A stretch of DNA of 64,000 nt from an uncultured Pseudodesulfovibrio sp. (GTDB lineage: Bacteria > Desulfobacterota > Desulfovibrionia > Desulfovibrionales > Desulfovibrionaceae): positions 3,306,001 through 3,370,000 of the forward strand of contig NZ_OY776488.1 in assembly GCF_963675635.1 (NCBI RefSeq). The letters run 5' to 3'. Made by a program: the position numbers and the translations under genes. This document shows positions 1 to 64,000 of the stretch, piece after piece. The notes beneath the pieces were generated by a model. The model was not told where the DNA came from. It was given only the letters and a program-made list of their open reading frames with translations, and did not search any database. Numbering within the stretch: position 1 is the first letter of the stretch; every line of letters starts with the position of its first letter.

Positions 1-307
1 GGTTCTGGATCAGGAGTCTGAGACTGCGCGTGAGTTCGCTCATGCATTGGTCATGGGCGTGGACGCAAACCGTGAAGCGATCGACAAGACCATTGATGAG
101 CACACTCAGCATTGGAAGATCGCACGCATCGCTATTGTGGAGTTGTCCATTTTGCGACTTTCGCTCTACGAGATGATGTTTACCGATATTCCGGTCAAGG
201 CCGCCATCAATGAGGCTATCGAACTGTCCAAGACCTTCGGGGATGAGAAGTCCCGTTCCTTTGTGAACGGTATTCTGGACGGCGTAGCCAAGTCTCTCAA
301 TAAATAA
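1..307 (+). CDS. nusB: Transcription antitermination factor NusB, C-terminal part (5' end outside window)
   Basis: The open frame runs in from the left edge (first whole codon at base 2) to TAA at 305-307, about 101 residues. The helical C-terminal half of NusB is recognisable: [20 protein letters not shown], then the [18 protein letters not shown] signature and a [14 protein letters not shown] end. NusB binds boxA RNA together with ribosomal protein S10 (NusE) in rRNA antitermination. It lies 26 bases before leuS in the same direction, so the two are probably cotranscribed. The family is not in doubt; only the N-terminus is missing. Confidence 0.95.
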
Positions 308-333
308 GTATTTCAAATCATAAAGGTTCCATC

Positions 334-2835
334 ATGGCTTTAGGAAAATATACCCCGGAAGCTATCGAGAAGAAGTGGCAGGATATCTGGAAAGAGTCCG
401 GTTGCTTCGAAGTCGAAACAGATCCAGGTAAGCCGAAGTATTATGTGCTGGAGATGTTTCCATATCCGTCCGGCAAGATTCACATGGGTCATGTGCGCAA
501 CTACTCCATCGGTGATGTGGTCGCACGCTTCAAGACCATGCAGGGTTTCAACGTGCTGCACCCCATGGGGTGGGACGCGTTTGGTCTGCCTGCCGAGAAT
601 GCGGCCATCAAGAACGAGACCCATCCGGCCGAGTGGACGTATCAGAATATCAGCGAGATGCGCGAGCAATTGCAGCGGCTTGGGTATTCCTATGACTGGC
701 GTCGTGAAATTGCGACCTGTCGTCCTGAGTATTACAAGTGGGAACAGAAGTTCTTTCTCAAGTTTCTGGAAAAGGGCCTTGCCTATCGCAAGGATTCTCC
801 CCAGAACTGGTGCCCGACCTGTAACACCGTGCTCGCCAACGAGCAGGTGGAAGAAGGTCTGTGCTGGCGATGTGATTCCGAAGTCGAACAGAAAGACATG
901 GAACAGTGGTTCCTGCGCATCACCGACTACGCCGACGAGCTGTTGAAAGACCTTGAAGGTCTTGAGAAGGGCTGGCCCGAACGCGTGTTGACAATGCAGC
1001 GCAACTGGATCGGCAAATCCTATGGTGCCGAGTTGACCTTTCAGGTCAAGGATATGGCTGAAACCATCGACGTGTTCACCACTCGCCCTGACACCCTGTT
1101 CGGTGCAACCTTCATGTCTGTGGCTGCCGAGCATCCATTGGTTGAGACGCTTATCGCCGATGCCGAAAACAAGGCTGAGATCGAGGCCTTCGTCAACAAT
1201 ATCCGCAATATGGACCGCATCAAGCGCGGTGCCGACGATCTGGAAAAAGAAGGTATTTTCACAGGTAAATACTGTGTGAACCCGGTCACGGGCAAAGATA
1301 TCCCCATCTTCATCGCCAACTTCGTGCTCATGGGCTACGGAACTGGTGCTGTCATGGCGGTTCCTGCTCACGATCAGCGCGATTTCGAGTTTGCCACCAA
1401 ATACGGTTTGGCCATGCAGGCGGTTATCAATCCGCCGGAACTGCATGACAAGGGCGAAGTCCTGAACGCTGCCGATCTTGAAGCCGCTTACACCGACCCG
1501 GGATTCCTGATCAACTCCGGCGACTTCGACGGCATGCCCAATGAGGCTGCCAAGAAAGCCGTGGTCGAGCATCTGGACGAGTCCGGCAAGGGCAAGATGG
1601 CGGTCAATTACCGCCTGCGTGACTGGAACGTTTCGCGTCAGCGTTTCTGGGGTGCTCCCATCCCGGTCATCTACTGCGAAGATTGTGGTGCGGTGCCTGT
1701 CCCCGAGGACCAGTTGCCCGTGCTGTTGCCGGAAAACGCACAGGTGCGCAAGGACGGCAAGTCCCCGCTGCCCACCATGGAAGAGTTCGTGAACTGCGAA
1801 TGTCCCAAGTGCGGCAAGGCTGCCCGTCGCGAGACCGATACGTTTGATACATTCTTCGAATCTTCCTGGTATTACATGCGCTATTGCGACCCGCGCAATG
1901 ACGAGGAAGCACTTGGTTCCGAACATCTGGATTACTGGATGAACGTGGACCAGTACATCGGCGGCATCGAGCATGCCATTTTGCATCTGCTCTATTCCCG
2001 CTTCTTTACCAAAGCGTTGCGCGATACCGGGTTTGTCTCGGCGAGCGAGCCTTTCTCCAACCTGCTTACGCAGGGCATGGTGCTCAAGGATGGCGGCAAG
2101 ATGTCCAAATCCAAGGGCAACGTTGTCGATCCCAACTCCATGATCAATCAGTACGGCGCGGATGCCACTCGTTTGTTCATTCTGTTCGCCTCTCCGCCTG
2201 TCAAGGAATTGGAGTGGTCCGATCAGGGAATTGAAGGCGCGTTCCGTTTCCTGAGTCGCCTCTGGCGTTTGGTTGAAGAGATGGAAGACGTGTTGGAACC
2301 TGTCCTGCCGACGGCTGCGACTGATCCCCAGTCCGAAGCTGCAAAGAAACTTCGCTTCAAGGAACACGAAACCATTCGTCGGGCTACGCGTGACATCGAA
2401 AACGAATTCCAGTTCAACACGGTCATTGCGGCTGTCATGGAACTGGTTAACGAGATGTACCACGTCAAGGACGAACTCAAGGAATCCGATCCCACGGCCA
2501 TGTCTTCAGCCATTGCAACGGCTGTGACATTGCTGTCCCCGGTGACTCCGCACATATGCGAGGAACTGTGGCAGGCTCTGGGGCATGAAGCCGGTCTGAC
2601 TTCCCAGTCCTGGCCGAGCTATGATGAAAAGGCACTTATCAAGGATGAAGTCACCATGGTCGTTCAGGTCAACGGCAAGGTGCGGGGCAAGTTCCAGGCG
2701 CCTAACAATGCTCCTAAGGAAGACGCGGAAAAGATCGCTCTCGAACTGGAGAACGTGGTCAAATTCATCGAAGATAAAACGGTTCGCAAGGTTATCGTCA
2801 TCCCTAATAAATTGGTAAATATTGTAGCTAATTAG
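334..2835 (+). CDS. leuS: Leucyl-tRNA synthetase
   Basis: 833 residues, a normal length for bacterial LeuRS. This class I synthetase charges tRNA-Leu in the cytoplasm. The HIGH-type motif is [11 protein letters not shown] (about residues 43-53). A zinc-binding pair of CxxC motifs (NWCPTC and LCWRCD) lies near residues 160-185. An editing domain occupies roughly 225-420, and KMSKSKG is at 589-595, followed by the anticodon-binding domain. The ATG at 334 has an AAGG ribosome site a few bases upstream. The long open frame on the opposite strand is only a codon-bias shadow. The gene follows nusB and ends at a strong hairpin. Confidence 0.98.
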
Positions 2836-2860
2836 AAAGACGCTGTTTGAATCAAATATA

Positions 2861-2894
2861 AAGCCCGGAAGGATGATGTCCTTCCGGGCTTTTT
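2861..2894. terminator. Bidirectional rho-independent terminator
   Basis: A perfect 13-bp stem (AAGCCCGGAAGGA with TCCTTCCGGGCTT, 2861-2873 and 2879-2891) has a 5-base loop and is followed by T on the plus strand and preceded by A. It lies just after leuS and just after the stop of the convergent gene at 2914, so it probably serves both. Confidence 0.9.
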
Positions 2895-2913
2895 GCATGC
2901 GTTACGGCAGTGT

Positions 2914-3234
2914 TTAGTGTTGATATCTGGCGTCTCCAAATCCGAGAATGGGATAAAAGATGAAAGGAAGCAGGAAAAGGCCTGCGGCGAACACTCCGGG
3001 TTGTCCGAATTTCCTGGCAAGAGCGATTGAGAGAAAGATAAACAACACCAGATTAACTACAGGGATAAAATATCCGATGAACCAGTACCATTCCTTGCCG
3101 CCCATACGATTGAGAACCCACAGATTGTAGAAGGGGATGAGGCTGGCCCAACCGTATTCACCGGCTTTTTCAAATGTCTTCCACATGCCGATACAGACGG
3201 CGACGATAATTGCGATGTTGATCAATGTCATCAT
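2914..3234 (-). CDS. Small multi-pass membrane protein, DUF5684-like
   Basis: 106 residues, mostly hydrophobic. An N-terminal membrane segment (about 4-17) is followed by GWASLIPFYNLWVL, then segments near 51-70 and 80-98. The pattern of an aromatic WASLIPFYN stretch followed by two further helices resembles the DUF5684 family, whose function is unknown to me. Two adjacent ATG codons (3234 and 3231) are possible starts. An AGGAG site lies 8 bases upstream inside a short palindrome (AGGAGCCTCCT), which might reduce its accessibility. It stands alone, convergent with leuS and sharing its terminator. Confidence 0.7.
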   Translation of the reverse strand: MMTLINIAIIVAVCIGMWKTFEKAGEYGWASLIPFYNLWVLNRMGGKEWYWFIGYFIPVVNLVLFIFLSIALARKFGQPGVFAAGLFLLPFIFYPILGFGDARYQH

Positions 3235-3440
3235 TCAGGAGGCTCCTGCTAGAAGGTCTTTTGCGATAGGCTTTTCATATATGGATAGGCAGTTTGGGTC
3301 AACGGGGGGTATGAGCTTTAAGCTTTTGGCAGTTGACATACAGATGTGATGAAACTGCGTTCCAGAGTGGTGACGGATAAGGGAGGCTTTCTCTTTTGGG
3401 GAGGGGATGCCTTCCTTTTTTTACCCTTCCACTGGCTTCT

Positions 3441-3986
3441 TTACACCTGCTCTGTGAAGCTGAAATCGTTTGCCATCACCACCTGACAGAATCGTCTGTT
3501 CAACGTCTGATTGTGGTGCCTCACAATCTGTTCTCCCGTAAGAACCCCGTTATCATATGATGTATGCGCATCGCCGATAAGTACATTCTCATATCCGTGG
3601 GCCAATGCACTGCGAATGGTGGTGTCCACACAGCATTCTGTCTGTAGACCACAAAATATAAGCTTTTCGGCACCGAGCTTTTTGAGGTTGGCGTCGAAAT
3701 CGGTCTTCCAGAAAGCATCATAAGAAAATTTCAGGGAGATGTGGTCGCCTTCTTGCGGAGCAATTTCCGGCCTGAACAGCCAGTTGTGTGAACCCTTTTC
3801 AAACGCGGACCCTGTACCGTCTGTGGTATGTTGAATGTAATGAACCGGAATATTGTTTTTTCGTGCTGATGCTATAAGGTCTTCAATGGTTTTGAGAACG
3901 CGTTCACCTTCAAATGGAACAAAGCCTGGTGTTTCGAACATGATGTTTTGAACGTCAATGACAACGAGAACGGTCTGGTCGGCCAT
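3441..3986 (-). CDS. Isochorismatase-family cysteine hydrolase
   Basis: 181 residues, the usual size. The fold is recognised by VLVVIDVQN at the N-terminus with the catalytic Asp (D11), a central Lys region (KLGAEKLIFCG) and the nucleophile loop ECCVDTTIRSA. Members hydrolyse small amides such as nicotinamide, ureidoacrylate or isochorismate vinyl ether; the substrate cannot be told from the sequence. The gene lies downstream of ribE, separated by a hairpin at 4023-4046. A pyrimidine- or nicotinamide-salvage role would be only a guess. Confidence 0.85.
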   Translation of the reverse strand: MADQTVLVVIDVQNIMFETPGFVPFEGERVLKTIEDLIASARKNNIPVHYIQHTTDGTGSAFEKGSHNWLFRPEIAPQEGDHISLKFSYDAFWKTDFDANLKKLGAEKLIFCGLQTECCVDTTIRSALAHGYENVLIGDAHTSYDNGVLTGEQIVRHHNQTLNRRFCQVVMANDFSFTEQV

Positions 3987-4022
3987 GATTGTTGCTCCTG
4001 ATTGTTGGTTTGCCTATGAAGA

Positions 4023-4046
4023 AAGGCACGCTTTGCAGCGTGCCTT
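4023..4046 (-). terminator. Rho-independent terminator after ribE
   Basis: A 10-bp perfect stem (AAGGCACGCT with AGCGTGCCTT) and a 4-base loop lie 9 bases past the ribE stop. On the minus strand the stem is followed by TCTTC rather than a clean T-run, so termination may be partial. Confidence 0.65.
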
Positions 4047-4054
4047 GTGTGGTG

Positions 4055-4714
4055 TTAAAATCCGTGTTCCCGAAGATAGTCCATGGTGATGCCGGGCTTT
4101 TTTTTGCCGGTGTCCTTGTCGCCGACCCAAGGTGTGACCATTCGTTCCACATATTTACCGATGATGTCGGTTTCCATGTTGACTGTGGTGCCGGGAGACC
4201 ATCCACCAATGGTGGTCACCTTTTGTGTTTCGGGGATGATGTTCACTTCGAGCCAGGTAGGAGCGCAGTCGTTGACGGTCAGACTGATGCCGTCCAGGGT
4301 AATTGACCCTTTGGGGATGACGTACCTGCCGTGCGAAGCGTCAAAGGTGAGGCGGTAAATTTTAGATTCACCTGATGGGCGAATTTCGGCGACTTCAGCA
4401 AGACAGTCCACATGGCCCGAAACAATATGTCCGCCGAAGCGGTCGCCCATGGCCAGGGCTCTTTCCAGGTTGACACTGGAGCCTACACGCAGTCCGCCCA
4501 GACTGGTTATTGAGGTGGTTTCCTTGGAGGCGTAGCAGGTGAACCAGTTGTCACCGTATGTTTCCACGGTCAGGCAGACGCCGTTGACGGCAATGGATTC
4601 GCCCAGTTCTATGGTGTCGAGATCGAATAGTGCCTTGATGCGAAAACGCGTTTCCGCGCCTCGGTTTTCGGCGGCCTCGATGCGGCCCATGCCCATGATT
4701 AAACCTGTGAACAT
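4055..4714 (-). CDS. ribE: Riboflavin synthase, alpha chain
   Basis: 219 residues. This enzyme dismutates two 6,7-dimethyl-8-ribityllumazine molecules into riboflavin and a pyrimidinedione. It starts with the family hallmark MFTGLI and has the two homologous lumazine-binding barrels. Repeat 1 contains ESIAVNGVCLTVE and the linker GGHIVSGHVDC; repeat 2 contains GSITLDGISLTVND. The C-terminal tail is a helix. It is about 2.2 kb from ribD, with an unrelated solute-binding protein and a TetR/methyltransferase pair between them, so the usual rib operon is broken up here. No FMN-riboswitch-sized leader is present upstream (only 62 bases to the next gene). Confidence 0.96.
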   Translation of the reverse strand: MFTGLIMGMGRIEAAENRGAETRFRIKALFDLDTIELGESIAVNGVCLTVETYGDNWFTCYASKETTSITSLGGLRVGSSVNLERALAMGDRFGGHIVSGHVDCLAEVAEIRPSGESKIYRLTFDASHGRYVIPKGSITLDGISLTVNDCAPTWLEVNIIPETQKVTTIGGWSPGTTVNMETDIIGKYVERMVTPWVGDKDTGKKKPGITMDYLREHGF

Positions 4715-4776
4715 AGATACTCCTCGCTCTTGTCTGCGCCGTTGTATCAGGCTGTGGGGCAGGTGTAAATCCGGGA

Positions 4777-5532
4777 TCAGTCGAGATAACGGTTGACGAG
4801 GTCGGTGTAGTCCCGGGAATGTCGGATTCGATCAAGAGCCCGCTGAAAACGATTGATCAGGCTGTCGGGAACGTCGCTGCTGAAAGCGTAATATGATCGC
4901 ATTTCCGTGACCTGCCAGACTGGTTTGAAGTCCGTGGGGTTCAAGCCAGCGTCTTGGACGGATTTAGAAAATATACGTGATTCCAGTGAGATGAGGTCAA
5001 TGCGTCCGGAGACGAGCATTTTTATACACGCCTGTACGGATTGTAATGGTGTGATGTTGATTATGTGGCTCTGTTTGGTAAGCAGATCTTCGGAAGCATA
5101 ACTACGGACAACACCCACAGACAACCCTTTGGCATCTTCATAAGAAGTCATGGAAATTGAACTGGTTGATTTGGCATATAAAAAGGTCTTGGATGTTGCG
5201 ATAGGCCCGACCCATTTGAACAGCTTTTCGCGTTCAGGAGTTCTGAGCATGGAGAATAAGACCGTGTTTTTTTCTGATTTGAGCATTGCGTATGCCCGTG
5301 GCCAGGGCAAAAACAATATTGTTTGTTCAGGAACCTGTATTTCTTTCCAGACGAGCTTGAGGATTTCGACGGCCAATCCTGTCTGGCGACCATTTTCAAC
5401 ATAACTATATGGCTTGAACTCTTCCGCCAGGTACATGAGTTGTGTCGCCGGTTCAAGGAATGGTTCCGCACGGGAAGGCAGAGCCTGCAGGCAGGCAAGC
5501 ACAAGGAGGATGAAACGTAAGGGCTTTACCAT
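4777..5532 (-). CDS. Periplasmic solute-binding protein, SBP_bac_3-like (orphan)
   Basis: 251 residues with a clear signal peptide (PLRFILLVLACLQALPSRA). The mature part follows the two-lobe pattern of amino-acid-type binding proteins: FKPYSYVENGRQTGLAVEI, then the LPWPRAYAMLK stretch, a TPEREKLFKWVGPI stretch and a GLSVGVVRSY hinge. No ABC permease or ATPase is adjacent, so it may be an orphan binding protein or act with a sensor rather than a transporter. Three relatives occur in this window (21112, 31056, 59471). The ligand is unknown. Confidence 0.8.
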   Translation of the reverse strand: MVKPLRFILLVLACLQALPSRAEPFLEPATQLMYLAEEFKPYSYVENGRQTGLAVEILKLVWKEIQVPEQTILFLPWPRAYAMLKSEKNTVLFSMLRTPEREKLFKWVGPIATSKTFLYAKSTSSISMTSYEDAKGLSVGVVRSYASEDLLTKQSHIINITPLQSVQACIKMLVSGRIDLISLESRIFSKSVQDAGLNPTDFKPVWQVTEMRSYYAFSSDVPDSLINRFQRALDRIRHSRDYTDLVNRYLD

Positions 5533-5599
5533 GCTCTCTATTTACGGTGAATGTGTGCATGTTGCAATGGCGTTATAATCGCCTCAGAACAGAGAAAAT

Positions 5600-6232
5600 C
5601 TAGAGTGGGGCGTCCGGGTCCTTGAAAAGATAAACGGAGACCATGTCGGTCAGAGCTTCGTATAATCGGGTTTGTTCCACATGCGGCTGTGCAGTGGCTA
5701 CTGCGTGCATGGTTTCTTCAAATGCGTTGGTCACGACCTGGGCTGCCGCCTCCATATCAGTGACACGGAGGCAGTCGCTTATGGTTTTCAGGAATAGACT
5801 TAGTTTGGAAGTGATACCCTTGTACTCGGTCGATGCGTTCCGTTGGAAATCTTCATCAATGTACCGCATTGAGAGCATCACGCGCAACAACTCCGGGGAG
5901 TGGTGATGTGACTCGTGTCCCATCTTGACGGCGTGCCGGATGATCTCCCTGCCCGTTGCCCCTTCGTGAACTTTACGCGCAATAGTTTTGAATACTGACT
6001 GGTCGATTTGTGACAGGTGCTGGTCTATTATTGCGAGCAGAATAGTCTTCTTGTCAGTGAAATAGGCGTAAAACGTGCCGATGGAAACTCCGGCTGCCTT
6101 GGCAATTCCCTTGGCGTTGGTCCCATGGAATCCATGTTTGCCGAATTCCGACATGGCCGCATCTACGAGTCGTTGTTTCTTCTCTATGCTTCGGGCTTGC
6201 TGGGGAACTCTGATAGTGTTTTGTTCGCTCAT
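5600..6232 (-). CDS. TetR/AcrR-family transcriptional regulator
   Basis: 210 residues when started at the ATG at 6232, which has an AGGAG site 7 bases upstream; an open frame extends further upstream but without family similarity. The N-terminal HTH is typical (LVDAAMSEFGKHGFHGTNAK, then AAGVSIGTFYAYFTDKKTIL). The C-terminal ligand domain has no assignable inducer. It lies 41 bases after the methyltransferase and is probably cotranscribed with it from a promoter flanked by two ATGAAC-N4-GTTCAT palindromes, so autorepression is likely. This placement suggests the methyltransferase is the main target. Confidence 0.92.
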   Translation of the reverse strand: MSEQNTIRVPQQARSIEKKQRLVDAAMSEFGKHGFHGTNAKGIAKAAGVSIGTFYAYFTDKKTILLAIIDQHLSQIDQSVFKTIARKVHEGATGREIIRHAVKMGHESHHHSPELLRVMLSMRYIDEDFQRNASTEYKGITSKLSLFLKTISDCLRVTDMEAAAQVVTNAFEETMHAVATAQPHVEQTRLYEALTDMVSVYLFKDPDAPL

Positions 6233-6273
6233 GTGTCTCTCCTGATTGAAGATACCTCGCGATGCTTCTGGTT

Positions 6274-6843
6274 TCAACCTCTTCTGAGGACTGCCGCATG
6301 GCTGAGAAAGATGGAAGGCAGCTTGTCCAGTTCGAATCCAGCCCTGATGGCGGCGGCAACTTCCTCGTTGTAGCTGGACGAAGAAACATGAAATTTGGGT
6401 TCTGCCAGAAGCATGCGGCAATTTCGTTTGATGCATTGTGCCATGCGGCAGAAATATGCGCTTATGTCCGGTACCTCGTGGGCCATATAGGCAGAGAGGA
6501 CAAAATCCGCTTTGGGCAATACGCCGATATCATCTGCTTCGCATTTCCAGGTTTCAACCTGTCGATGCAGTCCTGCTCGCTCGACTTTTTCTTCAAGTTT
6601 CGCCAAGGCTTCGGCCTGGATGTCAACGGCGATGACCTTGCCGGTGAGTCCAACCATGCAGGCCAGGGCCATGGTGAAAAAGCCGGTTCCGCACCCCGTT
6701 TCAACAACAGTCATGCCTGGTTTTACCATGTGCCCAAACATTTTTTGCGGGGACTGAAGCATTCCGCGTATGGGGTTGTCCAAAGTCCATTGGCTGCGCC
6801 ATGACATGACATGACTGCCTTGTTCTCGATATATAAAGTTCAT
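6274..6843 (-). CDS. Class I SAM-dependent methyltransferase
   Basis: 189 residues from the ATG at 6843, which has a near-perfect AAGGAGG site 6 bases upstream (an ATG 51 bases earlier has none). Motif I for SAM binding is VVETGCGTGFFTMAL and motif II is KVIAVDIQAEAL, followed by ADFVLSAYMAHEV. It resembles small-molecule methyltransferases of the UbiE/ArsM fold, but the substrate is not evident. It heads an operon with the TetR regulator and is controlled by the operators at 6879-6925. A detoxification or efflux-type response would fit TetR control; that is inference. Confidence 0.85.
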   Translation of the reverse strand: MNFIYREQGSHVMSWRSQWTLDNPIRGMLQSPQKMFGHMVKPGMTVVETGCGTGFFTMALACMVGLTGKVIAVDIQAEALAKLEEKVERAGLHRQVETWKCEADDIGVLPKADFVLSAYMAHEVPDISAYFCRMAQCIKRNCRMLLAEPKFHVSSSSYNEEVAAAIRAGFELDKLPSIFLSHAAVLRRG

Positions 6844-6873
6844 GATTGCCTCCTTGGCGTTATTCATAAAACA

Positions 6874-6902
6874 TAAATATGAACTCAGGTTCATATTGTC
6901 AA
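6874..6902 (-). promoter_or_regulatory. Sigma-70 promoter of the methyltransferase-tetR operon
   Basis: Read on the minus strand: -35 TTGACA (6902-6897), a 17-bp spacer, then -10 TATTTA (6879-6874). The spacer is filled by one TetR operator. The transcript would start near 6867, about 24 bases before the start codon. Confidence 0.75.
6879..6894. promoter_or_regulatory. TetR operator 1 (in the promoter spacer)
   Basis: 16-bp inverted repeat ATGAACTCAGGTTCAT, i.e. ATGAAC-N4-GTTCAT with perfect 6-base arms. It sits between the -35 and -10 elements, the best position for repression by blocking RNA polymerase. Confidence 0.75.
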
Positions 6903-6909
6903 TGCAAAA

Positions 6910-6925
6910 ATGAACTTTTGTTCAT
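6910..6925. promoter_or_regulatory. TetR operator 2 (upstream)
   Basis: Second 16-bp inverted repeat with the same arms, ATGAACTTTTGTTCAT. Its centre is 31 bp (about three helical turns) from that of operator 1, so two repressor dimers would lie on the same DNA face. Confidence 0.72.
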
Positions 6926-6940
6926 GTATCGTTCGAAGGT

Positions 6941-8077
6941 TTATTTTGTCCGTAAAGTCAGCATGATGTCTGAACCTGTGGTTTCCGTTTTGATGATACG
7001 GAAATCGACAGACTCAGCCATGGATACGGATGATCGACCTGAATAGGCTGCAGGAGCGGTATTGTCTCCGAGTATGCGAGGTGTGACGAAGTGGACAAGC
7101 TCATCGGCTAGCCCTTGATTTATGAGGGCCATGGCAAATCGACCACCGCCTTCACATAGGGTGTAATGGCACCCCTTTTCGTAACGGAGGCGCTCGAATC
7201 CGCAGGAAAGAGCCAAACCGCCCGGGTGTCCGGGCAACGGCCAGACCGAAGTGCCGCGGGCTCTTAAATGGTCAGCTGCTTCGCTGCGAGCAGCAGCTTC
7301 AGTCGTCATAAAAATGGCTCGTTCCGGGCGTTTGCGGAGCAGGGTGTGCGCTGCGGGGTCTTCCGGCAGTCGAGACGTCACGATGACGCCGAGGGGCTGG
7401 ATAAAATCTGGGGACAGTTTTTCCATGCGACAGTTCAGGCTGGGGTCGTCGGCGTAGAACGTGTTACCTCCGACGACTACGGCTCCGACCATGCCCCGCA
7501 GTTCATGGACCCGGGCAAAGGATTCAGGGCTGGAGATCGGTTCGGGCTTTCTTTCGCTTGATGCGATTTTTCCGTCCAGCGTTGCAGCCATTTTGATGAT
7601 ATTGAACGGGGAATGGGAGTTTTGCCAGAGCAGAAAATCGGCGATGAGATCCTTGCATTGCTGTTCAAGGACGCCCACCACAACTTCAATACCGTGACTT
7701 TCCAACTTTTCCACGCCACCTGCGGCAACGGGGTTGGGGTCGCGGGTTCCGACAATGACTTTGGTTATACCCGCTTCAATGATGGCTTCAGTGCAGGGAG
7801 GGGTTTTGCCGTGGTGGTTGCACGGCTCAAGGGTGACGAACATGGTCAACCCGGCAGGGTCAACGCCCTTTTTTCGGGCATGAGCAAGGCATTCCCGTTC
7901 TGCATGCAATTGACCGTACATGGTATGCCATCCATGGGCCACGATCCGGTCATTGTCCACGAGGACAGCCCCCACGCAGGGGTTGGGCGCAGTGCTGCCA
8001 CGACCTTGATAGGCAAGGCTCACGGCCTCGGCCATAAAGAACTCTTCCCTAGATGAATTCGCCTTCCATGAACACAT
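6941..8077 (-). CDS. ribD: Bifunctional riboflavin biosynthesis protein RibD (deaminase/reductase)
   Basis: 378 residues from the ATG at 8077; a second candidate start is the ATG at 8035, with GGGAAGAG upstream. The N-terminal zinc deaminase domain has [14 protein letters not shown] and the ligand motif [11 protein letters not shown]. The C-terminal reductase domain contains [26 protein letters not shown] and [11 protein letters not shown]. It deaminates diaminohydroxyribosylaminopyrimidine phosphate and then reduces the ribose. It overlaps the end of the dCMP deaminase gene by 29 bases, so the two are translationally coupled. Confidence 0.96.
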
Positions 8078-8507
8078 AATTCACTCCAGCCTCGGCGAGC
8101 ATTTCTTCGGACAACTCGTCAGGGTAGTTTTCGGAATAATAGATATTCTGAACTTCGCAGTTTATGAGCATCTTGGTGCACAGAATACAGGGCTTGGTGG
8201 TGCAGTAAATATCGCACCCCTTGAGGTCCATGTTGTGCGTGGCTGCCTGGATGATGACGTTTTGTTCGGCGTGGAGTCCCCGGCACAGCTCATGGCGTTC
8301 ACCGGATGGAATGCCGAGCTTGTCGCGGAGGCATCCAATCTCTTCGCAGTGGGCAATGTTTGTGGGGACACCGTTGTAGCCGGTGGCCAGGATGCGCTTG
8401 TCGCGGACAGCGATGGCACCCACTGCTCGGCGGGTGCATGTGGAGCGCTGAGCCACAAGGTGGGCGATACGCATGAAATATTCAGGCCAGGGCAATCTGT
8501 TCGGCAT
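8049..8507 (-). CDS. dCMP deaminase (ComEB type)
   Basis: 152 residues from the ATG at 8507, preceded by GAGGAG at a good distance; an upstream in-frame start at 8528 lacks one. The zinc cytidine/deoxycytidylate deaminase signature is complete: [11 protein letters not shown] supplies His and the catalytic Glu, and [13 protein letters not shown] supplies the two Cys ligands. It converts dCMP to dUMP in thymidylate supply. It overlaps ribD in the same direction, an arrangement I recall from Desulfovibrio relatives. Confidence 0.93.
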
Positions 8508-8654
8508 GGAAGCTCCTCGAACGGTCAATAGGTGGAAGCTGGTTCGGTCCGTCTATCATTTCTTACATTGAAAGGGAACGGTGGATATGGCGCTAGGCCG
8601 AGCTTTGTGACAAGGAATATACTGTGAATGCGTATCGCAGACAATAAGGAGTTG

Positions 8655-8669
8655 GCCCCGGACCGGGGC
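8655..8669 (-). terminator. Possible weak terminator hairpin after the FmdB-like gene
   Basis: GCCCCG-GAC-CGGGGC, a 6-bp GC stem 17 bases after the stop at 8686. No real T-run follows on the minus strand, so function is uncertain. Confidence 0.35.
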
Positions 8670-8685
8670 GCGAAGGCTAGGTGCG

Positions 8686-8886
8686 TCAGCCGCCGGAACC
8701 ACAGCTTGACTCTTGCAAGGCATCAAGATTGAGTCCGCCGCCATCGGTTTGAATAGCGCACGCACTCATAAGTTTTTCCGTTTTTGGGGAGCCACATTTC
8801 GGGCATGGAACGGGAGCATCCTGAGAAAAGATGAGTTCTTCGAATTCGTTACCGCATTCCTTGCAGATATATTCGTATATTGGCAT
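8686..8886 (-). CDS. FmdB-family zinc-ribbon protein
   Basis: 66 residues from the ATG at 8886 (GAGGT 8 bases upstream); the much longer open frame upstream has no coding character. The start MPIYEYICKECGNEFE and the pair CKEC and CPKCGS form the FmdB/CxxC zinc ribbon; the tail is SSCGSGG. Such proteins are called regulatory after the fmd locus of methylotrophs, but their biochemical role is unknown. It is divergent from the zraP-like gene across 280 bases containing a sigma-54 promoter that points the other way. Confidence 0.88.
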   Translation of the reverse strand: MPIYEYICKECGNEFEELIFSQDAPVPCPKCGSPKTEKLMSACAIQTDGGGLNLDALQESSCGSGG

Positions 8887-8964
8887 TGCATTACCTCGAT
8901 GGGGGTTCAAGTTGTGACTTGTTCCCAATGTGGTTTTTTTGCCGCTGATGTCAAGGAATGGGGC

Positions 8965-9014
8965 TTGCACATTGCACGGCATTTGTGCATTGTGTGTGCA
9001 GCTTGATGCACAAA
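8965..9014. promoter_or_regulatory. Cluster of TGTGCA/TGCACA half-sites, putative enhancer for the ZraR-like regulator
   Basis: TTGCAC occurs at 8965-8970 and 8972-8977, TTTGTGCAT at 8982-8990, TGTGTGCA at 8993-9000 and ATGCACAAA at 9006-9014. The units at 8982 and 9006 form a perfect 9-bp inverted repeat with a 15-base spacer. The cluster is 60-110 bp upstream of the sigma-54 promoter, the normal place for an NtrC-type activator. The same half-sites recur before the SHOCT gene (20957-21004). Confidence 0.65.
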
Positions 9015-9073
9015 GTGGGTATCGGTTTGATCGGCGAATAGTAAATATCCCTATATGCCGGTATGTTGAAATG

Positions 9074-9091
9074 TTGGCACAGCGTATGCAA
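9074..9091 (+). promoter_or_regulatory. Sigma-54 (RpoN) promoter of the zraP-like gene
   Basis: TTGGCACAGCGTATGCAA: the GG at 9076-9077 (-24) and GC at 9088-9089 (-12) are separated by exactly 10 bases, and TTGGCAC matches the -24 consensus perfectly. The start of transcription would be near 9101, 65 bases before the start codon. The operon encodes a sigma-54 activator, so the site makes biological sense. Confidence 0.85.
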
Positions 9092-9166
9092 GTTGAGTGG
9101 CAGAAGATAACACACACTCTCTTCATCCTGATTGCATAAAAACATTTTAATAATTTCGGAGGAACA

Positions 9167-9664
9167 ATGAACAAAAAGAACATCACCATCACGGCTTTGG
9201 CGGCGGTTCTGGTCCTGAGTATGGCTGCAATGGCCATGGCTGGTCAGGGGTATGGCAGAGGCCACGGAGGCGGTTACGGTTGCGGAGGCAACGGCGTCTA
9301 CAGCCAACTGACCCCGGAAAAGCAGGTCGCAGTTGACAAGATTTTTGATAAATATCAGCCTAAGTTCACCGAATTGCGTGACCAGATCTGGGCCAAGCAT
9401 GCCACGCTGCAGGCCATGGTCAATGGCGGCAACGCTGACGAGCAGAAGATCTCCAAGCTGACGACCGATATCACAAAGCTGCGCGATCAGATGCGTGATA
9501 CCCGTGACGCCATGCAGGTCGAGCTCGAAAAGGAAACCGGGATCGTGGCATTCAATGGTCGCGGTCAAGGTCGCGGTCAGGGCCGTGGTTATAACGGAGA
9601 TTGTTACGGACAGGGCGGTGGCGCCGGGCTTAATTGCACCGGACAGGGCCCCCGTTTTAATTAA
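9167..9664 (+). CDS. ZraP/Spy-like periplasmic metal-stress chaperone
   Basis: 165 residues with a signal peptide (1-25, cleaved after AMAMA). A glycine/histidine-rich stretch (27-43, including C39) precedes a helical LTxxQ-type domain (about 45-127: YSQLTPEKQVAVDKIF, then RDQIWAKHATLQAMV). The C-terminal tail is Gly/Arg/Gln-rich with Cys 146 and Cys 157. This matches zinc-resistance-associated ZraP and the CpxP/Spy family, which bind metal and buffer envelope stress. It is preceded by a sigma-54 promoter and followed by a kinase/regulator pair of the ZraSR type. Confidence 0.85.
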   Translation: MNKKNITITALAAVLVLSMAAMAMAGQGYGRGHGGGYGCGGNGVYSQLTPEKQVAVDKIFDKYQPKFTELRDQIWAKHATLQAMVNGGNADEQKISKLTTDITKLRDQMRDTRDAMQVELEKETGIVAFNGRGQGRGQGRGYNGDCYGQGGGAGLNCTGQGPRFN

Positions 9665-9670
9665 TAAATA

Positions 9671-9735
9671 TTTCCTATAACTAGGAAAACAGGACGCTTG
9701 CGGGACGGTCTGCCATGGTGGCGGCCGTCCCGCAA
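9671..9735 (+). other. Two inverted repeats between zraP-like gene and the membrane-protein gene
   Basis: TTTCCTA-TAAC-TAGGAAA (9671-9688), then an 11-bp perfect stem TTGCGGGACGG with CCGTCCCGCAA (9698-9708, 9725-9735, 16-base loop). Neither is followed by a T-run. They may act as RNA-stabilising or attenuating structures that let the chaperone be made in excess of the downstream proteins. Confidence 0.5.
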
Positions 9736-9811
9736 TAATAATAAACTTCACGAAGCTTCACGCGTAGGACTTGGCACAGTGGAGAACTTTTTTTGAGGAG
9801 GCATTTTGACC

Positions 9812-10627
9812 ATGAGGAAAATTACATCTCTGACAGGCCTTTTGTCTTTTCTTATCACGCTGTTGACCAGCGTGATTTTGTACATTGTGCCCGAGGGAAG
9901 GGTTGCCTATTGGGCGGACTGGCATATGCTCGGGCTGACCAAGACCCAGTGGGGGGATATTCACACCACCGTGGGGACGCTCTTCCTTGTCGTCATGTTT
10001 CTGCACATCTGGCTGAACTGGAAACCGCTCGTGGCCTATATGAAGAATCGGGCGCGTGAATTCGTGGTCATGACCGTGCCCATGATTATCAGCCTGGCAC
10101 TGACGCTGTTCGTCATTATCGGTACGCTGCTCGGTCTGCCGCCCATGCAGCAACTGCTTGATTTTTCGGCGGAGATAAAAGAAGAGGCCACAACCACATA
10201 TGGAAACCCCCCGTATGGGCATGCCGAAACCAGCCCGCTCATTAAATTCTGTGGATTCCTGGGTCTTGATGCCACAAAGGCCGTGGAGACCCTCCATGCA
10301 GCCGGGTATGACTCCACCATTAATGAACAGACGCTCATCAAGGATATTGCCCGTTCCAGAGGGACAAGCCCCCAACAGGTCTACGACACCATTCGCAGTG
10401 GGCAGAATGTTGACGTGTATGCATCCATGCCCGCTGTGCCGCCCGCCGGCACCGGCAAACTCAAGGTCGCGGATATCTGCAAGACGTACGGTCTCGATGT
10501 TGAAGACGTTCTTGCGAAGCTCAAGGCGGCTGGCATGGACGCCACTCCCGAAAGTTCCTTCAAGTCTCTGGCAGATCAGTACGGCGGTACTCCCAAGGAC
10601 GTGTATCTGATCATCAAAGGCGAGTAG
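9812..10627 (+). CDS. DUF4405-like (cytochrome-b-like) membrane protein with two C-terminal repeats
   Basis: 271 residues from the ATG at 9812; a TTG at 9806 is also possible, with GAGGAGG at 9795-9801 serving either. There are three membrane helices (about 7-26, 49-69, 83-109). Conserved His at 38, 51 and 65 in DIHTTVGTLFLVVMFLHIW fit the DUF4405 heme-b-like pattern. The soluble part has two homologous units of about 54 residues (143-197 and 217-270) sharing GLD, AAG-D-T and VY--I--G positions. The function is unknown; placement between the chaperone and the kinase suggests a redox or sensing role in the same stress system. Confidence 0.7.
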   Translation: MRKITSLTGLLSFLITLLTSVILYIVPEGRVAYWADWHMLGLTKTQWGDIHTTVGTLFLVVMFLHIWLNWKPLVAYMKNRAREFVVMTVPMIISLALTLFVIIGTLLGLPPMQQLLDFSAEIKEEATTTYGNPPYGHAETSPLIKFCGFLGLDATKAVETLHAAGYDSTINEQTLIKDIARSRGTSPQQVYDTIRSGQNVDVYASMPAVPPAGTGKLKVADICKTYGLDVEDVLAKLKAAGMDATPESSFKSLADQYGGTPKDVYLIIKGE

Positions 10628-10633
10628 CTGAAT

Positions 10634-12490
10634 ATGGAAATCGTTCACTCCGACGAAAAGGAGAAAGGCCCTCTTGTCGCTCTGGTCCTGGCACTTATCG
10701 TGCTGGGAGTGGGGAGCCTGTATCTGACTTGGCGGTCCATTGCGCAACAACGCAAGATCGTTGAGGATCATATGGTCATGACCGGCAATTCCATCCTGCG
10801 CGGTGTGGACAACAACATCCTGCGCATTGCCCGGAATCTGCGTATGACGCCGAACTCTCCCGAGCTCTTTCAGGCGATGTCCGAGGAATTGTTCACCGAG
10901 TTGACCAAATCTGAAGATATCGTCTTTGTCACGCTGTTCGGTGAGGATGGGCGTCCTCTCGTCTCATCAGCCGGTGAGGATACTCCCGTTTTCAGTCTGC
11001 CTGATTCCGTGACCAGCGATATTGAACCCGGCAGGGCGTGGCATGTTATGGCTCAAGTGGGCAAGAAGAGCGTCCTCATTTCCGGCTTACGTGCCCGTCC
11101 CGGTATTTCTACCCTGAGTGGAATGCCGCCTCTTGATGGGGCAGTAGAACATGGTTCAAACCACATGTCCCGCAGAGGACATGGGCAAGGATCAGGGCAG
11201 GGGCCGGGGCAGGGATTGCGACGCGGTTTGCCGATGGAGCCTGCTGAACCGCCTGTGTTTCTGGTGGTGGGCCTCAATGCGGAAAAGCACCTTGCCCAAT
11301 TCAGGCAATACCGTCGGGCTGCAACCTATCAGACCGGATACGTGTTTCTCGCCGCAGTGGTCCTCTGGTCGTTGGCGTTCGCGTATTTGCGACGTCGGGG
11401 CGCAAGTCGTCAACTGGTCCGTCTGGAACGGTTTCAGAGCAAACTGCTTGATAACATGCCGGACGGTCTCGTGACGCTTGCCGAGAGCGGTGAGATCCTG
11501 GCCGCAAACCATTCGGCCAAGAAACTCCTTGCCCCCGAAGGGGAAGATGGTGCGCCCGAAATCATCGGCACGAACTGGCACGATTTCGATTTTGGGAAAA
11601 CGCGTGAAGAAACTGGTTTTGTCGTGCCGTATGAATGGGAGCAGTTTGATTATCAGGGCCGTCAGCTTGAAATTCTGACGTTGCCGTTCCAGGAGTACGA
11701 CGACACTGCTGCCCCGGAACTCGGTCAACGGCTCGTGCTCATACGTGACCGAACACAGCTTCGATCACTCGAAGAAGACCTGAACGAAGCCAAACGGCTT
11801 GCGGAGATTGGTTCGCTGGCCGCAGGCGTTGCTCACGAAGTGCGCAACCCGTTGAGTTCTTTGCGCGGTTTTGCCCAGTTGTTTGCCACCAAGCTGAAAG
11901 GGCAGGCTCCGCTGGATCAATATGCTGCCGCCATGGTGCAGGAAGCGGATCGCCTCAATCGGGTCGTGACAGACCTGCTGTATCTGGCCCGTCCGAGACA
12001 GCTTGACCCCATGGAGATCGACCTTTCAAAGCTGGGTGACTCCATCAAGCAGCTCATGCGCTTTGACTTTCAGGACAAGGATACCGTGGCGGAGTTCAAC
12101 TTTGGCCCGGATTCTGTTTATGCGGACCAGGATGCGCTCAGGCAGATATTACTCAACCTTATTACCAACAGCCTTGATGCCATTGAAGGGTGTCCGGATT
12201 GTGCGAAACCGGGACAGATCCTGATGACGTCGGTTCAGGGCAAGGACGGGGTCTGGCTTATTGTGGCTGACAACGGACCTGGCATGGACCCCAATTTGGA
12301 AGGTGACGTGTTCAAACCGTTTGTTACCGGTAAGAAGACCGGCACGGGACTCGGGCTTGCCATCGTCCAGAATATCATGCGGGCACACAAGGGCGAAGTT
12401 GTCATTCACTCCGAATGGGGGAAGGGCACTGAAATGAAACTTTTTTTCCCGAAAAACACCGAAAGCGATGTTAAGGAAGCAGATATATGA
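10634..12490 (+). CDS. ZraS-like membrane histidine kinase
   Basis: 618 residues. Two membrane helices (13-32 and 233-252) bracket a periplasmic sensor domain that ends in a Gly/Gln/His/Arg-rich loop (about 177-199). A PAS-like domain (265-375) follows. The phosphoacceptor helix has His401 in AGVAHEVRNPLSSLRG, and the ATPase domain shows NLITNSLDAIEG, DNGPGMD and GTGLGLAIV. It starts 6 bases after the DUF4405-like gene and overlaps the regulator gene by 4 bases. It resembles ZraS/HydH kinases; the signal (metal, envelope damage or redox) is inferred from the neighbours. Confidence 0.88.
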   Translation: MEIVHSDEKEKGPLVALVLALIVLGVGSLYLTWRSIAQQRKIVEDHMVMTGNSILRGVDNNILRIARNLRMTPNSPELFQAMSEELFTELTKSEDIVFVTLFGEDGRPLVSSAGEDTPVFSLPDSVTSDIEPGRAWHVMAQVGKKSVLISGLRARPGISTLSGMPPLDGAVEHGSNHMSRRGHGQGSGQGPGQGLRRGLPMEPAEPPVFLVVGLNAEKHLAQFRQYRRAATYQTGYVFLAAVVLWSLAFAYLRRRGASRQLVRLERFQSKLLDNMPDGLVTLAESGEILAANHSAKKLLAPEGEDGAPEIIGTNWHDFDFGKTREETGFVVPYEWEQFDYQGRQLEILTLPFQEYDDTAAPELGQRLVLIRDRTQLRSLEEDLNEAKRLAEIGSLAAGVAHEVRNPLSSLRGFAQLFATKLKGQAPLDQYAAAMVQEADRLNRVVTDLLYLARPRQLDPMEIDLSKLGDSIKQLMRFDFQDKDTVAEFNFGPDSVYADQDALRQILLNLITNSLDAIEGCPDCAKPGQILMTSVQGKDGVWLIVADNGPGMDPNLEGDVFKPFVTGKKTGTGLGLAIVQNIMRAHKGEVVIHSEWGKGTEMKLFFPKNTESDVKEADI

Positions 12491-13878
12491 CTGAAGAACG
12501 CATTGTCCTTATAGTTGATGATGAGCCAGGCCATCGGATGATGGTCCGAGCCGTTCTTGAAGAAGAGAATTGGACTGTTCTCGAAGCCGAATCCGGCGAG
12601 CGGGCTTTGCAGGTACTGGCTGAAGAAGCCGAATCCGATACCTATCCCGATGTTGCCATGGTGGATATGAAAATGCCCGGTATGGACGGTATGCAACTGC
12701 TCAAGGAATTGCAGATCCGGCGATCAAGCATGCCTGTGGTTTTGCTGACGGCTTTTGGTAGTGTCGGCAGTGCCGTGGATGCCATGAAAAAAGGTGCTTT
12801 CGATTATCTGACCAAGCCGGCGGATAACGACGAACTGACCGCGGTCATTGGCAAGGCGTTCGAGTATCACAAGCTGCTTGAGGAGAATGTGCGGCTTCGG
12901 GCCGAAGTGAGCGGCGAGGTCGACTTCATCGGGGCCAGCCCCGGTATCGAGCGGGTGCGGGATCTCATAGGTCAGGCCGGACCTTCCGAAGCGACAGTGC
13001 TTATACTCGGCCCGTCCGGTACGGGTAAGGAACTGGTGGCCGAAGGGCTGCATCGGGCAAGCAATCGGGCGAACCGTCCGCTTATCAAGGTCAACTGTGC
13101 GGCTCTGCCGGATGATCTGTTGGAGTCCGAACTGTTCGGCTATGAAAGAGGCGCGTTTACTGGCGCAGTCAAAGACAAGCCCGGTCGGTTTCAGCTAGCC
13201 GACGGCGGCACACTGTTTCTGGATGAGATCGGTGAAATACCTGCTGCGCTTCAAGCCAAATTGTTACGTGCATTGCAGGAAAAGACCATCGAGCCTTTGG
13301 GGTCGATCAAGCCCATTCATGTGGACACACGTATTATCGCTGCGACCAACCGGAATCTGAAAAAAGAGGTTGATGCCGGACGATTCAGGGAAGACCTGTA
13401 TTATCGACTGGCCGTGTTGGAGATTCGTATTCCGCCGCTGGTTGAACGCAAGGAAGATTTGCCGCTTCTGGTCAGTTTTCTGCTGCGCCGCTTAGGTAAC
13501 AAGAACAACAAAATAATTCGTACAGTGACGCCTGCGTTTCTCGATGCGTTGTCCGGGTATGACTGGCCCGGCAATGTTCGCGAACTGGAAAATGTTCTGG
13601 AACGTGCCCTGATACTGTCCCGTGCGGATGCATTGGGCACGGACCTGTTGCCGCCGCAGATCACTGGTGCGCGTGAGGCCGCGATTCAATTTGATATTGA
13701 ACCGCAGATGTCCGCAATTCCGATGGCCCCTGCCAATCTGGAAGAGGCGGAAAAGCAGGCTATTATTCAGGCTTTGGAAGAAAACGGCAACCATCGCGAA
13801 CGCACGGCTGACGCGCTGGGCATCAGCCGCAGAACGTTGCAGTACAAATTGAAAAAGTACGGATTGACTCGGCGTTAG
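12487..13878 (+). CDS. ZraR-like sigma-54-dependent response regulator (NtrC family)
   Basis: 463 residues. The receiver domain has acidic pocket D11-D12 and phospho-acceptor D60 in AMVDMKMPGMDG. An AAA+ domain follows with Walker A GPSGTGKE, the sigma-54 contact loop GAFTGA (222-227) and Walker B GGTLFLDEIGE. The Fis-type HTH at the C-terminus reads RTADALGISRRTLQYKL. The start overlaps the kinase by ATGA, so the pair is coupled. Likely targets are the two sigma-54 promoters at 9074 and 20887, which share enhancer half-sites. Its stop overlaps the convergent gene by 4 bases. Confidence 0.93.
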   Translation: MTEERIVLIVDDEPGHRMMVRAVLEEENWTVLEAESGERALQVLAEEAESDTYPDVAMVDMKMPGMDGMQLLKELQIRRSSMPVVLLTAFGSVGSAVDAMKKGAFDYLTKPADNDELTAVIGKAFEYHKLLEENVRLRAEVSGEVDFIGASPGIERVRDLIGQAGPSEATVLILGPSGTGKELVAEGLHRASNRANRPLIKVNCAALPDDLLESELFGYERGAFTGAVKDKPGRFQLADGGTLFLDEIGEIPAALQAKLLRALQEKTIEPLGSIKPIHVDTRIIAATNRNLKKEVDAGRFREDLYYRLAVLEIRIPPLVERKEDLPLLVSFLLRRLGNKNNKIIRTVTPAFLDALSGYDWPGNVRELENVLERALILSRADALGTDLLPPQITGAREAAIQFDIEPQMSAIPMAPANLEEAEKQAIIQALEENGNHRERTADALGISRRTLQYKLKKYGLTRR

Positions 13879-15050
13879 TCTGTGACAAGCGCTTTGATTT
13901 CATCAATGCGCCCAAGATAGTCCTTTTGATAGATGGGGCCGCCGTCCGTGTAGCGTTCGGCGGTCTTTCTGTGAGCGTCGCACCACGCGGCCATGAGCGG
14001 ATTTCTGAAAATACGTCCATAGGTTTTTATCATGTGCAGTGTGTTGTGGCAGACCGGGGTCAGGTGTCCGGTCCGGGACAGCAGTTCGGTGTAGTCCGTG
14101 GCGAGATCGAGGAAGAATCCGCCCACGGCTTCGGCACACAGGTAATTGCCGCCTGACGAGAGTTTGTTCAACATCACGGTCTGGTTGAGCTTGCGTGGCT
14201 GCCACGGCCTGTTCCATTCCGTCGGGATGGTTTCGTTCTCAGCGTATTCGATACGACCTGTTTTCAGGAATAAAGCAATTTTCTCAGCCAGTCTCGGCCA
14301 CATGGACCCGATGTGTTCCACATCCCGACCAGCGTGCAGACCGGTGATGGCCCCGTCTGTTTCTTCAAGCGTGAACTTGAGGAAGGGACAGTGGCTTTCA
14401 ATGCCTGTGTCTGCTTCCCGCCAGATACCGCCGAAAATCCGGTTCATGTCCACGGTGTGGATATTGCCGAGTTCCCGTTCCCAGACTTTCAGGTGCGTCG
14501 GAGCCTCGCTGGAGAAGTTGTCCCAACCTTCGAGGTATGAGTATGGTTCCGGGCCAAAGGCTGGATAGGGTGACAGGCGGGAGACCACCACAATGGGGAG
14601 ATTCGGATGCATTCGCCGCAGTGTGGCGAGCATTTCGCCGTAGCGTTTCAGGTAGGTGGTAGGATTGGGCTGAATCATGCCGCACTCGGCTTTCATCCAG
14701 GCTTCCATTTTCGGGTGCGACTGCCAGACTACCGGGTCCATGAAAAAAATATACTTGTCCTGCTTGTGGATGAAAAGAGGCGTGTTTTCATGGAACAGGT
14801 TCATGACCATGAGCCTTGGCGGTGGGGCGTCGGGCGTAATTATCTGGAATTGATGGCTTGGCAGGCGACCATGAAAGAACGCTTCGAGCTGCATTTCGCG
14901 AACCATTCCGGCGAGTTCAGACGGTACCTGCCCGGGGTGGCTGGTTAATGTCAGCGGCGAGGCCAGAACGCGGTAGTTCACGTCAAAACCATGGTCTGCC
15001 ACGGCTCGGCTCAGGAAATCCATTTGACAGTTGCCTGAAAAGTAAAGCAT
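13875..15050 (-). CDS. Uncharacterised protein with N-terminal GNCQ motif (WcbI/SGNH-like)
   Basis: 391 residues, no signal peptide or membrane segment. It opens with LYFSGNCQMDFLSRAV, a Gly-Asn-Cys-Gln turn after a first strand. This is the start signature of WcbI-like proteins involved in capsule polysaccharide modification, with an SGNH-hydrolase-like fold. Later come VVVSRLSPYPAFG and a conserved HTVDMNRIFGG stretch. No polysaccharide gene is nearby, so the role is open. It is convergent with the zraR-like gene, and the two stop codons overlap. Confidence 0.5.
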   Translation of the reverse strand: MLYFSGNCQMDFLSRAVADHGFDVNYRVLASPLTLTSHPGQVPSELAGMVREMQLEAFFHGRLPSHQFQIITPDAPPPRLMVMNLFHENTPLFIHKQDKYIFFMDPVVWQSHPKMEAWMKAECGMIQPNPTTYLKRYGEMLATLRRMHPNLPIVVVSRLSPYPAFGPEPYSYLEGWDNFSSEAPTHLKVWERELGNIHTVDMNRIFGGIWREADTGIESHCPFLKFTLEETDGAITGLHAGRDVEHIGSMWPRLAEKIALFLKTGRIEYAENETIPTEWNRPWQPRKLNQTVMLNKLSSGGNYLCAEAVGGFFLDLATDYTELLSRTGHLTPVCHNTLHMIKTYGRIFRNPLMAAWCDAHRKTAERYTDGGPIYQKDYLGRIDEIKALVTD

Positions 15051-15109
15051 TCTTCATCCTTGCTGTTGGTGTCTTGAAAACTTTCACGAACCGGAGCCGT
15101 TCGTCAAGC

Positions 15110-15736
15110 ATGAGCAAAATGATAATAGAAACCTTTGTCCTCGGTATGGAAGAGACCAATAGCTATCTGCTCAGTTCGGGCGGTGAGGCTGTGGTCATCG
15201 ACGTGGGGACAGAGCCGCAACCGCTTATCAGGCGCATCAAGGAGCAGGGGCTGACCCTGACCGGCGTCTACATCACCCATTTTCATATAGATCATGTCGG
15301 CGGGGTGCAGGAACTTCTTGAGGAATTCCAGGTGCCTGTTTACATCAGCGGAGTTGACGAGTTCCTCAAGGAATTGTCTCTTGAAGCGGGTGGTTGTCGT
15401 GAACTTGTCGAATTTCTGGAGTTCCCTTTTGAAGAGATAGGTCCGGGGCGGCGCAAAGTGCTTGGACAGGATATGCTCGTGTTCGACACGCCGGGACATA
15501 CGCCCGGCAGTCTTTCGTATTTTTTCCCGGCGGCCGGGTGTGTCTTTGTGGGGGATCTTATCTTCATGATAGCTGTGGGCCGGACAGATCTGCCGCGCGG
15601 CAGTTCGTCTGAACTTCTCACGTCCATCCGCTCCCGCATTTTCATTTTGCCGGATGCAACACGCATTTATTCCGGGCACGGCCCCATGACGACGGTCATC
15701 CACGAGAAAGAGAATAATCCGCATTTTGTTCTTTGA
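15110..15736 (+). CDS. Metallo-beta-lactamase-fold hydrolase (glyoxalase-II-like)
   Basis: 208 residues from the ATG at 15110; the open frame extends 84 codons upstream, but that part overlaps the opposite gene and has no family similarity. An ATG at 15119 is an alternative. The zinc-binding motif is THFHIDHVGG, with the later ligands in DTPGHTPGS, FVGDLIF and YSGHGPMT. It resembles the short YcbL/GloB-like hydrolases that cleave thioesters such as S-lactoylglutathione; the substrate cannot be fixed. No strong ribosome site is visible (GGAG 14 bases upstream). Confidence 0.88.
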   Translation: MSKMIIETFVLGMEETNSYLLSSGGEAVVIDVGTEPQPLIRRIKEQGLTLTGVYITHFHIDHVGGVQELLEEFQVPVYISGVDEFLKELSLEAGGCRELVEFLEFPFEEIGPGRRKVLGQDMLVFDTPGHTPGSLSYFFPAAGCVFVGDLIFMIAVGRTDLPRGSSSELLTSIRSRIFILPDATRIYSGHGPMTTVIHEKENNPHFVL

Positions 15737-15956
15737 GTAACGGGCACCTTTTCTTTACTTTTTTTGTCGTGTCGGTGTAGTGTGCCTACACTTGTATCGG
15801 AACGGTCCGATAAAGGTGTGTCCATCATTCTGATAATGGTGGCTTCTTGCCCCATTATTCTTCGTATGTTCGCCTGTGGTGGCGGTTATTCTTCTGTCTT
15901 GAAACGTCAGGATTCCCGGATGGGATTTTTGAGAGCCGGAATACTTCGGAGTTGTC

Positions 15957-17198
15957 ATGAGAAACGTCAAAGTCAATATTTTCCTTACAGGGCTTTTCAT
16001 TCTTCTGTTCACGGTTCCCGCCTTGGCCGAGGATGCGAAGGTCTCGAAGTATGGCACGGTCACAGGTCAGGCCCGGCTGTATTATTTCACACAACGCAAC
16101 AAAACCACGGGTGAAGATTTCGACAACGTACGAGAGTCGCTGGCCCTGGGAGGATTTCTCAAATACGAGACTCCTTGGTTGGCTGACATGTTCGGTTTTG
16201 GCGCAGCTCTCTATGGTACGGCACCACTGTCCGGCGAACTGAATCAGAACGATCAGGGTGGGACCGGTCTTTTGACCAGCAAGAACGAAGGATTTGCCGC
16301 GCTCGGTGAAGCCTATCTCAAGGCCAGATATTCCAAGTCGGAAATGCGGTTGTGGCGGCAGCGTCTTGAGACACCGTTTATCAATAGCAACGACAGCCGC
16401 ATGATCCCCCAGACTTACGAAGCGTATGGTATCAAATCGAGTGATATAGAGAATCTCACTTGGAGCCTGTATTGGGTGGACAAGGAAAAGGCGCGCGATA
16501 CCGAGCTGTTCAAGTCCATGTCTGACATGGCAGGACTGGATGGAACGCACGGTGGCGTCTTCATGGCCGGCGCTGACTGGACGCCTGTTGAAAAGCTGCC
16601 TTTGAGATTCTGGAACTATTATGCGCCTGATCTGGACAATACTTTTTTTGCCCAGGCGAACTATTCTTTCGGCAACCCTGATGACATCGGTTTCACTGTG
16701 CTGTTTCAGGGCGTTGATCAACGCAGTGTCGGGGACGAACGCGCAGGGGAATACGGTACGGCAGAAGGCGGTCTCAAAGGCGGCGTCACGTTCAACGGTT
16801 TCACCTTTGATGTGGGTGGAACCATTGTCGGCAATTCGGCCGGTATCCGTAATTCCTGGGGCAACTATCCGTTCTTTAACAACCTGATGAGTTATGCCTT
16901 TAACCGGGCCGGAGAAAAAACCCTGTATCTCGGTGTCGGCTATGATTTCAGCAGGCTGGGAGCCAAAGGGTATACCGCGGACATCAAGGCCGGTTTCGGC
17001 GATACGCCTGATTCCGGAGATAACGCTTCGTTCGACCGGAATGAATACAACCTGAACCTGAGTTACGCCTTCGACGGCGACCTTGAAGGATTATCCATTC
17101 TGAATCGTTGGTCATATCAGGATGCCGACGAAGATCTTGGTGGTCGGGACGGGTATCAAGTGCGGCTGCGGTTCCAGTATAATTTCCAGTTGTTGTAA
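15957..17198 (+). CDS. OprD-like outer-membrane porin
   Basis: 413 residues with a signal peptide (1-24, ending VPALA). The mature protein alternates short aromatic/hydrophobic strands and acidic loops (GQARLYYFTQRN, LKARYSKSEMRLWRQRL, RSYQDADEDLGG-type loops) and ends with beta-strands (VRLRFQYNFQLL), as expected for an 18-strand barrel. The start strand, the QRLETPFINSNDSRMIPQ segment and the length match the OprD family, which passes small solutes such as amino acids or organic acids. A GGAG site precedes the ATG. It appears to be a single-gene unit; the substrate is unknown. Confidence 0.8.
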   Translation: MRNVKVNIFLTGLFILLFTVPALAEDAKVSKYGTVTGQARLYYFTQRNKTTGEDFDNVRESLALGGFLKYETPWLADMFGFGAALYGTAPLSGELNQNDQGGTGLLTSKNEGFAALGEAYLKARYSKSEMRLWRQRLETPFINSNDSRMIPQTYEAYGIKSSDIENLTWSLYWVDKEKARDTELFKSMSDMAGLDGTHGGVFMAGADWTPVEKLPLRFWNYYAPDLDNTFFAQANYSFGNPDDIGFTVLFQGVDQRSVGDERAGEYGTAEGGLKGGVTFNGFTFDVGGTIVGNSAGIRNSWGNYPFFNNLMSYAFNRAGEKTLYLGVGYDFSRLGAKGYTADIKAGFGDTPDSGDNASFDRNEYNLNLSYAFDGDLEGLSILNRWSYQDADEDLGGRDGYQVRLRFQYNFQLL

Positions 17199-17326
17199 GG
17201 GAAAGTCCATCTTGTTTTCTTCCAGCATGGTGACCCATGGTTTTTTACTATAAAGCACTTTTTCTTCCCGAGTTTTTCTTTTAAGGTTAATACTCGGCTC
17301 GCTTCACAAAACCTGAGGGAAAATTC

Positions 17327-18394
17327 ATGGCAGACGAAACCGTCTACAATGGCAAAAAAAACGAAATTGCGCCTGAGATGCTTGAGGCTGCAAAAAAAGT
17401 ATTGGTCAGCAGATTTAAGTACATAAAGAAGCCAGATGAATCCATGAAGCGACTGGCCCGGCTTGGTGCCGAGCATGTGGCGCGGGATATGGCGGTAAGC
17501 CCCGAGAGATACGCGCCCATGTCTTTTGATGAAGGGCTTTCTGAAGTGGCTCCCCTGGACCCGTTGGATATCCTGCGTCAGGATCATCAGCTTCCGGCTT
17601 TGCCGCAGGTTTTTCTGGAATTGCAGCAGGCTATTTCCAGCACCTCTACCTCCGCTGATGATCTGGCTGAAATCATCAGCCAGGACCCGGGACTGACCGC
17701 ATTTCTCCTGCGCATGGTCAATTCCGCATTTTACAGTCTGCCTATGCAGATTGATACGATTTCCCGTGCTGTCACCGTTGTCGGTGTCAACCAGCTCTCC
17801 ACCCTGGCCGTGGGTACATCGGTCATCAGTCTGTTTAAGGATATTCCCGAGGAAGTGCTCGATATGGAGCAGTTCTGGAAGCACTCCGTGGCCTGCGGTC
17901 TTATCGCCAGGCGTTTGTGTCGCATTACCGGACAGGGTGATCCAGAGCGTGCATTTGTTTCGGGGTTGCTCCACGACATCGGACAGCTCATCATGTTGCA
18001 GGCAGAGCCGGAACGTGTTGCCGCGGTCCATGTCCATGCCCGGAGTAAGAACACTCTGCTGTTTGAAGTAGAGAAAGCCCTGCTCGGTTTCGACCATGCG
18101 ACCCTCGGAGGCATGCTGCTGAGGAAATGGAATTTCCCCTTTGTGCTCGTGGCCGCTGTGCTGGAACACCACCATCCTAAGGTCAGTCAGAAGGAAGCGG
18201 AACCCGCATTGGTTCATTGTGCCGAAACAATCGCCACCGGCCTCGGTATCGGTTCCAGCGGTGAGTATTTTGTTCAGCCTCCAGATATGGACGTATGGGC
18301 CTCCATGGGGCTGACGCCGGACCGCATTGACGAGATGGTCGAGGATCTGGACGAGGAGCTGGAAGAGGCCTTCCAGATTCTCATCAAGCAATAG
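17327..18394 (+). CDS. HDOD-domain signalling protein
   Basis: 355 residues. After an N-terminal helical part (1-75), an HDOD domain (about 80-285) begins at LPALPQVFLELQQAI, continues with DPGLTAFLLRMVNSAFYS, and has the degenerate HD helix GLLHDIGQLIML. A short acidic tail closes the protein. HDOD proteins are non-catalytic relatives of HD phosphohydrolases and usually act in signalling or motility control. The ATG has GAGGG 8 bases upstream. It is followed by the NifU-like gene 102 bases later. Confidence 0.88.
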   Translation: MADETVYNGKKNEIAPEMLEAAKKVLVSRFKYIKKPDESMKRLARLGAEHVARDMAVSPERYAPMSFDEGLSEVAPLDPLDILRQDHQLPALPQVFLELQQAISSTSTSADDLAEIISQDPGLTAFLLRMVNSAFYSLPMQIDTISRAVTVVGVNQLSTLAVGTSVISLFKDIPEEVLDMEQFWKHSVACGLIARRLCRITGQGDPERAFVSGLLHDIGQLIMLQAEPERVAAVHVHARSKNTLLFEVEKALLGFDHATLGGMLLRKWNFPFVLVAAVLEHHHPKVSQKEAEPALVHCAETIATGLGIGSSGEYFVQPPDMDVWASMGLTPDRIDEMVEDLDEELEEAFQILIKQ

Positions 18395-18496
18395 CGAAAG
18401 TATGTCGCGGTCGCTTGGAACAACGGTCCAATTGACAGCCTTGGCACAAAACCTTACTTCTCAACGTCCGAATACTCATTGACGGAGACTCATATC

Positions 18497-18718
18497 ATGC
18501 GTGAAAAAGTTGAAGCTGTTCTCGATAAGGTCCGGCCCATGTTGCAGTCCGATGGCGGTGACGTGGAGTTGGTGGATATCACTGATTCCGGTGTGGTTCA
18601 GGTGCGACTTGTCGGGGCCTGTAAAGGGTGCCCCATGTCCCAGATGACCCTCAGGAACGGCATAGAACGAATCGTTCTCAAAGAAATACCCGAAGTCAAA
18701 GCTGTCGAGGCTGTATAA
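18497..18718 (+). CDS. NifU-like C-terminal-domain iron-sulfur scaffold
   Basis: 73 residues from the ATG at 18497, preceded by GGAG; a TTG 18 bases earlier is less likely. The whole protein is one NifU C-terminal domain: VRPMLQSDGGDVELVDI, then the cluster-binding CKGCPMSQMTL, then a GIERIVLKEIPEVK end. Such stand-alone Nfu proteins carry and hand over Fe-S clusters. A hairpin-rich non-coding region lies between it and gltX. Confidence 0.93.
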   Translation: MREKVEAVLDKVRPMLQSDGGDVELVDITDSGVVQVRLVGACKGCPMSQMTLRNGIERIVLKEIPEVKAVEAV

Positions 18719-18981
18719 CCCGGCTTTCGCTCGCTGTGGATACGTGCAGTCGAAAGGCTCGTGGCAGTTCTCGACGTACTCAGGTACGCTAGTGAAAATC
18801 ATGAAGCCTTTTACTTACGTATGTTCATGATTTTCAAAAGCGTTACAGTACGCTTGGGTAGTGTAAATATTTTATGGAAGTAACCACCGCGTTCGCATTT
18901 CTTCGCGAAGCGCGATAAAAGTTTTGGAGATGCTCAATACCCTTTTTCAAAAGGTTCTTGAGCCGCCGGAGGCATCCCATC
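18719..18981 (+). repeat. Hairpin-rich intergenic region, possible dispersed repeat before gltX
   Basis: This 263-base stretch has no gene. It contains a 13-bp perfect inverted repeat (TGAAAATCATGAA at 18793-18805, TTCATGATTTTCA at 18824-18836) and AGCGT/ACGCT arms just after it. Nearer gltX come a palindromic TTCGCGAA and then the string CGCCGGAGGCAT. I recall related CGCCGGAGGCAT blocks as dispersed intergenic repeats in Desulfovibrio genomes. The GGAGG of the block also serves as the gltX ribosome site. Only a genome-wide search can show whether it is repeated. Confidence 0.4.
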
Positions 18982-20379
18982 ATGACCAAGATCGTTTCTC
19001 GTTTTGCACCCAGCCCGACTGGGTATTTGCATATTGGCGGTGCCCGTACCGCATTGTTTTCATGGCTTCTGGCCCGTGCCGCCGGCGGAGAGTTCCGTCT
19101 GCGGATCGAAGATACGGATCGTGAGCGGTCCACACAGGAAGCCACGGACGCCATCATTGATTCAATGAAATGGCTCGGCCTTGAACATGATGGCGAGATC
19201 GTGTTTCAGTCCTCCCGTGTCGACCGGCACAATGAGGTCATTGACCAGCTCATCGAAAATGGTCACGCATACTACTGTCAGTGTTCCAAGGAAGACGTGG
19301 ACGCCATGCGTGAAAAGGCCATGAAAGAAGGCCGCAAACCTAAATATGACGGGAGCTGCCGTGAAAAGGGACTGACCGAAGGCGTGGTCCGTCTCAAGGC
19401 ACCGCAGGAAGGGGCCACCGGCTTCAACGATATGGTCAAGGGTCCGATCAACGTCGAGAATAGTGAGATGGATGATATGATCCTGCGCCGTTCCGACGGC
19501 ACGCCGACCTACAACCTGGCTGTTGTAGTGGATGACCACGACATGGGCGTAAACCATGTCCTGCGCGGCGACGACCATGTGAATAATACTCCACGCCAGA
19601 TTTTGATCTATCGTGCCATGGGGTGGGACGTGCCGCAGTTCGGTCATGTCCCCATGATTCTCGGCCCGGACAAGAAAAAGCTCTCAAAGCGTCACGGAGC
19701 ACTGTCTGTCATGGAATATGAGAAAATGGGCTACCTGCCTGAAGCAGTGACCAACTATCTTGCCCGTCTCGGATGGTCCCACGGCGACCAGGAATTGTTC
19801 ACAATGGACGAGATGGTGGAGATGTTCTCCACGGATAACCTTGGAAACTCGCCTTCAGTCTTTGACCTGACAAAATTTGAATGGGTCAACGGTCAGTATA
19901 TGCAAAAGGCCGAACCCGAGCGGTTGGCTGAGCTGCTGTGCGACTTCCTGACTCGTGAAGTGGGTGAAGAAGAAGCGGCCGGTGTGTCCAAGGCTGATTT
20001 TGCCAGGATCGCTCCGTTGCTCCAGCCTCGCGCCAAATCCATTGTAGATATGCTGGAACAGTCTCGTCCGTTCATTGTGGATGCGAGCTTCCTGCCCTAC
20101 GATGAAGCGGCTGTGAAAAAGTTTCTGACCGAAGAGACCAAGCCGTTGCTGGAAGAGATTGCCCAGCGCATAGAGGCTCTTGATGAATTCACCGAGAAGT
20201 CTCTCGAGGACGTGCATCGTCAGTTTCTTGAAGACAAGGATATCAAGTTCAAGGCCATTGCTCAGCCCATCCGAGTGGCCATTATGGGCAAGACGCAGTC
20301 TCCCGGTCTGTTCGAAACCATGATAGTTCTTGGCAAGGAGCAGACTCTTGCCCGCATGAAACGAGCTGTGGAGCTGTAA
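18982..20379 (+). CDS. gltX: Glutamyl-tRNA synthetase
   Basis: 465 residues from the ATG at 18982; the frame is open from a TTG 24 bases earlier, but the family start MTKIVSRFAPSPTGYLHIGG fixes it. The HIGH-type motif is YLHIGGAR and the KMSKS-type motif is KKLSKRHG (about 232-239). The C-terminal anticodon-binding cage follows. It charges tRNA-Glu. The length and motifs are those of an ordinary bacterial GluRS. Transcription ends at the hairpin at 20516-20550. Confidence 0.97.
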   Translation: MTKIVSRFAPSPTGYLHIGGARTALFSWLLARAAGGEFRLRIEDTDRERSTQEATDAIIDSMKWLGLEHDGEIVFQSSRVDRHNEVIDQLIENGHAYYCQCSKEDVDAMREKAMKEGRKPKYDGSCREKGLTEGVVRLKAPQEGATGFNDMVKGPINVENSEMDDMILRRSDGTPTYNLAVVVDDHDMGVNHVLRGDDHVNNTPRQILIYRAMGWDVPQFGHVPMILGPDKKKLSKRHGALSVMEYEKMGYLPEAVTNYLARLGWSHGDQELFTMDEMVEMFSTDNLGNSPSVFDLTKFEWVNGQYMQKAEPERLAELLCDFLTREVGEEEAAGVSKADFARIAPLLQPRAKSIVDMLEQSRPFIVDASFLPYDEAAVKKFLTEETKPLLEEIAQRIEALDEFTEKSLEDVHRQFLEDKDIKFKAIAQPIRVAIMGKTQSPGLFETMIVLGKEQTLARMKRAVEL

Positions 20380-20515
20380 CAGACGGTTTGTCATAACGGC
20401 GCGGCTGCACATTTTTCAGGTAGCGATTGATCTGCAACGTGGCCCGAAAAAATCATCCCTGCGCCCCCCTTCTAAGACCTCGGGGTACAGAAGACTGCCT
20501 TCAATAAACATACGT

Positions 20516-20550
20516 AAAGCCCCCGCCGGAAGAGATTCGGCGGGGGCTTT
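20516..20550. terminator. Bidirectional rho-independent terminator (gltX / SHOCT gene)
   Basis: A 13-bp perfect stem AAAGCCCCCGCCG with CGGCGGGGGCTTT and a 9-base loop. It lies 137 bases after gltX and 26 bases after the stop of the convergent SHOCT gene, with A before and T after the stem. Confidence 0.88.
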
Positions 20551-20576
20551 GTCATGGGGAGGTGGTTGTTCAATCG

Positions 20577-20855
20577 CTAAATCTTCTGTAAATCCTTTTT
20601 CATGGATTCATACGTCTGTGCATCGATTTCTCCGGCGGCGTACCTGCGCCTGAGAATATCTTCAGCTCTGTCGGGTCCGCTGCTTGTGGCGGGTTTTCGA
20701 AACATGCGGACCGTGAAATATATGATAAGTCCGATAATGATGAGCTGGAATATTCCACCGAAATGAAATGGCATCCATCCACCCATACCGTGCCCGCCGC
20801 CTTGCCAAAAGGCTGGTCCGCCGCACCAATTGCCTATCGTGCTGAAAAATTCCAT
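20577..20855 (-). CDS. Small SHOCT-domain membrane protein
   Basis: 92 residues. A Gly/His/Trp-rich N-terminus (WCGGPAFWQGGGHGMGGW) is followed by one membrane helix (about 34-50) and a SHOCT domain (AEDILRRRYAAGEIDAQTYE). SHOCT modules are short oligomerisation tails whose exact role is unknown. The ATG has GAGAGGT upstream. Its promoter is a sigma-54 site almost identical to that of the zraP-like gene, so it probably belongs to the same stress regulon. The His/Gly-rich start could bind metal. Confidence 0.85.
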   Translation of the reverse strand: MEFFSTIGNWCGGPAFWQGGGHGMGGWMPFHFGGIFQLIIIGLIIYFTVRMFRKPATSSGPDRAEDILRRRYAAGEIDAQTYESMKKDLQKI

Positions 20856-20886
20856 ATGAGCACCTCTCCGTGTTTTGTTTCAAAGG

Positions 20887-20904
20887 TTGCATAGGCTGTG
20901 CCAA
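20887..20904 (-). promoter_or_regulatory. Sigma-54 promoter of the SHOCT gene
   Basis: On the minus strand TTGGCACAGCCTATGCAA, with GG (20902-20901) and GC (20890-20889) exactly 10 bases apart. It differs from the zraP promoter (9074) at one of 18 positions. The transcript would begin near 20877, about 22 bases before the start codon. Confidence 0.82.
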
Positions 20905-20956
20905 GTTATAAATGTATGAATACCAGCCGTTTGCCGAAATTGGCTCTGGCTAAATA

Positions 20957-21004
20957 TGTGCATGTGTGCATTTGTGTGCACTCCGTCTGACAGAAAATTG
21001 CACA
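20957..21004. promoter_or_regulatory. TGTGCA half-site cluster upstream of the SHOCT promoter
   Basis: TGTGCA occurs at 20957-20962, 20965-20970 and 20975-20980, and TTGCACA at 20998-21004. The cluster starts 55 bp upstream of the -24 element. The same half-sites lie before the zraP-like gene, so the ZraR-like regulator is the likely ligand. Confidence 0.62.
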
Positions 21005-21111
21005 GAATCGTGGCAGAAGATTGCGAGACCGTCTCAGTCGTAAGAAATGGTGAGGGGGCTGCATATATGAAACCGCTATGGTTTCAGCCCGTCTGCCTCG
21101 TTGAAGAAAAG

Positions 21112-21963
21112 CTAAGGAGTAAACCAGAGTTCTGCCCGGTGAAAGGGCGTTTTCTCGGATAATAATGGGTTTTTGATAACCAGTACGTTGCGACGTTCAA
21201 GTTGTGCTTGAGCTATGGATTCACCAAATTCAGCAGCGAACATTGTATCGAATACACCTGTTTTAATGAGAATTTCCAAGCCGCGCCTTACTCTGTCAGC
21301 CAGGTGTGGAAGTTTGGGTGATACAAAGAAGTAGCTTGGCGTGGGGAAGTATAAGGCTAATGTTGATTCTACGCATAAGCTGTCATGTTTTGTCTGTTTA
21401 TTGTCCAGTTCAAAATATATTTCATTAATGCCGCGTGGGAAATAATCAAATCGTTTCGCTTCAAGCATTCTGAAAAGGTCATCATAATCTGACCCAGTTA
21501 TAACATTAAAGCCGGTCTTTTGGAGGACTGCTGTCGTTGTCCATTGCAATCCTGTGCCGACCCTGAGTTTTTTTAATTCCGTGAGAGTCTGGATCTTTTT
21601 AAATAGTTGTTCATTGTCTTTATGGATCAAAAAAATGCGATAGCCCAAAAGGCCTTTAATGACAGGAATGCGTACAGGAATTGAGTTTGACTCCCACTCC
21701 GTTCTCGACGCCGCTACGTGGATATTGATGCTGGTGGTTTCAATCAGTTCTTGGAGCGCACGATTTCTTTTCATACTCGTCGGAACTTGAGATATGCGAA
21801 ATGGCCCATCGGATTCAACAGTCGCTTCAAGTGCGGCTTTTAGCAAGACATACACATACGAGTCAGGGTTGAAGTCCTGAGCCAATTTGAAGTGGTCCAT
21901 GCACTGGGCATTCGCACTAGTGAAAAACAAGGTAAGTACCAAAAAAATAATTTGACGCAGCAT
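21112..21963 (-). CDS. Periplasmic solute-binding-like protein (orphan)
   Basis: 283 residues with a signal peptide (RQIIFLVLTLFFTSANA). The remainder has the outline of a type II binding protein: a KRNRALQELIETTSINIHVA region, a KKLRVGTGLQWTTTAVLQKTG hinge and FDYFPRGINEIYFEL. It is more divergent than the other three binding proteins in the window. There is no transporter partner beside it. It lies downstream of the SHOCT enhancer region but is read toward it, so it is not part of that unit. Confidence 0.68.
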   Translation of the reverse strand: MLRQIIFLVLTLFFTSANAQCMDHFKLAQDFNPDSYVYVLLKAALEATVESDGPFRISQVPTSMKRNRALQELIETTSINIHVAASRTEWESNSIPVRIPVIKGLLGYRIFLIHKDNEQLFKKIQTLTELKKLRVGTGLQWTTTAVLQKTGFNVITGSDYDDLFRMLEAKRFDYFPRGINEIYFELDNKQTKHDSLCVESTLALYFPTPSYFFVSPKLPHLADRVRRGLEILIKTGVFDTMFAAEFGESIAQAQLERRNVLVIKNPLLSEKTPFHRAELWFTP

Positions 21964-22243
21964 TAATCTCCTGAATTCAAGAGCGGTTTAGGAGAGAGCA
22001 CTCTAGTGTATTCATTATGAGTATTTTGATTGAAATATATTTGTCAAACGAGGATTAGTTGTCAAGTTAAAGACTGCTATGCGAAATCGTTGAAACAAAG
22101 GTGGCGACACCTTGTATGGAAGTGCGAGTGCTCATGGGAAACTCATGGAGAAAGGCACGTCGACCATATAGGCGTTGAGCTTGGAGGCTGTGGTCTTGGT
22201 GTACACCTCACGTGAGGGGGTGTATGTCTTGTTTATAGGGCGC
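21964..22243. other. Intergenic stretch with no recognisable gene
   Basis: Between the binding protein and the rpmB terminator, 280 bases hold only short imperfect palindromes (AAGGTG-GCGA-CACCTT at 22098-22113 and CCTCACGTGAGG at 22206-22217). A 61-codon open frame at 22030 has no ribosome site or family similarity. The start-proximal end presumably carries the promoter of the gene at 21112. Confidence 0.5.
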
Positions 22244-22275
22244 AAAAAAGCTGCCACCGAAATTTCGGTGGCAGC
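22244..22275 (-). terminator. Rho-independent terminator of rpmB
   Basis: On the minus strand, a perfect GCTGCCACC/GGTGGCAGC stem around an AT-rich centre (22250-22275) is followed by six T (22249-22244). It lies 31 bases after the rpmB stop. Confidence 0.9.
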
Positions 22276-22306
22276 ATAGCTCTCGCAGCTGAAAATCTAA
22301 ACGGAT

Positions 22307-22522
22307 TTAAGCGTCTGTTTTGGGGCGAGCAATAGGCTTTGTCACGGCACCATTACGGATGCAGCGAGTACAAGCCTTGATGCTGACAACCTGACCGGAT
22401 TCGAGCTGGTGACGAACCTTCTGCAGGTTGGGCATGAAACGACGCTTGGTCTTGATGTGGGAGTGGCTGACATTGTTGCCGCTCTGAGGGCCTTTTCCAC
22501 AAATATCGCAAACCTGGGACAT
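22307..22522 (-). CDS. rpmB: 50S ribosomal protein L28
   Basis: 71 residues. [20 protein letters not shown] is the L28 start, with one CxxC; the second pair is CTRCIRNG, so this is the zinc-binding form. [13 protein letters not shown] and [12 protein letters not shown] are conserved. AGGAGG precedes the ATG. It is a single-gene transcription unit with its own terminator, divergent from the yceD operon. Confidence 0.97.
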
Positions 22523-22655
22523 TGCGACCTCCTAATGTATTCAAATGAAATAGTTCAATTTAACTTTTTAATCATAGCCTGGAGTTGGTAGCTTCCCCAA
22601 GCAGCGGGAGTGATTCATTACCGAGCCTTTTGTGAAATGGCAAGGGTTTTTTTTC

Positions 22656-22683
22656 TTGACAGGGGAATTTGTTACCATATAGG
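22656..22683 (+). promoter_or_regulatory. Sigma-70 promoter of the yceD-rpmF-fab operon
   Basis: TTGACA (22656-22661), a 16-bp spacer, TATAGG (22678-22683). It lies about 40 bases before the first ribosome site, and no other plausible promoter is visible in the gap from rpmB. Confidence 0.72.
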
Positions 22684-22731
22684 AAGCACCGGTTGTCCAG
22701 CGGGCCATAATGCTCGCGGATGGAGATTATT

Positions 22732-23250
22732 ATGTTAGAATTATGGATTCCGATCAGTGACATTGCCGCTGAGGGCAGAGACTTCACCTATGACGACCAG
22801 ACTCTCTGGCGTGAAGGGTGGAAAGAGTTTACCATGCCCGTCAAGCCGGGCAAGGATTTGGTGGCAGAGTATTCCCTCTTGCCTCAATCCGATGACGGCG
22901 TGCTTATTCGGGGGACTCTTAAGGGTTCCGTGAATATCGTCTGTGACAGGTGTGCTGAATTGTACGAGTTCTTCATTGATGTTGCGTATGATCTGTTTGA
23001 GCAGCTTCCGGATGAAGACTATGACGAAGTGCCGCGAATCCGTCAGGAAAACGGTCAGTTGCAGCTCGATCTCGGTTCGGTTTTGTGGGAAGAATTTGCA
23101 CTGGCCCTACCGTTCAAACCATTGTGTTCTGAAGCATGCAAGGGTATATGTCCTGGCTGTGGCAAAGACCTGAACACCTCTGAATGCGAATGTGAGCAGG
23201 AAGAGGGCGATGAAAGGCTTGCAGTTTTCCGCAACTTGAAGATAAAGTAA
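22732..23250 (+). CDS. yceD: DUF177/YceD-family protein
   Basis: 172 residues from the ATG at 22732 (GGAG 6 bases upstream). It has the YceD pattern VNIVCDRCAELYEF in the middle and a DLGSVLWEEFALALP stretch before a Cys-rich end (CSEACKGICPGCGKDLN). The family is found directly before rpmF in many bacteria and has been linked to 23S rRNA accumulation. Placement here is the same: rpmF follows 73 bases later. The extra C-terminal Cys cluster suggests zinc binding. Confidence 0.88.
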   Translation: MLELWIPISDIAAEGRDFTYDDQTLWREGWKEFTMPVKPGKDLVAEYSLLPQSDDGVLIRGTLKGSVNIVCDRCAELYEFFIDVAYDLFEQLPDEDYDEVPRIRQENGQLQLDLGSVLWEEFALALPFKPLCSEACKGICPGCGKDLNTSECECEQEEGDERLAVFRNLKIK

Positions 23251-23323
23251 CGCCCCTTGCCCGGATGGCTCTGCTGTCTGTGGCGAGGTGAACACTCAGA
23301 ATAAATATTAAGAGGTATACATC

Positions 23324-23503
23324 ATGGCAGTCCCCAAGAAAAAGACATCCAAGTCCCGTAAGGGTATGCGCCGCTCCCACGATAAGGTTGCAGCGCCCAA
23401 CGTCATTTACTGCGAGTGCGGCGAACCCACTCTGTCCCATCGCGCTTGCGCCGTCTGCGGCACCTATAAGGGCCGTCAGGTAGTCAGCAGCGAAGATGCC
23501 TAG
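23324..23503 (+). CDS. rpmF: 50S ribosomal protein L32
   Basis: 59 residues: MAVPKKKTSKSRKGMRRSHD, then CECGEPTLSHRACAVCG with two CxC/CxxC pairs for zinc, then TYKGRQVV. AAGAGGT precedes the ATG. The gene is short but unmistakable. Its stop codon lies inside the first codons of plsX (8-base overlap, ATGCCTAG), so L32 and PlsX are translationally coupled. Confidence 0.97.
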   Translation: MAVPKKKTSKSRKGMRRSHDKVAAPNVIYCECGEPTLSHRACAVCGTYKGRQVVSSEDA

Positions 23504-24545
23504 CATCGACGCGACTTCGGCACCGCGGATAGCCGTGGATGCCATGGGGGGCGATTTCGGCCCCCGTATTGTCGTGCCCGCTGCGGTGCAGGCTGCACGC
23601 GAGGGCATAGCCGTTACCCTTGTCGGTGACAAAGACCATATCAATCGGGAACTTGCCGATCTGGATACCGCCGGGCTGGACATATCAGTTGTCCATGCCT
23701 CGCAGGTCGTAGAGATGGATGACAAGCCCGCTGATGCGTTGAGACGCAAAAAGGATTCGTCTATTCAGGTGGCATGTCGCCTCGTGAAGACCGGCGATGC
23801 CGATGGCGTGGTCTCCGCAGGGAACTCCGGGGCGTCTGTCGCGTGCGGCATGTTCATTTTGGGTCGCATCAAAGGCGTTTTGCGCCCGGCGCTTGCAGGC
23901 ATCCTCCCTACGGAAAAAAATCCCGTGGTGCTCATTGATGTGGGCGCCAATGTGGATTCCAAGCCTCAGCATATGGCGCAGTTCGGCTTGATGGCCGATG
24001 TCTTTGCCCGGTATGTTCTCGAGGTGAAGGATCCATCTGTGGGCCTCCTGTCCATCGGTGAGGAAGAAGGGAAGGGCAACGCCGTTGTGCGTGAGGCCTT
24101 TGACCTGCTGCGTGGATCCGATCTTCGCTTCATCGGCAATGTTGAAGGACGCGACATCTTTACTGGCGAAGTTGATGTTGTTGTTTGCGATGGTTTTGTG
24201 GGTAACGTGGCCCTCAAGTTGTCCGAAGGACTGGCTCGTTCCCTGAGTCACATCCTCAAGGATGAACTCAAGTCGAGTTGGATTTCCAAACTTGGAACTC
24301 TGCTGTCTTTTCGTGCATTCAAGCGATTCAAGAAAGTTGTGGATTACGCCGAATACGGTGGAGCTCCCTTGCTTGGCTTGAAGGATATCGTTATTGTTGC
24401 ACACGGCAAATCCAATGAATTGGCTATGGTCAATTGTATTCGTATGGCCGCCACATATGTTCGCAACAAAGCGAATGCCCACCTTTCTGAAGGGTTGGCC
24501 GCTCATGCCTCTATGGCTGGAAAGCCTGACGCAACAGCAGCTTAG
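23496..24545 (+). CDS. plsX: Phosphate acyltransferase PlsX
   Basis: 349 residues. PlsX makes acyl-phosphate from acyl-ACP for phosphatidic acid synthesis. Typical segments are RIAVDAMGGDFGP, DADGVVSAGNSGASVA, LIDVGANVDSKP, SIGEEEGKGN and VVCDGFVGNVALK. The start overlaps rpmF. It is followed by fabH 75 bases later. Nothing unusual in length or motifs. Confidence 0.96.
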   Translation: MPSIDATSAPRIAVDAMGGDFGPRIVVPAAVQAAREGIAVTLVGDKDHINRELADLDTAGLDISVVHASQVVEMDDKPADALRRKKDSSIQVACRLVKTGDADGVVSAGNSGASVACGMFILGRIKGVLRPALAGILPTEKNPVVLIDVGANVDSKPQHMAQFGLMADVFARYVLEVKDPSVGLLSIGEEEGKGNAVVREAFDLLRGSDLRFIGNVEGRDIFTGEVDVVVCDGFVGNVALKLSEGLARSLSHILKDELKSSWISKLGTLLSFRAFKRFKKVVDYAEYGGAPLLGLKDIVIVAHGKSNELAMVNCIRMAATYVRNKANAHLSEGLAAHASMAGKPDATAA

Positions 24546-24620
24546 CGCTCATTAAAACAAATCTGTGCAAAATATCGCACGACTTGACCACACCTGCCCA
24601 TTGGCATACAGACCCACTCC

Positions 24621-25607
24621 ATGATGAACTTCATCCTACGCGGTTTTGGCAGTTACGCTCCCGAGCGGATACTGACCAACGCCGACCTCGAAAAAATCGT
24701 CGATACCACTGACGAGTGGATAACCACCCGCACAGGCATCAAGGAACGGCATATAGCTGCCGACGATGAAACGACGTCTTCTATGGCGTTCGAATCGTCT
24801 AAAAAGGCGCTGGCCGATGCAGGCATGGACCCTGCCGAACTGACCCACATCATTTGCGGTACGTTTACTCCCGACTCCATGGTTCCTTCCACAGCCTGCC
24901 GCTTACAGGAAAAACTCGGCATCAAGGGCCAGATGTGCATTGATGTGCAGGCCGCTTGTTCCGGATTTCTTTATGCATTGCAGTCCGGGCGCGGGTATCT
25001 CTGCCTGGAACCGGACAGCAAAGTGCTGGTTGTGACCAGTGAGATAGTCTCCCGCCGCATGAACTGGGAAGATCGGGCAACCTGTGTCCTGTTTGGTGAC
25101 GCTTCCGGTGCGACCGTCATGACAGGTGGTGATGTTGCCGATGGCCCCCGTGTGCTGGATGTCATGCTGGGAGCCGATGGCTCGCTCGGTGATCTCCTCA
25201 CTGTTAACGGTGGCGGTTCGGCTTTCTCCTATGCACTGGGTGACACTGTCGGCCCTGAATATTTTGTTGAATTTCAGGGTCGCGAAGTGTTCAAGCACGC
25301 CGTCCGGAACATGACCAACATCAGCGAAGCGATTCTCAAGCGTAACGGTTTCGAGAAGTCCGATGTCGACGTGCTTATCACTCATCAGGCGAACATGCGT
25401 ATCATTGATGCCGTCGGTCGTCGGTTCGACATCCCGGAAGAACGGGTTTTCGTGAATATTGAAAAGTACGGCAACACGTCGGCTGCATCCGTGCCTGTGG
25501 CATTGGATGAGGCTGTGAAGACCGGATTCATCAAGAAAGGCAACCTTGTTCTCACCCCCGTATTCGGCGGCGGCTTTACCTGGGGTGCAGCCTTGATACA
25601 GTTTTAG
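24621..25607 (+). CDS. fabH: 3-oxoacyl-ACP synthase III (KASIII)
   Basis: 328 residues. It starts fatty-acid synthesis by condensing acetyl-CoA with malonyl-ACP. The nucleophile Cys lies in DVQAACSGFLYAL; the catalytic His is in LITHQANMRIID and the Asn in EKYGNTSAASV. TTDEWITTRTGIKERH near the N-terminus is a family signature. Two adjacent ATG codons (24621, 24624) are possible starts and no strong ribosome site is visible, so translation may be modest. Confidence 0.96.
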   Translation: MMNFILRGFGSYAPERILTNADLEKIVDTTDEWITTRTGIKERHIAADDETTSSMAFESSKKALADAGMDPAELTHIICGTFTPDSMVPSTACRLQEKLGIKGQMCIDVQAACSGFLYALQSGRGYLCLEPDSKVLVVTSEIVSRRMNWEDRATCVLFGDASGATVMTGGDVADGPRVLDVMLGADGSLGDLLTVNGGGSAFSYALGDTVGPEYFVEFQGREVFKHAVRNMTNISEAILKRNGFEKSDVDVLITHQANMRIIDAVGRRFDIPEERVFVNIEKYGNTSAASVPVALDEAVKTGFIKKGNLVLTPVFGGGFTWGAALIQF

Positions 25608-25745
25608 GATTAAAACAGCTGTTTGTTTGCTTTTTCTCTGTGAATGGTGAATAGACTTTTACGTTACAATCAGCGTTGGAATTTGCAGTCCGGCACCAAT
25701 TGGTATATTGGGTGCTGACCAACACGAGCATCATGAGGACAATTG

Positions 25746-26489
25746 ATGAGCGATATGAGCAAAGTCGCCCTGGTAACGGGCGGTTCCCGTGGCATAGGCC
25801 GTACGGTTGCCGAAAGGCTGGCCGCAGATGGATTCGAAGTCTACCTGACTTACGTCAGTCGTCCTGAATCCGCTGAAGAAGTCGTTGCCGGCATTGAAAA
25901 GAACGGTGGCAAGGCTAAGGCCTTTCAACTGGACTCCGGTGACCGCGACGCCGTTGCCGCATTCTTCAAAGAAGAAATCAAGGGAAAAGTCTCTCTTGAG
26001 GTGCTCGTGAACAACGCGGGCATCACTCGCGACGGCTTGATGATGCGTATGAAGGATGATGATTGGGACAAGGTTCTCCACATCAATCTGACCGGCTGTT
26101 TTGTCTTTCTGAAGGAAGCGTCCAAAATCATGGGCAAGCAACGCAGTGGCCGCATCATTAATATTACAAGCATCGTGGGCCAGATGGGCAACGCCGGGCA
26201 GACCAATTATTGTGCTGCCAAGGCTGGACTCATAGGGTTGACCAAATCCGCAGCCAGGGAACTGGCAACACGTGGTATTACCGTCAACGCCGTGGCTCCC
26301 GGCTTCATTGAAACCGACATGACCGCCGAACTGCCTGAAAAGGTCGTTGACGCCATGCTCGCACAAATTCCATTAAAATCCCTCGGGCAGTCCGAGGATA
26401 TCGCAGCCGCAGTCTCCTTCCTTGCCTCTTCGGATGCCGGGTACATCACCGGTCAGGTGTTGGGAGTCAATGGCGGCATGTATATGTAA
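25746..26489 (+). CDS. fabG: 3-oxoacyl-ACP reductase
   Basis: 247 residues from the ATG at 25746 (GAGG upstream). Short-chain dehydrogenase with the NADPH motif [11 protein letters not shown], the NNAG motif ([15 protein letters not shown]) and the catalytic Ser-Tyr-Lys set (INITSIVGQ and NYCAAKAG). [12 protein letters not shown] is typical of FabG. The 138-base gap after fabH holds a palindrome (AAACAGCTGTTT, 25613-25624) but no clear terminator. Confidence 0.96.
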
Positions 26490-26520
26490 TCTACGAAAAA
26501 CATTGATATTGGAGGAAATT

Positions 26521-26754
26521 ATGTCCGATGTAGCAGCAAAAGTGAAAGAGATCATTGTCGAGCAGCTTGGTGTGTCCCCTGAAGAAGTCGTTGAAGGCGC
26601 AGCATTTGTTGAAGACCTGGGCGCTGATTCCCTGGACCTGACCGAATTGATCATGGCCATGGAAGAAGAGTTCGACCTGGAAATCGACGATGAGGAAGCT
26701 CAGAAGATCCTCAAGGTCAGCGACGCCATCTCTCATATCGAGAAGGCTCAGTAG
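26521..26754 (+). CDS. acpP: Acyl carrier protein
   Basis: 77 residues from the ATG at 26521 with GGAGG 5 bases upstream; a longer open frame upstream is only read-through. The phosphopantetheine attachment Ser37 is in [12 protein letters not shown]. Strongly acidic helices surround it, as usual. It carries acyl chains through the fab pathway. A hairpin follows the gene and may raise its expression over fabF. Confidence 0.98.
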
Positions 26755-26786
26755 ATTCGCTCGATCCAAAAAAAGGTTTTTATTGC

Positions 26787-26827
26787 GAGCGTCTTATTCA
26801 TCTGAGTGATGGGAGACGCTCCTTTTC
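26787..26827 (+). terminator. Attenuator-like hairpin between acpP and fabF
   Basis: An 8-bp outer stem GAGCGTCT/AGACGCTC (26787-26794, 26814-26821) encloses a CATC/GATG inner stem and is followed by CTTTT. The T-run is short, so partial termination that favours acpP is more likely than a full stop. Confidence 0.5.
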
Positions 26828-26859
26828 ATTCCAATACGTAGACACTACGGAAAGGTATT

Positions 26860-28098
26860 ATGAACAGGGTTGTTGTAACCAGCGTTTCCGCCATTACCCC
26901 CCTTGGCAATGACGTTGATACCAGTTGGGAAAATTTGCTGGCGGGGAAATCCGGTGTCGGCAAGATTACCAGATTTGACGCTGCAGACTATGCCACCCAG
27001 ATTGCCGGTGAGGTCAGGGATTTTGATCCGACCGCATACATAGGCATGAAGGAAGCGCGTCGCATGGAGATATTTACTCAATATGCGGTGTGCTGCACCA
27101 AAATGCTGCTTCAGTCCGCCGGTTGGACTGTTCCTGAGTCCGAACGCGCTCGGGTCGGCACTGTTGTCGGTGTTGGGCTGGGTGGGTTGCACTCTATTGA
27201 GGAAATGCACACCAAGCTCCTGAAAAAGGGGCCGAGTCGTATTTCTCCGTTCTTCATTCCCATTCTCATTGCCAACATGGCCGCCGGACAGGTGTCCATA
27301 GAGGCGGGAGCCATGGGGCCGAATATCTGCACCACTACGGCATGTGCTTCCGGCACACATGGTGTAGGCGTCGCCTACACGGATATCGCCATGGGACGTG
27401 CGGACGCAATGATTTGCGGTGGCTCGGAATCTACTATTACGCCGTTGGGCGTAGCTGGATTCAATGCCATGAAGGCTCTTTCCGTGCGCAATGATGAACC
27501 TGAATTGGCTTCACGTCCTTTTGACGCGGACCGGACTGGTTTCATTATGGGTGAAGGTTGCGGCCTGCTGCTTCTGGAGTCTTTGGAGCATGCGGAAGCC
27601 CGTGGTGCCGAGATTCTGGCCGAAGTGGTCGGATTCGGTGCATCTGGTGACGCATACCATATGACTGCTCCGCCGGAAGACGGCGTAGGTATGGCATATG
27701 CCATGGAAGCAGCCATTCGTGAGGCAAAGATTGACCCGTCAGAGGTTGATCACATCAATGCGCATGGGACGTCCACCAAACTGAATGATCTGTGTGAAAC
27801 ACGGGCCATCAAGAAAGTGTTCGGCGACCATGCCTACAATATAAACATTTGCGCCAACAAGTCGCAGACTGGGCATTTACTCGGTGCGGCTGGTGGCATG
27901 GAAGCGGTCTTCGCCGTCAAGACCCTTGCCGAGGGCATTATCCCCGGCACTATCAATCAGGATAATCCGGACCCGGAATGTGATCTGGATGTCTGTGCTG
28001 ACGGGCCGCGCGAAATTCAGGCCAAGTATGCTTTGTCGAACTCATTCGGGTTCGGCGGCACCAACGCCTGTGTGCTGTTCAAACGCTTTACACGATAG
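26860..28098 (+). CDS. fabF: 3-oxoacyl-ACP synthase II (KASII)
   Basis: 412 residues. The catalytic Cys is in TTACASGTHGVG, the two His in DHINAHGTSTKLND and SQTGHLLGAAGG. It elongates acyl-ACP. AAAGG precedes the ATG. The gene closes the fatty-acid operon at a strong terminator. Confidence 0.97.
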   Translation: MNRVVVTSVSAITPLGNDVDTSWENLLAGKSGVGKITRFDAADYATQIAGEVRDFDPTAYIGMKEARRMEIFTQYAVCCTKMLLQSAGWTVPESERARVGTVVGVGLGGLHSIEEMHTKLLKKGPSRISPFFIPILIANMAAGQVSIEAGAMGPNICTTTACASGTHGVGVAYTDIAMGRADAMICGGSESTITPLGVAGFNAMKALSVRNDEPELASRPFDADRTGFIMGEGCGLLLLESLEHAEARGAEILAEVVGFGASGDAYHMTAPPEDGVGMAYAMEAAIREAKIDPSEVDHINAHGTSTKLNDLCETRAIKKVFGDHAYNINICANKSQTGHLLGAAGGMEAVFAVKTLAEGIIPGTINQDNPDPECDLDVCADGPREIQAKYALSNSFGFGGTNACVLFKRFTR

Positions 28099-28102
28099 CG
28101 AC

Positions 28103-28132
28103 AAGGGAGGCCGAACGGCCTCCCTTTTTTTT
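28103..28132 (+). terminator. Rho-independent terminator of the fatty-acid operon
   Basis: A GGGAGGCCG/CGGCCTCCC stem (28105-28124) directly followed by eight T; only 4 bases after the fabF stop. Confidence 0.92.
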
Positions 28133-28231
28133 GTGATATCAATTTTCAAGGGTTGCAATACAAGTCTTTTCCTTGCACCCTGATGCCGAACACTTTACAA
28201 AGGCACAGCTGTACAGGACCAATCGAAAGGG

Positions 28232-28259
28232 TTGAACAACCTTTTCGTGACAATATAAG
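28232..28259 (+). promoter_or_regulatory. Sigma-70 promoter of glyA
   Basis: TTGAAC (28232-28237), a 16-bp spacer, TATAAG (28254-28259). This would give a leader of about 140 bases before the start codon. Confidence 0.6.
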
Positions 28260-28265
28260 GACGGA

Positions 28266-28407
28266 TCTCCATGCCGCACATGCAGACGGCAGCCACTGAA
28301 TCGAGTCGATGAAAAAGTCGGTCTTGGGGATGTTGCGTTATGACCGAACTGGTGTGTGATCGGCACGGGAAGCCATTCGCATCCACATTCAACAAGAGGG
28401 TATCTTC
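28266..28407 (+). other. Long, potentially structured glyA leader
   Basis: No gene is seen here. The leader contains a TGCCG...CGGCA hairpin near 28271-28295 and a long-range GTCGGTC...GACCGAAC pairing further on. It could hold a regulatory RNA, but it does not match a riboswitch that I know. Confidence 0.35.
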
Positions 28408-29646
28408 ATGGAAGAACTGTTTATCCAGGATCCGGCAGTCGCTGCTGTCATCGCCGATGAGGTTGATCGTCAGGTTTCCAAACTTGAATTGATCGCTAGT
28501 GAAAATTTCGTGTCAACGGCAGTACGCCAGGCACAGGGGTCTGTTTTGACCCACAAATATGCTGAAGGGTATCCCGGTAAGCGTTGGTATGGTGGCTGCG
28601 AGTTCGTGGACGAGGTCGAAGATCTGGCCCGTGATCGTGCCAAGGAGCTGTTTGGCGCGACATATGCCAATGTTCAGCCGCACTCCGGTTCCCAGGCCAA
28701 CATGGCCGTCTACTTTGCGGCCTGCGAACCCGGGGATACCGTGCTCGGCATGGATCTGTCCCATGGTGGGCATTTGACCCACGGTTCTCCGGTCAACTTT
28801 TCCGGTAAACTCTTCAATATGGTCCATTACGGTGTTTCCAAGGAAACTCAGACCATTGATTACGATGCCGTCGAAGCCCTCGCCAAAGAGCACAAGCCGA
28901 CCATGATAATTGCCGGTGCTTCTGCATATCCGCGAGTCATCGACTTCGCCCGTTTTCGTCAGATCGCTGATGAAGTCGGCGCCAAGCTGATGGTTGATAT
29001 GGCTCATATCGCAGGTCTTATCGCTGCGGGCGAGCATCCGAGCTGCATTGAACATGCCCACTACACCACCACCACGACTCACAAGACCCTGCGTGGTCCC
29101 CGTGGCGGCATGATTCTGTCCAACGAAGACTTGGAGCAGGAACTCAACTCGAACATCTTCCCCGGTATTCAGGGTGGTCCGCTCATGCACGTCATCGCCT
29201 CCAAGGCTGTGGCCTTTGGCGAAGCGCTGTCTCCCGGCTTCGTGGAGTATCAGCAGCAGGTCGTCAGGAACGCCAAGCAGTTGGCCGTGTCCTTGCAGGA
29301 AGCCGGTTACAAGCTTGTGTCCGGTGGCACTGACAACCACATGATGCTGCTTGACCTGTCCGGAATGGATTATACCGGCAAGGATGCCCAGATTGCTCTG
29401 GACAAGGCCGGTATCACCGCCAACAAGAACACCATTCCATTTGAGACAAAGTCGCCGTTCCAGACCTCTGGCGTCCGTCTCGGCACCCCGGCCCTGACCA
29501 CCCGTGGAATGATTGAAGAGGACATGATAGTGGTTTCTGAAGCCATCGTCGCCGCTCTGAACAATATGAACGATGATCAGGCTCTCAAAAGTATCTCTGA
29601 AGAAGTCGAAGAATTCGCTCGCGAATTCCCGCTTTTTGCATGGTAG
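28408..29646 (+). CDS. glyA: Serine hydroxymethyltransferase
   Basis: 412 residues. This PLP enzyme interconverts serine and glycine and loads tetrahydrofolate with one-carbon units. The PLP Lys is in [15 protein letters not shown]-terminal [10 protein letters not shown] and [16 protein letters not shown] are signatures. AGAGGGT lies before the ATG. It has its own promoter and terminator after the fab operon. Confidence 0.98.
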
Positions 29647-29665
29647 AACGCTTCGTATACAACCT

Positions 29666-29705
29666 AAAAGTCCCGGTTCAGCTGCGCTGAACCGGGACTT
29701 TTTTT
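29666..29705 (+). terminator. Rho-independent terminator of glyA
   Basis: A 17-bp perfect stem (AAAAGTCCCGGTTCAGC with its complement) and a 3-base loop, ending in a run of T. Confidence 0.93.
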
Positions 29706-29785
29706 ATTAGCCTCTTGGCTTATAGGGTGTGAATATGTCGGAAACTCGTTATACTGATGATAGACGTATGTTCGAGGAGTGAACG

Positions 29786-30142
29786 ATGAATATTGAAGAT
29801 AAATGGCTCAGGCTTAACGAAGATAGATCAATCATTGAAGAAGTTATAGCCAGTTTTCCCATAGATCCAGAAGCCAAGGGCAGCGACCTGCGAATGTCGG
29901 TAATGAATGCAGCATTAGAGTGGGCTCGTAAGGCACACCCGGATGATGTTTCAGCGGCAATGCATCCTTTGTCTGGAGGTGCTAAATCCGATCTTATGAT
30001 TAGTGAGTTGGAAAAACGTGAAGATTTTAGAGGATACCAGAAATGGTGGTTCAACAATCAGGACGATAAACCGCTTTCCGTTGAACTATACATGGATTGG
30101 ATAGAAGCACTCATGCTTTTGTGGGAACGGCTCGAAGAATAG
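29786..30142 (+). CDS. Hypothetical protein, 118 residues
   Basis: I do not recognise this family. The protein is soluble, acidic and mostly helical, with a Trp-rich second half (QKWWFNN, MDWIEALMLLWERLEE) and no Cys or signal peptide. GAGGAG lies 6 bases before the ATG, so it is probably expressed. It stands alone between the glyA terminator and a convergent VanX-like gene; the 195 bases after it contain nothing recognisable. Confidence 0.65.
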   Translation: MNIEDKWLRLNEDRSIIEEVIASFPIDPEAKGSDLRMSVMNAALEWARKAHPDDVSAAMHPLSGGAKSDLMISELEKREDFRGYQKWWFNNQDDKPLSVELYMDWIEALMLLWERLEE

Positions 30143-30337
30143 AACAAACGTAGAAGGAGGGATTGAATTTTAATCAAAACAAGTCGTTCTGGGAAATCTG
30201 ATCGACATATGGTTTGCCCTGTTGAAGGGAAACCTATTTCTTAATAGTATGACTTGAAAAACGGGGAGGCTGTCTTCTTGCGTGGCCTGTCATTTCGTTT
30301 TTCCTGACTCTCATCTCTTCGCGCAACAAAGAATACA

Positions 30338-31036
30338 TTAGTGAATTGGAAAATTGAAGTATGTGTCCGTGTACGGTTCGTTCATGAGCGTGAAATGCCA
30401 CCATTCTTCTTTGAGGTGATTGAAACCGTTACTGAGCATGATGGTTTGGAGGAGTGCTCGGTTGGCGCGAACAGCGAGGGGCATTGATGTATTGTCTGGC
30501 CAGGATTTGGGGCCGAAAAAGTCAAAGGGGGTACCCATGTCGAGTTCGGTACTGGTAGATAAGTCGATGATGGTTAGGTCGACGGTGGAGCCGCGAGAGT
30601 GCCCCGATTGAGCGGCGATGTATCCATCTCGGAAGAGGTCTTTTTTGTCCACGTCAGGGTAGAATTCGTTTTTTGTTCGGGTGTTGTTGATGTCTTTGGC
30701 CCATCTGACAAAGTGGTCAACAGCCTGTTGTGGTCGGTATCCGTCGAAGATCTTGAGACCGAGATTGAAAGGTTTGAGGTCGGCCTGTACCTGTTTGAGT
30801 GCGGTGGCGGCCTGTGTCGTCAGAATCACTACCGGGGCTGTGTATCCGTCGACACGTTCGCCCACGAAGTTGTGGTTGGTGTAATATCGGACGTCATATG
30901 TTGCATCCGGGATGAACTGATTGATACGGATAAATCCGTCTGGAATTTCTTGGGCAGAAACGGGAATCGTTAAAAGAAACGTAAAGACGAGAAGCCAAAG
31001 TATCCGTCGTGGCAAAAACTGTATGCGTTGAAACAT
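30338..31036 (-). CDS. D-alanyl-D-alanine dipeptidase, VanX-like (M15 family)
   Basis: 232 residues with a signal peptide (about 1-28, ending PVSAQ). Zinc ligands and catalytic groups of VanX/DdpX are all present: H146 and D153 in SGHSRGSTVDLT, E211 and H214 in KEEWWHFT, and R101 in DGYRPQQA. It hydrolyses D-Ala-D-Ala, here in the periplasm, most likely for peptidoglycan recycling rather than vancomycin resistance because no vanH or vanA is present. It lies 19 bases after an orphan solute-binding gene in the same direction. Confidence 0.88.
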   Translation of the reverse strand: MFQRIQFLPRRILWLLVFTFLLTIPVSAQEIPDGFIRINQFIPDATYDVRYYTNHNFVGERVDGYTAPVVILTTQAATALKQVQADLKPFNLGLKIFDGYRPQQAVDHFVRWAKDINNTRTKNEFYPDVDKKDLFRDGYIAAQSGHSRGSTVDLTIIDLSTSTELDMGTPFDFFGPKSWPDNTSMPLAVRANRALLQTIMLSNGFNHLKEEWWHFTLMNEPYTDTYFNFPIH

Positions 31037-31055
31037 GTCCCCTCGTTTTTCTATT

Positions 31056-31808
31056 TCAATATTGTGTCATGATTCGTGTTATTGTCCCATCTTCCCACAT
31101 GGAGCTGAGTGCCTTGTTGATTATTGCAAGGGTCTTACCTTGCTTCATTTTTTTATGAAATCCGATGAAATTTGGATCAAGATTAAAAGGTGTGTCCAAG
31201 ACGACGAATTTGTCTGCGTTGGCCTTGAGCTGTGGATCGCTGTTGATGACATAGTCCAATGAAGCTTTACCCGGGCCGATCAGCGCGGCATGAGTGCGCC
31301 CTGCGAGTAACATCCTGAGTCTGATGACGGGCTTACCATCGTAGCACGGAGTGAAAACAGTGCCGAGAGCCTTGTCGTAGGTGTCACCGTATGACGCGCC
31401 GCGCGTAACGCCGACGGACTTGCCTCTGAGATCACGGATGGAGTGGTAGGGAAATTCACGGCCTTTAAGGGTTACCAGACGCATTTCATCTATGCACATG
31501 ATGCGTGAATAATCGAAAATTTTCTGTCGTTCTTTGGTCATGGATAAGCCAAATATTCCGCCTTTACCCTCGGCTGCATGCATATAGGCACGTTTCCATG
31601 GGAATAATTGAATATCAAATGTCAGATTTGTTCTGCATTCGATTTCACGGAGAATATCAATCTGGAAACCGTGGGGGGTGTTGTTTTTCAGCCAGGACTT
31701 AGGCGGTTTGGAATCTGTGCCGAAAAGGACGACCAGTTGTCTTGCCTGGCATGGCGTAGACGACATGAGGAGAAAGAATAAGACTGTGAGGATGTACGGC
31801 AGACGCAT
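31056..31808 (-). CDS. Periplasmic solute-binding protein, SBP_bac_3-like
   Basis: 250 residues with a signal peptide (LPYILTVLFFLLMSSTPCQA). Binding-protein outline: DSKPPKSWLKNNTPHGFQID, FPWKRAYMHAAEGKGG, RDLRGKSVGVTRGASYGD hinge and a WEDGTITRI C-terminal helix. It is 19 bases upstream of the VanX-like gene, so both may be one transcript. That raises the possibility that it binds a peptide or D-amino acid; the sequence does not prove this. Confidence 0.8.
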   Translation of the reverse strand: MRLPYILTVLFFLLMSSTPCQARQLVVLFGTDSKPPKSWLKNNTPHGFQIDILREIECRTNLTFDIQLFPWKRAYMHAAEGKGGIFGLSMTKERQKIFDYSRIMCIDEMRLVTLKGREFPYHSIRDLRGKSVGVTRGASYGDTYDKALGTVFTPCYDGKPVIRLRMLLAGRTHAALIGPGKASLDYVINSDPQLKANADKFVVLDTPFNLDPNFIGFHKKMKQGKTLAIINKALSSMWEDGTITRIMTQY

Positions 31809-32038
31809 ATGTATCCTTGTTCACTCAAGGTGCCGCGCCTCTGTCATTGTCTTGGAGACTCGGCTGAAACCCACCAAGTATCTATTGTTTTCGAATATAG
31901 GCTTAATTAAACATAAAAGTACACCTGTTTTATCAATGGTTTGAGTAAACATATTACTTGTACCGTGTGGCTGTATGGTCAAACCGGAACAGGCTTACTT
32001 TTCATGAAAGGTCTGAAGGTGAGTGCTCGCTCCCTTGC

Positions 32039-33697
32039 CTAACTTCTTTCCATGCCGCAAAGGGCGCATTTGGCGCATTCTTTAGACGGGCATTTAGGTG
32101 AAACCTTGGCGATTTTGGCATTTTCCCATTCCTTCCAGAGAAATTCACGTTTGACTCCGATGTCGACCACTTCCCATGGGAAGGGTTCGTCTTTGCCGCG
32201 TTCCCTGTCCAGAATCTCTGTTGGGTCGCCGTCCCATCGTTTCAGTGCTTTTTTCCATCCTCCGTATTCGGCGGCGAGTTGAATGAATTCTGCCATTTCT
32301 TCACCACCACGGGCGAGCAGTCCCTGAAGTCGTGCCTGAAAAGGAGAGTCGTGCTGGAGTGTGACTCCCTTGAAGGGTTTAACCATCTGTACGAGTTGCT
32401 TCATGCGCGCATCCAGCGATGCTTCGTCCATCATGGGAGCCCACTGAAACGGTGTGAAAGGCTTGGGCACCAGAGAGCTGATCCCGATAGTGATGCGCAT
32501 CAGGTGCTTTTTTTTGCCGCCCGGCTCTTCTGAGCGGATACGCACAATTTCATGAATGAACTGTTCAAGTTCTTCATAGTCGGCATCAGTCTCACCGGGC
32601 CAACCGACAATGAGGTAGAGCTTCAAATGGTTGACACCGTACCGTGCGCAAAGTCGAACGGCATTCAGGAAATCCTGAGGGTCGAGTTTTTTGCTCATCA
32701 TGCGTCGGAGTCGCTCGGAAGCACCTTCCAATGCGAGCGTTATGGTGCGGATGCCGCGTTCGCGCAGATAAATGAGCAGTTCATCTGTGACGCCATCCGC
32801 GCGCATGGAAGAAAGCGAAAATTTCTTTTTCTTGCTGTGCAGCCACTTCAGGAAAGGAACCAGATCGGGCCAGTCGGTCAAAGCTGTTCCCACAAGACCC
32901 ACCTTTGGCGGATCGGCGAGTTCCACGATGCGTTTGAGTTCTTCGATTTTGGCAAGACGTGGCGGCCGATAAATGTATCCTGCTGCGCAGAATCGGCACC
33001 CGTACGGGCATCCTCGGTTGACTTCCAACAGCAGGGTGTCACGGAAAGCGGCGCGGCCCGATATAAAGCACGAGAACGCAGGGTCGCTCAATATGCCGGT
33101 GGGGCCGGAAGTAAGTCGTTTGACGGGAGTTTTCGACCGCCCCGGCGCGTAAATGCCTGGCATATCCTTGATGGCCTCAAGGATTTCTTCCTTGTCTTTG
33201 CCGTCAAAGACCAGCCGTTTAAGCGTATCAAAGAAATTCAGGAACTGCCTGTCAGCCTCGCCCACCCAGAAAAGGTCAATGAAAGGGGCAATGGGTGCCG
33301 GGTTGAGGAAGGCTATGGGACCACCGGCGATGACCAGCGGGAGAGTAGGGCGTTCCGCCGCAAGAGGCGGAACGCCCGCTGCCAGGAGCGTTCGAGGAAG
33401 GCTGAGGAAGTCCTCCTCGAACGTAATGCTCCAGGCGATTACAGGGAATGAGGATAGTGGGCTATTTGATTCACGTGTTTTCGGGTCCGTACCATCGGTC
33501 AGTCCCAGCTTGTCCGGGAAGACACGTTCTATGGCCAGGCCGGGCTCTTCGGTAAGCGACCGATAAACGGCTTGCCAACCGAGAGAGGATATGGCGGCTT
33601 TATCGCCTCCGGGAACGACCAACGCAACAGGGAGTCGGCCACCGAGGACGGGAGCATCAGGCTCGCTGACGCCATAATACAGGGTTCGCTTAACGAT
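32039..33697 (-). CDS. Radical SAM protein, TIGR03960-like
   Basis: The recognisable protein has a degenerate B12-binding-like N-terminus, a radical SAM core with the cluster motif RGCPYGCRFCAAGY, and a Cys-rich tail (CPSKECAKCALCG). About 527 residues follow the first standard start (TTG at 33622). The frame stays open to about 33715. The segment ALVVPGGDKAAISSLGWQAV continues upstream in similarity and GGAGG lies 9 bases before an ATC at 33697, so I place the start there tentatively. It follows ftsZ directly. The function is unknown. Confidence 0.7.
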   Translation of the reverse strand: MVKRTLYYGVSEPDAPVLGGRLPVALVVPGGDKAAISSLGWQAVYRSLTEEPGLAIERVFPDKLGLTDGTDPKTRESNSPLSSFPVIAWSITFEEDFLSLPRTLLAAGVPPLAAERPTLPLVIAGGPIAFLNPAPIAPFIDLFWVGEADRQFLNFFDTLKRLVFDGKDKEEILEAIKDMPGIYAPGRSKTPVKRLTSGPTGILSDPAFSCFISGRAAFRDTLLLEVNRGCPYGCRFCAAGYIYRPPRLAKIEELKRIVELADPPKVGLVGTALTDWPDLVPFLKWLHSKKKKFSLSSMRADGVTDELLIYLRERGIRTITLALEGASERLRRMMSKKLDPQDFLNAVRLCARYGVNHLKLYLIVGWPGETDADYEELEQFIHEIVRIRSEEPGGKKKHLMRITIGISSLVPKPFTPFQWAPMMDEASLDARMKQLVQMVKPFKGVTLQHDSPFQARLQGLLARGGEEMAEFIQLAAEYGGWKKALKRWDGDPTEILDRERGKDEPFPWEVVDIGVKREFLWKEWENAKIAKVSPKCPSKECAKCALCGMERS

Positions 33698-33729
33698 AGC
33701 GGTTTCCCTCCACGTGAGTTTTCATGGTC

Positions 33730-34989
33730 CTAGTCTACGTTCTTCCGAATGAAGGCCGGGACATCGAAGTTATCTTCTTCGAAAATGAATTCCTCCTCAC
33801 CGGGGCCGGCGACAACTCGACGACTCCGCTGCATGGAAGGAGCTTCAGTCGTATTCAGTTCTCCACCGGCCTTGCGCAGATATGCGGGAATGTTCCGGTC
33901 GGTATTGAGTACTTTCTGATGGCCGGAACGGAGTGACTGCGTGGAAGCGGGCTGTTCCATGCCACGCGGCTTGCCGAGGAGCAGGAGCTTCTGCTGTTCG
34001 GCTTTGCTCAGTACGGGTTCCACTTCTTCTCGTATGGTTTCGATACCTGTTGCAATGACGGTAATACGCATTTCGTCTCCTGCATCAGGGTCAAAGACCG
34101 TACCGAAGAAGATTTCAGCATCGTCATGTGCTTCTTTGTAAATAATGTCTGCGGCTTCAGAAACCTCGTCGATGAGCATGTCCGGTCCACAGGTGATGTT
34201 GATAAGGACGCCTTTGGCTCCCTCGATGGAGACATCTTCCAGCAGCGGGCTGGTGATGGCTTTCATGGCAGCTTCTTTGGCGCGGCTTTCACCGGAAGCG
34301 ATGCCGGTGCCCATGAGTGCCATACCGGAGCTGGACATGGCGGCTTTGACGTCCGCGAAGTCAAGGTTGATCAGGCCGTGTACGGTAATCAGGTCGGCGA
34401 TACCCTTGACTGCGTAATAAAGGACTTCATCGGCCTTTTTCAGCATGTCGGAGAAAGATGCCTTCTTGGCGGCCAGTTGCAGCAGACGGTCATTGGGGAT
34501 GGTGATGATGGAATCCACCACTTCGGACAAAGCCCGTGTGCCCTCGTCTGCCTGCTCCAGACGGCGTTTGCCTTCAAAATAGAAGGGTTTGGTCACAACG
34601 CCAACCGTGAGTGCGCCGAGTTCCTTGGCGACCTGTGCCACGACCGGAGCGGAACCGGTTCCGGTGCCGCCACCCATGCCTGCCGTGATGAAAACCATGT
34701 CAGCACCGTCCAGAGCCTCGCGGATCTGGTCCATGGATTCCATGGCTGCCGAACGGCCGATTTCCGGGTTGGCACCTGCGCCGAGTCCCTTGGTCAGCTT
34801 TTCACCGATCTGGATTTTGTGTTCGGCCAGAGATTTGTCGATGTCCTGATGGTCAGTGTTTGCAACAATGAACTTCACGCCCTTGAGCGCTGACTGGATC
34901 ATGTTGTTGACTGCATTGCCACCACCGCCGCCGCAACCGACGACTTTGATTTTGGCGTTACTTTCATGTTCGATTTCAAAGTATTCCAT
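33730..34989 (-). CDS. ftsZ: Cell division protein FtsZ
   Basis: 419 residues. Tubulin-like GTPase that forms the division ring. The GTP site begins with [15 protein letters not shown], then [13 protein letters not shown] and NTDHQDI. After a linker the C-terminus ends in the membrane-anchor peptide [12 protein letters not shown] second peptide of the same type ([11 protein letters not shown]) lies at about 365-375. Last gene of the dcw division set, 64 bases after ftsA. Confidence 0.97.
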
Positions 34990-35053
34990 TACGTGTCCTC
35001 CTCAGAATATTCCCTGTTGAATGTTCCCTGTATCCTCAAAAGTTGCTCATTCC

Positions 35054-36289
35054 TTAAGCAATGTCTGTGAACCATTTCTTCATGCGCGATACGATGCGGT
35101 CGAAACCGGAATCATCGCGTATTTTGAAGGGCCGGACCTTATGCAGGCCTTCCTCTTCGGCCCCGTGAAGCAGAAGCCCGACCGCAGTCGCATACTGGGG
35201 GCTACGTACTTCGGCGGTCAGACCGCCAATGCGTTCTGCCGGAATGCCTATGCGTACCGGCAGGTCGAAAATCTGTTCGGCCAATTCCTGCATGCCTTCG
35301 ATCATGACCGTCCCCCCGGTCAGAACCACGCCAGCTGCAATCATGTTCTTGAACCCGGACTTGATAAGCTCCTGATCGACCAGTGCGAGAATTTCCTCGC
35401 AGCGCGGCTCGCATATTTCGGACAGCACACGCTTGCTCATTTTTCTGGATTCCCGGCCACCTACACTCGGAACTTCGATGATCTCTTCCTGTGTAACCAG
35501 GTCAGCCATGGCGCAGCCGAAATCCATCTTGATTTTTTCGGCAGACATCATGGGCGTACGCAGCCCGTATGCAATGTCGTTGGTCAGGTTGTGACCGCCG
35601 AGTGCAAGAACGCTTGTGTGCTTGATGGAGTCCTTGGAAAAAACGGCAATGTCGGTGGTGCCGCCGCCGATGTCAACCAATGCCACACCGATTTCTCTTT
35701 CTTCGGCGGACAGTACGGCCTTGCTGGAGGCAAGCGATTCCAGAACGATGTTGGAAACGTCGAGGCCGGAACGGTTGCATGAGCGGATGATGTTCTGTGC
35801 CGAGGTGACCGCTCCTGTGACTATGTGGACCTTCACTTCAAGGCGAACGCCGGCCATGCCGAGTGGATCGGCTATGCCGCGCTGGTCATCCACGATAAAT
35901 TCCTGAGGCAGCGTATGCAGCACTTCGCGATCCATGGGGATGGCGATGGCTTTGGCCGCTTCGATAACGCGGTCCACGTCGCGCTGGGTGACTTCGCCGC
36001 CCTTGACGGCGATAACGCCGTGCGAGTTGAAGCCCTGAATGTGGCTTCCGGCAATACCGGCGTAAACAGTGCGAATGTCGCATCCGGCCATGAGTTCGGC
36101 GTCTTCAAGCGATTTTTTGATACATTGGACCGTTTTTTCGATGTTGACGACCACGCCGCGGCGCAGTCCTGTGCTGGGAGCTGTGCCGATGCCGATGATG
36201 TCGACGCCGTTCTCAGAGGCCTCGCCCACCACAGTACAAATCTTGGTAGTGCCGACGTCCAGCCCGACGATTAAATCATTTCTAGCCAT
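35054..36289 (-). CDS. ftsA: Cell division protein FtsA
   Basis: 411 residues. Actin-like protein that tethers FtsZ to the membrane. It opens with LIVGLDVGTTKICTVVGE and shows VALVDIGGGTTDIAVF and VVLTGGTVMIEGM, the ATP-binding segments of the fold; a C-terminal amphipathic helix (RIVSRMKKWFTDIA) is the membrane target. It lies between ftsQ and ftsZ as usual. Confidence 0.97.
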   Translation of the reverse strand: MARNDLIVGLDVGTTKICTVVGEASENGVDIIGIGTAPSTGLRRGVVVNIEKTVQCIKKSLEDAELMAGCDIRTVYAGIAGSHIQGFNSHGVIAVKGGEVTQRDVDRVIEAAKAIAIPMDREVLHTLPQEFIVDDQRGIADPLGMAGVRLEVKVHIVTGAVTSAQNIIRSCNRSGLDVSNIVLESLASSKAVLSAEEREIGVALVDIGGGTTDIAVFSKDSIKHTSVLALGGHNLTNDIAYGLRTPMMSAEKIKMDFGCAMADLVTQEEIIEVPSVGGRESRKMSKRVLSEICEPRCEEILALVDQELIKSGFKNMIAAGVVLTGGTVMIEGMQELAEQIFDLPVRIGIPAERIGGLTAEVRSPQYATAVGLLLHGAEEEGLHKVRPFKIRDDSGFDRIVSRMKKWFTDIA

Positions 36290-36337
36290 GAGTAACTCCT
36301 CTGTTATTCCCGGTAATCCTGTAATATTCTGATGCGG

Positions 36338-37198
36338 TTATCCTGCTGTGGGCAGGGTGCGCTTCTTTATCCAAATCTTGTCGCCACTGGCCGCGATAAT
36401 TGCGGCATTCATGAACTCGTTTCTGCGCATGAGGTCACGCCAGACAACCTTGAGACGTTCCAACTGAACTTCCCATCGGTCTGTTGAAAGTTTAATTGTC
36501 AGCCCATTCCCCATGTCGTGACCATCCAGGTATATTTCCATCTCATGTGCACTGGTCAGTTTGATCCAGGCTGCCTGGGACTGGGTGAAGGGCGTTTGTC
36601 CGTCCTTGATCTTCTGCAGGATGCCGGTCAAGACCTGTGGCCCTTCTGACAATCCGTCCGCGACACTTAATATCGGGAGTGAGGCAAGCTCGCCGGGATT
36701 CATGGGAGCAATCACTGAGCCCTTGGCATCTGCAAAATAGAGATTGTCATTCTTGCGTGTCCAGAAAGCCGGAACTTTTTCCTGCACCGTGATGTAGAGC
36801 CTGTTGGGGAGGTCGCGGCGCACGGTAACCGAATTGATCCACGGGTTGGCGGAAAGTTTGCGCTCCACTTCGCCCACGTTCATCTCCATGCAGTTGAGGC
36901 CAAGCGCCACATCGGCATTGTCAAGAATATCCCCATGGCTCAACCGATCATTGCCGGTGATGTGGATCTCCTTGAGTTCGAAATACGGATGGGATGTCAT
37001 GAGTCGGTAGCCATAGAGCAGTCCCACACCAAGCACGGCGATGAGCGACAGGGTGAGCAGACCCATTATTATGCGGACAATGAACTGGCCGGTCCCGGTC
37101 AACCTGCGCGGAGATCTCTGCTTGCGGTTGAGCTTGTTGCTCCGTCGCTTGTTGCTGAGAGAAAGGCGGCTTTGTTTGCCCATAGTCAGGGTACTCAT
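36338..37198 (-). CDS. ftsQ: Cell division protein FtsQ
   Basis: 286 residues. A basic cytoplasmic tail rich in Arg/Lys (1-45) and one membrane helix (about 47-70) precede a POTRA domain (YFELKEIHITGNDRLSHGDI) and the beta domain with WINSVTVRRDLPNRLYITVQE. FtsQ links early and late division proteins in the periplasm. It overlaps murB by 4 bases (ATGA). Confidence 0.93.
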   Translation of the reverse strand: MSTLTMGKQSRLSLSNKRRSNKLNRKQRSPRRLTGTGQFIVRIIMGLLTLSLIAVLGVGLLYGYRLMTSHPYFELKEIHITGNDRLSHGDILDNADVALGLNCMEMNVGEVERKLSANPWINSVTVRRDLPNRLYITVQEKVPAFWTRKNDNLYFADAKGSVIAPMNPGELASLPILSVADGLSEGPQVLTGILQKIKDGQTPFTQSQAAWIKLTSAHEMEIYLDGHDMGNGLTIKLSTDRWEVQLERLKVVWRDLMRRNEFMNAAIIAASGDKIWIKKRTLPTAG

Positions 37199-38076
37199 AG
37201 TATAATGACCTCCAGTTCGAGGTTGACGTCGAATTTGTCTTTCACGGCAGTCTGGCCGACTTCAATGAGCTCCAGAGCGTTCGCGCTGGTTCCCTTGCCC
37301 CTGTTGACGAGAAAGTTTGCGTGAAGGTCGGAAAAAAACATGTCCCCGAGTCTGGCACCCTTCATGCCTGCCTTTTCGAGCAGTTGGCCTGCGCTGTGGC
37401 CTTCAGGGTTCTTGAATACGCACCCGGCGGTTTTGGCTGTGACAGGCTGAGTCTTTTTCTTCTTTTCGTAATTGTCCTGCATTGTCTTGCGGACTTTCTT
37501 GGGGTCGGCTTCACTCAGAACCAGTTCAACGTCCCAGATCAGATATTTGCCCATGCCAACCGTTGGAGAAAAGTGACGATAGGAAAAATCGCATTGATCG
37601 CGGTCCAGCCAGATGAGTCCCTGTCCAGGCGCCCAGAGTCTGACGCGGGTCACGAGATCGCCTATTTCTGTACCGTAGGAACCGGCGTTCATTGCCACGC
37701 AACCGCCAACGGAACCGGGGATGCCGGTCAAACCTTCCAAACCAGACAATCCAGCCATTTGCGCCCAGCCGAGCAGACCGGGGAGACGCTGGCCTGCGCC
37801 GCAACGAACAATAAGCTTTTCGTCCTTCTTTTCAACTCTTTCCGGGCCGGGAGGGGTGTCTGTCCGGATCAATGCCACGTCGAGTTGGCCGTCCTGCGCC
37901 AACAGGTTTGAACCCTCGCCGATAACGAAAGGACGAAGCGTCTCCTTGAGAAGAAAATCAGACAGGGCATCAAGATCCTGCTTGTCGCGCACCACGATTT
38001 CCACTTCGGCGGTACCACCAAGGCGAAGACTCGTTCGCTCGGAAAGCGACGGATTGGATATGAATTCAAGACCCAT
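37195..38076 (-). CDS. murB: UDP-N-acetylenolpyruvoylglucosamine reductase
   Basis: 293 residues. This FAD enzyme reduces the enolpyruvyl group to form UDP-MurNAc. FAD-binding segments are FVIGEGSNLLAQDG and GLEGLTGIPGSVGGCVAMNAGSYG; CVFKNPEGHSAGQLLEKAG carries the catalytic Ser region of the short (type II) MurB. It sits 8 bases after murC and overlaps ftsQ. Confidence 0.96.
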   Translation of the reverse strand: MGLEFISNPSLSERTSLRLGGTAEVEIVVRDKQDLDALSDFLLKETLRPFVIGEGSNLLAQDGQLDVALIRTDTPPGPERVEKKDEKLIVRCGAGQRLPGLLGWAQMAGLSGLEGLTGIPGSVGGCVAMNAGSYGTEIGDLVTRVRLWAPGQGLIWLDRDQCDFSYRHFSPTVGMGKYLIWDVELVLSEADPKKVRKTMQDNYEKKKKTQPVTAKTAGCVFKNPEGHSAGQLLEKAGMKGARLGDMFFSDLHANFLVNRGKGTSANALELIEVGQTAVKDKFDVNLELEVIIL

Positions 38077-38084
38077 GTTTGCCT

Positions 38085-39524
38085 CTATTCTCCGTTGTCG
38101 TCCGACTCGTCGGCCTGGTTGAGCCAGTTCTCGCCGATGCGCCAGATGGAACCCGCGCCCTGAGTCATGAACAGGTCGCCGGGTTTGAGTATGTCCTTGA
38201 GCCGTTTTTCAATGGATTCGAAATCCGGGAAAAACTGGACCTTGGTATCAGACACCTGTTTGATGCCCTGAGCCAGAGAAAGGCCGGAAACGCCGGGAAT
38301 GGGTGACTCCGATGCCGGATATATCTCGGTGAGCAGGAGCATGTCCGCATCCGTGAATGCCTTGCAGAATTCGCCGAAAAGGGCCTGCGTTCGGGAAAAA
38401 CGGTGCGGCTGGAAGGCCACGACCAACCGCCGGTCGGGATAGCATTCCTTGGCGGTTCTGAGGTTGGCCTGAATCTCAGCCGGGTGATGGCCGTAGTCAT
38501 CCACCACCATGACGCCTTTGTGTTCACCTTTACGGTCAAAGCGTCGGCCCACGCCGCCAAAGTTGGCGAGGCCGGTGATGATGTCTTTTTTCTCCAGCCC
38601 TGCTTCAAGGGCCACACCGATGCAGGCCAGGGCGTTGAGTACGTTGTGCGTGCCCGGCTGTGCCACAGTGACTTCGCCCCACTCCTCGCCGTCCAGGGTG
38701 ACTTTGAACAGAGAGCGCAGGTGGGAGCTGATGATCTTTCCGCGTAGACGGTTCTGCGGGCCGAGTCCGTATGTCAGATACGGGCGTTTTATCAGGGGCA
38801 GAAGCCGTTGCACGCCCTCGTCGTCGCCGCAGACCACGTTCATTCCGTAAAATGGAATGGAGTTCATGAACCGGATGAAGGACAGGTCTATGGCGTCCTG
38901 ATTGTCATAAAAATCCATGTGGTCCTTGTCCACGTTGGTCACCACGGAGATGATCGGGGACAAGCGCAGGAATGAACCGTCGGATTCGTCGGCTTCCGCG
39001 ATGAGATAGTCACCGTCGCCGAGTCGGGCGTTGGCGCCGTAGGTATTCAGTTTGCCGCCGATGATGACGGTGGGATCAAGACCGGCTTCCGTGAAAATTG
39101 TCGCCATGAGTGAGGTCGTGGTCGTCTTGCCGTGGGTCCCGGCAACGGCGATGCCTGTGCGAAGGCGCATGAGTTCGGCCAGCATTTCCGCACGGGGAAT
39201 GATGGGAATGCCGCGATCCCGGGCTTCAACCAGCTCCGGGTTTTTGGACGGGATGGCCGTGGATTTGATAAGAACGTCCGCGTTGCCCACATTGTTGGCT
39301 CCATGGCCGATGAAAACCGTGGCGCCGAGTTTTTCCAGCCGTCTGACTGCCGAAGAGGCGGACAGGTCCGAGCCGGTGATCGTAAACCCCATGTTGAGGA
39401 GGACTTCTGCAATGCCGTTCATGCCGGAACCGCCGATGCCCACCATGTGAATGGTGTTAACCCGCGCCCGCATTGCCGGACAGGCTTCGCCGCCGATTGT
39501 CAGGTATGGTCCTTGTGCTGCCAT
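38085..39524 (-). CDS. murC: UDP-N-acetylmuramate-L-alanine ligase
   Basis: 479 residues from the ATG at 39524 (GGAG 8 bases upstream, within the end of the murG reading frame). Signatures: [20 protein letters not shown] loop [11 protein letters not shown], and [14 protein letters not shown]. It adds L-Ala to UDP-MurNAc. A short N-terminal extension of about 17 residues precedes the family start at MRARVNT. Confidence 0.96.
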
Positions 39525-39534
39525 AACTATACTC

Positions 39535-40614
39535 CTACGCCGTCAGGGCTTCCAACCCTGACGCTATATCTGCGGCTGCGTTCACTTTGGCGAAATCGCG
39601 TGCCGCTGTTTCCATGTCGGTCAACTGCCCGGGGGTGTTGAGCAAGTCCAGTGTGGCGGTCGCCAACGATTCCCCAGTCATTTCCGACTGGGGGAGCAAC
39701 CGGGCCGCGCCGATGTCCGACATGGCTTTGGCGTTCATTGTCTGATGGTTGTGGGTGGCCTGGGGGAAAGGCACGAAAATGGCCGGAACCCCTGCCGCCG
39801 CTATTTCGAAGACCGTGGTCGCTCCTGATCGGCAGATTGCCAGATCACAGAGGGCGTATTCGGTCCCCATATCCTCGATAAATTCACGTACCTGTGAAAC
39901 GTCCGCGCCTGCGGTTTCGTAAGCAGCACGCACCCGGATGAAGTCCGCTCTGCCTGCCTGATGCACCAGCGTGACCCCTGCCTCCATGAGCGAAGGCAGT
40001 GCCTTGATGATGGCATCGTTGATAGGTCTGGCGCCTTGGCTGCCGCCGAGCACGAGGACTCGTTTGCCGACCTGCCTGGCCCTGCGGCGTGTGGCTGCCT
40101 TAATGATGTCGAGCCGCACGGGGTTGCCGGTCAGATACGTCTTGTGTGTCGGAAACACACGAAGGGCGTCCGGGAAGCTCAGGAAAATTCGTTTGACTAT
40201 CTTGCCCAGCATTTTGTTGGCCATGCCGGGGATGGAATTCTGTTCGTGAATGGCGGTGGGGATACCGAGAATCTTGGCTGCCACCACCGGGCAGAATCCA
40301 GCATAGCCTCCAAAGCCGATGACCGCGTCAGGCCTGAAGCCCCAGACTGCGGCGAGGGCTTTCGGGAGACCTGTGCCAAGCCAGCCTATGCCCGAAAGAA
40401 TGCCGGGAATACCGCGGCCCATGATGCCGGATGCCGGAAGTTCCAGGAATCGCAGGCCGTGTTTGCGCGCCATGTTGCCTTCGGGACCGGGGCCGCCCAT
40501 GAACATGATGTCGACGCCCTTGTTGCGAAGGGTCAGTTCGGTGGCAAGGGCCAGGGCCGGAAAGATGTGGCCGCCAGTGCCACCAGTAGTGAGAATGACT
40601 CTGTTCAGCGTCAT
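39535..40614 (-). CDS. murG: UDP-GlcNAc:undecaprenyl-PP-MurNAc-pentapeptide transferase
   Basis: 359 residues. GT28 glycosyltransferase that converts lipid I into lipid II at the inner face of the membrane. Starts with [53 protein letters not shown] and [20 protein letters not shown] are donor-binding segments. It overlaps the ftsW stop by 4 bases. Confidence 0.97.
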
Positions 40615-41735
40615 GCCTTCACCCTCCGGGAGAGGTTCAACAGGATACCCGCGCAGATGAAGGAAACGGTCAGGCTTGAGCCACCGTAACTGATGAACGG
40701 CATTGCAACCCCCTTGGGCGGGACTGTTCCAAGCACCACGGCGAGGTTCAGAATCATGCCGAGGGCAAGAATGCAGGTCACGCCGAACGCCGTGAATCGG
40801 TCCTGCAGGTCTTCCACTTTCAGCGTTACGCGGAAGGCGCGGATCAGGAAAAACCCGATGGCGATGAAAAAGAGGGACATGCCCACAAAGCCCAGTTCTT
40901 CGCCGACTACAGCCATGATGAAATCGTTGTGGGCTTCGGGCAGGAAGAACAGTTTGCGCTGGCCTGCACCGATGCCGGTGCCGAAAATTTTGCCGGAACC
41001 GAATGCGTACAGGGATTGCACCAGTTGGTAGCCTTCGTTCTGGGCTGAAGCGAACGGGTCAAGAAAAGCGGTCCACCGTTTGAAACGGTACGGTGAGGAC
41101 GATATGAGCAACCAGCCTGCGCCGCCGGCAAAAATGAGCGAGATGAACAGGTAGCTGAACCGGGTGCCGCCGACCAGGCACATGAAGAAGAGCAGGCCGG
41201 ACATGACCACGGCGCCGCCGAAGTCGGGTTGCAGGAGCAGCAGGCCGCACAGAAAGCCGGTCACGAGGAAAGGCGGCAGGAAGCCGACCGAGAACGTGCG
41301 AACCATGTCCTGCTTTCTGGCGAAGAAATATGCGAGATAGAGAACCAGAGACACCTTGGCGTATTCCAATGGCTGGAGATTGACTGGCCCAAGGTTGATC
41401 CACCGGCTTGCCCCGTTGACCGAGACACCGAGCGGCGAGATGCACAACGCGAGCAGGACAACGGCGATTCCGACCCAGATGTAGGTCATGGAGTAGAGCA
41501 CGCGCCGGGGAATCTTCATGCAGCAGAACATGGCGGCCAGACCCACGCCTGTAAACATGAGTTGCCGTTTGAAAAAGAAGTATTTGTCGCCATAGACCCG
41601 CTCGGCCATGATGCCGGATGAGGACAGGACCATGATGAGGCCGAAGCCGCCGAGAATCATGGTGGCGGTGAGCAGCCAGGGGTCGATGCGGCCGTTGGCG
41701 GCACCGTTTTTCTTGGCGTTGAGACTGTTAGTCAT
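40611..41735 (-). CDS. ftsW: Septal peptidoglycan glycosyltransferase FtsW
   Basis: 374 residues from the ATG at 41735, which has GGAGG 6 bases upstream; the frame is open 50 codons further, but that part overlaps murD. SEDS-family membrane protein with about ten helices. Signatures are SSSGIMAERVYGDKYFF, RWINLGPVNLQPLEYAK, the PEAHNDFIMAVVGEELGF loop and FISYGGSSL near the C-terminus. It overlaps the murD stop by 8 bases. Confidence 0.95.
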   Translation of the reverse strand: MTNSLNAKKNGAANGRIDPWLLTATMILGGFGLIMVLSSSGIMAERVYGDKYFFFKRQLMFTGVGLAAMFCCMKIPRRVLYSMTYIWVGIAVVLLALCISPLGVSVNGASRWINLGPVNLQPLEYAKVSLVLYLAYFFARKQDMVRTFSVGFLPPFLVTGFLCGLLLLQPDFGGAVVMSGLLFFMCLVGGTRFSYLFISLIFAGGAGWLLISSSPYRFKRWTAFLDPFASAQNEGYQLVQSLYAFGSGKIFGTGIGAGQRKLFFLPEAHNDFIMAVVGEELGFVGMSLFFIAIGFFLIRAFRVTLKVEDLQDRFTAFGVTCILALGMILNLAVVLGTVPPKGVAMPFISYGGSSLTVSFICAGILLNLSRRVKA

Positions 41736-43032
41736 CAAGACCTCCCACCACGCGTTTGAAATCCGCGCCGCGCTGCGCCATGCCGTTGTACTGGTCGAAA
41801 CTGGCTGTGGCCGGAGAAAGCAGAATGACGTCGCCGGTTTCAGCGCAGGCTGCCTGTCGTTTGACGGCTTGTTCCAACGTTTCATCCCATGTCACGGTAA
41901 AGGATTTGGACAGTTCCGGTTCCAGCTCTTCCCTGGCTCCGCCGAACAACCCCACATGAACAACAGAACCTTTGATGCCATTGGCAAAAGCGGCCACGTC
42001 GCCGCCTTTCCAGACGCCACCCATGAGGATGCGGACCGGCCGGTCAAATGACCGTACTGCAGCCAGGGCGGCATCCAGTGTGGTCGCCTTGGAATCATTG
42101 ACATACAGGACGCCTTTTTTCTCACCCACGGGTTCGATGCGGTGGGCCAGCGGCTTGAAATTGCGTATGGTTTCGGCAGCCTGAGATTCTGAGATGCCGA
42201 ACCGTTTGACAGCCTGCCATGCGGCTTCCACATTGGAGCGGTTGTGCTCGCCGGGAAGATGCGGCGCTTCGAAACGGTCTGTGGCGTCGAACCACTGGAC
42301 ATGGGCGTTGGTGAACGAACGGTCTTTAATGACGTCGCGCAGCGATTCGTGCATGAGCGCGGTGTCTTCGGCGGTCATGCGGTTAAACAGAGCCAGTTTG
42401 GCGTCGAGGTATTCCTCCATGTCTTCATGGTAATCGAGGTGATTGGCTGAGAAATTCAGGAAGACGCCCACATGCGGTTTGAACAGGCGGCAGTTCTGGA
42501 GCTGGAAACTGGAGACTTCAAGCACGATGATTTCCGCAGGCTCCATGTCCAGCAGGTATTCGCAAAGAGGTACGCCGATGTTGCCGCCGGTGAAGATCCT
42601 GCGACCTGCCTGTTCCAGAATATCGGAGATGAGAGTGGTGGTTGTGGTCTTGCCGTTTGAGCCGGTTACCGCGAGCATGGGAGCCTCAATGAACCAGGAG
42701 GCGAATTCCAGCTCTGAGACCATTGTGCGTGGCGCAATGCCTTCCAGTACCGGGGCAAGTTTTTTCACCGGCACACCAGGGGAGAACACGATGATGTCCG
42801 CATCCGAGAAATGCTCTTTCTTGTGCGCTCCGGTGATGAGTTCAACTTTTCCACTGAGTTCACCCAAAGTGTCTTCGGTCACGTCTTCGCTTCTGTCCAC
42901 CACGCGCACGTTGGCACCGAGCACGTCGAGAAGACGGGCTGCGGCAAGGCCTGACTTGCCCACGCCAACCACCACGGCCTGTTTGCCGGTGAGGATGTGC
43001 TGTTCGATGAAGTTGCGGACGATACGATTCAC
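41728..43032 (-). CDS. murD: UDP-N-acetylmuramoylalanine-D-glutamate ligase
   Basis: 434 residues. ATP-dependent ligase adding D-Glu. Segments: VVGVGKSGLAAARLL, the ATP loop VTGSNGKTTTTTLI, NFSANHLDYHEDMEEY, GEHNRSNVEAA and YVNDSKATTLDAALAAV. Stop overlaps ftsW start. Confidence 0.96.
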   Translation of the reverse strand: MNRIVRNFIEQHILTGKQAVVVGVGKSGLAAARLLDVLGANVRVVDRSEDVTEDTLGELSGKVELITGAHKKEHFSDADIIVFSPGVPVKKLAPVLEGIAPRTMVSELEFASWFIEAPMLAVTGSNGKTTTTTLISDILEQAGRRIFTGGNIGVPLCEYLLDMEPAEIIVLEVSSFQLQNCRLFKPHVGVFLNFSANHLDYHEDMEEYLDAKLALFNRMTAEDTALMHESLRDVIKDRSFTNAHVQWFDATDRFEAPHLPGEHNRSNVEAAWQAVKRFGISESQAAETIRNFKPLAHRIEPVGEKKGVLYVNDSKATTLDAALAAVRSFDRPVRILMGGVWKGGDVAAFANGIKGSVVHVGLFGGAREELEPELSKSFTVTWDETLEQAVKRQAACAETGDVILLSPATASFDQYNGMAQRGADFKRVVGGLDD

Positions 43033-43045
43033 GGTGATGCCTTGA

Positions 43046-44122
43046 TTATCTCAGTTTGAGTGTGGAAAGTGCCATGAGGGCCATGAGTATGGAGAGAATC
43101 CAGAATCGGACGATGATCTTGGATTCCGGGATGCCTTTGAGCTCGAAATGATGATGGAGCGGGGCCATCTTGAAGATGCGTTTACCGCCCGTGAGCTTGA
43201 AATAGCCCACCTGAAGGATGACAGAGAGAGTCTCGAATACGAACACGCCGCCCACGATGGCGAGCAGGAGTTCCTGCTTGGCAAGGACAGCCACGAAACC
43301 GAGTGCACCGCCGAGACCGAGAGACCCCACATCGCCCATGAAGACCTGGGCCGGGTGTGCATTGAACCAGAGAAAGCCCAGTCCTGCGCCGACCATGGCC
43401 CCGCAGAATATGGTCACTTCCCCGATACCCTGAATGTTCTGGACTTGCAGATAGTCGGCCATGGTCGCGTGGCCCGACACGTAAATGAAGATGGCGAAGC
43501 AGGCCATGGCAACAACCATGGGACCGATAGCCAGACCATCCAGTCCGTCTGTCAGGTTCACCGCGTTGCTCGCTCCGACCATGACCACCATGGCGAAGGG
43601 CAGGTAGAACCAACCGAGGTCCGGGTTGAAATTCTTGAAGAATGGCACTGATAACTGAGTGGAGTATGCCGGTTCATTAATGAGCAGGGCAATTGCCGAG
43701 GCAGCCACAAGGCACTGAAGAGAGAATTTGGCTTTGGCGGACAATCCCTTGTTTTGCTTTTTGACAACCTTGATATAGTCGTCGGCGAACCCGATGGCGC
43801 TGAACCCGAAATACACGAGCAGCGTCAGCCAGATGTAGATGTTGGACAGGTCTGCCCAGAGCAGCGTGGAGACACCCACACTGATCAGGATCATGATGCC
43901 GCCCATGGTTGGGGTGCCTTCCTTGGCCTGATGCTGGGGACCGTCTTCTCGGATGTACTGACCGCATTTGATACGCTTGAGCCAGCGGATCATGGCCGGT
44001 CCGAACACGATTGAAATGATAAGCGCGGTCAACAGTGCCCACACAGAGCGGAAGGTGATGTACCGGAAGACGTTGAGAAGACCCAGGTCCGTGGAAAGCG
44101 GTACGAGAAAGTTATATATCAC
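43046..44122 (-). CDS. mraY: Phospho-N-acetylmuramoyl-pentapeptide transferase
   Basis: 358 residues when started at the GTG at 44122 (MIYNFLVPL..., with GGAGG 6 bases upstream). This GTG is the last part of the murF stop region (GTGA overlap), so the two are coupled; a longer frame upstream is not supported. About ten membrane helices; signatures [34 protein letters not shown] and the HHHFELKG loop. It forms lipid I on undecaprenyl phosphate. Confidence 0.95.
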
Positions 44123-45507
44123 TGGTTGCCTCCTTGGGCTTCCACAGTGCGTCCTGCACAGAGGGCGGACACGAATAATTCCATTTTGAGAGAACGTGAT
44201 CCCTTGACCAACACGACGCCGTCGGCCACGCCGAAAGACTGCCACGCATGGGCGAAATCTTTTTGCGTGTCTACTTTGTGCATTTTTTTGCCATATTCCC
44301 GGGCTACTACGTCAAAATGGTCACCCTTGTAGAAGACGACAGCCGGGGCGGTGGCCTTGATGATGCGTCCGAGCTCCTCATGGCGCATGACAGCCTCATC
44401 GCCGAGTTCGCGCATGTCTCCGAGGATAAGGGCAAGCGGCTTGCCGTCTGCCATGCCTGTCGCGGTTTCGATGGACCGTGACATGGAGAGAGGGTTGGCG
44501 TTGTATGTGTCGTCGATGACCATGAGGTTGCCGTTTGGCTTGCAGCAGAAACGCTGTGTGTCAGGTTCAAGTGATTGAACGCCGAAAATGACGTCTTCGC
44601 GAGTCATGCCAAGGGCATGGGCCACGGCAGCGACACAGGCCAGGTTCTCGGCGTAGTGTGCGCCGCAAAACGGTGCCTCGAATTCGCCGTCGCCCTCGGG
44701 GGTCCGAAGCCGGAAGCGTCCCAGATTACTGGCTCCGGCCCCGAGGAACGAGGCAACAAAGGAGGTGTGAGAATCGTCGTTGGTGGAGAATCCTACAGGG
44801 GTGTCCACTAGTTCACGGGCAGCGTCCCAGAGCAGCGGATAATCCTTAGAAATGATAGCAGAACCGGGTTGACGCAGATATCTGAGCAGACTGGATTTGG
44901 CCTGGGCCACCCCGGCCTCGTTGCCGAGTCCTGCCAGATGACCGGGCCCGACATTGGTGATGACTGCGATGTCAGGACTGGCCACAGGGGCCAACTCTTC
45001 CATGTCGCCGCGCTGTGAAATGCCCAGTTCCATGATCCAGAGTTCCTGTTCCACCGTGGCTTTGAGCATGGAGAGGGGCAGGCCTATCTGGTTGTTGAAA
45101 TTGCGATAGTTCTTTGCGGTATTGAATTTCTGCGAAGTCACCGCGTAGAGCATCTCCTTGACCGTTGTCTTGCCCGCCGTGCCGGTGACTGCAATGAGCT
45201 TGGCGCCGCACATGTCGCGCCAGCATGCGGCCAGACGTCCAAGGGCTTTTACGGTGTCGCGGACCATTATGACAGGCGTGTCGATATCGTCCAGCATGCG
45301 GGAGGCGACGATGGCGGCAGCTCCCTGTTTCGCAGCCTGTGCCGCGAATTCATGCCCGTCAAAGTTCTCGCCGCTGACGCAGAAGAACAGGTCGCCTTTT
45401 TCCACGGTGCGAGAGTCCGTTTTCACCGAGGTGATAGCGATTTCAGAGTGGCCTTCTTCGGCCATGCCGCCGAGGCAGCGTTCTACGTCAGACAATGTCA
45501 GGTTCAC
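44119..45507 (-). CDS. murF: UDP-N-acetylmuramoyl-tripeptide-D-Ala-D-Ala ligase
   Basis: 462 residues. It adds D-Ala-D-Ala to the stem. ATP loop [29 protein letters not shown] and [11 protein letters not shown] are family segments. Starts inside the murE stop (4-base overlap). Ordinary length. Confidence 0.95.
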
Positions 45508-46976
45508 GAATACATTTCCTCAAGCAGTGCAGCAGTGACTTTCGTATCAAGGAAGGGGATTATTTCATCTTTGATCTTCTGGTTCGGTTCATGGCCTCTT
45601 CCGGCGATCAGCAGCACGTCACCCGGTTCCATTTCCTCAAGGGCCATGGCGATGGCGGTTCTGCGGTCAGGGTGTTCAATCACTTTGGGCGTGCCTTTAA
45701 GACCTGGCCGGATGTCGTCCATGACCATCATGGGATCTTCGGAGCGGGGATTGTCCGATGTGAGCACAGCCACATCCGCATAACGGGCAACGGCCTGTCC
45801 CATTATCGGGCGTTTTGTGCGGTCACGGTCTCCGCCGCAGCCGAACAGGGTGATAAGCCGTTTGAAATTGAGCGATTTGAGTGTGTGCTGGACGTTTTCC
45901 AACGCGTCAGGCGTGTGGGCGAAGTCCACGAAAACATCGAGACCGTGGTCGTTCAAGACACGTTCCAGACGTCCGGGAACACCGGGGAAGTCTTTCAATG
46001 CGCGCATGTCCCTGCAGTTGAGTCCGAGTTGGAGCCCGACAGCCTGGGCTGCCATCAGGTTCATGGCGTTGAAGGCACCGATCAGGGGAGAGTGCACGGT
46101 CCAGCTTTTGCCTTTATATGTGGTTTCCAGTTCAATTCCCTGTCCGTCCATGGAAACGATGCGTCCCTGTACCATGTCGCGGTCGCCAACTTCCTGTTTG
46201 ACTGTGGTAACGTCACCGATTCCGTACCCGATGGAGCCTGGACATTCTGACAGAAGGATGCGCCCGTACGGGTCATTGTAGTTGAAAACGTTGGCTTTGG
46301 TTTCGAGGGGGTAGTCCTTGAAGAGTTTGGCCTTGGCCCTGAAATATGTCTCCATGTCACCATGGTAGTCGAGATGATCCTGAGTGAGGTTGGTGAAGAT
46401 TCCGGCGTTGAAGTCAAGACCAGCCACGCGATACTGTTCCAGGGCGTGGGAGGAGACTTCCATGAGAACGACATCCACATCGGCTTTCTTCATATTGAAG
46501 ATAAGTTCGTGAATCATCCAGCAGTCCGGGGTGGTCAGTGATGCTTCGATCTGGAAACCGGGCCAGCGGTAGTTGACCGTGCCGAGTACGCCGACTTTCA
46601 GGCCGGTGGAAGCGAGCAGGTGCTCTATGATGTAGGAAGTTGTGGTCTTGCCGTTTGTGCCGGTGATGCCAACAAGTTTGACGTCTCTATCAATGAGATG
46701 GAAATGGGAGCGGGCCAGTTCACCAAGTGCAACTGCCGGATTTTCTACGTACACGGCTACGGCTTTGTCTTCCACAACAGGCGCAACGAGATCGCGGGCG
46801 CTTTCGGGCGCGACAATGTACTGCGCACCGTTGTCGAGGGCGTTAGGAATGTAATCAAGGCCGCGGACAGCAGTCCCGGGCATGGCAACGAAGCATTCCC
46901 CATCCTGGATTTTGCGCGAATCAGTGCGCACGACAAGGCCTTTTCTCGCTTCTTTCAGCAGATTTTCAAATTCCAT
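45504..46976 (-). CDS. murE: UDP-N-acetylmuramoyl-tripeptide synthetase (meso-DAP-adding)
   Basis: 490 residues from the ATG at 46976; a GTG just before it (46979) is an alternative and longer frames overlap ftsI. ATP loop ITGTNGKTTTSYII, then VDFAHTPDALENV and DNPRSEDPMMV. The DNPR motif marks the meso-diaminopimelate-adding type, in line with a Gram-negative wall. In line with the operon, it lies between ftsI and murF. Confidence 0.95.
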   Translation of the reverse strand: MEFENLLKEARKGLVVRTDSRKIQDGECFVAMPGTAVRGLDYIPNALDNGAQYIVAPESARDLVAPVVEDKAVAVYVENPAVALGELARSHFHLIDRDVKLVGITGTNGKTTTSYIIEHLLASTGLKVGVLGTVNYRWPGFQIEASLTTPDCWMIHELIFNMKKADVDVVLMEVSSHALEQYRVAGLDFNAGIFTNLTQDHLDYHGDMETYFRAKAKLFKDYPLETKANVFNYNDPYGRILLSECPGSIGYGIGDVTTVKQEVGDRDMVQGRIVSMDGQGIELETTYKGKSWTVHSPLIGAFNAMNLMAAQAVGLQLGLNCRDMRALKDFPGVPGRLERVLNDHGLDVFVDFAHTPDALENVQHTLKSLNFKRLITLFGCGGDRDRTKRPIMGQAVARYADVAVLTSDNPRSEDPMMVMDDIRPGLKGTPKVIEHPDRRTAIAMALEEMEPGDVLLIAGRGHEPNQKIKDEIIPFLDTKVTAALLEEMYS

Positions 46977-47007
46977 CACGCCGCGTTCCTTGTCCTTTTC
47001 CTTGCCG

Positions 47008-48975
47008 CTATGAGAGCCAGAGAACAAAAACATCATCCGCACCCTCCGTGTTTTGGTCTTTTGGCCAGGGTTGCCCGGCTGCGGGCTTCTGGCTTTTGAC
47101 CGTCATTCCCTGGCCTTTGAGCACAGGGACTATTCCCATTTTTGTCAGCAGTTCCAGTGCCCGACGAACAGGCATTCCGGCTATGTTCGGAACCCTGTCC
47201 GAGTCAGCCTGCACCAGCGGTACGGTCTCTGCCTGAATCAGTGGTTCTTCGGTTAACGAGTCCACGGACACGTTCTCGGCAACAACACTGTCGAGCGTCT
47301 CAGACAGCTTGCCGTGATAGGCAAGTGTGCGCACCGTAACTTCTCGGCAGACCGGAGCCGCGACCATGGAGCCGTAATTGGATTTTTGAGGCTCGTCGAT
47401 CATGGTAATGACGAGCAGTTCAGGATCGTCAGCAGGGACAAGGGCGACAAAGGAAGAAAGATACTGATCGCCGTACCCGCCTTTTGAAGACGCCTTCTGC
47501 GCGGTACCAGTCTTGCCCGCCATGGAGATTCCCTGAATGCGAGCTCTGCGCCCCGTGCCGTCCTCGTGAACAACCTCTTTCATCATGGAGAGAACCTTGG
47601 CGGCGGTTTCCGGACTGAACACCTGAGTCGCTTTGTTCTTGCGTGCAAGTTCAGGGGTTTTTATGAGGTTGAGGTCCTTTGTAACGCCCATGTTGGCAAT
47701 GCAGAGAAAACCCTTGGCTAGCTGGACAGCCGTGGTCCCGATTCCCTGACCGAAACTGATGGCTGCAAGGTCAACGGACGTCCATTTGCTGGCAGGCATG
47801 ACGATGCCGTTCGATTCGCCCGGCAGGCCGAGGCCGGTCTTCTCACCGAAGCCGAGCTTGGTCAAGTAGGAATGATAGACGCTCGCGCCCATATCCATGG
47901 CGATCTTGACGCAGCCGATATTGGAGGAATAGCGAAGCACCTTGTGTGCTGGCAGCCATTTTGCCGGGTGCGTATCACGGATGACCTTGCGGCCCACGCG
48001 CCAACGTCCGTTTTCGCAGTTGATCAGGGTGTCTGGTTCAATCACCTCTTCTTCCAGTGCTGCGGCAAACAGGAACGGTTTCATGGTGGAACCGGGTTCA
48101 TATATGTCTGTGAGGGGGCGCAATCTCCGTTGGGATGGTTTGGATACTCGCACCGTATTCGGATTGAAAAACGGCTGGTTGGCCATGGCGAGGATGTCGC
48201 CGGATTTCACGTCCACCACCAGCACAATACCTGCCCGAGCCTCGTATTTAGCAATGGAGCTGGCAAGCGCCTGTTCAGCGGCGTGTTGAATGTGTGTGTC
48301 GATGGTCAAGCGGACGTCGAGTCCGTTGATGTCCACTTCTCGACCGTGGGAGTCGAGGTACATGCGGTGGCCTGTCGCATCGCGGGGTACGACGAATTCT
48401 GCCTTGCTCGGCGACATGCGTTTGTTGAAGACCAGTTCGATGCCTTCCCGGCCTTGTCCGTCGATGTCCACGAAACCGAGCAATTGTCCGGCAAGGTGTC
48501 CGTTGGGATAAATACGGTTGAATTCACTGGTCAACCTGACACCTGGAAGATCCGCCTTGGCGATGGCGGCGGCCTCACGGTCGGTGACCTGTCGTTTTAT
48601 CCAGATAAATTTTTTCTTGGATTTGAGTTTTTTATAGACCGTTTTCCGGGTCAGTTTGAGGTCGCGGGACAGGGTGTCGGCAGCAATGTCGATGTTCTCG
48701 ATTTCATACGGACGGGCGAAAATTGATTTGGCTTCAACGGATGTGGCGAGCATCTGACCGTTGCGGTCGAAGATGCGGCCCCGTTCACCGTATTCCCATT
48801 CGGCGGCGAGGCTTTGCTTGGAGGCTTTGTTGGCAAGGTATTCACCGTCATGGAGTTGAACCCATCCGGTTCTTGCCCACAAACCAGTAAGCGCAACCGT
48901 AAACAAGGCTATGACAAGCCCTATTTTGATTCCGCTCAGATCGGTGCGCCTTTTACTGTCCTTTGCCATTGTCAT
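47008..48975 (-). CDS. ftsI: Septal transpeptidase FtsI (PBP3-like) with C-terminal PASTA domain
   Basis: About 655 residues from the ATG at 48975; the ATG at 48969 (MAKDSKRR) is equally possible and a GTG at 48990 less so. One N-terminal membrane helix, a dimerisation domain with RGRIFDRNGQMLA, then the transpeptidase domain with the active Ser in EPGSTMKPF, SSN in RYSSNIGC and KTGTAQ. The last 65 residues (RVPNIAGMPVRRALELLTK onwards) form one PASTA domain, usual in Gram-positive PBPs and less common in Gram-negatives. It cross-links septal peptidoglycan. Confidence 0.93.
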   Translation of the reverse strand: MTMAKDSKRRTDLSGIKIGLVIALFTVALTGLWARTGWVQLHDGEYLANKASKQSLAAEWEYGERGRIFDRNGQMLATSVEAKSIFARPYEIENIDIAADTLSRDLKLTRKTVYKKLKSKKKFIWIKRQVTDREAAAIAKADLPGVRLTSEFNRIYPNGHLAGQLLGFVDIDGQGREGIELVFNKRMSPSKAEFVVPRDATGHRMYLDSHGREVDINGLDVRLTIDTHIQHAAEQALASSIAKYEARAGIVLVVDVKSGDILAMANQPFFNPNTVRVSKPSQRRLRPLTDIYEPGSTMKPFLFAAALEEEVIEPDTLINCENGRWRVGRKVIRDTHPAKWLPAHKVLRYSSNIGCVKIAMDMGASVYHSYLTKLGFGEKTGLGLPGESNGIVMPASKWTSVDLAAISFGQGIGTTAVQLAKGFLCIANMGVTKDLNLIKTPELARKNKATQVFSPETAAKVLSMMKEVVHEDGTGRRARIQGISMAGKTGTAQKASSKGGYGDQYLSSFVALVPADDPELLVITMIDEPQKSNYGSMVAAPVCREVTVRTLAYHGKLSETLDSVVAENVSVDSLTEEPLIQAETVPLVQADSDRVPNIAGMPVRRALELLTKMGIVPVLKGQGMTVKSQKPAAGQPWPKDQNTEGADDVFVLWLS

Positions 48976-49020
48976 CCCTGTTGTTCCCACTGTGCGGCGC
49001 GTATATGGCGGTACGCGAAG

Positions 49021-49305
49021 CTACCTTGTGTCCGTTATTCGCCGTATCTGTCCCGGCGCGGCCACTCCCAAACCGAGTTGGCTTGCGAGTTTTTTGAGCT
49101 GGTATGGCGAAACCAGGTTGTTCCTCTCAACCGATAGTTTCACGGCCAGATCCTCTTTCTGGCTCAGGCTCATTTTCATCTTGCGCAGATCGTATGCCAG
49201 ATCCATGCGTTCGATGTTCAACCAGACGGCTCCCAATCCCAAAGTGAGCGCCATGCCAAGGAGGCACAGTGTCATCCACAGGAGTGTTTTGTCGGCCTTG
49301 CTCAT
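49021..49305 (-). CDS. ftsL: Cell division protein FtsL
   Basis: 94 residues. One membrane helix (about 8-30) followed by a short coiled coil (DLRKMKMSLSQKEDLAVKLSVE) and a conserved YQLKKLASQLGLGVA end. Position between rsmH and ftsI identifies it; the sequence family is weakly conserved. The start overlaps the rsmH stop by 4 bases. Confidence 0.85.
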   Translation of the reverse strand: MSKADKTLLWMTLCLLGMALTLGLGAVWLNIERMDLAYDLRKMKMSLSQKEDLAVKLSVERNNLVSPYQLKKLASQLGLGVAAPGQIRRITDTR

Positions 49306-50282
49306 ACGGTTTCCCCGTTTGGTCCAAGTTTCTCCGCTACCCTGAGTTTTGCACTCCTGGCTCGGGGGTTCCCGTCCCTTTCAGCTTCCGAGGCGACCAA
49401 CGGTTTCTTGGTGAGCACTTTTATTTCGGGTACGCCGCCGCAGGTGCAGTGGAGTTGATGCGGGGGGCATTTGCACCCCTTGGCGGCATCCCGAAATGCG
49501 TGCTTCACCGCCCTGTCTTCCAGGGAGTGAAACGAAATGATGGCCACTCTCGCGCCTGGTTTCAGGCGTCCGATGATGGTTTTAAGGTAATACTCAAGTT
49601 CCTCAATTTCCCTGTTGACCGCTATTCGCAGTCCCTGGAAGGTGCGGGTCGCCGGATGATTGCGGGCTGTATGCCGCATCTTGGGCGGGTAGGCCAATTT
49701 GACTATCTCGGCCAATCGGAGCGTTCGTGTGATTCGCTCCTGGTCCCGTGCCTTCAATATTGCAGACGCGATTTTTCCGGCCAGGGGATCTTCCCCATAA
49801 ACCCTGATAATTCGCGCCAGATCACCATGCTTCAACGTATTGACCAAATCTTCGGCCGATGGGCCGGAATCAGGGTCCATACGCATGTCCAGTGGACCGT
49901 CATGGACAAAGCTGAATCCTCTTTCAGCAACGTCCAACTGCATGGAGGAGACGCCGAGGTCAAGGACCGCGCCGTCTATCAAATCCCAACCGATGTCATC
50001 CAGGGCTTCCTCGAAACCGGAGAAGGGGGTGTGGTACAGGTGAACCCTGTCTTTGAAGTCCACGAGGCGCTGTCTTGCCAGCGCCAAAGCCTCTTCGTCC
50101 CGGTCAAGCCCTAAAAGCTCGGCCTTGCCATCTGCCGCCTGTAACAGCGCCAGACTGTGGCCGCCCATGCCGAGTGTGCCGTCCATGTAACGACCACCGG
50201 GTTTGGGTTGAAGCCACTCGACAACTTCATGTAAAAGAACAGTCGTGTGCAGCGATGCGGGATCGTGGTTGCCCTGTTTCAT
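49302..50282 (-). CDS. rsmH: 16S rRNA m4C1402 methyltransferase RsmH
   Basis: 326 residues. Segments: TVLLHEVVEWL, YMDGTLGMGGHS (SAM motif I), LDLGVSSMQLDVAERGFSF, and AVNREIEELEYYL with ISFHSLEDRAVKHAF. It methylates N4 of C1402 in 16S rRNA. It starts one base after the mraZ stop. Confidence 0.96.
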   Translation of the reverse strand: MKQGNHDPASLHTTVLLHEVVEWLQPKPGGRYMDGTLGMGGHSLALLQAADGKAELLGLDRDEEALALARQRLVDFKDRVHLYHTPFSGFEEALDDIGWDLIDGAVLDLGVSSMQLDVAERGFSFVHDGPLDMRMDPDSGPSAEDLVNTLKHGDLARIIRVYGEDPLAGKIASAILKARDQERITRTLRLAEIVKLAYPPKMRHTARNHPATRTFQGLRIAVNREIEELEYYLKTIIGRLKPGARVAIISFHSLEDRAVKHAFRDAAKGCKCPPHQLHCTCGGVPEIKVLTKKPLVASEAERDGNPRARSAKLRVAEKLGPNGETV

Positions 50283-50729
50283 TTAGAAGGGGAGGGCGAC
50301 GTTGTTTTCAGCCAGCTCTGCGGACACGTCATTGTCCTCTTCGAGCAACTGGTCGAAGCTGTCAGCAGACCAGATTTCGAACCGCTTGCCTGCTCCCATG
50401 ACCACCACGTCCTTTTCCAGTTTGCCAGATTTGCGCAGGTGCGCGGGAATGGCTATGCGCCCTTGACTACCCACCGTGATTTCGGTGTAGCCGAGGTTGA
50501 AAAGGCGAATGATGTTTTGGAGGGCGCGGCTCGGTGCCTTGATCCCGTCAAGTTCGTTCTCAAGCAGCGTCCATTGTTCCGGAGTGATGCCGATGACATG
50601 CTTGTCATAAATGGTCAGCACCATGACCGCGTCCGGTGATTCGGCGCGGATCAAATCCCTGAACTCGGGCGGCAATATAAGCCGTCCTTTGTCGTCAAGG
50701 CTTCTGTGTGCGTGACCTTTAAACTTCAT
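50283..50729 (-). CDS. mraZ: Transcriptional regulator MraZ
   Basis: 148 residues with two AbrB-like SpoVT repeats: KFKGHAHRSLDDKGRLILP and the second around GSQGRIAIPAHLRK. MraZ binds repeats upstream of its own gene and represses the dcw operon. Five matching boxes lie at 50753-50798. It is the first gene of the division cluster. Confidence 0.95.
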   Translation of the reverse strand: MKFKGHAHRSLDDKGRLILPPEFRDLIRAESPDAVMVLTIYDKHVIGITPEQWTLLENELDGIKAPSRALQNIIRLFNLGYTEITVGSQGRIAIPAHLRKSGKLEKDVVVMGAGKRFEIWSADSFDQLLEEDNDVSAELAENNVALPF

Positions 50730-50752
50730 CTTTCCCCCGGAACAACCGTGTG

Positions 50753-50798
50753 TCCCACATTCTTACACCAGTTTTACACCGATTTCCACTTCTTCCCA
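50753..50798 (-). promoter_or_regulatory. MraZ operator: five phased GTGNNA boxes
   Basis: On the minus strand GTGGGA, GTGGAA, GTGTAA, GTGTAA and GTGGGA. The boxes start 10, 10, 11 and 10 bp apart, so they face one side of the DNA. They end 24 bp upstream of the mraZ start codon. Known MraZ sites are tandem TGGGN-type repeats with 10-bp period. Confidence 0.75.
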
Positions 50799-50869
50799 CC
50801 TGTGCTTGAAAATCAAGGGAAAGTCAACCGCTCTATTAAATAATGGTCGGTAAAAATAACCGAGTATCA

Positions 50870-50898
50870 TTGCTTTTTTTAAGGGTGCGGCCTAGACT
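50870..50898 (+). promoter_or_regulatory. Possible sigma-70 promoter of pyk
   Basis: TTGCTT (50870-50875), a 17-bp spacer, TAGACT (50893-50898). The match is moderate. It leaves a leader of about 125 bases. Confidence 0.45.
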
Positions 50899-50957
50899 TG
50901 CCGCAAATCCGAGGAATTGGGGTTTTTAAAAAAAGAGTAAATTCAGCACACAAGACG

Positions 50958-51011
50958 TTTCCACATTGGGGAGCCACCCGTTGTCGGGTGAACAATCAGT
51001 GAACGTGGAAA
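50958..51011 (+). ncRNA. Structured pyk leader element
   Basis: An outer 7-bp stem TTTCCAC/GTGGAAA (50958-50964, 51005-51011) encloses ATTG/CAAT (50965-50968, 50993-50996) and a perfect hairpin CACCCG-TTGT-CGGGTG (50975-50990). It ends 8 bases before the ribosome site of pyk. The nested order is typical of a regulatory RNA, but I do not recognise a known class. Confidence 0.4.
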
Positions 51012-51029
51012 TTGCACAAGGAGGCTGTC

Positions 51030-52472
51030 ATGGATAGGCATATCAAGATAATTGCTACTCTGGGGCCAGGAACCGGGACTTACGAGGCTGTCAGGAATCT
51101 GGTGGAATCAGGGGCAAAGATTTTTCGACTGAATTTTTCGCATGGCGGGCGGGAGTTTTTTGCCGATATGGTGCAGATCATTCGGCGACTTGAGAAGGAG
51201 ACGGGGTACACTCTGACAGTACTTCAGGATTTGTCAGGTCCCAAGATTCGTACCTGTGATGTTGGTCTCGGCGCTTTCGAGGTCAACAAGGGGACCGAAG
51301 TGCTCCTGGGCACACCTGATGAATATAAGGAAGATGGGGAACCGTTCATCTGTCTCGACATCCCGGAGATGTTTCAGGGTGTGAAAGAGGGTGACCCTGT
51401 TGCCCTGGGTGACGGCGTCATCCGTTTCAAGGTCGTCAAGATCGAAGGGGAGCACCTTATTCGTTTGGTGGCGACCAATTCCGGTATCTGTCCGCCTCGG
51501 AAGGGTATCACCTTCCCGGGGACGACGACCACGCTCGCGCCGCTGACCGATAAGGACAAGGCGGATCTGGCCATCGGCATGGATCTGGGAGTGGATGTTG
51601 TTGCCATGAGTTTTGTTCAGAAACCCGAAGATATCTGCAATCTGCGTGCTGAGATGATTCAGTACAACCGGCGGGTGCCTATTATTGCCAAGATTGAGCG
51701 GACTGCGGCTTTGAGCTGTCTGGACGAAATCCTTCAGGAAGCCGACGGTATCATGGTGGCTCGTGGTGATCTTGGCCTGGAGCTTGATCTGGCTGAACTC
51801 CCCACGGCGCAAAAGCGGATTATCCGGGCATGCAACAAACTGGGCAAGCCTGTTATTGTGGCGACCCAGATGCTGTTGTCCATGGTCAATTCTCCCATGG
51901 CAACCCGTGCTGAGACAACCGACGTGGCCAATGCCATTCTGGACGGTGCAGACTGTGTCATGCTCTCCGAAGAGACCGCAGTAGGGCGGTATCCTGGCGA
52001 AGCAGTCATGTTTATGCGCAAGATCGCTTATGAGATCGAAGCATATATGTTTGAAACGGGTCTGAGCAATGTGGCCGCGGATGGGGTCAAGGAGCATCCG
52101 TCCACCTTCCTGGCTCACGCCGCTGCTATGCTGGCAGGCAAAGTCGATGCCAAGGCCATTGTTTGTCATTCCACTTCCGGAGCGACAGCACGCATCCTGT
52201 CTTCATGCCGTCCGGCACAGTCAATTTACGCTTTGAGTACCGATTCGGTCGTAAGACACTTCACAAATCTTTCATTGGGAGTTATCCCTGCAGAACCGCT
52301 GGACGTTATAGACGACCATCAGGAACGCGCCGAGGTTTTTGTTCGGCAGTCTCCCGCTTTTGCGGAAGGTGATATCGTTGTTGTTACAGCGGGGCAGCCC
52401 GAAAAGGGCAGGTCGGTTACCCAGACCAATGTGGTCAAGTTGTATGAAAAGCTTAAAAAAGAAGAGAGCTGA
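51030..52472 (+). CDS. pyk: Pyruvate kinase
   Basis: 480 residues from the ATG at 51030 (AAGGAGG 5 bases upstream; a TTG 18 bases earlier is unlikely). Segments: IKIIATLGPGTGTYEAV, IFRLNFSHG, the catalytic Lys loop PIIAKIERTAAL, DGIMVARGDLGLEL, and ATQMLLSMVNSPMATRAET. It makes pyruvate and ATP from phosphoenolpyruvate. The stop overlaps the next start by one base (TGATG), which couples it to the HD-GYP gene. Confidence 0.96.
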   Translation: MDRHIKIIATLGPGTGTYEAVRNLVESGAKIFRLNFSHGGREFFADMVQIIRRLEKETGYTLTVLQDLSGPKIRTCDVGLGAFEVNKGTEVLLGTPDEYKEDGEPFICLDIPEMFQGVKEGDPVALGDGVIRFKVVKIEGEHLIRLVATNSGICPPRKGITFPGTTTTLAPLTDKDKADLAIGMDLGVDVVAMSFVQKPEDICNLRAEMIQYNRRVPIIAKIERTAALSCLDEILQEADGIMVARGDLGLELDLAELPTAQKRIIRACNKLGKPVIVATQMLLSMVNSPMATRAETTDVANAILDGADCVMLSEETAVGRYPGEAVMFMRKIAYEIEAYMFETGLSNVAADGVKEHPSTFLAHAAAMLAGKVDAKAIVCHSTSGATARILSSCRPAQSIYALSTDSVVRHFTNLSLGVIPAEPLDVIDDHQERAEVFVRQSPAFAEGDIVVVTAGQPEKGRSVTQTNVVKLYEKLKKEES

Positions 52473-53485
52473 TGACTTCTGCGCAGAAACACGACATCCC
52501 CGACGGTCTCAATGAGGAATACTATCAGATCAGTGCCGATATTCTGGGCAGTTTTAATAAATATCGTCCGCCTCTGAACATTTTTTCGTTCAAGGAAGAT
52601 GTTGCCCGTATAATGTCTTATTACAAGGTGGGTGGGCGACTTACCAATGAACAGGTTGAAGAACTGGCGACAATGACTAAAGATGGCCTGATCTTTGTTT
52701 CGCGCGAAGATCATTCCGTTTATGTCAAGCATATCAGTTATCAGCTCGACCTCGTGCTGGTGGACAAGAATCTCAAGGAAAAAGAGATTGCGGACATCTT
52801 CACCCAGGCGTTGACGCGTCGGCTGGGTGAGTTTTACGAGCAGCCGGTGAAGGCCGTGTTTGACAAGCTCTGGGTGGACCTCATGGTTCTCGCTGAATAT
52901 TTATATCTGGATATCCGCCGTTCTCGCGCTCTGGTCCGTCGATTGCACACCGAACATTCTTTGGAAAACCATTCTGTCAACACCGGGTTTCTCGGTTTGG
53001 CCCTGTGGGGCAAGATCAAGGAAAAAGGGTTTACGGATGCGGTTAAGCGGAAGACGTTCGACCATGTCTTGGCCGGATTGTTTCTGCATGATCTGGGGAT
53101 GGCAAAAGTTCCGGCCTTTATACGGTCCAAGGAAAAACCGCTGACCGGGGACGAACGGAACAAGATCAATGCGCATACCAAGGTTGGGTATGAAATGCTC
53201 AACAAGCTCGATTTGCGGTTCGCCGAGATAGAGCAATGTGTCACCCAGCATCATGAGCGGACGAACGGGTCAGGGTATCCTCTCAAGAGTGTCAAACAGG
53301 AATTCCCCGGTAGACTGTGTGCTGTAGCTGATTCCTTCTGTGCCATGATTACCAAGCGGCCATACGCTGAACCCATGGGGATGGTGCAGGCTTCCATGGC
53401 TCTAGCTCAGGATGCGAAGTATGATCGTGACATCACCAAGGCCTTGCAGATGCTGCTCATGATGGATCTCAAGATGAAGCCGTAA
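52472..53485 (+). CDS. HD-GYP-domain protein (putative c-di-GMP phosphodiesterase)
   Basis: 337 residues. N-terminal part (1-150) has no known domain. The HD-GYP domain (about 155-320) keeps HD at 206-207 (GLFLHDLGMAKVP), KINAHTKVGYEML, HH at 260-261 and the GSGYP variant of the GYP motif at 266-270, with a VADSFCAM ending. The metal ligands are mostly kept, so it may hydrolyse cyclic di-GMP. Coupling to pyk is unusual but could be only an operon accident. Confidence 0.82.
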   Translation: MTSAQKHDIPDGLNEEYYQISADILGSFNKYRPPLNIFSFKEDVARIMSYYKVGGRLTNEQVEELATMTKDGLIFVSREDHSVYVKHISYQLDLVLVDKNLKEKEIADIFTQALTRRLGEFYEQPVKAVFDKLWVDLMVLAEYLYLDIRRSRALVRRLHTEHSLENHSVNTGFLGLALWGKIKEKGFTDAVKRKTFDHVLAGLFLHDLGMAKVPAFIRSKEKPLTGDERNKINAHTKVGYEMLNKLDLRFAEIEQCVTQHHERTNGSGYPLKSVKQEFPGRLCAVADSFCAMITKRPYAEPMGMVQASMALAQDAKYDRDITKALQMLLMMDLKMKP

Positions 53486-53510
53486 AATTTCGGATTCCGT
53501 ATGGAATGTA

Positions 53511-53546
53511 AAAAAGGCTCGGAAAAATTGTCGTCCGAGCCTTTTT
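53511..53546. terminator. Bidirectional rho-independent terminator
   Basis: A 12-bp stem AAAAAGGCTCGG with CCGAGCCTTTTT (53511-53522 and 53535-53546). It serves the HD-GYP gene and the convergent methyltransferase gene. Confidence 0.9.
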
Positions 53547-53563
53547 GCATGTCGTTTCAGTGT

Positions 53564-54286
53564 CTATTCGGGCGGTGATGCCAGAGCGACGACCTTGCTC
53601 CGCAAGAGCGGATAGCGGGTCAGGAGAAACCATGGAATGGGCGGGAAGAAAGTGAAGGCCCGGTCCTGTGTCAACTGGATGTCGTCAACATTGTAGCCGG
53701 CCATGACCAGTACCTTTGACAGTGTGTAAGGCGTGAACCAGTATCGATGATCGCTGTTGATGTCTTCGTACTGCTTCAGCGCCTTTTTGAAATTCTTGTA
53801 GTGGAACGCGTTCGGGACCGTGACGATGCACTTGGCCTTTTCAAGGCCCGGTCTCTGGCGCAGGGTTTCGAGAAACTGCACCGGGTTGTCCACATGCTCC
53901 AACAACTCGCCGAGGACCACGTAGTCCCACTGCACGTCATTGACGCCGGGAACGTCATCAGTGAGGATGTTCCCGCAATAGACGTGAGGGAGTTTCATTT
54001 CCTTGGAAAGGAACTCAATGCCTTCCTCGTTGATATCCACTCCGGCGCACAGACTGGCGCTGTCCATGAGTAGTTTGTGGAGCCAGACACCTCTGGCGAG
54101 TTTTCGTTTTACCTTGTCCGGCGTATGATCCACACAGCCGATGTGCAGCACTTTGGCCCCTTTGACCACGCGCTGCATGTAGGTGAGTCTGCTCCGTTCG
54201 GTGAATTTCCCTTTCAGGGTAAAATAGCACCCGGATGAAAAGGTTTCGCCGCGCAGGAATTGGAGAAGGGTATTATCCAGTTTCAA
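53564..54286 (-). CDS. Class I SAM-dependent methyltransferase
   Basis: 240 residues, started at a TTG at 54286 with AAGGA about 8 bases upstream; no ATG fits better. Motif I is the unusual VLHIGCVDHTPDKVK; AGVDINEEGIEFL binds the ribose, and WDYVVLGELLEHVDNP is the post-I segment. It belongs to the UbiG-like or O-methyltransferase group seen near polysaccharide or lipid genes, but the substrate is not evident. It follows the CBS gene 68 bases away in the same direction. Confidence 0.78.
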   Translation of the reverse strand: MKLDNTLLQFLRGETFSSGCYFTLKGKFTERSRLTYMQRVVKGAKVLHIGCVDHTPDKVKRKLARGVWLHKLLMDSASLCAGVDINEEGIEFLSKEMKLPHVYCGNILTDDVPGVNDVQWDYVVLGELLEHVDNPVQFLETLRQRPGLEKAKCIVTVPNAFHYKNFKKALKQYEDINSDHRYWFTPYTLSKVLVMAGYNVDDIQLTQDRAFTFFPPIPWFLLTRYPLLRSKVVALASPPE

Positions 54287-54354
54287 AATCTATCCTTATG
54301 GTGTCGGGGGTAACGATTGTCCGACCCCGTTGCCGGGGTCGGTTCACGAGTCGT

Positions 54355-54843
54355 TTATTTGAAAATCTGGACCATGTCACGGGTCATTTCGCGGTATACG
54401 TCGGTTACGTAAACCACGCCCATGACGCGATCGCCTTCCACGACAAGAGCCCAATCGCGGCGGGACTTGAGAAAGACGTCCAGCACCACGAGGATAGGAT
54501 CGTTGGGTTTGAGTACAGGCGGGTTGGTGATGAGGTATTCATCCAGCCTGAGCTGGGTGCAGATCAGGCAGGCGTTGGCAAACTGCTGATCCCAGTCCAC
54601 CTTGCCGTCGGCCTTGAGGTTGTCGTCCTTGAGGACTGACTTCTTGACCGCCTTGAACAGCTTCCAGAGGTTGATGGTCCCGACGAGCTTGCCGCTCTTG
54701 TTCTTGACCACCACCACTTGTGAATCAGGAGCTTCCACCATGGCTTCGCGCATGACACGAATGGTTTCGGCCAGGCTGGCATCATCCTGCACAGTGGGGT
54801 ATTCGTCGCGCATCATATCCCAGGCGCGTTTTCTCAGCATCAT
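54355..54843 (-). CDS. CBS-domain pair protein
   Basis: 162 residues with two CBS motifs: first AWDMMRDEYPTVQDDASLAE to SGKLVGTINLWKLF, second EYLITNPPVLKPNDPILV to RVMGVVYVTDVYREM. A 35-residue insertion (about 75-100) lies between them. Tandem CBS modules bind adenosine nucleotides and act as energy sensors. Two adjacent ATG codons are possible; GGAGG lies upstream. Confidence 0.85.
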   Translation of the reverse strand: MMLRKRAWDMMRDEYPTVQDDASLAETIRVMREAMVEAPDSQVVVVKNKSGKLVGTINLWKLFKAVKKSVLKDDNLKADGKVDWDQQFANACLICTQLRLDEYLITNPPVLKPNDPILVVLDVFLKSRRDWALVVEGDRVMGVVYVTDVYREMTRDMVQIFK

Positions 54844-54985
54844 ACGGGCTTCTCCTCCGTCAACGTGTTGTTATCAGGGTATCTCTTGTCCTTTCGTATC
54901 GTCTGTGCTTTTTTTTGTCCATACCAATGAAGCGGTTAAGGCGGCGTGTCTTGACTTGTGGGTGAAAGATGATGAAACTGTTCTT

Positions 54986-55768
54986 ATGCGAAAAATATTG
55001 CTCATCGTTTTGGCCCTGTGTGCCGTACTCTTTGGCCCCCAAGTCTCTGCCGCCGGGACGATCCCTTTCGGCCCCGGTGAAAAACTTACGTACGAGATTC
55101 ATTGGACATTCATTCATGCAGGCGATGCCGTATTGGAGGTAATGCCCACTACGGAAGTAGACGGTGTGCCTGCCATGTATTTCAAGGCAACAGCTACCAC
55201 GGTCCCATGGGTGGATAAGTTTTATAAGGTCCGGGACGTGCTTGAAGCCTGGACCGATCTGGATGTGACTCACTCCCTTCGCTACAAGAAAGATCAGAAC
55301 GAAGGGAGCTATCACAAGAAGGTTGAGTTGGTGTTCGACAAGAAGACCAATCAGTCCAAACGGTATGTGAGCGGAGAACTCAAACACACTATTGACCAGC
55401 CCGTGAACGCTTTTGACCCTATGTCCATTCTCTTCAGCTTCCGTAAGCAGATACTCTACAAGACCATGCAGTTCGGAGCCAATGTATCAGACGGCAAAAA
55501 GTCCGTGGTGGGTGAGGCGACGGTGGAAGCTATGGAGACCATTGAAACAGGCATCGGTCGAATTGAGACTTTTCGTGTGCGGCTTGACATCAAACATCTG
55601 TCCGGGGTGTTCAAGAAGTCGAAGGATGCCGAACTTCTTGTCTGGTTCTCAGCAGATGCAAGACGTATCCCCGTTAAGGTCAAATCCAAGGTCAAGGTGG
55701 GCCATTTCACCATGGAGCTGGTGGACTATACGTCGCCCACGCCTTCCGTGAATATTGTTTCAAAATAA
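54986..55768 (+). CDS. DUF3108-domain periplasmic protein
   Basis: 260 residues from the ATG at 54986, which gives a clean signal peptide (RKILLIVLALCAVLFGPQVSA); the open frame upstream lies over the CBS gene. The rest has the DUF3108 pattern: GEKLTYEIHWTFIHAGDAVL, AWTDLDVTHSLRY, DPMSILFSFR and a C-terminal VKVGHFTMELVDY. These are envelope beta proteins of unknown function. There is no strong ribosome site. Confidence 0.78.
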   Translation: MRKILLIVLALCAVLFGPQVSAAGTIPFGPGEKLTYEIHWTFIHAGDAVLEVMPTTEVDGVPAMYFKATATTVPWVDKFYKVRDVLEAWTDLDVTHSLRYKKDQNEGSYHKKVELVFDKKTNQSKRYVSGELKHTIDQPVNAFDPMSILFSFRKQILYKTMQFGANVSDGKKSVVGEATVEAMETIETGIGRIETFRVRLDIKHLSGVFKKSKDAELLVWFSADARRIPVKVKSKVKVGHFTMELVDYTSPTPSVNIVSK

Positions 55769-55783
55769 TTTCTATTCCCAATA

Positions 55784-55820
55784 GACAAAAAAAGCGGCTT
55801 TTAGAGCCGCTTTTTTTGTC
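55784..55820 (+). terminator. Rho-independent terminator of the DUF3108 gene
   Basis: A 16-bp perfect stem (GACAAAAAAAGCGGCT at 55784-55799 with its complement at 55805-55820) and a 5-base loop, with seven T in the 3' arm. Confidence 0.9.
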
Positions 55821-55945
55821 TTCTAAGCATAGATGAAATCAACCCCAATGTGCAGGAATAATTATTAATAGCTATTGTTTGGCGCCTGAATTCGGTATAA
55901 CCGATCAAGTTGGTCTCCATTAGAAATGGTGATGGATTATCAATC

Positions 55946-55977
55946 TTGTCAGGGGTTTGTTGGCTACTGTATAGTAG
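55946..55977 (+). promoter_or_regulatory. Promoter with a palindrome over the -10 of the HTH-kinase gene
   Basis: TTGTCA (55946-55951), an 18-bp spacer and TATAGT (55970-55975). The -10 lies inside the perfect palindrome CTACT-GTAT-AGTAG (55964-55977). It may be an operator for the protein's own HTH. Confidence 0.5.
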
Positions 55978-56023
55978 ACGAAGACCCTGTTCTAGTAACA
56001 AATAGATCATTGACGAGGCGTGT

Positions 56024-57364
56024 ATGAGCATACTTTTTGGAGACTATATCCGAGGACGGCGACAATTGAGAAGAGAAAGAAGTCCAGAATATTCTATCCG
56101 GCAAGTTGCGAAACGAATAGGCATTCACCATTCTTATCTGAGCAAGGTCGAGCGAGGGGAGCCAGCAACACTTTCCGAGCGGTCCGTGCAGGCTCTCGCT
56201 CGTGAACTTGAGGAAAATCCAGACTTGCTGATGGCCATGAACGGGAAGCTGTCTGAAGAACTCCGCAGGGCTGTCTTTGATGCTCCAGAGCTCTTTCTCA
56301 GTTTTGTCCGTCAAGCAAAATCCAAATCACGGTCTGCCATGGTTGATTGTGAGATGGCTGTTCTGCACAGTCTGAGAAATATGCATGTCGTGCAGCTGAA
56401 TAAGGATATGAATATTGTTTGGACCCATGAGAATGGGGAGTGTGCAAGAGATCTGGATGGATATAAATGTTATGAGGGCTTTTTTGGTGCTGAAGGTCCC
56501 TGCGAAAGCTGCCCAGTGATTCGGACCTTGAAGAACGGGATGTATAACGCCGGAGAGGTCGTTTCCGTCGATGGCAATGTCCGATTGGTGGCAAGTTCCC
56601 CTTTGTTCAACGGTGGAGTGACTGTCGTTGGTGCAGTCAACGTGGTTGTGGATGTTACCAACGGTCAGAAAATGGAGCGGTTTTATAAGGAAACCAGACA
56701 ACTGCTGCTTCATGATATCCGGTCTCCGTTGGCTGGAATAATTAACATGCTTCGGCTCATGCAGGATCAAAACAATTTTGAAAGTGAGCATGTGGATACT
56801 CTGACAGTCATGATCCGGACTGCCGAGCTTTTGCTGAATCAGGTATCAATGGCGCTTGATGTTGAGCATATTGAGTCCGGTCAGATGAAACCCCGACCGT
56901 CCATGGTCAATGTCGCAGAATTGATTCACCTGTTGGCACAGAGATTCGACAAGGATGAGCGGTTCCGAGGTGTGGACCTTGCTGTGACTTTCAAGGGGCG
57001 TCCTTTAGGTAAAGATGAAATGGTGTGGGCCAAGGTCGACAGTGGAATGACCATGCGGTTGCTCAGTGGCCTGATGACCAATGCTTTTGAGGCTTCGAGC
57101 GTAGGCGATACGGTCCGGGTCGAAATGGAAAACGGCAAATCACTGTCTTTCAGGATTTCCAATTCGAAAGAAGTACCCTGGGAAGTACGTGATTCCTTTT
57201 TTGAAAAATACTCGACAGTCGGAAAATCCGGCGGCCTCGGTCTGGGTGCCTATGGTGCCAAAGTCATGGCTGAAAGCATGGGAGGGGTCATTGATTACAC
57301 CAGCAGTAAAGGTGATGGGACTACTGTGTGTGTTACATTGCCTTCTCTGGTTGTGTACACCTAG
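56024..57364 (+). CDS. HTH-PAS-histidine kinase fusion protein
   Basis: 446 residues, no membrane segment. An XRE-type HTH (about 5-70: SIRQVAKRIGIHHSYLSKVE) is followed by a PAS-like domain (110-212) with Cys140, 149, 160 and 163 (ECARD, YKCYE, GPCESCP). The kinase core has His230 in LLLHDIRSPLAGI, N353 in MTNAFEASS and GGLGLGAYG. The Asp of the usual G1 box is replaced (RISNSKEVP). DNA binding and a kinase in one chain is an unusual order. No response regulator lies beside it. It may be a redox or metal sensor through its Cys. Confidence 0.82.
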   Translation: MSILFGDYIRGRRQLRRERSPEYSIRQVAKRIGIHHSYLSKVERGEPATLSERSVQALARELEENPDLLMAMNGKLSEELRRAVFDAPELFLSFVRQAKSKSRSAMVDCEMAVLHSLRNMHVVQLNKDMNIVWTHENGECARDLDGYKCYEGFFGAEGPCESCPVIRTLKNGMYNAGEVVSVDGNVRLVASSPLFNGGVTVVGAVNVVVDVTNGQKMERFYKETRQLLLHDIRSPLAGIINMLRLMQDQNNFESEHVDTLTVMIRTAELLLNQVSMALDVEHIESGQMKPRPSMVNVAELIHLLAQRFDKDERFRGVDLAVTFKGRPLGKDEMVWAKVDSGMTMRLLSGLMTNAFEASSVGDTVRVEMENGKSLSFRISNSKEVPWEVRDSFFEKYSTVGKSGGLGLGAYGAKVMAESMGGVIDYTSSKGDGTTVCVTLPSLVVYT

Positions 57365-57630
57365 GAAAATTCCTGAACGCGTACCTTGTTACTGCGGGGA
57401 AACTCTCGCTTCAGGAGTGTCCTCAGAAGCTTTTTCATACTTTTGAGGTCAGATGAAAATACGTTTTCCTGAAAGCCGGATTCCGTTATGATGAATGCGT
57501 CGTCGTCACTTTTGACGATATGTATGGATCGGTCGCGTTTATAGGTCAACAATTCAAGACCGCTCCCCGGGGCGAGCTTTTTGAGACGGGTAAGCGTGTT
57601 GGGGATAACTCCTGCAATGTCGAGCATCAT
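57361..57630 (-). CDS. Small protein, paralogue A of a tandem pair
   Basis: 89 residues; unknown family. It shares with its upstream neighbour the pattern LTYKRDRS-I, DD-F-I-ESGF-E--F, MKKLL--L-KREFPRS-K-R. Basic, no Cys, no signal peptide. The start overlaps the stop of paralogue B (ATGA), and its stop overlaps the convergent kinase gene on a CTAG. A tandem duplication within one operon is plain; function is unknown. Confidence 0.7.
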   Translation of the reverse strand: MMLDIAGVIPNTLTRLKKLAPGSGLELLTYKRDRSIHIVKSDDDAFIITESGFQENVFSSDLKSMKKLLRTLLKREFPRSNKVRVQEFS

Positions 57631-57932
57631 ATCTTTTTTCGCTTGATGTGGACGGCTGCCTCGACAGGGCCGAGGTCATAGAGGCGAATTTTTGTTGATC
57701 GTGGAAATTCCTTTTTGAACAGGATTTTCAGGAGTTTCTTCATTTTCGAGTGTGAGACGATGAAGCGCTCTTCGAAGAAACCGTTTTCCACCACGTCGAA
57801 TTCGTCTTCGCCCACCCGTTTGATGACCACCGATCTGTTGCGTTTATACGTTCGCAGGTCAATGGCGTGGTCCATGGGAAGTTTTTTCAGTTTCTGCAGT
57901 ATGGTTTGCAGGGCAGTGGCCTTGTCGATCAT
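57627..57932 (-). CDS. Small protein, paralogue B of a tandem pair
   Basis: 101 residues; first gene of the pair. It has the same backbone as paralogue A (LRTYKRNRSVVIK, DVVENGFFEERF, KMKKLLKILFKKEFPRSTK), plus a short basic C-terminal extension. I do not recognise a named domain. It lies 68 bases from the divergent rlmD. Confidence 0.7.
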   Translation of the reverse strand: MIDKATALQTILQKLKKLPMDHAIDLRTYKRNRSVVIKRVGEDEFDVVENGFFEERFIVSHSKMKKLLKILFKKEFPRSTKIRLYDLGPVEAAVHIKRKKI

Positions 57933-58000
57933 GACAATTACAATAGACAGCCGTTGAAAAGCATGTCAAACGACCTCTCCTGCAACTAATCGGAGGCACC

Positions 58001-59371
58001 ATGCCCTTGAAGAAAGATGATCTTATAGAATGTACCATAGAATCCCTGGCCTTTGGCGGCAGGGGTGTGGCCCGCGTTGACGGCATGGCTGTCTTTGTGG
58101 CGGATGCACTCCCCGGCGACACCGTAAAAGCGCGCATTGTCAAGGCCAAGAAACGGTTTGCCGAGGGTGTGGCTGAGACCCTGATTACCCCGTCCTCCCA
58201 TCGGGTGGAACCGAAGTGTGCGCATTTCGGTCAATGTGGTGGGTGTGCGTTGCAGAATCTCGATTACGATGAACAACTCGTTCAGAAGGCGGCCCAGGTC
58301 CAGAGCGCGCTGTCCCGCATTGGCGGAGTGGATGTTCCCATGGACGCACCGGCCCCGTCTCCGGCTATATGGAACTATCGCAACAAGATGGAATTTGCTT
58401 TTGAGCGGCGTGACGGCGGTTTGCATCTCGGCCTGCGGAGTCAGCTCCCGGCCGGGGAAAAAGGTCTGGCCCCGGTGCTTGATATCGAGGAGTGCCATCT
58501 GTGTGGTGGACGCGACGTGGAAATGCTGCGCATGGTCCGCGAATTCTGTCGCGAATCAGGTATTGCTGCGTACGACCCCAAGACCGATAACGGTTTCTGG
58601 CGGCATCTGGTCATACGCCACTCCTCCCTTGGCGAGGTCATGGTCCATGTGATTACTACTGCGGACTCCCGGAAGTTCAAGCAGGTCGAAGCACTGGGTG
58701 AAGCCCTGGTGGAACGGTTTGCCGAACTGACTGCCTTTGTCCATTCCTCGCGTTCCAAACGCAGCACTCTTGCTGTCGGTGAGTATGTGGAATTCCGTCT
58801 TGGAACCAAGGCTATTGAAGAGAAGGTCGGTCACGCCCGGTACCATATTTCTCCTAATACATTCTTTCAGACCAACTCTGCCGGAGCCGAAAAGCTGTTC
58901 GACACCATTCGTGAATATGGCGAATTCACTGGCTCGGAGACACTTCTCGACCTTTACTGTGGCGCAGGGGCCATCGGCGTGTATATGGCTGGCTCGGTTG
59001 ATCGCGTCATCGGCTTTGAGATCAGTGAAGAATCCATTGCCAAAGCGTTTTCGTCTGCCAAACTGAATGACCTGGACAATTGCGATTTTGCCGTCGGTTC
59101 ACTGGAAGACGGTCTTGGCGATCTCAAAAGACTGCCAAAATTCGACATTGTGGTGGTTGATCCGCCTCGTTCCGGTATGCATGAAAACACGGCCAAAGCG
59201 CTCCTTAAAATGGCACCGCCCAAAATTGTGGCCGTGTCCTGCGATCCGACCACATTGGCCCGTGACGTGAAGCGTCTGTCCGACAAATACGAGATCAAGC
59301 GTGCGCGTGCTGTGGATATGTTCCCCCATACACATCACATTGAAACCGTTGCCCTGTTGGTTCGCAAATAG
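58001..59371 (+). CDS. rlmD: 23S rRNA m5U1939 methyltransferase RlmD-like (TrmA/RumA family)
   Basis: 456 residues. An N-terminal TRAM domain (1-65) leads to a [4Fe-4S] cluster site with C73, C79 and C82 (PKCAHFGQCGGCAL). The methyltransferase fold has LLDLYCGAGAIGVYMA (SAM site) and the nucleophile Cys in AVSCDPTTLARD. It methylates a uridine of 23S rRNA; the exact position is taken from family similarity. A terminator-like hairpin follows. Confidence 0.88.
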   Translation: MPLKKDDLIECTIESLAFGGRGVARVDGMAVFVADALPGDTVKARIVKAKKRFAEGVAETLITPSSHRVEPKCAHFGQCGGCALQNLDYDEQLVQKAAQVQSALSRIGGVDVPMDAPAPSPAIWNYRNKMEFAFERRDGGLHLGLRSQLPAGEKGLAPVLDIEECHLCGGRDVEMLRMVREFCRESGIAAYDPKTDNGFWRHLVIRHSSLGEVMVHVITTADSRKFKQVEALGEALVERFAELTAFVHSSRSKRSTLAVGEYVEFRLGTKAIEEKVGHARYHISPNTFFQTNSAGAEKLFDTIREYGEFTGSETLLDLYCGAGAIGVYMAGSVDRVIGFEISEESIAKAFSSAKLNDLDNCDFAVGSLEDGLGDLKRLPKFDIVVVDPPRSGMHENTAKALLKMAPPKIVAVSCDPTTLARDVKRLSDKYEIKRARAVDMFPHTHHIETVALLVRK

Positions 59372-59410
59372 CAGCCGTTTAATCTTCATCTACTCTCAGA
59401 ATTGAAATAG

Positions 59411-59446
59411 GCCTTGGTGGACGTCTGTCTGCCAAGGTCTTTTATT
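59411..59446 (+). terminator. Terminator-like hairpin after rlmD
   Basis: CCTTGGTGGAC / GTCTGCCAAGG (59412-59422, 59427-59437) pairs over 11 positions with two G-U pairs and a 4-base loop, followed by TCTTTTATT. Confidence 0.65.
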
Positions 59447-59470
59447 GAAGAAGTGTAGCGAACTAATACG

Positions 59471-60262
59471 TCACTCAAAGGATTCTGCGGGAGCGAATGT
59501 TCTGAAGTCGACTCCGTTCATGAATTTCTCAACGATCCGGTCGTACTCGCCTGTTTTTTTGAGGGTTTTCAGGGCGGCGTTGAATTGTATGAGAAGGTCT
59601 TTCTTCTTGGCGTGTTGTGCAAACGCTACATACACCGGGTTGTTCAGGAGTGGTTTTTTTAATTGAATAATATCTGAATAGTTGCTGCTCGCCAGTTCAT
59701 GGAGACCGCTTTCCTTGGATGCCACAATGCAGTCGAGTCGTCCGTCCATGAGTTTTTTGAAGTTTAACCGATCCCGATTGACCGCCTCGGTTTTGAACAG
59801 GTTTTGGCTCCTCGCTGAGTCGAACTCTTCACCATATGACCAACCCAGAATTGTCCCGATTTTTTTCCCCTCCAGATCATGAACACTTTGGAATTTGAAG
59901 GTGTTTTCCTTTTTGACAAAGACCAGAAGAAGTTCAGCATACATTGGGTCTGAGTAATCATAAATCAAGAGCCGTTGTGGCGTTTTGTATATGCCGGCAA
60001 TGCCAACAGTCCCCTGAGCACTCATGTCCATGGCTCGTTTCCATGGTGCAGCATCGACGGAAACGTCTTGCTCTAGGTGTTTGAAGATGGCCTCAAGTAG
60101 TATCGGATACAGTCCGGATGCACGTCCGTCATGCAGATACATGTTGGGGGGATTGTATGCGTCGACAACGATTCTGATAGGTTCTCCCGCATGAGTAAAC
60201 CCAGAAAAGCAGATGGTAATGACAAAAAAACAAATAAGAGTTGCTTTATGCACGGTGTTCAT
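59471..60262 (-). CDS. Periplasmic solute-binding protein, SBP_bac_3-like (orphan)
   Basis: 263 residues with a signal peptide (about 1-26, ending FTHAG). Binding-protein outline: AYNPPNMYLHDGRASGLYPIL, APWKRAMDMSAQGTVG, HDLEGKKIGTILGWSYGEEF and a C-terminal KTGEYDRIVEKFMNG helix. There is no transporter gene nearby. It is the fourth such gene in the window. Confidence 0.8.
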   Translation of the reverse strand: MNTVHKATLICFFVITICFSGFTHAGEPIRIVVDAYNPPNMYLHDGRASGLYPILLEAIFKHLEQDVSVDAAPWKRAMDMSAQGTVGIAGIYKTPQRLLIYDYSDPMYAELLLVFVKKENTFKFQSVHDLEGKKIGTILGWSYGEEFDSARSQNLFKTEAVNRDRLNFKKLMDGRLDCIVASKESGLHELASSNYSDIIQLKKPLLNNPVYVAFAQHAKKKDLLIQFNAALKTLKKTGEYDRIVEKFMNGVDFRTFAPAESFE

Positions 60263-60492
60263 AGGTCGGGCAATTCCTGTTCAGGGAAGAATACGTTTCA
60301 GTATAAAACCATAATATCACTATTGTATGAAGAAGTAAGCCAAAAAGCGCTCATAGAGGTATGATAACTGGATTGAAGTGAGAAGAATCTGCGGTTTAAT
60401 TTTGGGTGAAAGAAAAATCGCCGTTGTCTCTCTCCTTGCCAACTCCTCGCAATTTCGGCACAGTTTTTCTTCATTGAAAACAGGGAGCGATC

Positions 60493-61740
60493 ATGTCTGT
60501 CATCATCAGGAAGAGCTTGCTTGAACTTATTTTTTCCGGCGCATTCATGAAGCGGTGGAATGACAAGCTACGGCCCATGGAACTGGTGGAGGTCGACAAA
60601 CAGGGACACAAGATGATCGTGGCCTGGCTGCTTTTTGTGCTCAACTCAAAAGGTATGGACGTTGCCCGCAAGCGCGCTCTTGGCGAGTCCATAATCGAGG
60701 GTGGCATCTACGACTACCTGTATCGGCTTGTTATTACCGACATCAAGCCGCCGGTGTTTTATCGCATCAAGGAAAATCCTGAAGATTATCGCACCCTGTC
60801 CAACTGGGTGCTGGATCAGCTCAAGCCCCGGATCATGCCGCTAGGTGAGGGATTCATGCGCGGCATGAGCGAGTACCTGATGCAGCCCGAGGACAAGGGC
60901 TTGGCACGGCGTATATTGAATGCGGCCCATTTGTACGCCAGTTATTCGGAGTTCAAACTGCTCAAGTCCATCAACACCATGGATCATGAACTGATCGAGA
61001 TCGAAGAGAGTTTTGTCTCACGACTCGAAGGACTGCGTGACTTGAAAGGTGTTTCAGAGCTGTTGAACGAGAATGACAATGTTCTCGGACGATTCGCCCG
61101 TATGTGCGGACGGTTACGGTATCAGAAGCGGTGGTCACAGACACCGCGTGTGCCGGAAACCTCGGTGCTCGGGCATATGTTCATTGTGGCGTCATATTCC
61201 TGGTTTTTCAGCATGGAAGTCGGTGCGTGCCGCGCACGGTGCCAGAATAATTTCTTTTCAGGCCTGTTCCATGATTTGCCTGAATTGTTGACCCGCGACA
61301 TCATCTCGCCGGTCAAGGGTGCGTCTCAGGAGATCGGCGATCTGATTCACGAGTATGAAAACATCGAATTGGAGCGGGTCGTGCTGACACCTCTCAAGGA
61401 AGGTGGATACGGTGAAATCGCGGAACGATTGGAATACTTCCTGGGGTTGGAAGTCGGTTCCGAATTCAAGGCCACCATCAATCGGGACGGTGAAATCCTT
61501 GAAGCCTCCGACGCCAAGCTTGCAGGGGAGTATAATCAGGATACTCTGGACCCCAAAGACGGACCTTTGTTGAAAGTTTCCGACTCAATCGCCGCCTATA
61601 TCGAGGCTCATACCGCCTTGAAGAATGGCATTTCTTCCGATCAGCTGCACCACGCCCTGTATCGCATCCAGCAGACATATAAGGAAAAGCCGGTTATTGC
61701 CGGGGTGCAGGTCAGCGCGTTGCTCGCGGATTTCGACTAA
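60493..61740 (+). CDS. YfbR-like HD-domain protein with N-terminal extension
   Basis: 415 residues. The N-terminal half is a helical domain of unknown type; the HD domain occupies about 200-400, with H228 in LGHMFIVASYSW and H260-D261 in GLFHDLPELLTRDIISPVKG. E264 and the DI-SPVK stretch are typical of YfbR 5'-deoxynucleotidases, normally only about 200 residues long. GGGAG precedes the ATG. It may hydrolyse dNMPs or a related nucleotide; the extension makes it a distinct variant. Confidence 0.78.
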   Translation: MSVIIRKSLLELIFSGAFMKRWNDKLRPMELVEVDKQGHKMIVAWLLFVLNSKGMDVARKRALGESIIEGGIYDYLYRLVITDIKPPVFYRIKENPEDYRTLSNWVLDQLKPRIMPLGEGFMRGMSEYLMQPEDKGLARRILNAAHLYASYSEFKLLKSINTMDHELIEIEESFVSRLEGLRDLKGVSELLNENDNVLGRFARMCGRLRYQKRWSQTPRVPETSVLGHMFIVASYSWFFSMEVGACRARCQNNFFSGLFHDLPELLTRDIISPVKGASQEIGDLIHEYENIELERVVLTPLKEGGYGEIAERLEYFLGLEVGSEFKATINRDGEILEASDAKLAGEYNQDTLDPKDGPLLKVSDSIAAYIEAHTALKNGISSDQLHHALYRIQQTYKEKPVIAGVQVSALLADFD

Positions 61741-61765
61741 CGTATCCATGTTACATAAACTCTAC

Positions 61766-61794
61766 TTGTAAAGAATGAATACAGGGTGTATACA
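61766..61794 (+). promoter_or_regulatory. Sigma-70 promoter of cbiM
   Basis: TTGTAA (61766-61771), a 17-bp spacer and TATACA (61789-61794). A NikR-like operator overlaps the -10. Confidence 0.62.
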
Positions 61795-61813
61795 AATTCC
61801 AAATTGTTAACAC
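61786..61813. promoter_or_regulatory. NikR-like operator over the cbiM promoter
   Basis: GTGTAT-N16-TAACAC, with longer arms GTGTATACAA / TTGTTAACAC matching as an inverted repeat at 8 of 10 positions. The 6-16-6 layout and the 28-bp length match known NikR sites. Its place over the -10 suggests repression when nickel is plentiful. Confidence 0.55.
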
Positions 61814-61873
61814 GTTGTGACTATTGGCTTTGAAATCAAGTCCTTTACACGACAGAGACTGAGGCAGAAATTC

Positions 61874-62470
61874 ATGCACATTTCAGAAGGAGTCCTCTCC
61901 GCGCCGGTTCTTTTGGGCGGAGCTGGGCTGGCGTTTGTCGGCACTGCCATTGGGCTGAAAAAAATTGATTATGACGAGATCATGCCTGTGGCAATTCTGT
62001 CCGCTGCATTTTTCATAGCGTCGCTGATCCATGTTCCCATTGGTCCTGCAAATGGGCATCTGATCCTGAACGGGCTCCTTGGTGTCGTGCTTGGCTGGGC
62101 CGCTTTCCCGTCCATCTTGGTGGCGCTGCTTCTCCAGGCAGTGTTGTTTCAGTTTGGTGGGTTGACTGTGCTCGGTTTGAACACGTTCACCATGGCAACT
62201 CCTGCGGTGATCTGTTTCTATGTGTTTCGTCCTATGCTTTTCAAGGGTTCCGGGAGCCGGTTCGCAGCAGCTTTTGCCTGCGGTTTTTTTGCTATGTTGC
62301 TTAGTACCGTTTTGACGGCTGGTGCATTGGCTTTGTCCGGGGATGCTTTCCGGGAAGCGGCTTGGATGTTGTTCTACACCCATTTGCCCATCATGGTAGT
62401 TGAAGGTGTCATTACTGGATTTGCGTATTCATTTCTTGCAAAGGTCAAACCGGAGGTGCTTGCCGTATGA
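61874..62470 (+). CDS. cbiM: Cobalt/nickel ECF transporter substrate-specific membrane protein CbiM
   Basis: 198 residues from the ATG at 61874 (GAGG 9 bases upstream). The mature N-terminus MHISEGVLSAPV carries the metal-binding His2, and HVPIGPANGHLILNGL with GLNTFTMATPAVIC are CbiM signatures. Six membrane helices. It takes up Ni or Co. The operator at 61786 favours nickel. It overlaps the next gene by 4 bases. CbiQ and CbiO, the energising parts, are not next to it. Confidence 0.9.
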   Translation: MHISEGVLSAPVLLGGAGLAFVGTAIGLKKIDYDEIMPVAILSAAFFIASLIHVPIGPANGHLILNGLLGVVLGWAAFPSILVALLLQAVLFQFGGLTVLGLNTFTMATPAVICFYVFRPMLFKGSGSRFAAAFACGFFAMLLSTVLTAGALALSGDAFREAAWMLFYTHLPIMVVEGVITGFAYSFLAKVKPEVLAV

Positions 62471-63045
62471 CCCGTCTTGTTCTTGCTGTTTGTATGGCCA
62501 TGGTCGCAACATTATGTCTAGCTGCCGTGTCTGAAGCTCATAAAGTCAACGTTTTTGCGTATGTAGAAGGTAACACCGTGGTCACGGACAGTGGATACAG
62601 TCGGACACGCCGGGTTCAGGATGGCGTGATCGAAGTCCGAGATGGCTCGACCGGTGAATTACTCTTGTCGGGTAATACTGATGAAACCGGACGGTTTCAG
62701 TTTGAGATTCCTGATGTAGTCCGGAAAAATCAGGCAGATATTCGTCTGCTGCTTAAGGCTGGTACCGGCCATCAAGCTGAGTGGACAGTGAAGTATGAAG
62801 AGTTTGGTACGGACAAGGAGCCGTCTTCGGTTGCTCCACCGACTATCGAGCCGGTGGTTGTGACCTCGGTTGAACCGTCCAATATCAAGGATGTGGAGGC
62901 CGTTGTTCGTCGGGAACTGGAACCCGTGAAGCGAATGCTCGCGGATATGCATGATTCCGGTCCTTCAATGACAGATATCATAGGTGGTATCGGGTATATT
63001 TTCGGCTTGTTCGGAATAGTCGCATATATGAAAAGTCGGAAGTAA
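62467..63045 (+). CDS. CbiL/NikL-like metal-transport accessory protein
   Basis: 192 residues with a signal peptide (about 1-24, EAHKVN at the mature start), a carboxypeptidase-regulatory-like beta fold (EVRDGSTGELLLSGNTDETG), a Pro/Val-rich linker and a C-terminal membrane helix (about 170-188). The mature start AHKVNVFAYVEGNTV is typical of NikL/CbiL partners of CbiM. It presumably helps present nickel to CbiM. Confidence 0.8.
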   Translation: MTRLVLAVCMAMVATLCLAAVSEAHKVNVFAYVEGNTVVTDSGYSRTRRVQDGVIEVRDGSTGELLLSGNTDETGRFQFEIPDVVRKNQADIRLLLKAGTGHQAEWTVKYEEFGTDKEPSSVAPPTIEPVVVTSVEPSNIKDVEAVVRRELEPVKRMLADMHDSGPSMTDIIGGIGYIFGLFGIVAYMKSRK

Positions 63046-63080
63046 CTCTGCTGTTTTTTTACAGTAAAAGATACATACTT

Positions 63081-63116
63081 AAATGGTCGCGATTTGATTG
63101 TCGCGACCATTTTTTT
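63081..63116 (+). terminator. Rho-independent terminator of the cbiM operon
   Basis: A 12-bp stem AAATGGTCGCGA with TCGCGACCATTT (63081-63092, 63101-63112) followed by T. Confidence 0.9.
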
Positions 63117-63185
63117 ATGGTAATTCCCCTATGAAACATATCTTAATATGTCCGAAAGGAAAACTTAATACTCAAGGATATACCG

Positions 63186-63641
63186 ATGAAACTGACCACA
63201 CGGAGCCGCTACGGAACACGGATGATGCTCGATATCGCACAAAACTGCCAAGAAGGTCCTGTTCGTATTCAGGACATAGCTGAGCGTCAGGGCGTGTCCG
63301 CAAAATATCTCGAAAAACTTATTCGGAAACTCAAGGAAATAGGATTCGTAAAATCAAAGCGCGGTCCTCGAGGCGGCCATTCCCTGGCCGTGCCTGCCTC
63401 GGATATTCCTATCGGTGAAGTTGTTCACGCGTTGGAAGGTGACGGCTCTCTGGTAGAATGCCGTTCCGGCAAGGAAGATTGTGATCGTATGGACATCTGT
63501 CTGACTCGTAGGCTGTGGCAGGAAGCTGCTGGTGCCATGTATGACCACTTGAACACGGTCACCCTGGCTGACTTGATGAAAGACGCTGAAGAGTGTGCAC
63601 AACCGGAGTTGAATCCGCTGGATATTCGTCACGCAGTCTGA
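63186..63641 (+). CDS. Rrf2-family transcriptional regulator with Fe-S-type Cys
   Basis: 151 residues. Winged-helix HTH: LTTRSRYGTRMMLDIAQ, then DIAERQGVSAKYLEKLIRKL. The motif ECRSGKEDCDRMDIC (C-x7-C-x5-C) is the Fe-S ligand set of IscR-type members. It could sense Fe-S, NO or sulfur status. A palindrome CATAT-CTTA-ATATG (63137-63150) lies 36 bases upstream of the start codon and may be its operator. It is not linked to isc genes here. Confidence 0.88.
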   Translation: MKLTTRSRYGTRMMLDIAQNCQEGPVRIQDIAERQGVSAKYLEKLIRKLKEIGFVKSKRGPRGGHSLAVPASDIPIGEVVHALEGDGSLVECRSGKEDCDRMDICLTRRLWQEAAGAMYDHLNTVTLADLMKDAEECAQPELNPLDIRHAV

Positions 63642-63739
63642 CATTTGGAACAGCCTCGCATTACCTCAGTCCCTTGTTTATGTGTAGGGAGTGGTGTAAT
63701 CATTTACTCAGGCGAACCATCTTTCATGGAGTGTAAAGC

Positions 63740-64000
63740 GTGATATCTTCTCTACGTGATCCTGTCAGCGGATTGACCCATTGCATTGCGGCTGTCTTTG
63801 CTGTGCTCGGCACGGTGCTGCTCATTATGCGCTCTATCAATCCCGCCATGCCGTGGCACATCGTCACCTTTTCCATTTTTGGAGGAGGTATGATTCTGCT
63901 GTATACGGCCAGCACGCTGTATCATTGGCTTCCCGTATCTGAAGAGTGGATTCGTGTCCTGCGTCGGGTGGATCATTCCATGATCTTCTTTTACATCGCA
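63740..64000 (+). CDS. Hemolysin III / PAQR-family membrane protein, N-terminal part (3' end outside window)
   Basis: GTG start at 63740 (GGAG 8 bases upstream); 87 residues to the window edge. The start DPVSGLTHCIAAVF, a TASTLYHWLP segment and RRVDHSMIFFYIA carry the conserved His of the PAQR/hemolysin III (YqfA) family. Membrane segments are visible at about 12-29 and 43-60. Such proteins are often called hemolysin III, but most have no shown hemolytic role. Confidence 0.85.
   Translation, partial: MISSLRDPVSGLTHCIAAVFAVLGTVLLIMRSINPAMPWHIVTFSIFGGGMILLYTASTLYHWLPVSEEWIRVLRRVDHSMIFFYIA

Follow-up and report, generated by a model that had tools for sequence, protein, structure and literature searches.

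Do two near-identical sigma-54 promoters, one in front of an operon for a ZraP-like protein and a two-component system and the other in front of a separate SHOCT gene, belong to a single regulon? The question arises in a window of 64,000 nucleotides (the whole stretch of DNA analysed) from an uncultured Pseudodesulfovibrio sp. A first-pass annotation had described the promoter pair, had placed half-sites 60-110 and 55-100 bp upstream of the zraP and SHOCT promoters, respectively, had assigned a sigma-54 activator to the intervening operon, and had proposed a small, dispersed regulon in which the SHOCT protein would partner a ZraP-like chaperone, with one regulator and zinc or envelope stress as the condition to examine. 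The relevant features of the window are as follows.

8966..9012, plus strand: four exact TGTGCA/TGCACA half-sites upstream of zraP, presumed regulator binding sites
9074..9091, plus strand: sigma-54 promoter of the zraP operon (18-mer)
9167..9664, plus strand: ZraP-like periplasmic protein (Metal_resist, PF13801)
9818..10627, plus strand: DUF4405 membrane protein (alternative start 9806)
10634..12490, plus strand: sensor histidine kinase, ZraS/AtoS-like, below the NCBI cut-offs
12487..13878, plus strand: NtrC-family response regulator, presumed regulator of all three promoters discussed below
20519..20547, minus strand: GC-rich hairpin followed by TTT, a possible end of the SHOCT transcript, found by eye
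20577..20855, minus strand: SHOCT protein of 92 aa (PF09851)
20887..20904, minus strand: sigma-54 promoter of the SHOCT gene (18-mer)
20957..21004, minus strand: four exact TGTGCA/TGCACA half-sites upstream of the SHOCT gene

Both promoters are present: TTGGCACAGCGTATGCAA (9074-9091, +) and TTGGCACAGCCTATGCAA (20904-20887, -) differ at 1 of 18 bases, share the GG-N10-GC spacing, and combine the TGGCAY..TGCW elements of a sigma-54 promoter with upstream activator sites. Exact half-sites start at 8966, 8984, 8995 and 9007 for zraP (68-109 bp 5' of the TGG) and at 20962, 20970, 20980 and 21004 on the minus strand for SHOCT (59-101 bp upstream). The 18-mer has 2 matches at ≤3 mismatches in the window versus 0.09 expected from shuffles. 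In the whole 3.52-Mb genome, it matches exactly at the window's two places only, and 4 further places carry 3 mismatches (6 in total for a reversed control pattern). A looser consensus, TGGCAC-N5-TTGCW with 1 mismatch, is not rare (5 in the window versus 3.1 expected). Hence, what counts as evidence is the 18-mer together with the half-sites and conservation, not the bare consensus.

Our promoter profile was built from 29 zraP promoters, none of them from the genome under study, and excludes SHOCT promoters. In the 3.52-Mb genome this profile found three full-length sites, at zraP (38.4 bits), at SHOCT (29.3 bits) and at a third place 255 kb distant and beyond the window (36.3 bits); the next match was partial (20.3 bits). 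Nor does the core with half-sites precede many unrelated genes: the pattern TGCACA-N45-75-TGGCAY-N6-TGCW occurs at 3 places in the genome and its reversed control at 0. The TGTGCA form with N50-80 occurs at zraP, at the third place and at one further place and misses SHOCT (control, 0). The small dispersed regulon of the first-pass annotation is well supported; what the annotation missed is that the core has a third member, which lies outside the window and is a structured RNA. Within the window, the two promoters appear to switch on the stress-protein operon and the SHOCT gene together.

The ZraP-like protein is of ZraP type: it matches PF13801 with 53.9 bits (cut-off 29.2), and ZraP (3lay) is its only solved relative at E ≤0.1 (E 4e–10). 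The expected sigma-54 activator is encoded at 12487-13878, by an NtrC-family regulator with a receiver, a sigma-54 activation domain with GAFTGA and a Fis-type HTH. Scores stay under the NCBI equivalog cut-offs for ZraP (47.1 versus 200 bits), ZraS (214 versus 479) and ZraR (406 versus 760), and the response regulator scores higher as AtoC (457.9 bits, cut-off 714) than as ZraR. We therefore call the system ZraSR-like, not ZraSR. The SHOCT protein has one hydrophobic segment, a W/C/H/M-rich N-terminal segment, and a PF09851 domain at 27.6 bits versus a cut-off of 27 (29.3 bits in the genome search). A terminator scan of 20350-21100, the hairpin at 20519..20547 included, found none, and a comparison with plasmids gave no match to the SHOCT region. 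SHOCT rows lie within ~1 kb of a ZraP-like row in 5 of 50 cases; in genus g7 the SHOCT gene has the same promoter type though it is far from zraP.

We then compared the three loci across 36 genomes of the genus. zraP with its promoter is present in 34 (a count that is partly so by construction), SHOCT with its promoter in 28 (missing in 8), the third target in 29 (the RNA missing in 7), and all three in 25. Half-sites accompany 34/34 zraP, 29/29 SHOCT and 31/31 third loci, versus only 0-2 loci per class in downstream control windows. The distance to the nearest half-site is 68-71 bp for 16 of 34 zraP loci; at 20 of 29 SHOCT and 23 of 31 third loci it is 59-61 bp. The mere two sites of the window would in themselves suit a recent promoter duplication, or chance, without shared control. 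Such an origin is extremely improbable, given that the regions are unlike outside the core and that each promoter is conserved separately over many species with a near-constant half-site distance; we rejected chance or duplication of the 18-mer on its genome rarity, the profile, the conservation of the trio and the half-sites.

The kinase homologue and the promoter profile occur together in 84 of 149 genomes, both are absent from 48, and one occurs alone in 17, among the matches listed and for related genomes uncorrected for kinship. We read 125 of 145 profile rows and excluded the 20 whose match begins at model position 54 or beyond and covers the promoter half only. In L150 and L202, both among the 125, the match end lacks GG-N10-GC. 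Another filter, dropping 8 rows without TGGCAY-N6-TGY from the half-site count, affected only class 'other', where half-sites are found in 14 of the remaining 23 rows. Among 60 non-genus rows, chosen by eye among the matches listed and mostly not adjoining a zraP row, a zraP match lies downstream in 4 and a SHOCT match in 3. Other targets, named by eye, include presumably TolC-like and DUF2318-like ones. Some unlinked sites in other genera likewise precede CU-rich, terminator-ended sequences.

From this co-occurrence, we infer that the regulator of the zraP operon binds all three promoters. An argument of this type would also accommodate SHOCT and the RNA being under a second NtrC-type regulator that recognises a similar site, as would the difference in half-site spacing between zraP and the other two classes. 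D. vulgaris offers a case in DVU3384, which we take to be ZraP-like. In the available excerpts of PMC3333781, this gene is called hypothetical and has a second listed regulator, DVU0621, so that one promoter can have two regulators; an ncRNA listed for that species is under DVU1419, not DVU3381. Nevertheless, we find a separate regulator quite unlikely, because the zraP-only model singles out exactly these three full-length places and the half-sites are identical in all three classes.

What, then, is the third target? It lies outside the window, as follows.

G000:C1, about 3060268 down to 3059963, minus strand: third target, RNA of ~300 nt

The predicted transcript has its own promoter, a conserved structure with two covarying hairpins, an intrinsic terminator, and a highly conserved 3' part in which CCUCC/CUCCU motifs recur. 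Of two near-identical genomes one (L118) was excluded, so that alignment A3 has 28 rows. For the RNA, 98.4% of 827 cells are paired, and the 55 double changes exceed the numbers from shuffles (14.6) and from slid controls (2-9). The RNA of the present genome has a z of –7.0. A script detected the terminator in 27 of 29 rows, with none in L090 and L113. Rfam gave weak matches only, with no family above the gathering score. CCUCC/CUCCU counts are 156 versus 45, and 95 versus 20 in the 3' part, where the motif has a mean unpaired probability of 0.78 versus 0.44 overall; copies within a small reading frame (see below) are mostly paired (unpaired probability 0.38). Three of eight groups, chosen by eye from the rows described above, are without enrichment (g28, 3 versus 2.5; g38, 9 versus 6.8; six own-genus variant loci, 16 versus 11), and enrichment in g21 stems from 3 of 6 rows. 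This conserved, structured RNA has the appearance of an inhibitor of protein synthesis.

As a candidate target we considered one long anti-RBS stretch, AAGGAGGTATGGTATATGC (the complement of the conserved 3' stretch), and rejected it, as the genome contains no near-perfect long match. At ≤3 mismatches, the genome matches are the RNA gene itself and a single further place, which has 3 mismatches (reversed control, 1); the window has none. Across genome contigs, an exact 3'-part pattern occurs in 2 contigs of Pseudodesulfovibrio and in one of Bacteroidales; we took the last match as chance.

The third target also carries a nearly leaderless frame of 62-68 codons. It is open in 29/29 rows (other frames in 2 and 8), in each of these rows its ATG lies 10-12 nt past the final base of the promoter, and A3 gaps within it (columns 114-129 and 164-166) have lengths of 3, 9, 12 or 15. 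These regularities would be expected if the transcript were solely the mRNA of a small membrane peptide, with hairpins and a CU-rich tail for stability or termination and no regulation in trans. We regard this as unlikely: conservation is highest 3' of the stop codon, in six genus genomes the promoter precedes sequences without the 62-68-codon frame, and the g7 counterparts carry CCUCC in the terminator loop (7 of 8 rows folded). Within the frame, the median dN/dS is 0.77 and RNA constraint is strong.

Overall, we suggest that one ZraR-like regulator probably activates the chaperone operon, the SHOCT membrane protein gene and a stress RNA. The ZraSR-like two-component system (10634-13878) would sense envelope or metal stress. 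In the available part of PMC8836040, zraP of D. alaskensis G20 is down under Cu(II) (log2FC –8.56), which speaks against simple copper induction. The NtrC-family regulator would bind TGTGCA/TGCACA half-sites ~60-110 bp 5' of three sigma-54 promoters, those of its own zraP-DUF4405-kinase-regulator operon, the SHOCT gene and the ~300-nt RNA. Activation would place the ZraP-like chaperone in the periplasm and the small SHOCT protein in the inner membrane. The RNA may repress translation by pairing of its CCUCC/CUCCU repeats with Shine-Dalgarno sequences, and might double as an mRNA, leaderless or almost so, that encodes a membrane peptide of 62-68 residues. More tentatively, and with somewhat less than even confidence, we propose that in much of the family of Desulfovibrionaceae-type sulfate reducers a ZraR-like regulator drives fast-diverging anti-Shine-Dalgarno RNAs beside a ZraP-type chaperone operon; in Pseudodesulfovibrio, the RNA would be dual-function (leaderless membrane-peptide mRNA plus translation-blocking 3' module) and SHOCT a third arm. 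An uncharacterised SHOCT membrane protein thereby gains a testable role in the envelope or metal stress response. If true, a structured, possibly peptide-coding RNA would couple chaperone production to a halt of other protein synthesis.

Small RNAs with other regulators, structures and targets than the present RNA are known from activator-dependent sigma-54 promoters, among them GlmY/GlmZ and, reportedly, a quorum RNA of Vibrio fischeri (PMC10162802). Listeria monocytogenes LhrC is similar by description, being an RNA under an envelope-stress two-component system with redundant CU-rich sites in loops or single strands, but it is not sigma-54 dependent and no peptide frame is reported in the available excerpts (PMC4132741). 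In E. coli ZraPSR, likewise, a sigma-54 response regulator controls a periplasmic protein of ZraP type, with a link to envelope stress. However, its direct targets in the accessible part of the study are zraP, zraSR and mgtA, with no RNA or SHOCT among them (PMC7657598), and the present proteins score far under the NCBI cut-offs for ZraP, ZraS and ZraR. A ZraSR-type response would thus gain an RNA arm absent from that part of the E. coli study.

Closer systems are described for D. vulgaris Hildenborough (PMC3333781 and PMC4641369, in excerpt). The sigma-54 response regulator DVU3381 targets its own DVU3382-DVU3381 operon and the nearby DVU3384, under the heading 'envelope stress response', and its predicted motif was assayed by gel shift. 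By description, it resembles the present regulon in that a sigma-54 regulator controls its own kinase-regulator operon and a further gene, but the excerpts list neither a SHOCT gene nor an RNA. For DVU1419, likewise a sigma-54 response regulator, the listed targets are its operon, one additional gene and, upstream of DVU3282, an ncRNA; the heading here is 'envelope stress response, posttranscriptional regulation'. As far as the descriptions go, a regulon of the same kind is already in print, ncRNA included, although the DVU1419 operon is described as three genes. This precedent makes an RNA arm less surprising and easier to place, and the DVU1419 regulon could be the true counterpart of the system described here.

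The window carries two matching sigma-54 promoters (9074-9091, + strand; 20904-20887, - strand), which the first-pass annotation took as marks of a small, dispersed regulon joining a SHOCT gene to a ZraSR-like system. On re-reading the sequence, we found both 18-mers and their TGTGCA/TGCACA half-sites where they had been placed, and the match between the two promoters is confirmed. The genes concerned are:

9167-9664, + strand: ZraP-like Metal_resist protein (zraP); a genome-wide Metal_resist search (E up to 0.001) hits this gene alone
downstream of 9167-9664, same strand: DUF4405 protein, sensor kinase and NtrC-family regulator with GAFTGA
20577-20855, - strand: SHOCT protein; within E up to 0.001 no other gene of the genome matches SHOCT

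ZraP (3lay) is the sole solved relative of the ZraP-like protein at E up to 0.1. The NCBI ZraP, ZraS and ZraR models match the window proteins with scores far under their cut-offs, and the regulator scores higher with the AtoC model than with the ZraR model; "ZraSR-like" therefore denotes resemblance, not membership, as judged from these scores. By eye, the sensor part of the kinase (window 11150-11280) has an H/G/Q-rich stretch, possibly a metal-binding loop, that is similar to G/H-rich segments in the ZraP-like protein.

Within the genome (one contig of 3,519,027 bases; window, C1:3306001-3370000), the exact 18-mer core occurs at two sites, both inside the window. Allowing three mismatches adds four more sites, and a reversed control pattern gives an equal total of six. 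Half-sites start 68-109 bp upstream of the TGG at zraP and 59-101 bp upstream at SHOCT. The pattern TGCACA-N45-75-TGGCAY-N6-TGCW finds zraP, SHOCT and a third target (control, 0), and its TGTGCA-N50-80 form hits zraP and the third place plus one more site (control, 0). This last site (L072, C1:474852-474953, minus strand), with TGTGCA 50-80 bp ahead of a sigma-54-like sequence, lies outside the R1 matches listed. R1, a sequence profile, rests on 29 zraP promoters taken from other genomes; neither this genome nor any SHOCT gene contributed to it. It scores zraP at 38.4 bits, the third place at 36.3 and SHOCT at 29.3; the next match (20.3 bits) covers the promoter half alone. The third promoter lies as follows:

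C1:3060278-3060395, - strand, outside the window: third-target promoter

Homologues of the ZraP-like and SHOCT proteins were sought in 149 family genomes. The ten closest SHOCT loci (L009-L018) have exact upstream half-sites in 10/10 and a scored promoter in 9/10, L015 having TGGCAC-N6-TGT instead; zraP loci have a scored promoter in 29/30 and half-sites in 30/30. SHOCT is distant from zraP in genus g7, with hundreds of kb or more between them on the same contig (G117, G048) or on separate contigs (G129); its promoter is kept in G117 and G129 and takes the TGT form in G048. We then have the genus census, in which R1 was run over 36 genomes and 125 of 145 rows were sorted by downstream content: all three targets were found together in 25 genomes; taken one by one, 34 have zraP (a count partly by construction, as 8 of the 29 R1 rows come from this genus), 28 have SHOCT and 29 have the third target. 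Exact half-sites stand 40-130 bp upstream at 34/34 zraP, 29/29 SHOCT and 31/31 third-target loci, versus 0-2 loci per class in each of two downstream control windows. The nearest lies at 59 bp in 15/29 SHOCT, 60-61 bp in 20/31 third-target and 68-71 bp in 16/34 zraP loci. G139, which has no zraP match, shows a weak R1 match (L208, 20.8 bits) ahead of a DUF4405-like frame and kinase. Among the matches listed for the 149 family genomes, taken as they stand with kinship ignored, 84 genomes have both an R1 match and a kinase sensor-region homologue and 48 have neither; R1 stands alone in 8 and the kinase in 9. Overall, R1 matches, pattern searches and the census support the small dispersed regulon, and the third member extends it. 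We infer that one regulator binds all three promoters, and likewise infer expression, peptide, RNA targets and signal.

Some SHOCT positions are irregular. In G004 (L170) and G046 (L177), an R1 promoter lies about 11-12 kb from zraP, convergent, at the relatives' SHOCT position; no SHOCT gene was found behind either, and CCTC counts per 300 nt are 5 and 3, respectively. An in-frame TAG breaks the SHOCT copy of G148 (L145), its promoter and half-sites intact, and G152 carries two SHOCT genes separated by 8.4 kb, with a promoter in front of each (L157/L158).

The third target is a predicted structured RNA. A 336-nt stretch of it in this genome folds far more strongly than shuffles (z -7.0). In a 28-row alignment two hairpins, both within a reading frame, and a terminator show 98.4% pairing; double-change cells number 55, versus 14.6 in shuffles and 2-9 in slid controls. 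The most conserved part lies 3' of the stop codon: GCATATACCATACCTCC..AACCTC..CCCCTCCTC..GACCTC..terminator. CCUCC/CUCCU motifs are strongly overrepresented (156 versus 45.0 in shuffles; 3' part, 95 versus 19.7), and in folds the mean unpaired probability is 0.44 overall, 0.78 for the motifs in the 3' part and 0.38 for those within the frame. No Rfam family reached its gathering score. An ATG lies 10-12 nt past the last promoter base in 29/29 rows examined, so that an mRNA would have no leader or almost none; in these rows the ATG opens a 62-68-codon frame with a hydrophobic stretch, and the other two frames stay open for 60 codons in 2 and 8 rows. The sequence that starts close to the ATG and runs to the terminator measures 287-318 nt in 27/29 rows. 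The median dN/dS of the frame, 0.77 over 402 pairs, leaves the evidence for an encoded peptide moderate.

The RNA varies. A second promoter of this type lies 424 (G046) or 542 (G004) bases from the first, followed in G046 by a weak second match to the frame. G149 and G156 have the promoter ahead of CCUC-rich sequence without the usual frame, and a different 85-90-codon frame replaces the usual RNA in G139, G155, G167 and G168 (L087, L143, L147, L163). Some unlinked R1 sites of other genera stand before short sequences that end in strong terminators. In g7, far from zraP, these run for about 130 nt after the promoter (L238-L241, L243-L245), and the terminator loop shows CCUCC (unpaired 0.91-1.0 in 7/7 folded); in g28 (L265, L267, L268) they are CU-rich, nearly identical and about 105 nt long, and the terminator stem has 13 bp. 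Counted against shuffles, g7 and the pooled g2/g31/g35 rows are clearly enriched in CCUCC, half of the g21 rows account for the enrichment in that group, and g28 and g38 show none. Among 60 stretches outside the genus, many R1 sites precede ordinary reading frames. By eye, TolC-type, DUF2318-type and H/M-rich secreted-like proteins follow R1 at L150, L187, L199, L269, L271, L276, L277 and L287; the look of these genes hints at metals.

At least 5 of 50 SHOCT rows have a ZraP-like row no more than about 1 kb away (G077:C144, G013:C11, G148:C1 at 742 kb, G134:C105, G098:C37). In G077:C99 (L284), a frame that looks secreted-type by eye stands between an R1 match and the SHOCT gene after it. Shared promoter type and neighbouring genes favour a functional tie between SHOCT and ZraP-like proteins, short of physical contact.

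What is new here is SHOCT as a regulon member and, even more so, the conserved structured RNA. We found no report of a SHOCT-sigma54/ZraP or Pseudodesulfovibrio/ZraR small-RNA link among top-ranked open-licence PMC titles and abstract starts. The word SHOCT is absent from the main texts of PMC4641369, PMC3333781 and PMC12316311, and the main text of the O. alaskensis G20 predicted-ncRNA paper (PMC11124144) lacks sigma54, zra, envelope, Shine and two-component. Excerpts of PMC4641369 give DVU3382-DVU3381 and DVU3384 as DVU3381 targets, labelled "envelope stress response", a label DVU1419 likewise bears, and assign the four tabulated ncRNAs to DVU0653, DVU0679, DVU1419 and DVU2359. Portions of PMC3333781 place DVU3381 among regulators in a gel-shift test of predicted motifs and name DVU3384 also as a DVU0621 target. 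If the regulator here is the DVU1419 orthologue, the RNA arm is partly known already. In D. alaskensis G20, zraP decreased under copper, according to extracts of PMC8836040. Both this fall under copper and the precedent of DVU1419 slightly lower the odds of a dual-function anti-Shine-Dalgarno RNA arm. E. coli ZraR targets, in passages of PMC7657598, are zraP, zraSR and mgtA; in manner of working, the nearest to the third-target RNA is LhrC, as described in passages of PMC4132741.
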